Assembly (NCBI GenBank): GCA_011322365.1
Contig: DRNA01000187.1
Location: forward strand, 1 to 32,142
Direction: 5' to 3'
Source: Aeromonadales bacterium
GTDB taxonomy: Bacteria > Pseudomonadota > Gammaproteobacteria > Enterobacterales > GCA-002770795
DNA length: 32,142 nucleotides
Below, in pieces: positions 1 through 32,142 of this stretch (the stretch's first letter is position 1; every line of letters starts with the position of its first letter). Both the position numbers and the translations under genes were made by a program. The notes under the pieces were generated by a model. It ran no database searches. It was not told where the DNA came from and worked only from the letters and a program-made list of their open reading frames with translations.

Positions 1-541
1 AACGGTCGATGATATTATCAAGTAGTTCTTCATTTTCAAACAGTTCAGGTGTTTCTTCAGCCATGGTGAGTATCGGTAGTATACCTATTTCACAGGTTAA
101 ACCTGCTAAAGTCGCCTGATCGGGTTTCAAACGGCCAAAATGATGTGCTAAAACGTGGCAAATTGAACCGACCTCAAGGGAATGTTCCCAGGATGCCCTT
201 AAACGTTTATCAACCGCATCACTGGTTGCCTGAAACATCTGTTCCATAGCCAGGCCTGTGGCCAGATTTCTAACAAAAGTAATGCCCAGGCGAGTAATTG
301 CCATTTGCAAGTTATCCACCACAACCCGGCCTCTTAAAAGTGGCGAGTTAGCCACTTTAATCAGTTTGGCTGACATGGCTACATCACTTGCAATAACATC
401 CGACAGACTGCCTGCAGAAACCTCCGGATCACTCACGGCATCCCTTATTTTCAGGGCAACTTCCGGTAGTGTCGGTAAGGTTAAACGGTCATTTTTTACA
501 GCATCAAGTAATTCATTGCAAAAATCTTCTTCGAGGCTCAT
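1..541 (-). CDS. HDOD domain-containing protein (partial, C-terminus beyond the left edge)
   Basis: Reverse-strand translation from ATG at 541 reads MSLEEDFCNELLDAVKNDRLTLPTLPEVALKIRDAVSDPEVSAGSLSDVIASDVAMSAKLIKVANSPLLRGR..., a typical HDOD (LPTLPEVALKI...D.AMSAKLIKVANS) pattern, open to the window edge. The + strand ORF at 258-590 is antisense to it. Confidence 0.8.
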   Translation of the reverse strand, partial: MSLEEDFCNELLDAVKNDRLTLPTLPEVALKIRDAVSDPEVSAGSLSDVIASDVAMSAKLIKVANSPLLRGRVVVDNLQMAITRLGITFVRNLATGLAMEQMFQATSDAVDKRLRASWEHSLEVGSICHVLAHHFGRLKPDQATLAGLTCEIGILPILTMAEETPELFENEELLDNIIDR

Positions 542-622
542 TTTTGAACTCCAACACTCAAATAGTTATTCAGAGTACTTTTTAAGGTGATACCTACAGG
601 TACGACTTTAAAGTACTGCGAT

Positions 623-1648
623 TTATTTTCTAACCTTGAGTATAGTAGGAATTTCAGCATTTAGGGTAAAATTGCCTTTTTCAGTCCAGCTATCTTTCAG
701 CGATGCCAGCAGCAGGGTTTCAGAAGCCGTATTCTGCTGGATATTGATGAGGTTGCCAGCACTGGAAATTTTATTATTTTCAATGGCTTGCAGTGTCTCT
801 GCTGGTTCGGGAAAAGTAAGGTTATGCAGGTCGTGATCTGATGAGGGTTCGAGTATTTGCGGGTGCTTGTTGAGTTTACCTCTGAATTCCATGCGTGCGA
901 TGATTTCCTGACCGGTATAGCAGCCTTTTTTAAAGCTGACACCACCAATTTCAGGTAGTCCCACTTCATGAGGCAGAAATTTTTCCATACTACTCTTACA
1001 CAGGTAGGGAATTTTCTGCATAATATTCAGGTAATTCCAGTCTTGTTGGGTTGAGTGTATTGCTCGGTTTTCAAAGAAATTGTTCAATGCCGGGTCTTCA
1101 TTTTTTGTCAAAATTTTTGCAGCGACAATAATCCAGCGCTGTGGACTATAACCAATAACTGAAACCTGGGAGGATGCCAGCTGGCATCGGCGATGTTCAT
1201 CGACTTCTACATCCTGTTCAGAGGTAATTTCAGTAATGGAGTGGCTCAGACCTGTCAGGCTATAGTTGGCGCTGACATCAGTAATTCTGGCTTTGAAAAA
1301 CGGGATGTATTTATTCAGATGTTGTTGAAAGGCTTCAACTATTTCTGAGTCCATGATTAAGAAATAATCACCGTCAATTCTGAATATTCTAAACAGACTA
1401 ACCATGCGCCCTTTAGGAGTGCAACAGGCGCCAAATAAACAGCGGTGCTCATTAACCTGTGAGATATCACAGGTTAACTGGCCCTGAAGAAATTTTGCTG
1501 AATCCTCACCACTAACCTTCAGTAGCGAGAGCTGTTCTAAAGAAAATACACCCTCAAGTGAGGATAATTCTGCCTCGGTGTAATTTCTGTTAACAGTACT
1601 ATTGGATGGTTCTGAACTCATGTACAATATCCAGTGATTCGGGTGCAA
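623..1648 (-). CDS. ygfZ: YgfZ/GcvT-like folate-binding protein (tRNA-modifying / Fe-S maintenance); true start may be the ATG at 1621
   Basis: Contains the characteristic K-G-C-Y-T-G-Q-E motif (KKGCYTGQEIIARMEFRGKLNK) and an N-terminal GcvT-like fold sequence (LLKVSGEDSAKFLQGQLTCDI). Confidence 0.9.
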   Translation of the reverse strand: MHPNHWILYMSSEPSNSTVNRNYTEAELSSLEGVFSLEQLSLLKVSGEDSAKFLQGQLTCDISQVNEHRCLFGACCTPKGRMVSLFRIFRIDGDYFLIMDSEIVEAFQQHLNKYIPFFKARITDVSANYSLTGLSHSITEITSEQDVEVDEHRRCQLASSQVSVIGYSPQRWIIVAAKILTKNEDPALNNFFENRAIHSTQQDWNYLNIMQKIPYLCKSSMEKFLPHEVGLPEIGGVSFKKGCYTGQEIIARMEFRGKLNKHPQILEPSSDHDLHNLTFPEPAETLQAIENNKISSAGNLINIQQNTASETLLLASLKDSWTEKGNFTLNAEIPTILKVRK

Positions 1649-1709
1649 TTTATACCGGTTTTTTCAGGTATGCTGAGCACATTGTATCGTTAAAATGAGT
1701 TCAAAGTAA

Positions 1710-1739
1710 TACCCAAATCCCGATACAGGGATTTGGGTA
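1710..1739. repeat. Perfect 12 bp inverted repeat/hairpin just upstream of sdhE
   Basis: TACCCAAATCCC-GATACA-GGGATTTGGGTA; right arm ends 13 nt before the sdhE ATG. Confidence 0.75.
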
Positions 1740-1752
1740 ATAGGAAAAAATA

Positions 1753-2022
1753 ATGAAGCAGCAGCATAAACTGGCCAGGTTACGCTATCAATGCCGTCGG
1801 GGTATGTTGGAGCTGGACGTGTTTTTACCAGCATTTTTTGAAAGCTGCTTTAATGATTTAAACCATCGGGAACAGCAGCTTTTTGAACAGCTACTTACCG
1901 AGCCGGATCCGGATCTATTTGCCTGGCTAATGGGGTTTGATGACGCAAAAAAAGATTACCAGCCCCTGGTGGCCAAAATCAGAGATTTTCAGTTAAACAG
2001 AAAAATTACTACTTCGCATTGA
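1753..2022 (+). CDS. sdhE: SdhE-family FAD assembly factor (DUF339)
   Basis: Short basic protein with RLRYQCRRGMLELDVFL and the FAWLMG motif typical of SdhE/YgfY. Confidence 0.92.
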   Translation: MKQQHKLARLRYQCRRGMLELDVFLPAFFESCFNDLNHREQQLFEQLLTEPDPDLFAWLMGFDDAKKDYQPLVAKIRDFQLNRKITTSH

Positions 2023-2034
2023 GTAAACTTCGCT

Positions 2035-2511
2035 ATGGAATGGCACATCTCACCAAACAATAAACTTATTATATGGCCACTGCTGGTTTTTCTTCTTATC
2101 AATGGTCTTGCATGGTTTTCATCGCTACATTTGTTCAGTCAGATACTGATTTTGACTGTCAGCTCCCTCTGGGTAAAACAATTTCTGTATAAAAATATTT
2201 TGTTAACAGCCAGCGATGCGGTAATCGCTATCCGATATCAACAGGATAACTTTTCAATCCGCTTGTATGATTCATTAAAAACGAATTCTCCCTGGATAAA
2301 AGTAAAACCTGTAAATGGTTCATTGGTCAGCTACTGGCTAATAGCCGTTGAATGGCAGCAACTGGATAAAAATGGAGTTAAATCTGCCTGGCCTTTCTGG
2401 TGTTTGAAGAAAAAATATAAAAGTATTTTAACGCCAGATATGTTTTCAGATGACCATTTTCGGGATTTACTAAGGACTTTACATTTATCGCGCAAAACGA
2501 ATAGTGATTAA
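2035..2511 (+). CDS. ygfX: YgfX-like membrane protein
   Basis: Two N-terminal TM segments, located immediately downstream of sdhE, with a YgfX-like arrangement (short soluble C-terminal domain). Assigned mainly from synteny and topology. Confidence 0.65.
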
Positions 2512-4190
2512 CTGGGACCGCCGGGGATAATAACCGTATCTTGTGGTTTTCCCGGTTGTTGATCGGGGTAGTCCAGAGAGTAGTGCAGCCCCCTGGATTC
2601 TTTTCGCCTCATGGCGCTTTCAATTATGAGATCAGCGACTACTACCAGATTTCTTAATTCCAGTAAATTATTGGTGATACGGAAATTCTGATAATATTCC
2701 TGGATTTCATTTTTCAATAATTGCAGGCGTCTACGGGCACGTTGTAAACGTTTGGTTGTTCTGACAATGCCTACATAATTCCACATCAGGCGCCGTAGTT
2801 CATGCCAGTTATGGGTGACTACTACTTCTTCGTCTGAATCGGTGACACGGGAGTCATCCCACTGAGGGGCTGAAGGTGGCGGTGGAACTTTTTTCCAGCT
2901 GCCAAGAATATCATCGGTGGCAGATTTGGCAAATACCAGACATTCGAGTAGTGAATTACTCGCCATACGATTTGCGCCATGTAGTCCGGTCTGGGCGACT
3001 TCACCCACTGCGTATAAATTTGTTATATCGGTTCGAGACTGCTGGTCGACCCTGACGCCACCACAGGTGTAATGTGCAGCCGGCACAATGGGAATGGGTT
3101 GTTTGCAGATATCAATACCGAGTTCCAGACAGCGTGCATGAATGGTTGGAAAATGGGAGCGAATAAAATCATCATCTTTATGGCTGATGTCCAGGTAAAG
3201 GCAGTCTGCGCCCAGTCTTTTAATTTCATGATCGATGGCTCTGGCTACAATATCTCGGGGAGCCAGTTCCAGTCTCTCATCAAATTTCTGCATAAAGGGT
3301 TGTCCATCGGGTAATATTAATTTACCACCTTCTCCGCGTAGAGCCTCTGAAATAAGAAAAGTTCGCGCCTGAGGATGATACAGGCAGGTGGGATGAAATT
3401 GATTAAATTCCAGATTGGCAACGGAGCAACCAGCACGCCAGGCCATGGCAATGCCATCGCCAGATGAGATGTCCGGGTTACTGGTATACATGTAAACTTT
3501 GCTAGCACCGCCCGTTGCCAGGATGACGTAACGGGCGCGAAATCTTTCCACCAGATGATTGGATAAATCCAGAACATAAGCACCGAAGCAGCGATTTTCA
3601 GCACCATTCAGGCCCAGTGAGTGTTGATTGGTAGTAAGTAAATCTACAGCGATATGATGCTCAAACAGATGGATGTCCGTGGCATTTTTTACGGCTGATT
3701 CCAGGGTTGTTTCCACTTCCTTTCCGGTGGCATCTGCGGCATGAATAATTCTGCGATGGCTATGCCCTCCCTCTCGGGTTAGATGGTAATCAGTGGAATT
3801 TTCGGCAGGTTTATTTTCATCGGCCAGGGAAAAATTCACCCCTTTGTCAATTAACCACTGGATAGCATCTTTACTGTTTTCAACGGTAAAATTGACGATA
3901 TTTTCATCACAAAGGCCGGCACCGGCCACCAGCGTATCTTTTACGTGAGATTCGATACTGTCTTTATCATCAAGTACTGCGGCAATACCACCCTGTGCAT
4001 AAAAAGTTGATCCTTCGGTAAGAGGGCCTTTACTGAGTACTGCAATTTGTCCGCCTTTGCCTGACAGTCTCAAAGCGGCACTCAAGCCGGCGGCTCCGGA
4101 ACCTATGATGAGAACGTCGAACAGGTGATCGCCCGCCTGATTTGTAACCATAGAGTGATTTACTCCAGTAAATTCTAGAAGATGGTACAA
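2508..4190 (-). CDS. nadB: L-aspartate oxidase; start probably the ATG at ~4151 ([23 protein letters not shown])
   Basis: FAD-binding [57 protein letters not shown] and [19 protein letters not shown] motifs. Confidence 0.95.
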
Positions 4191-4231
4191 TTTGAGCTGT
4201 GGATTGTAACCCGTCAGTTGCTTTTTTTAAA

Positions 4232-4259
4232 TGAACTTTGTGCAAACAAAGTGGTCTAT
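4232..4259 (+). promoter_or_regulatory. Candidate sigma-E-type promoter upstream of rpoE
   Basis: TGAACTT - N16 (TGTGCAAACAAAGTGG) - TCTAT, close to the sigma-E consensus GGAACTT-N16-TCnnA; ~130 bp upstream of the rpoE ATG. Confidence 0.6.
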
Positions 4260-4391
4260 CGGCGAAGATATTTCTGCGCCTAAGCAAATCGAGGTATGAA
4301 GGAAGGGCGTTTATTGGGTATAATCCTTAACAATATAAAACGGCGTAGCGGATTGTCGTAGAGACCCGGAATTCATGAGAAGAATAATTAA

Positions 4392-4973
4392 ATGAGTGCT
4401 GCCAGTGTAGATAATGAATTGGTTGCACGTGTACAGCGTGGTGATAAAGCTGCTTTTGATGTGTTGGTGAAAAAATATCAACACAAAATTTTCGGCCTTA
4501 TCAGTCGTTATATCAAGGACCATGCTGAAGTTATGGATGTTGCTCAGGATGCTTTTGTGAAAGCCTATCGGGCATTACCTAACTTTCGTGGCGATAGTGC
4601 TTTTTATACATGGTTGTACCGTATTGCCATCAATACCGCTAAAAATTATCTGGCCGCTCAGGGGCGTAGACCGCCTGGATCGGATATTGATAGTGCTGAA
4701 GCAGAAAATTATAGTGTTGGTGATGCGCTCAGGGAACACGATAGCCCTGAAAAGCTGCTGATGCGGGATCAAATGCGCAAGTTAGTACATGATACCATGG
4801 AAGAATTACCCGATGAGCTTAAAACTGCACTCAGTTTAAGGGAATTTGAAAATATGAGTTATGAGGAAATTGCTCATATTATGGATTGCCCGGTAGGAAC
4901 AGTACGGTCACGGATTTTCAGGGCCAGAGCGGCTATCGATGAAGCCCTTGAACCTTTACTTAAAGAGCAGTAG
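4392..4973 (+). CDS. rpoE: RNA polymerase sigma factor RpoE (AlgU)
   Basis: ECF sigma70 region 2 (DVLVKKYQHKIFGLISRYIKDHAEVMDVAQDAFVKAYRALPNFRGDSAFYTWLYRIAINTAKNYL) and region 4 (LREFENMSYEEIAHIMDCPVGTVRSRIFRAR). Confidence 0.96.
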   Translation: MSAASVDNELVARVQRGDKAAFDVLVKKYQHKIFGLISRYIKDHAEVMDVAQDAFVKAYRALPNFRGDSAFYTWLYRIAINTAKNYLAAQGRRPPGSDIDSAEAENYSVGDALREHDSPEKLLMRDQMRKLVHDTMEELPDELKTALSLREFENMSYEEIAHIMDCPVGTVRSRIFRARAAIDEALEPLLKEQ

Positions 4974-5034
4974 GATAAATAGTAGCGGAATATGGGATTT
5001 ATTTACTAATAATGTTAAAAAGGGCCTTTTTTGA

Positions 5035-5062
5035 GGAACTTTCAATCGTAGGTCCAGTCATA
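5035..5062 (+). promoter_or_regulatory. Candidate sigma-E promoter between rpoE and rseA
   Basis: GGAACTT - N16 (TCAATCGTAGGTCCAG) - TCATA, an exact -35 consensus with a TCnnA -10 at consensus spacing, immediately 5' of rseA. Confidence 0.65.
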
Positions 5063-5082
5063 TGGCGTACAATATATAACAG

Positions 5083-5814
5083 GTGGTGTTGCAATTGGTT
5101 AAAAATCGTTCACTAGACCGTTCATTAGATAATGAACAACTGTCTTCACTGATGGACAATGAACTCAGTGGACAGCACTGTTCTGACTCTCTGGATTTAC
5201 TCTCGCAATGCTCTCAATCACGCCAAACCTGGGCTCGTTACCACCTGGTAAGAGAATTGCTGATAGAAGAAAATATAGTATTAACGGATGATAAATTTTC
5301 TGAAAGTATTGCCTCGGCTATTGCTGAAGAACCTCATCGTATTGGCTCAACGCGTTGGCTGAAAAAAACAGCCTCACAACAGAGTGAGAAAAGTTGGTGG
5401 AAACAGGCAGTTGGTTTCGGTGTTGCCGCATCAGTTACTGCTCTGATCATCACTGGAGTGAAAAATCCGGGTCCTGATCTTGAAACAGGTGTACCTTCCC
5501 AGCAGTTGACCAGCCATCTGGCACCTATAGTGGGAAATGTAATACCAGCCAGTATGAATCATGTTGTTTCACAGGAAGCGCCCAGTCTGGATGATAAACT
5601 TCGCTTGCAACGTTTGTTTCTGCAACATACCATGAGAGCATCAGAAAATGGATTAAAAGGAATTTTTCCGTATGCTAAGGTAGTAAGCTACCGTCGTATA
5701 CCAACTCAGGTAACTAAAATTGAAAACCCTGTCAAAAAACAGTTTATGCAACGGTCAATTAACCAAGAATCGCAGTCGGGAAGTAAAGACATTGATTCCA
5801 GTAAACAACCCTGA
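5083..5814 (+). CDS. rseA: Sigma-E negative regulatory protein RseA (MucA)
   Basis: N-terminal anti-sigma domain (NEQLSSLMDNELSGQHCSDSLDLLSQCSQSRQTWARYHLVRELL), single TM (VGFGVAASVTALIITGV), position between rpoE and rseB. GTG start. Confidence 0.9.
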   Translation: MVLQLVKNRSLDRSLDNEQLSSLMDNELSGQHCSDSLDLLSQCSQSRQTWARYHLVRELLIEENIVLTDDKFSESIASAIAEEPHRIGSTRWLKKTASQQSEKSWWKQAVGFGVAASVTALIITGVKNPGPDLETGVPSQQLTSHLAPIVGNVIPASMNHVVSQEAPSLDDKLRLQRLFLQHTMRASENGLKGIFPYAKVVSYRRIPTQVTKIENPVKKQFMQRSINQESQSGSKDIDSSKQP

Positions 5815-6919
5815 TTTTCTATTTAGACGGCTTTTTAATAGTTTTTTATTGGGCTCGGGGCTTTTGTTTCTGAGTGTTGTTTTTGCTAGCGATATTTTTG
5901 CGGCAGAAAATTCAACTGCGAATATTCCCCGCACTTCATCACCACAAACATTCGAAAAACCTACCCTCAGTCAATTATTAGCCGGGATGGGTGCCGCTTT
6001 AAATTCAGGGAATTTCACCATGTCGATGGTGTACATTCATGATAATCAGATTGATACGTTAAGATTTTCACATTTATCTACATCGACGGATCGCTTTGAT
6101 AAACTGGAACACCTGCAGGGTACCCAGAGGATGGTCATTAGCCGAAATGGTGATACATACCTGGTGATGGGAAAGGAACAGATTCACCTGGCAAATGATG
6201 AAGGTTCCCCGGTAAGTCGTTGGAGAAGTCAGTTAGAAAAACTGGCGAAAAATATTCATCATTATGATATCAGTATCTCCGGATTAAATCGTATTGCAGG
6301 TCGGCCAACATTTGAACTGGATTTTAGTGCGATTCAAAATGATCGCTACAGTACAAGACTGTGGTTAGATGCTATTACTAATTTACCACTTCGCATTGAT
6401 ACGCTGGATAAAAACAATCGGATTATTGAACAAATTCTGGCTATTGATTTGCAGTATCCAGCCAACCTGTCCGAGGTGAATTTTCTTATTGATAAGAATC
6501 TGAATCAACTGACTCAGGATATTCAGTCTTCGATGCCGGATAAATCTTCAAGTTCATGGAAAATTGGCTGGCTTCCTGCAGGTTATGAAATGAGTGTCTA
6601 TCATCTCAATAAACTGGCTGAAGGTTTTCAATCCGAACAGTGGGTTTATAGTGACGGCCTGACGTCATTATCTGTATTTGTAGAGAATAAAAAAGCTACC
6701 AAATCAAAAGATAAACATATGCAGCATAACAATCGGGCTTTTATTCGAGGTGATACATTAATTTTTGATACACACAGGGATAATATTCGAATCACAGTTG
6801 TTGGCGATATCCCGTTTAAGATTGCTGAAAAAATAGCACAATCGGTCACAGCAAAAGCACCAGTAGCTAAGGATTCACTTAAGGAAAATTTATCAACAAA
6901 AAAAATATCCAAAAAATAG
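5792..6919 (+). CDS. rseB: Sigma-E regulatory protein RseB (MucB); ORF track extends to an upstream ATG at 5720, TTG at 5792 is an alternative start
   Basis: Signal-peptide-like N-terminus followed by MucB/RseB-like sequence (NFTMSMVYIHDNQIDTLRFSHL...LDAITNLPLRIDTLDKNNRIIEQ...WLPAGYEM). Confidence 0.88.
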   Translation: MIPVNNPDFLFRRLFNSFLLGSGLLFLSVVFASDIFAAENSTANIPRTSSPQTFEKPTLSQLLAGMGAALNSGNFTMSMVYIHDNQIDTLRFSHLSTSTDRFDKLEHLQGTQRMVISRNGDTYLVMGKEQIHLANDEGSPVSRWRSQLEKLAKNIHHYDISISGLNRIAGRPTFELDFSAIQNDRYSTRLWLDAITNLPLRIDTLDKNNRIIEQILAIDLQYPANLSEVNFLIDKNLNQLTQDIQSSMPDKSSSSWKIGWLPAGYEMSVYHLNKLAEGFQSEQWVYSDGLTSLSVFVENKKATKSKDKHMQHNNRAFIRGDTLIFDTHRDNIRITVVGDIPFKIAEKIAQSVTAKAPVAKDSLKENLSTKKISKK

Positions 6920-6984
6920 CGTGTATGGAGTGTCAGCAATTTATAGAGTGGTCCTCTATAAAATAAGGTCATAGGGAGTTAATT

Positions 6985-7323
6985 ATGTATCGTCATATTT
7001 TATTTAAAAGGGTTACAGGATTACTGTTTTTCATTTTTTTAATAGCAGCCTCTGGTTGTAGTAGTACCCAGATAAGGGATTTTGGTTTCAACTTTCCAGG
7101 AGCCATGGCAAAGAATTATGATTCCCGACAAGAACGGCAAAGTCGGCAACGGCAGCATTATAATTTTAACAGCAATTATGAATCTGATCGAGATATCAAA
7201 GGGGTCGATGTAATTGCTGGTGGATTTACAGCATCTCTCAAGGGAATTGATAAAGCGTTAAAGAAAAAAGAAAAGGAAGATACTACTCAAGAGCAGTTGG
7301 ATTATATCCGGGAAAATTATTGA
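6985..7323 (+). CDS. Small putative lipoprotein encoded between rseB and rseC
   Basis: Signal peptide MYRHILFKRVTGLLFFIFLIAASGC with lipobox AASG-C; 112 aa; GGAG-type RBS upstream (atagggagttaatt). Confidence 0.75.
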   Translation: MYRHILFKRVTGLLFFIFLIAASGCSSTQIRDFGFNFPGAMAKNYDSRQERQSRQRQHYNFNSNYESDRDIKGVDVIAGGFTASLKGIDKALKKKEKEDTTQEQLDYIRENY

Positions 7324-7325
7324 AT

Positions 7326-7799
7326 ATGATCGAACAAACTGTAAAAATTGTTGCGATTGAAGGAAAAGAAGCCTGGGTGGAGTCATTATCTCAAACAGGT
7401 TGTGCTCGCTGTGATGCCGGCCAGGGCTGTGGTGGTGTTTTTTCAAAATTATTTGGTCAGAAGCAATTTCGCATGAAAATCCCTAACTCATTGAATGCTG
7501 ACCTTGAGCAAAATGTCGTTATCGGCATACCGGATAAGGCCGTCACAATGGGTTCTTTTCTGGTTTATCTCATGCCTGTTTTAGGTTTAATTGTTGGTGG
7601 TTTACTTGGTCGTTACCTGGATATCGAGGTTTTTAAAGGGGCGTACGGTGAATTGTTGACTGTAATTCTGGCCGCGATGGGTGCGTTTGTTTTTATTTTT
7701 CTGGCCCGTGTTAAAATAAAAAGTCACTCATTTGAAAATCAATACACTCCCAGAATGATTAGAGCTGAGACTACCCTTAATAAATATAATTTCAACTGA
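7326..7799 (+). CDS. rseC: SoxR-reducing system protein RseC (MucC)
   Basis: Cys-rich CARCDAGQGCGGVFSKLFG motif followed by two TM helices; in the rpoE cluster. Confidence 0.88.
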   Translation: MIEQTVKIVAIEGKEAWVESLSQTGCARCDAGQGCGGVFSKLFGQKQFRMKIPNSLNADLEQNVVIGIPDKAVTMGSFLVYLMPVLGLIVGGLLGRYLDIEVFKGAYGELLTVILAAMGAFVFIFLARVKIKSHSFENQYTPRMIRAETTLNKYNFN

Positions 7800-8284
7800 G
7801 TTTTCTTGAATGATTATGGGTATATACCTTATCCTTAATTAGTTTGTATCACTACTATCCCGTATGATAGCGCCTACTATTTTGAGGCCGAAGCTTCAAC
7901 TCCACGAAGGCTTTGCTGATAGATTAGTTGAGCAAATGTCATGACAAGATGTTGGTCAAGACATCAAAATTGTTGACATGGCCGTAACCTGGGAACAAAC
8001 ATTAATTTTTTGTAATGTGTAATCCACCATAATGTAATAGAAAACAAGTTATCATAGCCCTAAGTATGCGGTGGTAAATGGTCGGTGACTTGTGAAAGAG
8101 TTTCCCTCATACGTGACTTGCTACGAAAACTTATAGCCTACGCCTGAATAGCTATTTTTGCAGTTGAAATCGATGACATCCTTTTTTGAGGTGTTTTCTT
8201 TGATAAGTCAATGAGTTATCATCATTGTTAAAAAGTTTTACCGGACTGTAGTAGTTTTGTATATTTTTAAGAAGGTAACAAATT

Positions 8285-9667
8285 ATGTTTCAAACTCGCA
8301 TTTTCCTTAATTCAATCTTTTTTATGGTGCTCTGGAGTTTTTCAGTAACCAGTTTTGCGGTATCGCTACCGGATTTTGCTAAATTGGCTAAAGATAATCG
8401 GGCTGCTGTGGTGAACATTACAGCAGTTCAAAAACAGGGCAGGCAACAGCAGAATATGTTCGATCAATTATTTCGACGTGGGGCGCCGGGTCCGGGAAAT
8501 CAGGACCCTGGTGGAAAGAATTTCACCCCCGCACCCAAGGCGTTAGGTTCGGGTTTTATCATTTCAGATGATGGTTATATTTTAACCAATCGGCATGTTG
8601 TTAATGATGCTGAAAAGGTTACCGTTTTTCTTTCCGATCGAAGAGAGTTTGTTGCCAAAATTATTGGTATGGATGAGGGTACCGATGTTGCTCTGTTAAA
8701 AATTGAAGCTAAAAATTTACCCGTAGTCAAAATTGGAGATTCTGATGCCCTCGAAACCGGAGAATGGGTAATGGCAATGGGTGCACCTTTTGGTTTTGAT
8801 CATACCGTAACCTCCGGTATTGTCAGTGCCAAGAACCGACAGATAGGACGTGAACAATATGTCCCTTTTATTCAAACCGATGTGGCTATTAATCCCGGAA
8901 ATTCTGGTGGTCCTCTGTTAAATATGAAAGGTGAAGTCATCGGCATTAATTCTCAAATCTGGACTCGTAGTGGCGGTTATATGGGCATATCCTTTGCCAT
9001 ACCTATTGAGCTTGCTATTGATATTTCTAATCAACTGAAAGACACCGGGAGTGTTTCCAGAGGATTTCTTGGTGTTACCTATCAGGATGTTGATTTTAAG
9101 CTGGCAAAATCATTTGGCCTGAAAGAAATTTATGGGGCGATTATTCCTGAAGTTTCTAAAGATGGTCCAGCGGATAAATCAGGCATTCTTCCCGGTGATA
9201 TTGTTTTAAAAATAAATGGTAGCAAAATCATGAGAGCGGCAGATTTACCGTTTACAATTGGTAGAACAAGACCGGGCGATAAGGTGTCTTTTGTTATCTT
9301 AAGGGATGGAGATGAAAAAAATATGGAAATTACCGTTGGTGAGCGCCCTGGAGCGCAAACAGCAGAAATTGCAGCATCACAGGGGCTTAGTAACAGAATG
9401 GGTATTAAAGTGCGCAACCTGCCCAATGATCTGCAAAATGCATTGGGAGATAACGGTGTACAGGTTATGCAACTGGAAAAAGGTCCCGCAGCCAATGCAG
9501 GGATTCGGGTAGGTGATATTATTTTGAGCCTGAATCGACATCGTGTCACTAACCTGGCCGATTTTAATAAGGTTGTTAAGGGGTTACCAGCCAATAAAGG
9601 ATTTCCGGTACTGGTCATTCGGCCAGAACTGGGTAAACGATTCTTTGTGGTGAGAATCCCGGAATAA
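8285..9667 (+). CDS. mucD: Do-family periplasmic serine endoprotease (DegP/MucD-like) with two PDZ domains
   Basis: Catalytic GSGFIISDDGYILTNRHVV (His), DEGTDVALLKI (Asp), NPGNSGGPLLN (Ser), followed by PDZ repeats. Confidence 0.93.
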   Translation: MFQTRIFLNSIFFMVLWSFSVTSFAVSLPDFAKLAKDNRAAVVNITAVQKQGRQQQNMFDQLFRRGAPGPGNQDPGGKNFTPAPKALGSGFIISDDGYILTNRHVVNDAEKVTVFLSDRREFVAKIIGMDEGTDVALLKIEAKNLPVVKIGDSDALETGEWVMAMGAPFGFDHTVTSGIVSAKNRQIGREQYVPFIQTDVAINPGNSGGPLLNMKGEVIGINSQIWTRSGGYMGISFAIPIELAIDISNQLKDTGSVSRGFLGVTYQDVDFKLAKSFGLKEIYGAIIPEVSKDGPADKSGILPGDIVLKINGSKIMRAADLPFTIGRTRPGDKVSFVILRDGDEKNMEITVGERPGAQTAEIAASQGLSNRMGIKVRNLPNDLQNALGDNGVQVMQLEKGPAANAGIRVGDIILSLNRHRVTNLADFNKVVKGLPANKGFPVLVIRPELGKRFFVVRIPE

Positions 9668-9703
9668 CTGCAGCCAGGAGACTGTCCGAAAGTCTTAACA
9701 AAT

Positions 9704-9730
9704 CATAATCCTGCATTTTGCAGGATTATG
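9704..9730. terminator. First hairpin of a tandem hairpin region downstream of mucD
   Basis: Perfect 12 bp inverted repeat CATAATCCTGCA-TTT-TGCAGGATTATG. Confidence 0.6.
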
Positions 9731-9733
9731 GGT

Positions 9734-9770
9734 ATAAATAAAGCCACACTATTGTGGCTTTATTTATTTT
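9734..9770 (+). terminator. Rho-independent terminator downstream of mucD
   Basis: Perfect 15 bp stem ATAAATAAAGCCACA-CTAT-TGTGGCTTTATTTAT followed by a short T run. Confidence 0.75.
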
Positions 9771-9899
9771 AACGATTAGAGCCCCCCCAAATAGTGTGTT
9801 AAAATGCGCCCATTCTTGATTTGAGCATTTTATTTTCAATCCACACAGGCAGGATTGACCGTATCACACCTCACACGTTTATCGCTGGATTTTAACTGA

Positions 9900-11702
9900 A
9901 TGTCTTATTTAGATTGTATTCGTAACTTTTCCGTCATTGCCCATATTGATCACGGGAAATCAACGCTTTCTGATCGTTTGATTCAGTATTGTGGAGGACT
10001 AGCTGAACGGGAAATGCAGGCTCAGGTGCTGGATTCTATGGATATAGAACGTGAAAGAGGCATCACTATTAAGGCGCAGAGTGTCACACTGCAATATAAA
10101 GCCAGAGATGGTGAAACCTATACTCTGAATTTTATTGATACACCGGGCCATGTGGATTTTTCCTATGAAGTTTCCCGCTCGTTATCAGCCTGTGAAGGTG
10201 CTTTGCTGGTGGTAGATGCCGCGCAGGGTGTTGAAGCACAGACGGTGGCAAACTGCTATACCGCCATTGAACAGGATCTGGTGGTGGTGCCTGTTTTAAA
10301 TAAAGTGGATTTACCACAGGCTGATCCTGATCGGGTGGCAGAAGAGATTGAAAATGTTATAGGCATTGAAGCCATAGATGCGGTGCAATGTAGTGCTAAA
10401 ACCGGTCTAGGGATTGAAGAATTGCTGGAGCGTATTATTTCTGATATTCCAGCACCGAAGGGTGATCCTGATGCACCGTTGCAGGCATTGATTGTTGATT
10501 CCTGGTTTGATAATTATCTGGGCGTCGTCTCTCTGGTGAGAATCAAAAACGGTACATTGAAAAAGGGTGAAAAAATGAAGGTTATGTCCACAGGAGATAT
10601 TCATGTGGTCGATCAGGTGGGAATTTTCACTCCCAAAAGAGAAAACAGACCTTATCTACGTGCCGGGGACGTGGGTTATATAGTTTCAGGTATTAAAGAT
10701 ATTCATGGCGCACCGGTTGGGGATACTATCACCCATGCTCAACAGGGTACTGACGAGCGGCTACCCGGCTTTGAACAGGTAAAACCGCAGGTTTATGCCG
10801 GTCTTTTTCCGGTATCTTCTGATGATTATGAGAACTTCAGGGATGCCCTTGGTAAATTGAGTTTAAATGATGCTTCGCTATTTTATGAGCCAGAGAGCTC
10901 AACTGCACTGGGCTTTGGCTTCCGTTGCGGTTTCCTCGGTATGCTGCATATGGAGATTATTCAGGAGCGATTAGAAAGAGAATATGATCTGGACTTAATC
11001 ACTACCGCCCCTACGGTAATTTACCAAGTGTTAACCACTAAAAATGAAATCCTGCATATTGATAATCCTTCAAAATTACCAGAACCTAATTATATCGAAG
11101 AAGTCAGAGAACCGATTGTTGAAGCCCATATACTGGTGCCTCAGGAATATGTCGGTTCGGTGATTACACTCTGTGCTGAAAAAAGAGGCGCCCAGATAAA
11201 AATGGACTATCTCGGGAGTCAGGTGGCATTAACTTATGAATTACCCATGAATGAAGTGGTTCTCGACTTCTTTGACCGGTTAAAATCAACCAGTAGAGGC
11301 TATGCATCTCTGGACTATAATTTCAAAAAGTTTGCAGTTGCCGACGTCATTAAAATGGATTTATTGATCAATGGTGATAAAGTTGATGCGCTGGCAACCA
11401 TTGTTCATCGTGAGTTTTCGCAAAATAGAGGTCGTGATCTGGTGGATAAAATGCGAGAATTAATTCCCCGGCAGATGTTTGATGTGGCCATTCAGGCGGC
11501 GATTGGTAATCAGATTATAGCCAGACAGACGGTAAAGGCATTAAGAAAAAATGTCACCGCAAAATGTTATGGTGGTGATGTCTCCCGAAAAAAGAAGTTA
11601 CTGCAAAAGCAGAAAGCGGGTAAAAAAAGAATGAAACAGATTGGGTGCGTTGAAATTCCGCAAGAAGCATTTCTTGCTGTTTTGACGGTTGGAAAAGATT
11701 AA
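9900..11702 (+). CDS. lepA: Elongation factor 4 (LepA)
   Basis: GTPase motifs [36 protein letters not shown]-terminus [27 protein letters not shown]. Confidence 0.98.
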
Positions 11703-11730
11703 CTATTAGATAATAATATTTCAGGAAGTA

Positions 11731-12888
11731 TTGATGAGTTTAACATTTATTTTGAATGCTGCGACGATTATCGCTGGTATTATAGGTTTAGTGGATATCC
11801 TTATCTGGGAACCACGCAGAAGAGTGGCTATATTAAAGTTAACCAAATCAGGTAGTCATGATGAAGAAAAAGCTAGAGAGATAGCAAAGGAACCTGCTTA
11901 CGTTGAAATAGCAAAGTTTTCTTTCCCTTTGTTGCTTATTTTTGTGCTGTTTCGTTCTTTTTCTGATTCGGTTGATTATGGACTGGTACTGATTATTGCC
12001 ACAGCCGTGAGTGGCCTCATCTGGTTGGTTGATAAAATACTCTGGGAAAGAAAAAGAAAACAGGCAGTAACTAACCTCAAAAAAGAACATGAAAAGTTAC
12101 CACAGATTGCTTTTGATGCCGTAGCAAGAGAACCGGTTATCGTAGAATATGCCAAAGCCTTTTTTCCAATAATTTTAATTATTGTTATTTTACGATCTTT
12201 TTTATTTGAGCCTTTTAAGATTCCTTCGGGTTCCATGAAGCCCACATTGGAGATTGGTGATTTTGTGCTGGTGAATAAATTTGCCTACGGTGTGAGGCTA
12301 CCTGTAATCAATACCAAAATACTTGATACCGGCTCACCAAAACGTGGTGATGTTTTTGTTTTCAGATACCCGGGGAATCCCTATGAAGAATTGAGCGATG
12401 ATGAAAAGGTTGATTATATTAAACGTGTTGTTGGCTTGCCGGGTGATACCATATTGTATAGAAATAGACAATTATATATAAAACCAAAATGTACTAAAGA
12501 GATGAAAATATGCCCGAAAGCTACAAAAATTGACACTAAAATGATTGCTAAAAATGGCTACTTTGATCGCAAGGATCAGATGAATCTTGATATTCTGGAA
12601 GAAGATTTGCTAGGCGTTAAACACAAGATATTACACGACAATCATGTTTCAGAATACAACTTTGAACTACAATTTGAATATCGCTGTATGCAGGGTGAAA
12701 AAGAATGGGTGGTCCCCGAAAAACACTATTTTGCCATGGGAGATAACCGTGAGCATAGTGCTGACAGCCGTTTCTGGTGTTTTGTTCCAGAAGAAAATCT
12801 GGTTGGTAAAGCCGTAGCGATCTGGATGAACTGGAACAGCAAGAATAAATATTATATTGATTTTTCTCGTATTGGTGGTATTAAATAG
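11731..12888 (+). CDS. lepB: Signal peptidase I with an extended N-terminus
   Basis: Catalytic Ser motif IPSGSMKPTL, catalytic Lys motif DYIKRVVGLPGD, and MGDNREHSADSRFW. Confidence 0.96.
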   Translation: MMSLTFILNAATIIAGIIGLVDILIWEPRRRVAILKLTKSGSHDEEKAREIAKEPAYVEIAKFSFPLLLIFVLFRSFSDSVDYGLVLIIATAVSGLIWLVDKILWERKRKQAVTNLKKEHEKLPQIAFDAVAREPVIVEYAKAFFPIILIIVILRSFLFEPFKIPSGSMKPTLEIGDFVLVNKFAYGVRLPVINTKILDTGSPKRGDVFVFRYPGNPYEELSDDEKVDYIKRVVGLPGDTILYRNRQLYIKPKCTKEMKICPKATKIDTKMIAKNGYFDRKDQMNLDILEEDLLGVKHKILHDNHVSEYNFELQFEYRCMQGEKEWVVPEKHYFAMGDNREHSADSRFWCFVPEENLVGKAVAIWMNWNSKNKYYIDFSRIGGIK

Positions 12889-12945
12889 CTATCTATCCAT
12901 AATAGGCTAAAATTAGCGATAGATTAGAGATAAACAGGAGTAATT

Positions 12946-13347
12946 ATGCAATCGCAACAACGTAGATTAAATCGTCAACAGGGAATGACTTCCATTGGCT
13001 GGTTGTTTGTTATCGCGCTGATTGGTTTTTTCGCTCTGCTCATCTTAAAACTGGTACCCGTGTTTATGGAACGCTATGAAGTGATCAACGCGGTTGAGGG
13101 TATTGCGAAAGAAGAGGAAGCCTATAAATATAAAAAGCGTGAAATACGTCGAAAATTTAATGCCCGATTAAATCTAGCCACTGCGGTGGATAATGTTTCT
13201 TCAGATAATCTTGATATAACCAAAAATGATGACGGTAGTATTACATTACATGTGAAATATGAAGCAAAAAAACATTTTGCTGGCCCCTTTTATGTAATGG
13301 CCATTTTTGAAACAGAAGCGACGATACCCAGTGGCCCTAGCAATTAA
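12946..13347 (+). CDS. DUF4845 domain-containing protein
   Basis: QQGMTSIGWLFVIALIGFFALLILKLVPVFMERYEV, pilin-like N-terminus typical of the DUF4845 protein between lepB and rnc in gammaproteobacteria. Confidence 0.8.
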   Translation: MQSQQRRLNRQQGMTSIGWLFVIALIGFFALLILKLVPVFMERYEVINAVEGIAKEEEAYKYKKREIRRKFNARLNLATAVDNVSSDNLDITKNDDGSITLHVKYEAKKHFAGPFYVMAIFETEATIPSGPSN

Positions 13348-14020
13348 AAAACTTGAACAGAAACTGGATTATCAGTTTAAAGATAAATCTCTTTTAGAGT
13401 TAGCCTTAAAGCATCGTAGTCTGGGTGCAAAAAATAATGAACGTCTGGAATATCTTGGTGATGCTATTTTAGGTTTTATTGTCGCTGATTTATTATTTAA
13501 AAAATTTCCCAAAGCTTCAGAAGGACAATTAAGTCGATTGAGAGCATTAGTTGTTAAAGGGGTATCCCTTGCAGAAATAGCCCTTGATCTTGATTTGTCT
13601 CAATTTGTCAAATTGGGACCGGGTGAATTAAAAAGTGGCGGTAATCGAAGGGAGTCAATATTGGCCGATACGGTTGAAGCAATACTAGGTGCCATTTATC
13701 TTGATAGCAATGAAGCTACTTTAAGAAAGATTATTTTAAAGCTGTTTCATGAAAAATTATCCGAACTTTCTTTGGAGAAAGCTGAAAAAGATCCCAAAAC
13801 CAGGCTACAGGAACTTTTACAGTCACGACATTTTAATTTGCCAGATTATACGGTTACCGATACTCATGGAAAGGATCATGCCCAGCAATTTCAGGTAAGT
13901 TGCAGGGTAGAATATAAAAAGGGTGAAATTTTTGTGACTACATCAACTGCAACCAGCCGCCGTAAAGCCGAACAACAGGCAGCAGAGAATATGTTAAATA
14001 GGCTAATTAGCCTTCATTAA
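13331..14020 (+). CDS. rnc: Ribonuclease III; GTG at 13331 is the likely start (track ORF begins at 13307)
   Basis: NERLEYLGDAILGFIVADLLF signature and a C-terminal dsRBD; overlaps the DUF4845 stop. Confidence 0.95.
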   Translation: MALAIKKLEQKLDYQFKDKSLLELALKHRSLGAKNNERLEYLGDAILGFIVADLLFKKFPKASEGQLSRLRALVVKGVSLAEIALDLDLSQFVKLGPGELKSGGNRRESILADTVEAILGAIYLDSNEATLRKIILKLFHEKLSELSLEKAEKDPKTRLQELLQSRHFNLPDYTVTDTHGKDHAQQFQVSCRVEYKKGEIFVTTSTATSRRKAEQQAAENMLNRLISLH

Positions 14021-14058
14021 AGGCTTTCATCTGAAATTGTGAAGACAATCTGATTAAA

Positions 14059-14970
14059 ATGATAAAAAAACAAAATAAGCAAAAAAAGTGTGGATTAGTC
14101 GCCATTGTAGGAAGACCCAATGTGGGTAAATCAACTTTATTGAATCATCTGATTGGTGACAAAATTTCCATTACCTCACGTAAGCCACAAACTACCCGCC
14201 ACCGTATTACTGGTATTTTAACTACAAAAGATGCTCAAATTGTTTTTATTGATACACCAGGATTACATAAGCATGAAGCCAGAGCCATAAATCGCCATAT
14301 GAACCGGGCGGCAAGTAGTAGTTTGCTTGATGTGGATGCGATAGTTTTTGTTGTAGATGCCGATATCTGGAATGAAGATGATGAACTGGTGTTATCCAAA
14401 ATTAAAAGTGCTTCAGCACCGGTATTTTTATTTATTAATAAAATAGATAAATTGGCCACTAAGGAAGAGTTGTTACCGCTATTGGAAAAATACTCAACGT
14501 TGATGAACTTTAAAGAAATTATCCCCGGTTCGGCACTAAAATTTAAACAGCTGGATCAACTCAAGAACACGCTTATCACTGTTCTCCCTCAACAGACGTT
14601 TATGTTTCCGGAAGACTATATTACCGATAGAAGTGAACGATTCCTGGCGGCAGAAATCGTCCGGGAAAAGTTAATGCGTTCATTAGGTGACGAACTCCCT
14701 TATTCAACCACCGTAGAAATTGAAAAATTCAAGGTCAATGAGAAACAGATAATTGAAATCTATGCATTAATTCTGATTGAAAGAAAAGGCCAGAAAAAAA
14801 TTGTTATTGGTCAAAAAGGCGCTCATTTAAAGAGAATTGGTTCAGAAGCTCGAGTTGATATGGAAAGATTATTTGGCCAAAAGGTATTTCTTAAACTCTG
14901 GGTAAAGGTTAAAGATGGCTGGGCAGATGATGAACGGGCGTTAAAAAGCCTGGGTTATACAGATTATTAA
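14059..14970 (+). CDS. era: GTPase Era
   Basis: [44 protein letters not shown] motifs and C-terminal KH domain. Confidence 0.97.
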
Positions 14971-14991
14971 TCAGGTAAAATCATAAATGGT

Positions 14992-15759
14992 ATGATGATA
15001 CAAAAGGTTGAATTTGAACCGGCAATTATTCTCCATCGAAAGCCATATAAAGAAACCAGTCTATTGGTTGATTTGTTGACGTTGAATTATGGGCGTATAG
15101 CATTAGTTGCCAATGGCGCCAGGAAATCAAGAGATAAAGCCGGTTTACTTCAGCCATTTCAAATGTTATCTGTTAGCTGGAAGTCGCGTTCTGATCTGGG
15201 CACACTAACCCAGGTTGAACTTATGAGTGCCTTAGTTGAGGATGGCGATCTGGGTATGGATTTCCCCTGGGTAAAACGATTACAGGGTTCAAGATTATAT
15301 TGCGGCCTGTATCTTAATGAACTTATCATTAGATGTATTCAAAGAGTTCAGGCGATTGATGGACTTTTTCAACTTTACTGTCATAGCCTCGAGTTATTGC
15401 AAAGTGATATTGAAGAGGCGGTGGTTTTAAGATCGTTTGAATGGCAATTGATTCGCCTGTTAGGCTATGGTGTGTCATTAAACCAGACCAGAAATGGAAT
15501 TGATATTGAACCTGATAAATATTATTACTATCATGTAGGGCATGGTATTGATGAAACTACTTCATCATCTCCACAGGCAGTCTCTGGTGCCGCATTACTG
15601 GAATTTCATTGTGGTCAATGGCATAAAGCTGAATTTGCTAAAGATGCCAGGCAATTGACATGGCAGGCATTGCAGCCTTTTATTGGTGATAAGCCATTCG
15701 CCAGCCGACGTCTTTATCAGGGATTATTACAGCAGCAGAAAAGTATAAAAATTTTTTAA
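14992..15759 (+). CDS. recO: DNA repair protein RecO
   Basis: N-terminal OB-like sequence ([35 protein letters not shown]), located between era and pdxJ. Confidence 0.93.
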
Positions 15760-15787
15760 AGGGTTCTATCACCGGGTATACGAACTT

Positions 15788-16561
15788 TTGATTATCAACG
15801 ACATTATGAGAACCGATATGATTTATCTTGAGAATGAAATTTTATTGGGTGTGAATATTGATCACATTGCCACTTTGCGACAGGCGAGGGGTACGCAATA
15901 TCCTGATCCGGTTCAAGCTGCATTATTAGCCGAACAGGCTGGAGCTGATGGTATTACCGTTCACCTCAGGGAAGACCGTCGTCATATAGTTGATCGGGAT
16001 GTGGAGATATTAAAGCAGGTGATCACTACACGCATGAATCTGGAAATGGCAGTAACAGATGAAATGATTGCTATCGCATTGAAAATTAAACCCACCTATT
16101 GTTGCCTGGTACCTGAAAAAAGAGAAGAAGTGACAACAGAAGGTGGTCTGGATGTATTCGGAAAACAGGAATCAGTAGCTGGGGCAGTAAAAAAATTAAC
16201 AGCTGCAGGCATACAGGTATCATTATTTATCGATGCTGATCCGAGGCAAATAGAAGCTGCTGCCAGATGTAATGCACCAATCATTGAAATACACACGGGA
16301 CATTACGCCGATGCGGAAACTGATTCTAGTCAGTTGCAAGAACTGGAGAAAATCATCCGGGGTGTTGAGCTAGCTGATAGTTTAGGTATACAGGTCAATG
16401 CCGGCCACGGTTTGCATTATCATAATGTAAAGCCAGTTGCCGCCATTAAAAAAATTGTAGAACTGAATATTGGTCACTCAATTATCGCACGGGCAAGTAT
16501 GACAGGCCTTGAGGCGGCGGTTGCTGATATGAAAGCTTTGATGCTGGAGTCAAGGGTTTGA
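15788..16561 (+). CDS. pdxJ: Pyridoxine 5'-phosphate synthase
   Basis: [49 protein letters not shown]. Confidence 0.97.
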
Positions 16562-16944
16562 GTGTTATTGCAATAGGCACGGATATTGTTTCTGTTTCCA
16601 GAATAAAATCGATATACGAACATTCTGGACAAAAATTTGTTGAACGGATACTAACCGAACATGAAATCAGTCAGATGTCAGATTCGCTTAATGTAAAAAT
16701 TGCTTATCTGAGTAAACGCTGGGCTGCGAAAGAGGCAATTTCAAAAGCATTTGGAACAGGTATTGGTGAAAAATTATCCTTCCAAGATCTGGAAATTTCA
16801 CATCTGGAATCGGGGCAGCCATTTGTTATATTGAATGCAAGGGCAAAAAAATTGGCAAAACTAAAGGGTATCAAAAAACTTCATATCAGTATTAGCGATG
16901 AAAAAAAATATGCCGTTGCTTTTGTTGTAGCTTCATCAACCTGA
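16558..16944 (+). CDS. acpS: Holo-[acyl-carrier-protein] synthase
   Basis: [13 protein letters not shown] and [20 protein letters not shown] motifs; 4 bp overlap with pdxJ. Confidence 0.95.
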
Positions 16945-16987
16945 TACCTTCTGAAACCTGCATAATCATGTGTCATATGTCATGGAT

Positions 16988-19882
16988 TTAGATATCCGTT
17001 GCTTCCTGCATCAACAGGAATTCCTGCTCCACCTTTTCCATAATGGCCAAAATTTCATTAAATAATTCATTTATCTGATCAAATTGATCCTGTTTGAGGT
17101 TGTTTTCAAGATCATATATTCTATCTTTTAGTTCTGGTATCCCGGTATAACATAAAGCGCCATGGAACTTATGCACCTGTTTTGAAAAATCCATATAATT
17201 ATTAGTATGTAATAAATTTTTCAAAGAAATTTTTGTCTGGGAAAAAGACTTGATAACAGAAGACAACATATCCCAGGCAAGTTCCTGCTTATTATTAGAG
17301 AGTTTCAGGCAGTGCTTCCAGGAAATAAAGTTAGCATGTTTTTGACCAGGATGACTCTCATTGGTGTTTTCAGAGACAGACAAAAGTGTCGGGGATTGAG
17401 TCGCTGAAAATGTATTCCGGTTCCATTTATTAAGTATCTTAATGAGATCTTTTTCACTTAGTGGTTTGGACAGGTAATCACTCATTCCCTGTTTAATTAA
17501 CTGCTGTTTTTCACCTTTCATGGCATGAGCAGTTACAGCAATTATTGGTGTGGATTGATTTAAACTATCTTCTCTGATAATTTTGCTACTCTCAATACCA
17601 TCGAGTCTGGGCATTTGAATGTCCATGAAAATCAGGTCAAATGTTTTTTCTTTTGCTAGTTCTACGGCCTGGACCCCATCTATAGCGGTATCTGAACGGA
17701 TGCCCAGATCGAGAAGAATCGCTTGCACTAATTTGAGATTTGATTCGTTATCATCTGCTACCAGTATTTGTAAGTCATTTTGTGGTATTTGAGACTTTTG
17801 TTTACTATTTTCACGTTGTTTTTTATGTCGTCGAGGAAATATTTTCTCCAGGCAGGTTGATAGTGCCTGTCGAATAACCGGTTTAGTCAGAACCTGATTT
17901 GCTCCCTGTTTTTGTAGTGAGTGTATAATTGCATCAGAAGTGGCTGTTGAAAGAGCCAAAATCTTACCTGTAAATTCAGGGTTGTTAACTAACCATTGAT
18001 GGACCTCTTTAATATTTTGATCATCACCACTTGTTGAGACGATTAATAATGGGTTTTGATCAGAGCCCACCTGTAATAAATTAACTTTCATATTTTGTAA
18101 TTGTTGTTTTAATTCATGGGTTGATTCTGAAAGCCGGGTATTAAATCCCCAGTTATTTAAGATATGTTTAAGTGATAGAGCGAGCGTTTTATGGGGTTCG
18201 CAAAGAAAAACATCTCTACCTTTCCAGTTGGATGGAATTTTATATTCTATTTTCGATTCAGAGTATTTGGTCTTCAATGTAAACCAGAAATCGGCTCCCT
18301 GACCATGTTCACTTGAAATTCCTATTTCTCCTCCCATTTTTTTTACAAGTGATTTACTGATGGCCAAACCCAGACCGGTACCACCATATTTTCTCGTGGT
18401 TGAGGTATCTGCCTGACTGAATGATTTAAATAATTTTTTCTGCTGTTCCTTTGTTAAACCTGGACCTGTATCTGAAATAACAAATTTTAACAAGCAACTA
18501 TCGAAGTAACTTTCTTCTAACATCACCCTGACAATAATGCTGCCATATTCCGTGAATTTAATGGCGTTGTTTATTAGATTGGTTAAAATTTGTCTGATTC
18601 TAACGCTATCTCCAACCACTATCTGCGGAACATCTTCATAAACAAAGTTCACTAATTCAAGACTTTTATTCTGAGCGATAGGAGCTAATAAACTTAGTAC
18701 ATCTTCAATAGACTGTCGGATGTCAACCTCGCTTTCCTCAAAACGCATTTTACCGGCTTCAATTTTAGAGAAATCCAGGATACCATCAATTATTGCCAGT
18801 AGACCGGTAGCTGATTTTTCAATGGTATGCAGATAATCAAGCTGTTTTTCTGATAGTTCTGTTTTTAACAATAAATTACAGAAACCAATAACTCCATTCA
18901 TTGGTGTTCTTATTTCATGGCTCACATTGGCAAGAAATTCAGATTTAATTTTGGTGGCTTCCTGAGCCTGTTTACGTGCTAAATCTAGCTCCACATTCTG
19001 AATTTCAATAGTTTCTAGAGTCTGAGTTAAATCTGCTGTTGCCTGATTAACATTATGTTCAAATTTCTCTGTATTTTCTCTTAACAAATTGGCGAGAGAA
19101 ATAATCCCCTCAGCCAGGGCATTTATCTCTGGTGTGGAAGAAATATTGTTTTTTGGATTCAAATCACCCTGTTGAATCTTTTTGATTTTTTTAACTAATT
19201 TAAATATTGGCCCTGTGACAGAACGGGTCATTGCGATTGCGAAAAAAATGCCAAGTAACAAACTACCTGATAAAATGTAAAAAGAATGAATAAGTATCTG
19301 ATAACTTTCCTGTCGGATGAAATCGGTATCTATTTCAGCGGCAAGGTATCCAAAGGTTTCATCTGGCGCGCTATTTTTCTTGGATGTCAATGAATGACTT
19401 TTAACCAGAGGCTGATAAATTTTGAAATTATTATCACTCCAGATGATCTGTTGTTTAGTGGGTAAATTTTTGCCCTTCCACTGGAGAGCTCTGATTTTTA
19501 ATCTATCTGCAGCCTGTGCTGCAGCCTGATTATTTTTATCAAAAACCATCATCGTATTCAGGTGTTTCATGGTGCTTTTAGAAATAGATATCAGGCCCAA
19601 AATGCTATCCCTGTCACCCTTTTGAAGTGCCTCCCCACCGGTGTAGGCAAGGTGTTGTATCATAACGCTAGTACGATTAAGAAGATCAGATTTTTGTTCT
19701 ACTTCGTGAAGGTGGAAAAAGTAGCTGGCCAACGAGATAGCAACAAGCACCGCAGGAAGTGTTGCTGTGAGTAATATCCGCCCGTTGATTCCCAACTTAT
19801 TAAACAATGAAGCTATCCTCTTCAATATGGAGTAGACAAGCATACCGTATTGAAATTTAAAGATAAATCTAAAATCCTCCAC
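16988..19882 (-). CDS. barA: Hybrid sensor histidine kinase, BarA/GacS type (HAMP, HisKA, HATPase, degenerate REC, REC, Hpt)
   Basis: [16 protein letters not shown] (H-box), [18 protein letters not shown] (G-box), REC domain [14 protein letters not shown]...[18 protein letters not shown]-terminal Hpt-like [13 protein letters not shown]. Confidence 0.88.
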
Positions 19883-19915
19883 AAAATCACAAACCTCTCA
19901 GTAAAATAGGTTTTA

Positions 19916-20890
19916 TTATGTGGTCGCAATCAAGGTGGCTCTTTTGGGTGCAGGGTAACCCTCAATGGTCAGTTGGTTATTTTCAGGGTCCAGGAAGTCA
20001 CTAAGTGACTGATAAGTCATATTTTTTGTCTGCCTTTGTTCGTCAGGGCTGGTCTGATTAACATCAATAAGTTCAATGTTTTTAAAACCTGTGCGCGCGA
20101 GCCATTTTTCAAGTGCAGGAGCGGAAGGGATAAACCAGACATTTCGCATTTGTGCATAGCGATCTTCTGGGACTAGCACCTGATTTTCATCACCTTCAAT
20201 AACCAACGTTTCCAGAATTAATTCGCCCCCCTCGCGCAGTAAACTTTTCAGGTGAATAAGAAAATCAATTGGGGAACGCCGGTGGTAAAGAACACCCATG
20301 CAAAAGATACTATCAAAGCCATGAGAAATCATTTGTGCTGGTAGATGCTCTATGCCAATGGGGAGCAGATGGAGCGGATATTGTGGTAAATAGTGTTTAA
20401 ATAACTGAAATTGAGCCCAGAATAATTGTGAGGGATCGATACCGATTACTCGCTTAGCTTTTTCCGCGGCCATACGCCACAGGTGATAACCATTACCACA
20501 ACCAATGTCCAGTACATGACGATTTTTAAGGGGGCTAATATGTGGCACTATTCGTTGCCATTTCCAGTCAGAGCGCCATTCACAGTCTATTTCGTGGCCG
20601 AAGAGCGCAAAGGGACCTTTTCGCCAGGGATGGAATTCTTCAATAATATCTGAAATCATCTGGTGTTGTTCAGCAGTTAAATCTTCTTTCTGTCCAATTT
20701 TAACGGTGTCCGACAGGTTAACAACCGATGGTGAAATGTCAGGTAGGGCGTTAAGTAATTTTTGCCATTTATGCAGTTGCCCATGTTCATATTGCGCAAG
20801 TCGAGTTTCAAGCCCTTTTTGAAAATAGGGTATCCAGTTTTCTAAGCGGGTTTTTTCAAGCATTTTCAGGTCGTCTGAACAACGGATCAT
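19916..20890 (-). CDS. cmoB: tRNA U34 carboxymethyltransferase CmoB
   Basis: SAM motif HVLDIGCGNGYHLWRMA; FGHEIDCEWRSDWKWQRI and LFALFGHEI-type CmoB sequence; adjacent cmoA. Confidence 0.95.
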   Translation of the reverse strand: MIRCSDDLKMLEKTRLENWIPYFQKGLETRLAQYEHGQLHKWQKLLNALPDISPSVVNLSDTVKIGQKEDLTAEQHQMISDIIEEFHPWRKGPFALFGHEIDCEWRSDWKWQRIVPHISPLKNRHVLDIGCGNGYHLWRMAAEKAKRVIGIDPSQLFWAQFQLFKHYLPQYPLHLLPIGIEHLPAQMISHGFDSIFCMGVLYHRRSPIDFLIHLKSLLREGGELILETLVIEGDENQVLVPEDRYAQMRNVWFIPSAPALEKWLARTGFKNIELIDVNQTSPDEQRQTKNMTYQSLSDFLDPENNQLTIEGYPAPKRATLIATT

Positions 20891-20901
20891 AGTCGATTAA
20901 C

Positions 20902-21627
20902 TTATTTTATTGTGATTAGGGATACAAAATTAAGCTGTTGAAACCAGCTGTGAATGTGGGCAAAACCTGCTTCATTGAGCCTGCTGTGATGTTCCTCAAG
21001 TGTTTCGGGTATTAACACATTTTCCAGGGCTGCTCGTTTTTGCGAGATTTCAAGGTCACTATAGCCGTTCTGTTTTTTGAATAAATGGTGCTGCTGTGTA
21101 AATAACTGGTTAATTTCTTTGTCGTTGAAAGCCAGTTTTTCAGAGAGGATCAGCGCACCACCAGGTTGCAGTACTTCATATAAGCGCTTTAGTAAAGTAC
21201 TACGAGATGGCTTGTCTAAAAACTGTAGTGTGAAATTTATTACAATTAACGATGCCTTCCGGTAATCAAAGTCTAGAATATCAGCCTGACAAATAGTCGT
21301 TTTGATCGGGGATCGAAAAGCACAGAGGTGTTGCTGGCAACGCTCAACCATCGCCTGTGAATTATCAATTCCTATAATTTCATAATTTTCAGTTTCTACC
21401 TGTTCCCGGATAGATAAGGTCGCAGCACCAAGGGAACAACCCAGATCATAAACTATTGAATTTTCCTGAACAAATTGATTAGCCAATGAGCCAATACCCT
21501 GAATAATGTCATTATATCCCGGAACGCTGCGGCTAATCATATCAGGAAAAACTTCAGCAACCTTATGATCAAATTTGAAGGCTGCTGTTTTCCTGGGTGT
21601 AGAAAATAATGCGTCAGATTTAGTCAC
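20902..21627 (-). CDS. cmoA: Carboxy-S-adenosyl-L-methionine synthase CmoA
   Basis: FPDMISRSVPGYNDIIQGIG and VYDLGCSLGAATLSIRE; paired with cmoB. Confidence 0.96.
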   Translation of the reverse strand: MTKSDALFSTPRKTAAFKFDHKVAEVFPDMISRSVPGYNDIIQGIGSLANQFVQENSIVYDLGCSLGAATLSIREQVETENYEIIGIDNSQAMVERCQQHLCAFRSPIKTTICQADILDFDYRKASLIVINFTLQFLDKPSRSTLLKRLYEVLQPGGALILSEKLAFNDKEINQLFTQQHHLFKKQNGYSDLEISQKRAALENVLIPETLEEHHSRLNEAGFAHIHSWFQQLNFVSLITIK

Positions 21628-21663
21628 GTTTTTACAATAGTCTTCTGCTGTTTATGGTTGGTA

Positions 21664-21675
21664 TAGTATATACTA
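21664..21675. promoter_or_regulatory. 12 bp perfect palindrome in the divergent cmoA / DUF2288 intergenic region
   Basis: TAGTATATACTA between the cmoA start (21627) and the DUF2288 start (21724). Confidence 0.35.
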
Positions 21676-21723
21676 CCGCTCGAAATATATTAATAGAGCA
21701 AGCCAATTGTTAAATTTAATAAT

Positions 21724-22026
21724 ATGAACCAGAAAAATGAGTTAAAACAGAAAATTCTATCAGAAACAGCTAAAATTGACTGGTCAGCACTGGAAACATT
21801 TTATGCGAAAGGCAGTGTTATCTGGGTATCATCTAACGTTGATCTGATAGATATAGCAATGAAGTTTGCTGAAGATGATACCGCATCTATCCAGAATCTA
21901 CTGGTCTCGGGTGAAATTGAAAAAATGACACCAGAAAAAGCAAGGAAATGGCAACAGCAATCTGGACTCTGGGCTACTGTAGTCGCGCCCTGGGTACTGG
22001 TACAGCATCGCCCAAAAATAAATTAA
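21724..22026 (+). CDS. DUF2288-like protein
   Basis: ~100 aa; IDWSALETFYAKGSVIWVSSNVDLIDIAMKFAEDD and KARKWQQQ resemble DUF2288 family members; assignment from memory of the family. Confidence 0.6.
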   Translation: MNQKNELKQKILSETAKIDWSALETFYAKGSVIWVSSNVDLIDIAMKFAEDDTASIQNLLVSGEIEKMTPEKARKWQQQSGLWATVVAPWVLVQHRPKIN

Positions 22027-22042
22027 TCTTCGAGGTAATTTC

Positions 22043-23785
22043 GTGAAACAGACTTTTATACCCGGTAAAGATGCCGCGCTGGAATCTTCTATTGCTAAAA
22101 TGCAACAAAAACTTCTCACGTTAGGTTTCGATATTGAGGAAGCGTCCTGGCTTAATCCTGTACCTTACGTCTGGTCTGTTCATATTCGTGATAAGGATTG
22201 CCCATTGTGTTTTACTAATGGTAAGGGTGCTTCAAAAAAAGCAGCGCTGGCTTCGGCATTGGGAGAATATTTTGAACGCCTTTCCTGTAATTATTTTTTT
22301 GCAGATTTTTATCTTGGGGAAAAATATGCCAGTTCATCTTTTGTGCATTATCCTGATGAGCAATGGTTTGCTGTTTCGGAAAATCAGTTACCTGATCAGT
22401 TGATGGATCAACGCATGAAAGATTTTTATGATGCCGAAGGTGAATTACGTGCGGAACATCTGATTGATTGTAATAGCGGTAATAAAGAGCGAGGGATCTG
22501 TGCATTGCGCTATCAGCGACAATCTGATGGTAAAGATGTCTTTGTGCCTGTGGCTGTTATTGGCAACTTGTATGTCAGCAATGGTATGTCTGCAGGTAAC
22601 ACTGTTACAGAAGCTCGTGTTCAATCGTTATCGGAAATTTTTGAACGAGCCATTAAAAACCGTATTATCAGTGAAGCCATATCATTACCAGAAATTCCCC
22701 TTGAAGTTCTGCAGAGATACCCGACAATTATGGAGTCTATTGAAACCCTGGAAAAGGAAGGTTTTAAGATCTATTGTTTTGATGCCTCTCTCGGAGGTCA
22801 ATTTCCAGTGATTTCTGTAGTACTACTTAATCGAGATAACGGCACCGCTTATGCCTCTTTTGGTGGACACCCACGATTTGAAGTGGCCCTTGAAAGAACC
22901 GTTACTGAATTATTGCAAGGCCGCAGTCTGAAGGATCTGGATGTATTCACCCCCCCTACGTTTGATACTGAGAGTGTGGCTGAACACCATAACCTCGAAA
23001 CGCATTTTATTGACTCAAGTGGATTACTGAGTTGGGATCTGTTTAAAGCGACCCCGGATTATGAATTTGTTGACTGGAATTTTGCTGGAACAACGGAAGA
23101 GGAATATCAGCATTTAATGGCTATTTTTAATGCGCTAGATAAAGAAGTATATATTTCTGACTATGAGCATCTGGGCGTTTATGCCTGTCGAATTATTGTG
23201 CCGGATTTTTCAGAAATTTACCCGCCTGAGGAACTGGTATGGAATAATAATAATAGTGGGAACAATATCAGAGAAGTATTACTGCAGCTACCTGGAAAAG
23301 GTTCAGATAACGATTTTCTCAATCAGATTATGAGTGATTTGGATGCACTGGATATCGATGAAAGTGCATCAGTAGCCGAATTTATCGGTATTGCTCCTGA
23401 AAATGGAAATCCCTGGCAGACGTTGAGATTTGCTGAACTTCGAGCATTGATAGCATTAGCTCTGGGTGATTTGGAATCAGCCCTTGATGGTATTTTATGG
23501 ACATTGGATTTTGCCGAGAGTACGTTTCCCCAGGAGCGCATTAAATTCTACCGCGCACTGAGCAACTTACTGGAAGTCGCCATTAAAGAGCCAGTACTGA
23601 TTAAGGAATATCAACAAGCTTTTGAAAATATGTATGGTGAACAGGCCGTTAGTGAAGCACTGTTGCATCTAAATGGTGAAAAACATTTTGCCGGATTGAA
23701 CAGTAGCTCTTTAGAACTGGAAAATTTCCCGTTACATCAGAAACTTCTCTCTGCCTATGAAAAATTGCAAAGAGCTAAACGATAG
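22043..23785 (+). CDS. ycaO: YcaO (RimO-associated ATP-grasp-like cyclodehydratase family, Escherichia coli YcaO type)
   Basis: GKGASKKAALASALGEYFERLSCNYFFADFYLG, MSAGNTVTEARVQSLSEIFERAIKNRII and the long C-terminal extension of the E. coli-type YcaO. Confidence 0.92.
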   Translation: MKQTFIPGKDAALESSIAKMQQKLLTLGFDIEEASWLNPVPYVWSVHIRDKDCPLCFTNGKGASKKAALASALGEYFERLSCNYFFADFYLGEKYASSSFVHYPDEQWFAVSENQLPDQLMDQRMKDFYDAEGELRAEHLIDCNSGNKERGICALRYQRQSDGKDVFVPVAVIGNLYVSNGMSAGNTVTEARVQSLSEIFERAIKNRIISEAISLPEIPLEVLQRYPTIMESIETLEKEGFKIYCFDASLGGQFPVISVVLLNRDNGTAYASFGGHPRFEVALERTVTELLQGRSLKDLDVFTPPTFDTESVAEHHNLETHFIDSSGLLSWDLFKATPDYEFVDWNFAGTTEEEYQHLMAIFNALDKEVYISDYEHLGVYACRIIVPDFSEIYPPEELVWNNNNSGNNIREVLLQLPGKGSDNDFLNQIMSDLDALDIDESASVAEFIGIAPENGNPWQTLRFAELRALIALALGDLESALDGILWTLDFAESTFPQERIKFYRALSNLLEVAIKEPVLIKEYQQAFENMYGEQAVSEALLHLNGEKHFAGLNSSSLELENFPLHQKLLSAYEKLQRAKR

Positions 23786-23896
23786 CGGTATGTCTGGCAA
23801 ATGGATTAAGGAATATTTATTATTACCAGTTGACTTATAATGATTAATTAAGATAGATTCCTGAGGTAGTAAGGGCTATCACCTTAAGGATTCCTG

Positions 23897-25351
23897 ATGG
23901 AACAGCACACATTTAATAAGTTATGGAAAAATTCATTTATAGTTTTTTTACTTTTTAGTACTATTGTAATAGTGAGCTGTGGAGGTGGCAGTACTAGTAC
24001 CAGTTCTTCACAGCCGCCAGCGCCCCCTGCTTCAAAGATTCCAGATACTAAAGCGGTTACTCCGATCCCTCCCCTGATAGCAGTAGCACCTGAACCAGCT
24101 CCAATGGTGGTCACTCAGGCAATATTAAGAGTGGTTCACCGAAATACGATTTCGGGTATCCTTTCACCCAATGGAGATTATATAGATAGTGATAATGCAA
24201 CGGTTGAAAAACGAGGTTCACTGGGGCTTTATTTTGAAGTGACACGTGAAACCGATAACCGTTACCGCATTGAGCCAGAAAACAATGGCTTAGCTTATTT
24301 CAGAGTAATTACTACCAAATCGAATGGCTCTAAAAGAGTGCATAATTTTTATGGAGTTAAACCTGGCTTTTACATGACTTTTGATACTACCGATGTTGCA
24401 TTTCAGAAGCCGGAAAACCCATTAACTCTGTGCAAAAAGGTGGATATTCGATTGCTCAATTTACCCGCGACTGGAAGTGATTCCATTATCTCTATCAACG
24501 GATTTAATCTTTCAAATCCGTTGATAGAACAAAGCAAAGGTTTTGTACAAGGTATCAATCTATGCCCAATTGATTTGGAGCTTCATTACCTTGCACTGGT
24601 AGTTATTGAAAATTCGGAGTCTGACATTCGTTACGGCTTCAACTTTTATCAAAATCTGCAAGAGAATGATTTTCTGGAAGTTGATTTAGCTTACCAGGCT
24701 GATATTATTCCCTGGCAATCAAATCATGAAATAGGTAACGATTTTCAGCTGTACGGTTTTCAAAACGGCTGGAGTAAATATGAATTACTTTATAGCAGTC
24801 CCAAACGCAATAATACAGCCGGTACTTTCCCTGAATTTAGTCAATTGGCATTAAGTACTTTTCGATTTATAAGTGATTCAACTAATCTTGATAGTGGCAT
24901 TAATATGTTCACCCGCGAACTGGCAGCAGATGTTTCTCAAGTCGATTTTGCTATTAATAATATGGAGTTTACTGATTTATCCTTAAACCCGTTAGACTTA
25001 AGTTGGTTAAATGTTGGTGTTGATCAACCTGAAGTGATAACCGGTTTGATTTTTAATAGCAGTTTAAAACAAAGTTATGCATTTATGTCTATGGATGACT
25101 CTGTGCTCAGTAGTGGCAAATTTGACTTCCCTCTAGATGATGTTCCTCTACTGGTCGACAGCCTGCTATTTTCTGTTACCGGAGCTGCGGGTATCAATAA
25201 TACAGATTATAATTACATTTCAGAAGCTGCGTTATTTTCCGGATTTTTGTACTGGCCTGATGAAACAGTGAACGTCACGGTTAATTCTGATGTTTTTATC
25301 AGTGCAAATGGTTCCGAAATATTACAATTTATTCTGGATAATAAATTATAA
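23897..25351 (+). CDS. Uncharacterised lipoprotein
   Basis: Signal peptide with lipobox (FSTIVIVSC) followed by GGGSTSTSSSQPPAPPAS low-complexity linker; no recognised domain. Confidence 0.8.
   Translation: MEQHTFNKLWKNSFIVFLLFSTIVIVSCGGGSTSTSSSQPPAPPASKIPDTKAVTPIPPLIAVAPEPAPMVVTQAILRVVHRNTISGILSPNGDYIDSDNATVEKRGSLGLYFEVTRETDNRYRIEPENNGLAYFRVITTKSNGSKRVHNFYGVKPGFYMTFDTTDVAFQKPENPLTLCKKVDIRLLNLPATGSDSIISINGFNLSNPLIEQSKGFVQGINLCPIDLELHYLALVVIENSESDIRYGFNFYQNLQENDFLEVDLAYQADIIPWQSNHEIGNDFQLYGFQNGWSKYELLYSSPKRNNTAGTFPEFSQLALSTFRFISDSTNLDSGINMFTRELAADVSQVDFAINNMEFTDLSLNPLDLSWLNVGVDQPEVITGLIFNSSLKQSYAFMSMDDSVLSSGKFDFPLDDVPLLVDSLLFSVTGAAGINNTDYNYISEAALFSGFLYWPDETVNVTVNSDVFISANGSEILQFILDNKL
24491..24528. 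repeat. Perfect 15 bp inverted repeat inside the lipoprotein CDS
   Basis: TCTATCAACGGATTT - AATCTTTC - AAATCCGTTGATAGA. Confidence 0.85.
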
Positions 25352-25362
25352 TTTCAGCTGAA

Positions 25363-25632
25363 ATATACCCGTTCTACTTGAAGATGCATGTTTCAGAGTT
25401 CAGACGGGAAGTCAGAACAAGGCGCAACTTGCAGCGAATGGTTATTCCCTTCGCAAAAGTTGCAACGCAGGGCTGGCTTCCCGTCTGAGCTCCCGTAGGG
25501 CAAGAGGATAAGCGCGCATCTTCGGTGTTATAAAAGTTTGCGTTAGAATGACTAACACTTCACTTTTATGCCTTGAATCTGCACGCTTCTTCTCTTGCTG
25601 AAATCATGCATCTTCAAGTAGAACGGGTATAT
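25363..25632. mobile_element. MITE-like non-coding element with 28 bp perfect terminal inverted repeats
   Basis: Left end ATATACCCGTTCTACTTGAAGATGCATG (25363-25390), right end CATGCATCTTCAAGTAGAACGGGTATAT (25605-25632), exact reverse complements; internal inverted repeats 25396-25415/25473-25492 and 25500-25517/25581-25598; no ORF in the provided track. Confidence 0.8.
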
Positions 25633-25663
25633 ACCCGCTGGTATCTGATTTATAGTTGTTGTT

Positions 25664-27394
25664 TTATTGTTTCCGGTAGATGTTTTGACCTTCCTTTATG
25701 GTTTCTATAATCTTTATGCTGTTTAAGTCCATTGACGGGATAGTCAATGGATTTTTGTCGAGTATGACAAAATCGGCCAGCTTGCCCACTTCTATAGAAC
25801 CCTTGGCTTTTTCTTCAAAATATTGTCTTGCGGCATTAATGGTGATGGATTTTAAGGCCTGCATCACTGTCACGCGTTGGTCTTTTCCAATAATCTGACC
25901 ACTGCGGGTTATCCTGTTTACCTGACTGGACAGTATCATAATGGAATTGGGTAAGGTTACTGGAGCATCGTTATGGGCGGTGTAGCGCAGTTTTCTTTTT
26001 AATGCGGATTGGGTGGGTGATACCCGTTCTGCGCGCGCTTGTCCCAGCACCGAATCACGATGCCAGTCGCCCCAGTAGAATGTATGGACAGTCATAAACG
26101 AAGGGATGACCTTTAACTTTTTTAACTGATCCAGTTGATCTTCTCTGATAATTTGCGCATGGATCAGTACAGGTCGAATATCTGTATCAGGAAATTGTTT
26201 TTCGGTGGCAGTTAATACTTTAATATATTCATCGGTGGCTGCATCACCATTGCTATGTGCCAGAAGTTGCCATTTGTTGGCAAATGCCATTTGCATATAA
26301 TGGCTCAACTTCTGAGGATTCATAGCGGCATAACCGGCATAATTCCGAGGTTTTCCAGCAGGTGGTTTAAAATATGGCTGGGTCAACCAGGCTGTTTTTC
26401 CCTGAGGAGAGCCATCTAAGGAAAGTTTCATTCCACCAATACGATAATGATGGATATAGTTATGGGGTTGAGTTTTCATCATTTTTAAAAAAGCATCATC
26501 ACTTTTAAAAAAATCAGGTCCCGGATATGCAACCACATCTATATCAAGCAGGTTGGCAGCAGAAGCCGCCACCAATCCCTTAATATTATTTGCTGATGCA
26601 CGACCTTCCTGTACTGTGGTAAATCCTGCTTTTACATATTGGAGTTGAGCCTGTTTTATTAAATTAAAAAGGCTGGCGACAGATTTGGGTTTGATCACTT
26701 CTAACGCTACTTTGAACAGGATGGATTCTTCCAGTACGCCATTGGGTTGTTGACTACCTGCTATCCTCCTGATCACGCCGCCTGGCGGGTTTTCAGAGTG
26801 CTCATTAATGCCCAGCAGCTCCAGGCCTTTTGAATTTACTACGCCCAGATGAGCTGATTGATGGATAATCAGTACCGGTAGGTCTGAACTGATTTTATCT
26901 AAATCTCTGGCTGTGGGATGTTGCCTGGAAGCCAGTTGAGAATCATCATAGTTCATGCCAATAATCCAACCGGTTTCTTTAGCCTGTGGGCTAGCGGCAT
27001 GTTCTTTCATCAAGCGAATAATATCATTAATATTTTGGCTTACGCCTTCGGGTGGTGCCGCCAGATTAGCCGATTGAGCCAGAACACCTACCAGAGAAAA
27101 ATGCCCGTGAGCATCAATAAAACCCGGTAAAAGTGTTTTACCCTGTAAATTGATAAGGTGGGTTTTATCACCTTTAAAGTTCAGAATATCACTCCGATTC
27201 CCCACAGCAATAATCCGTCCGTCTTTAACTGCAACGGCTTCGGCAGAAGGTGATGAGTCCTCCAGAGTAATAATGGTTCCACCCAGATAGATACTGTCCG
27301 CTTTGGGCTGGTCTTTAGAATCACAGGCCGCGAGCAGGCTGAAGAGAAAAGTACTAAAAATGATCAGATATAATTTAACAGGAAATTTGAACAT
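25664..27394 (-). CDS. Amidohydrolase family protein (YtcJ-like), putative lipoprotein
   Basis: Lipobox FSLLAAC at the N-terminus; ADSIYLGGTIITLEDSSPSAEAVAVKDGRIIAVG and LPGFIDAHGHFSLVG; C-terminal GSIEVGKLADFVILDKNPL. Confidence 0.9.
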   Translation of the reverse strand: MFKFPVKLYLIIFSTFLFSLLAACDSKDQPKADSIYLGGTIITLEDSSPSAEAVAVKDGRIIAVGNRSDILNFKGDKTHLINLQGKTLLPGFIDAHGHFSLVGVLAQSANLAAPPEGVSQNINDIIRLMKEHAASPQAKETGWIIGMNYDDSQLASRQHPTARDLDKISSDLPVLIIHQSAHLGVVNSKGLELLGINEHSENPPGGVIRRIAGSQQPNGVLEESILFKVALEVIKPKSVASLFNLIKQAQLQYVKAGFTTVQEGRASANNIKGLVAASAANLLDIDVVAYPGPDFFKSDDAFLKMMKTQPHNYIHHYRIGGMKLSLDGSPQGKTAWLTQPYFKPPAGKPRNYAGYAAMNPQKLSHYMQMAFANKWQLLAHSNGDAATDEYIKVLTATEKQFPDTDIRPVLIHAQIIREDQLDQLKKLKVIPSFMTVHTFYWGDWHRDSVLGQARAERVSPTQSALKRKLRYTAHNDAPVTLPNSIMILSSQVNRITRSGQIIGKDQRVTVMQALKSITINAARQYFEEKAKGSIEVGKLADFVILDKNPLTIPSMDLNSIKIIETIKEGQNIYRKQ

Positions 27395-27612
27395 AATCGA
27401 TGCAAGGCTATAGATACATGATGTTACTTTACCCTAACGAACTGATTATGGGTATATATTTTCTCTGTAAAAGGTTGGAGCTATGTTGTCATTAACGATG
27501 TCCTTTGTAAGAGATTAGCGCAAAATACTGTAAGGCTCTTGCAAGCTAAAACCAAACCGATTAATGTCGATCCTGCCAAGACGGCATCACTTACTTTTCC
27601 AGGAGGGAAAAC

Positions 27613-27912
27613 ATGAAAACTTTATCTAAAATCATTTTTATTTCATTCGTTATGTTCACCATAACCCCAGCTATGGCTAAGAAACCAACCACTACACCGG
27701 CAGTTCAGCAGGCAGCTGAAAAAGTTAGCCTGAATAACGGCGATGCACAAACTCTGGCTACCGTGTTAAAGGGTGTTGGTTTGAAGCGAGCTGAGGCGAT
27801 TGTGAGTTATCGCAAAGATCACGGTCCTTTCAAAGCCATTGAAGATCTGGCAAACGTCAAAGGAATTGGTGTTGCAACCGTGGAAAAAAATAGAGCCAGG
27901 ATATCTTTGTAA
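27613..27912 (+). CDS. ComEA-like helix-hairpin-helix protein, secreted
   Basis: Signal peptide followed by VSLNNGDAQTLATVLKGVGLKRAEAIVSYRKDHGPFKAIEDLANVKGIGVATVEKNRARI, a ComEA-type HhH module. Confidence 0.9.
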   Translation: MKTLSKIIFISFVMFTITPAMAKKPTTTPAVQQAAEKVSLNNGDAQTLATVLKGVGLKRAEAIVSYRKDHGPFKAIEDLANVKGIGVATVEKNRARISL

Positions 27913-27933
27913 ATTGATGGTTCAATGTACGCT

Positions 27934-27958
27934 ACGGCAGGAAGTTCCTGCCGTTTTT
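27934..27958 (+). terminator. Rho-independent terminator after the ComEA-like gene
   Basis: ACGGCAGGAA-G-TTCCTGCCGT followed by TTTT. Confidence 0.75.
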
Positions 27959-27963
27959 CCCCT

Positions 27964-28620
27964 TTACTCCGTATGTTTCGGCTGCAGATGCAGGGATTGC
28001 ATTTTCTCTACCTGAATCCAGAGAGTCGGCCAGAGTAAACCGATTAAGGTACCCATTATCACGCCCGAAAAATGAGCCTCAGTAGCCACATGGGCGTTGA
28101 TGAGTTGTTCCACACCGGTGGTTGAACCGTAAAGATATTCCCAGATAACTTTTCCCCAAAGTCCAAAAAATAGCAGATAGCCTACCCAGTATTTACAGCG
28201 AATATCAAAAATGGCAGAAGCCGCCAACCAGCCATGCAATACACCGGAAAATCCTACATACCATTTCAGTTCAGGAGCAAACCAATACAAAAGCATCAGA
28301 TGGGTAGGGGCAAGGATGATAAAAAAGATGAGCCATTTTGTCTGAGACAATTGAAATCGAAAAATCCACCAGATTAACACAATACCTACGGCATTAAGGC
28401 CCCAATGAAACCAGTTGGTATGAACCAGATTTGCAGTTAAAAACCGCCACCATTGGCCTGCATCTATCTGGTTAACATCGTAACGAAATAAATCTCGAGC
28501 AGGATCACCCCAGAAAGCTAATGCAGTCATTAATAGAAGCAGAAAGAGAACCAGTGCATTTTCTTTGAGGAATGTTGTCATGGGCAATTTTATACAAATC
28601 GGGATGAAGACAGTATACAA
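27964..28620 (-). CDS. Rhomboid-family intramembrane protease, rhombosortase-like
   Basis: GQWWRFLTANLVHTNWFHWGLNAVGI, YVGFSGVLHGWL (catalytic Ser) and EAHFSGVIMGTLIGLLW (catalytic His) with 6 TM topology. Start likely at the internal ATG (MTTFLKENA) at ~28581. Confidence 0.82.
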   Translation of the reverse strand: MYTVFIPICIKLPMTTFLKENALVLFLLLLMTALAFWGDPARDLFRYDVNQIDAGQWWRFLTANLVHTNWFHWGLNAVGIVLIWWIFRFQLSQTKWLIFFIILAPTHLMLLYWFAPELKWYVGFSGVLHGWLAASAIFDIRCKYWVGYLLFFGLWGKVIWEYLYGSTTGVEQLINAHVATEAHFSGVIMGTLIGLLWPTLWIQVEKMQSLHLQPKHTE

Positions 28621-28623
28621 ATA

Positions 28624-28651
28624 ATAAAGCCGACAATAAAGTCGGCTTTAT
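28624..28651 (-). terminator. Hairpin terminator-like inverted repeat downstream of tRNA-Asn
   Basis: ATAAAGCCGAC-AATAAA-GTCGGCTTTAT, perfect 11 bp stem. Confidence 0.65.
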
Positions 28652-28666
28652 GGGTTGCTTGAATTA

Positions 28667-28742
28667 TGGCTCCCCTTGCTGGACTTGAACCAGCGACATA
28701 TGGATTAACAGTCCACCGTTCTACCAACTGAACTAAAGGGGA
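28667..28742 (-). tRNA. tRNA-Asn (GTT)
   Basis: Reverse complement TCCCCTTTAGTTCAGTTGGTAGAACGGTGGACTGTTAATCCATATGTCGCTGGTTCAAGTCCAGCAAGGGGAGCCA: acceptor TCCCCTT/AAGGGGA, anticodon GTT, T-loop GTTCAAGTC, encoded CCA. Confidence 0.96.
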
Positions 28743-28809
28743 ATAAATCCGTCCGCTTAAGGACGGCGTGCATGATAATCATTCTTTCACCACAGGTCAA
28801 TACTGAATA

Positions 28810-30009
28810 TCATGCATTTAGTAACATTTTTGCGGCTTTTTCAAATCGGTCCAGTGCGCTCTCCAGGGTTGACATGCTGGCGGCATAAGAAATCCTTACA
28901 TAACCGGGAGCACCAAAGGCTGAACCGGGTACCAGTGCCAAACCGACCTTTTCCAGCAAAAAGGCAGCAAAATCAACATCATTGTTAATTTCATCAGAGG
29001 CGTCAATGAGTTTCTGGATACGCGGAAAAGAATAAAACGTTCCATCGCTGGCCAGGCATTCCACGCCGGGCATTGTATTTAATCGAGCCAGCACATAATC
29101 ATGGCGTTCATGGAAGGCTTTTAGCATAGGAGCAATACAACCTTGATCACCATTTAATGCCGCAACAGCTGCTGCCTGTGATGGAGCAGCCGGGTTACTG
29201 GTACTTTGAGACTGAATTTTTTTCATCGCAGCAATGAGTTCGGCCGGGCCTGCGGCATAGCCGATACGCCAGCCGGTCATGGCATAGGCTTTTGAAACTC
29301 CGTTGAGTACAACGGTTTGAGCATAAAGTTCGGGGCAGGCAGTGACAATATTGATAAAGGGTTCATCACTCCAGACAATATGCTCATACATATCATCGGT
29401 GGCCAGAATAATATGCGGATATTGTAATAAAACCTTTGCCAGTGCCTGTAATTCATCTTTTGTATAGCTGACACCAGTAGGATTGCTTGGGCTGTTCAAA
29501 CTCACCATGCGTGTTTTGGGTGTAATGGCAGCCTGTAACTGTTCTGGTGAGAGTTTCAGATTTTGTTCCAGTGTAGTTTCCAGTATTATTGGTTTGCCAC
29601 CGGCAAGAATTACCATATCCGGATAGGAGACCCAATAGGGGGCGGGTATGATGACTTCGTCACCGTCATTGAGTAGTGCCTGACACAGATTGTAAAAACT
29701 TTGCTTGCCACCAGAGGAAACGAGGATTTGACCGGGGCTATAATCCAGTTGATTGTCTCGCGAAAATTTGGCGATAATAGCCTGTTTGAGTTCGGGGGTA
29801 CCATCCACAGCGGTATATTTGGTTGCACCGGCTCGAATCGCAGCAATAGCAGCTTCCTTAATATGTTCGGGTGTATCGAAGTCGGGTTCGCCTGTACCGA
29901 GTCCGATAACATCTTTTCCCTGTGCTTTAAGCTCGGCAGCTTTCGCTGCAACGGCCAGAGTAGGTGATGGTTTAACGGCTTTAACCCGCTCGGAAAGCTG
30001 TATACTCAC
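28810..30009 (-). CDS. Class I/II pyridoxal phosphate-dependent aminotransferase (aspartate aminotransferase-like); likely GTG start at 30009
   Basis: SIQLSERVKAVKPSPTLAVAAKAAELKAQGKDVIGLGTGEPDFDTPEHIKEAA, NSPSNPTGVSY, PLP-lysine region NGVSKAYAMTGWRIGY. Confidence 0.93.
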   Translation of the reverse strand: MSIQLSERVKAVKPSPTLAVAAKAAELKAQGKDVIGLGTGEPDFDTPEHIKEAAIAAIRAGATKYTAVDGTPELKQAIIAKFSRDNQLDYSPGQILVSSGGKQSFYNLCQALLNDGDEVIIPAPYWVSYPDMVILAGGKPIILETTLEQNLKLSPEQLQAAITPKTRMVSLNSPSNPTGVSYTKDELQALAKVLLQYPHIILATDDMYEHIVWSDEPFINIVTACPELYAQTVVLNGVSKAYAMTGWRIGYAAGPAELIAAMKKIQSQSTSNPAAPSQAAAVAALNGDQGCIAPMLKAFHERHDYVLARLNTMPGVECLASDGTFYSFPRIQKLIDASDEINNDVDFAAFLLEKVGLALVPGSAFGAPGYVRISYAASMSTLESALDRFEKAAKMLLNA

Positions 30010-30133
30010 TGGTATTTCCTCATAATCTAAACAGTTACCTAACACCTGATTAGATGTTAATATTAAGTCTCTAAGAATAGTCTTATGCTAACTCAAAGCT
30101 GAACTAAAGACTACGTAAAAAACGCGGAAAAAT

Positions 30134-32137
30134 ATGGAAAAAAAATTTGAATTAGTTTCGGATTTCAAACCTGCTGGTCATCAGCCACAGGCAATTGAAA
30201 AATTAATAGAAGGTCTGGAAGATGGCCTGGCAACGCAAACACTTTTAGGGGTTACCGGGTCAGGGAAAACCTATACCATTGCACAGGTTATCGCGCAAAC
30301 TCAACGCCCCGCCATTTTAATGGCACCAAACAAAACGCTGGCAGCCCAGCTCTACGGCGAAATGAAAGAATTTTTTCCCAACAACGCTGTTGAATATTTT
30401 GTTTCCTATTATGATTATTATCAACCTGAAGCTTATGTACCTGCTTCTGATACCTTCATTGAAAAAGATGCCTCTATTAACGACCACATTGAACAGATGC
30501 GATTATCGGCAACCAAAAGCTTACTGGAAAGAAAAGATACCATTATCGTTGCTTCGGTATCGGCTATTTATGGTCTGGGTGATCCGGATACCTATCATTC
30601 CATGGTGCTACATATGCAACGGGGCGATGCGGTGGATCAACGCTATATATTAAGGCGGTTGGCGGATATGCAATATACTCGAAATGACGTAGCCTTCCAA
30701 CGGGCTACCTATCGCGTCAGGGGTGATGTGATTGATATTTTTCCCGCAGAATCCGACAGAGACGCCATCCGTATAGAATTATTTGATGATGAGATTGAGA
30801 CTATTTCCTTTTTCGACCCGCTAACCGGTGAAATAACCGCTAAATCTGCCCGGGTAACGGTTTACCCGAAAAGCCACTATGTCACCAGCCGCGATCGAAT
30901 TCTGGGTGCCATTGATGAAATTAAAATTGAATTACGCCAGCGGCTGAATGATTTAAAAAAAGCTAACAAACTGGTGGAAATGCAGCGCCTTGAACAACGA
31001 ACGCGCTTCGATCTGGAAATGATGCAGGAATTGGGTTATTGCTCAGGTATTGAAAATTATTCACGCTACCTATCCGGCAGAAACTCCGGCGAACCACCAC
31101 CCTGTCTTTTTGATTATTTACCTAAAGATACCATTCTCATCACTGATGAGAGTCATGTCACCATTCCCCAGATTGGTGCTATGTACAAAGGTGATCGATC
31201 TCGTAAGGAAAATCTGGTTGATTACGGTTTTCGCCTGCCATCAGCTCTGGATAACCGTCCCTTAAAATTTGATGAATTTGAACGCTTAATGCCCCAGTGT
31301 ATTGCTGTTTCAGCGACACCGGGTAACTATGAGAATGAAAAATCCGGTCAGGTAGTGGAGCAGGTAGTGAGACCCACAGGCCTGATCGATCCAGAAATTT
31401 CTGTAAGACCTGTGACCACTCAGGTGGATGATTTATTATCTGAAATTAACCTGCGGGTGGACAAACAGGAGAGGGTACTGGTAACCACCTTAACCAAAAG
31501 AATGTCGGAAGATCTGACCGATTATCTGGGCGAACACGATATTAAAGTGCGTTATCTGCATTCCGATGTGGATACCATTGAAAGAATGGAGATTATCCGA
31601 GATCTAAGACTGGGGAAATTTGATGTGCTGGTGGGCATTAACCTGCTCAGAGAAGGTCTGGATATTCCTGAAGTTTCTCTGGTAGCGATACTCGATGCCG
31701 ATAAGGAAGGATTTCTGCGTTCTGAACGCTCACTCATCCAGACCATGGGTCGGGCTGCCAGAAACCTCAATGGCCAGGTTATCCTCTATGCTGATAAAAT
31801 TACCGGCTCAATGGAAAGAGCGATGGCTGAAACCGAACGGCGTAGAAAAGTGCAACAGACATTTAACAAAGAGCATAATATTACCCCGAAAAGCATCGTT
31901 AAAAAAGTCAGAGATATTATGGAAGCGGGTTATGACTTTAAAGATAACAAAAAACGTCGTCAAAAAGTGGCCGAAGCCGCAGCCCAATATAAGGTGGATA
32001 CTCATCAGGATCTGGGTAAACAGGTGAAGAAGATGGAAAAAGTGATGTTCGAATATGCCGAACAGCTGGAATTTGAAAAAGCAGCGGCACTAAGGGATCA
32101 GATAGCTGAAGTGAAAAAACTCTGGCTTAAAAATTAA
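30134..32137 (+). CDS. uvrB: Excinuclease ABC subunit B
   Basis: [15 protein letters not shown] (Walker A), [88 protein letters not shown]-terminal UVR motif. Confidence 0.98.
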
Positions 32138-32142
32138 AATGG

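Follow-up and report, generated by a model that had tools for sequence, protein, structure and literature searches.

The element and its neighbourhood

The stretch of DNA analysed here (the window) comprises 32,142 nucleotides of an Aeromonadales genome, and the feature under study occupies positions 25363–25632, between convergent genes that were read from the sequence as a lipoprotein gene (plus strand) and an amidohydrolase gene (minus strand). The stop codon of the former lies at 25351 and the element starts 12 bp further on, as had been reported in an earlier note on this DNA. That note described a non-coding, MITE-like element with perfect 28-bp terminal repeats and two separate internal hairpins, and most of this description was borne out. 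The two ends are exact reverse complements, and in a repeat search the outer arms reached a length of 39 nt (25355–25393 and 25602–25640) with 90% identity. The same search recovered the first inner repeat (25396–25415 and 25473–25492, 90%), and the second was recovered by folding. Both the minimum free energy and the centroid structures have the proposed shape of a three-way junction, i.e. an outer stem with two side arms. The RNA fold of 25363–25632 has an energy of -154.9 kcal/mol compared with -77 ± 4.9 kcal/mol for shuffled sequences (z = -15.9), and the opposite strand gives z = -15.7. No open reading frame of 100 or more amino acids is present. The two inner hairpins are not independent features, being inverted copies of one module of about 96 nt. 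Provided that the TA is a duplicated target, the element proper is the 264-bp segment 25366–25629 (TACCC...GGGTA), and the region is organised as follows.

25364..25365, no strand: left TA target dinucleotide; both ends of the copies keep TA, and TA is the target at the empty sites of relatives
25366..25396, plus strand: left terminal inverted repeat and outer stem, TACCCGTTCTACTTGAAGATGCATGTTTCAG; pairs perfectly with the right end over 28 bp and matches IS630-family 3' ends
25397..25491, plus strand: module alpha, hairpin arm 1, CAAGGC ... AATGGTTATTCCC loop ... AACGCAG; alignments and covariance model R1, 87.9 bits (the window copy, L001, is among the R1 training sequences, so this is the score of a training member)
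25492..25501, no strand: linker between the modules, CCCGTAGGGC; 7–13 nt in the measured elements, those with other ends included
25502..25597, minus strand: module beta, hairpin arm 2, the inverted module copy, CAAGGC ... TTAGTCATTCTAA loop ... AACAC; alignment and arm-1-only model on the opposite strand, E = 8e-13
25598..25629, minus strand: right terminal inverted repeat and outer stem; 28 bp exactly complementary to the left end
25630..25631, no strand: right TA target dinucleotide; sequence and empty sites of relatives

Immediately 3' of the right end, at 25630–25646, a second TATACCCG start is found, and several other copies likewise abut another end; the element may thus have inserted into what was left of an older copy. 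Elsewhere in the window, a short perfect hairpin (CATAATCCTGCA-TTTT-GCAGGATTATGGGTATA) at 9702–9735 in an intergenic gap matches a second end subtype of the family and is a relic that has lost both arms.

Copies, mobility and the IS630-family partner

A BLAST search of the element's own genome (497 contigs) demonstrated that the element is multi-copy, with many loci at E = 1.2e-138 to 1e-25, including full copies up to 97% identical as well as many partial ones. A degenerate pattern for the ends matched 125 ends in this genome and none when the pattern was reversed as a control; among the matches listed it was found in at least Shewanella, Psychromonas, Colwellia, Photorhabdus, Vibrio, Photobacterium, Rheinheimera and others. 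The copies fall into length classes of about 60 bp (outer stem only), about 160 bp (one arm), about 265 bp (two arms, the commonest) and 300–400 bp (with inserts). In several species (loci L165, L142, L071 and L324) the apical loop of the module is interrupted, always at one position, by an insert of about 48 nt that contains two small hairpins (GCTCCTGCATT... and CTACATCCATGTAG), the second motif resembling CCTACATGGATGTA of Yersinia RU-2. The copies are intergenic, since none of the 96 tested with a simple ORF caller lies inside a predicted reading frame. Carriage by phages or plasmids was rejected, as there was no phage match and the only non-chromosomal carriers were Pseudoalteromonas chromids and one 2.1-Mb Photobacterium replicon. 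An apparent 2.6-kb transposon (L155) was also rejected, being merely two repeats on either side of chromosomal genes.

IS630/Tc1/mariner elements insert at TA. The TA target duplication that had been suggested for the window copy is supported by the TA flanking most copies at both ends and by the empty sites of relatives, which agree although their flanks have drifted by a few bases. The search for empty sites succeeded at two Pseudoalteromonas chromid loci carrying relatives' copies and failed at the window's own locus, because no close relative shares that neighbourhood. In the hisS–ispG gap, the element is present in two strains, absent from three and reduced to a decayed relic in another; in the gap between a TonB receptor gene and yegS, it is present in two strains and the site is empty in P. 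donghaensis. The junctions at these loci are consistent with insertion at TA followed by small later changes. In the corresponding comparison of genomes G014 and G038, the sequences were too diverged for the junctions to be read. Two strains of Pseudoalteromonas shioyasakiensis (L168 and L169) carry the element in opposite orientation at one yegS-side site, the element being 98.9% identical after inversion and the flanks 92.5%; this reflects either an inversion in place or two insertions at nearly one TA.

The transposase-bearing partner that had been looked for, an IS630-family insertion sequence with the predicted TATACCC...AAGATGC ends, exists. In the metagenome-assembled genome NORP44 (G005), a DDE_3 transposase lies inside a 1,100-bp element with the ends TATACCCGTGATCAATGAAGATACTTG and TATACCCATCATCANTCAAGATGCAGG; the MITE of the same genome has the end TATACCCATCATCATTCAAGATGCATG, and the 3' end of the insertion sequence equals this local MITE end across its first 24 nt, one N excepted. 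The protein matches the NCBIfam IS630 equivalog with 252 bits. Homologues of the transposase occur in 25 of the 395 genomes of the order, mostly with the same kind of ends, and the IS630 ends around the transposase genes stand about 1.1 kb apart. At another locus (L216), the 3' end of the insertion sequence, TATACCCGTTCAACTTGAAGATACAGG, is close to the window's TATACCCGTTCTACTTGAAGATGCATG. The ISEc40 group, whose transposase is 59% identical to the NORP44 partner, has ends (TATACCCGTGATCATTGAAGATGC and TATACTCAATAAACCTCAAGATGC) like those of the element; unlike the element, it is autonomous and about 1.1 kb long, with unequal left and right ends and without the hairpin core. The own genome retains a disrupted IS630 transposase gene that has the left end typical of the family (L184/L225, G000:C227 near 14597–15415), incomplete owing to a stop codon and the contig end.

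When 11 complete copies of the insertion sequence were compared with the MITEs by BLASTN, ordinary MITEs shared the ends, and more than the ends was shared only by an IS-derived relic of 508 bp, both among the matches listed. An origin of the core by internal deletion of the insertion sequence was rejected, because the ends alone match; the core is not derived from the insertion sequence. One locus (L131) is a true deletion relic of the insertion sequence. The module was found in 19 of the 25 transposase-bearing genomes and in 150 of the 370 others (p = 6e-4, with kinship ignored). Four copy-rich genomes (G014, G038, G028 and G037) are without any DDE_3 transposase, so the mover there was lost or is different (another enzyme or past activity).

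The element is thus of a known kind, an IS630-linked MITE, and the reading as a non-autonomous transposable element is well supported by its many copies, the TA targets, the empty sites of relatives and the partner with the same ends. Judging from these sequence comparisons, it is probably moved by an IS630-family transposase.

Among known repeat families, REP/REPIN sequences are palindromes of 20–40 bp tagged GTAG or CGTC and moved by a tyrosine transposase; by description the present element is set apart from them by its size and its TA-bounded ends. Other IS630-linked MITEs have been described in the cited parts of two accounts, namely RUP and MITEPlu5, the latter with CCC-type IS630 (PMC2229807, PMC6267812). 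The MITEPlu5 or ERIC-type repeats of Photorhabdus, tied to ISPlu3, ISPlu8 and ISPlu19, resemble the element in the CCC near the end, the TA target, the very strong secondary structure and the many copies; MITEPlu5 differs in sequence and length class (123 bp), and the cited part of its description mentions neither a core of two modules nor compensatory changes, nor the recurrence of one core between other ends (PMC6267812). Identity with ERIC or MITEPlu5 (123–127 bp) was rejected, since the length classes differ and there was no match to the element in 5,426 ERIC-carrying E. coli genomes. The pneumococcal RUP shares its terminal repeats with IS630-Spn1 and targets TA, as here, but it is 107 bp long and confined to one species, and a two-arm core does not figure in the part cited (PMC2229807). 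CIR of Caulobacter and Brucella has two long hairpin arms with a linker, a conserved predicted structure and intergenic positions like the element, from which it is set apart, according to the portion of the description used, by having neither end-to-end pairing nor terminal repeats and by a GANTC methylation site in the loop (PMC2229807). As the ends of the element pair over 28 bp and neither the conserved loops nor the module consensus contain GANTC, identity with CIR was likewise rejected. The Correia/NEMIS repeats of Neisseria share the TA terminal repeats, stem-loop transcripts and two length classes differing by an internal block; in the cited part they differ in size (107/155 bp), in sequence and in the proposed processing of their transcripts by RNase III (PMC2229807). 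A search of the full-text literature by end and loop sequence yielded no description of the two-module core; ISfinder was outside its scope, and an earlier entry there is possible.

The hairpin module and its different ends

For the analysis of the core, 17 dissimilar subfamilies were split into their arms and each arm was oriented by its own motif; in distant subfamilies the labels of the arms follow the orientation chosen by MAFFT, so that some may be interchanged, but one model fits both arms. The two arm alignments have identical invariant positions, AGGC near 25–28 and AAC...G near 68–75. Pairing, called with RNAalifold and scored with a pair counter, extends to 90.8% and 91.2% of the cells, compared with 61% and 58% in shuffled alignments and at most 45% in slid controls. 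Double-sided, compensatory changes affect 29 of 31 and 30 of 33 pairs. The structures were called from the same alignments on which they were scored, which favours them over the slid versions; compensatory changes so numerous are not produced by that bias. The covariance-model check that had been proposed thus came out positive: the stems of the module covary, and a model trained on arm 1 alone recognises arm 2, on the opposite strand, in most of the full-length elements tested. The core of about 205 nt is characterised by the fixed internal loop CAAGGC / AACGCAG, an apical loop of the GGTYATTCC type and covarying stems. The conserved geometry together with the compensatory changes indicates that the hairpin fold has been maintained across many rounds of copying, and the interior of the element is more conserved in shape than its terminal repeats.

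With the covariance model the module was found in 169 of the 395 genomes of the order. Of 399 genomes from throughout the phylum, 88 gave matches, among them members of further orders of the class and a family that belongs to a different class; these searches covered one phylum, and the R1 E-values are rough. The distant loci have paired inverted modules in a fixed geometry (261–272 bp) within dissimilar terminal sequences, which comprise CCCTGCCCTTTACCC, CTAGTACTCCTTCAAC, TTAGAGCCTGTTCAAAG, AGAGCCTGTCTCAC and CTAGGGGGCGTTCTC as well as TAGGGTCTGTTGACG, GGGAGACACGGATCG, GTGTCCTGCCCTCC and TTATTGCTCCATTC. Some of these end types are probably related to one another (the AGRGYCTG type and the GTGTCCTG type), and a safe count of unrelated types is therefore about five or six. 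In an alignment spanning the end types, 93.9% of the cells are paired and 31 of 34 pairs show compensatory change, with slid controls at 43% or less. Plain BLASTN, without any model, aligns a 215-bp core between differently ended elements in one family; in one genome (G515), two copies have 215-bp cores that are 90% identical and dissimilar ends. The link of the window's core to those of the other class rests mainly on the covariance model and on alignment z-scores, which for the other-end elements against the window were 1.6 to 9.3 for alpha, -1.1 to 2.6 for beta and -0.6 to 3.3 for the ends. Homology across classes is accordingly well supported for the alpha module; for the beta module its basis is structure and position. 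The loci read contained no partner transposase for the other end types, and for the GGGTCTGTTG ends the PF01609 matches did not supply one either. A further locus (L320, G636:C222) has tandem elements that consist of one module each and have different ends (GGGAGCTGCTGATTAACTC).

What is new here is that the interior is conserved in shape beyond the ends and is common to several end types. Somewhat short of an even chance, in our estimate, is the wider reading that the core of about 205 nt evolves as a unit in its own right. It would have been used repeatedly by MITEs whose ends are unrelated, and hence with different transposases, across the Gammaproteobacteria and at least one other class, and it would be retained through a host or element protein that recognises the internal loop of the hairpin, be it in DNA or in transcripts from one strand or the other.

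Possible roles of the core

If selection acted on one RNA strand, G-U pairs should far exceed A-C mismatches. With RNAalifold applied to one strand, G-T was far above A-C, and structures called from the opposite strand gave the inverse relation; in pairs common to the structures of both strands, G-T and A-C occupied 42 and 32 cells, respectively. As the two are about equally rare, it is most likely in DNA hairpins, or in transcripts from one strand or the other, that the fold is of importance, and not as one dedicated RNA. This strand symmetry is claimed only loosely, and a strand signal could be hidden because the two modules face opposite ways. The same figures bear on the view that the element works as RNA, i.e. 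as a structured part of transcripts (a processing, stability or termination signal) spread by transposition in the manner of Correia/NEMIS and ERIC. The extreme RNA folding energy and the strong covariation would suit such a role, as would precedents that act in transcripts according to the cited part of PMC2229807. Since G-T does not clearly exceed A-C in the strand-unbiased pairs, no T-run and no enrichment between convergent gene ends were found, and no Rfam family was matched at gathering or permissive thresholds, a role as RNA seems rather unlikely. Much less probable still, to the point of being hardly credible, is the role put forward in the earlier note, a bidirectional terminator shared by the convergent genes, which was prompted by the position of the element 12 bp past a stop codon. 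The outer stem is not followed by a T-run, and the one terminator-like match, which is weak and near chance (0.5 expected), lies inside one arm. Family-wide, the gene settings of the copies (51 tandem, 26 divergent and 19 convergent) show no convergent bias relative to control gaps (225, 87 and 71), and beside the element at the yegS site of Pseudoalteromonas stands an ordinary terminator separate from it.

Pairing could also be kept up by mutation, through template switching or arm-to-arm gene conversion during replication, in which case the element would be an ordinary MITE with decaying filler. The outer ends within one copy differ by 3.2 mismatches in 26 nt, compared with 6.1 between copies, and this, the strand-symmetric mismatches and the one possible in-place inversion are what such a process would leave behind. 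It does not explain the invariant unpaired AGGC and AAC...G that are common to both arms and across classes, nor the fixed module length and the alpha/beta loop pairing, and we regard it as improbable. Similarly doubtful is the proposal that the core is itself the mobile unit, or is repeatedly captured, and shifts between end types by an enzyme of its own. The similar 215-bp cores with different ends in one genome would fit this, and so would the sharp core boundaries near a CAG step at the inner end of many terminal repeats; every core characterised, however, sits within a pair of terminal repeats, and many ends of the Pseudomonas-like family are related in their outermost letters (AGGGYCTG), so that fast concerted change could mimic swapping.

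We consider it highly probable that the element as a whole is a MITE whose ends are recognised by an IS630-family transposase and whose core consists of two inverted hairpin modules. The feature in the window would then be a full-length copy with ends of 31–33 bp, most likely recognised by a transposase of the ISEc40-like group of the IS630 family (Tc1/mariner superfamily), which presumably inserts it at TA. Of this course of events, the many copies, the ends shared with the insertion sequence, the TA flanks and the occupied and empty sites in relatives are observed; the movement by this particular enzyme is deduced from them. The DNA hairpins in question would form in single strands at the replication fork or as cruciforms. 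The core might be bound by a protein that recognises its internal loop, and its task, as a best guess, would be that of a structure-dependent aid, acting in cis, to the spread or the tolerance of the element.

Bacterial MITEs are customarily viewed as transposon ends enclosing junk. In the present element the interior is the conserved part, its shape and a few unpaired letters persisting over very large evolutionary distances while the stems and the terminal repeats were rewritten, which suggests that the hairpin core does something hitherto undescribed. For the many intergenic repeats that have escaped annotation, the covariance model offers a practical route. The conserved interior also raises a testable question, namely whether a non-autonomous transposon carries a structural device that aids its spread or tolerance, and which protein reads it.
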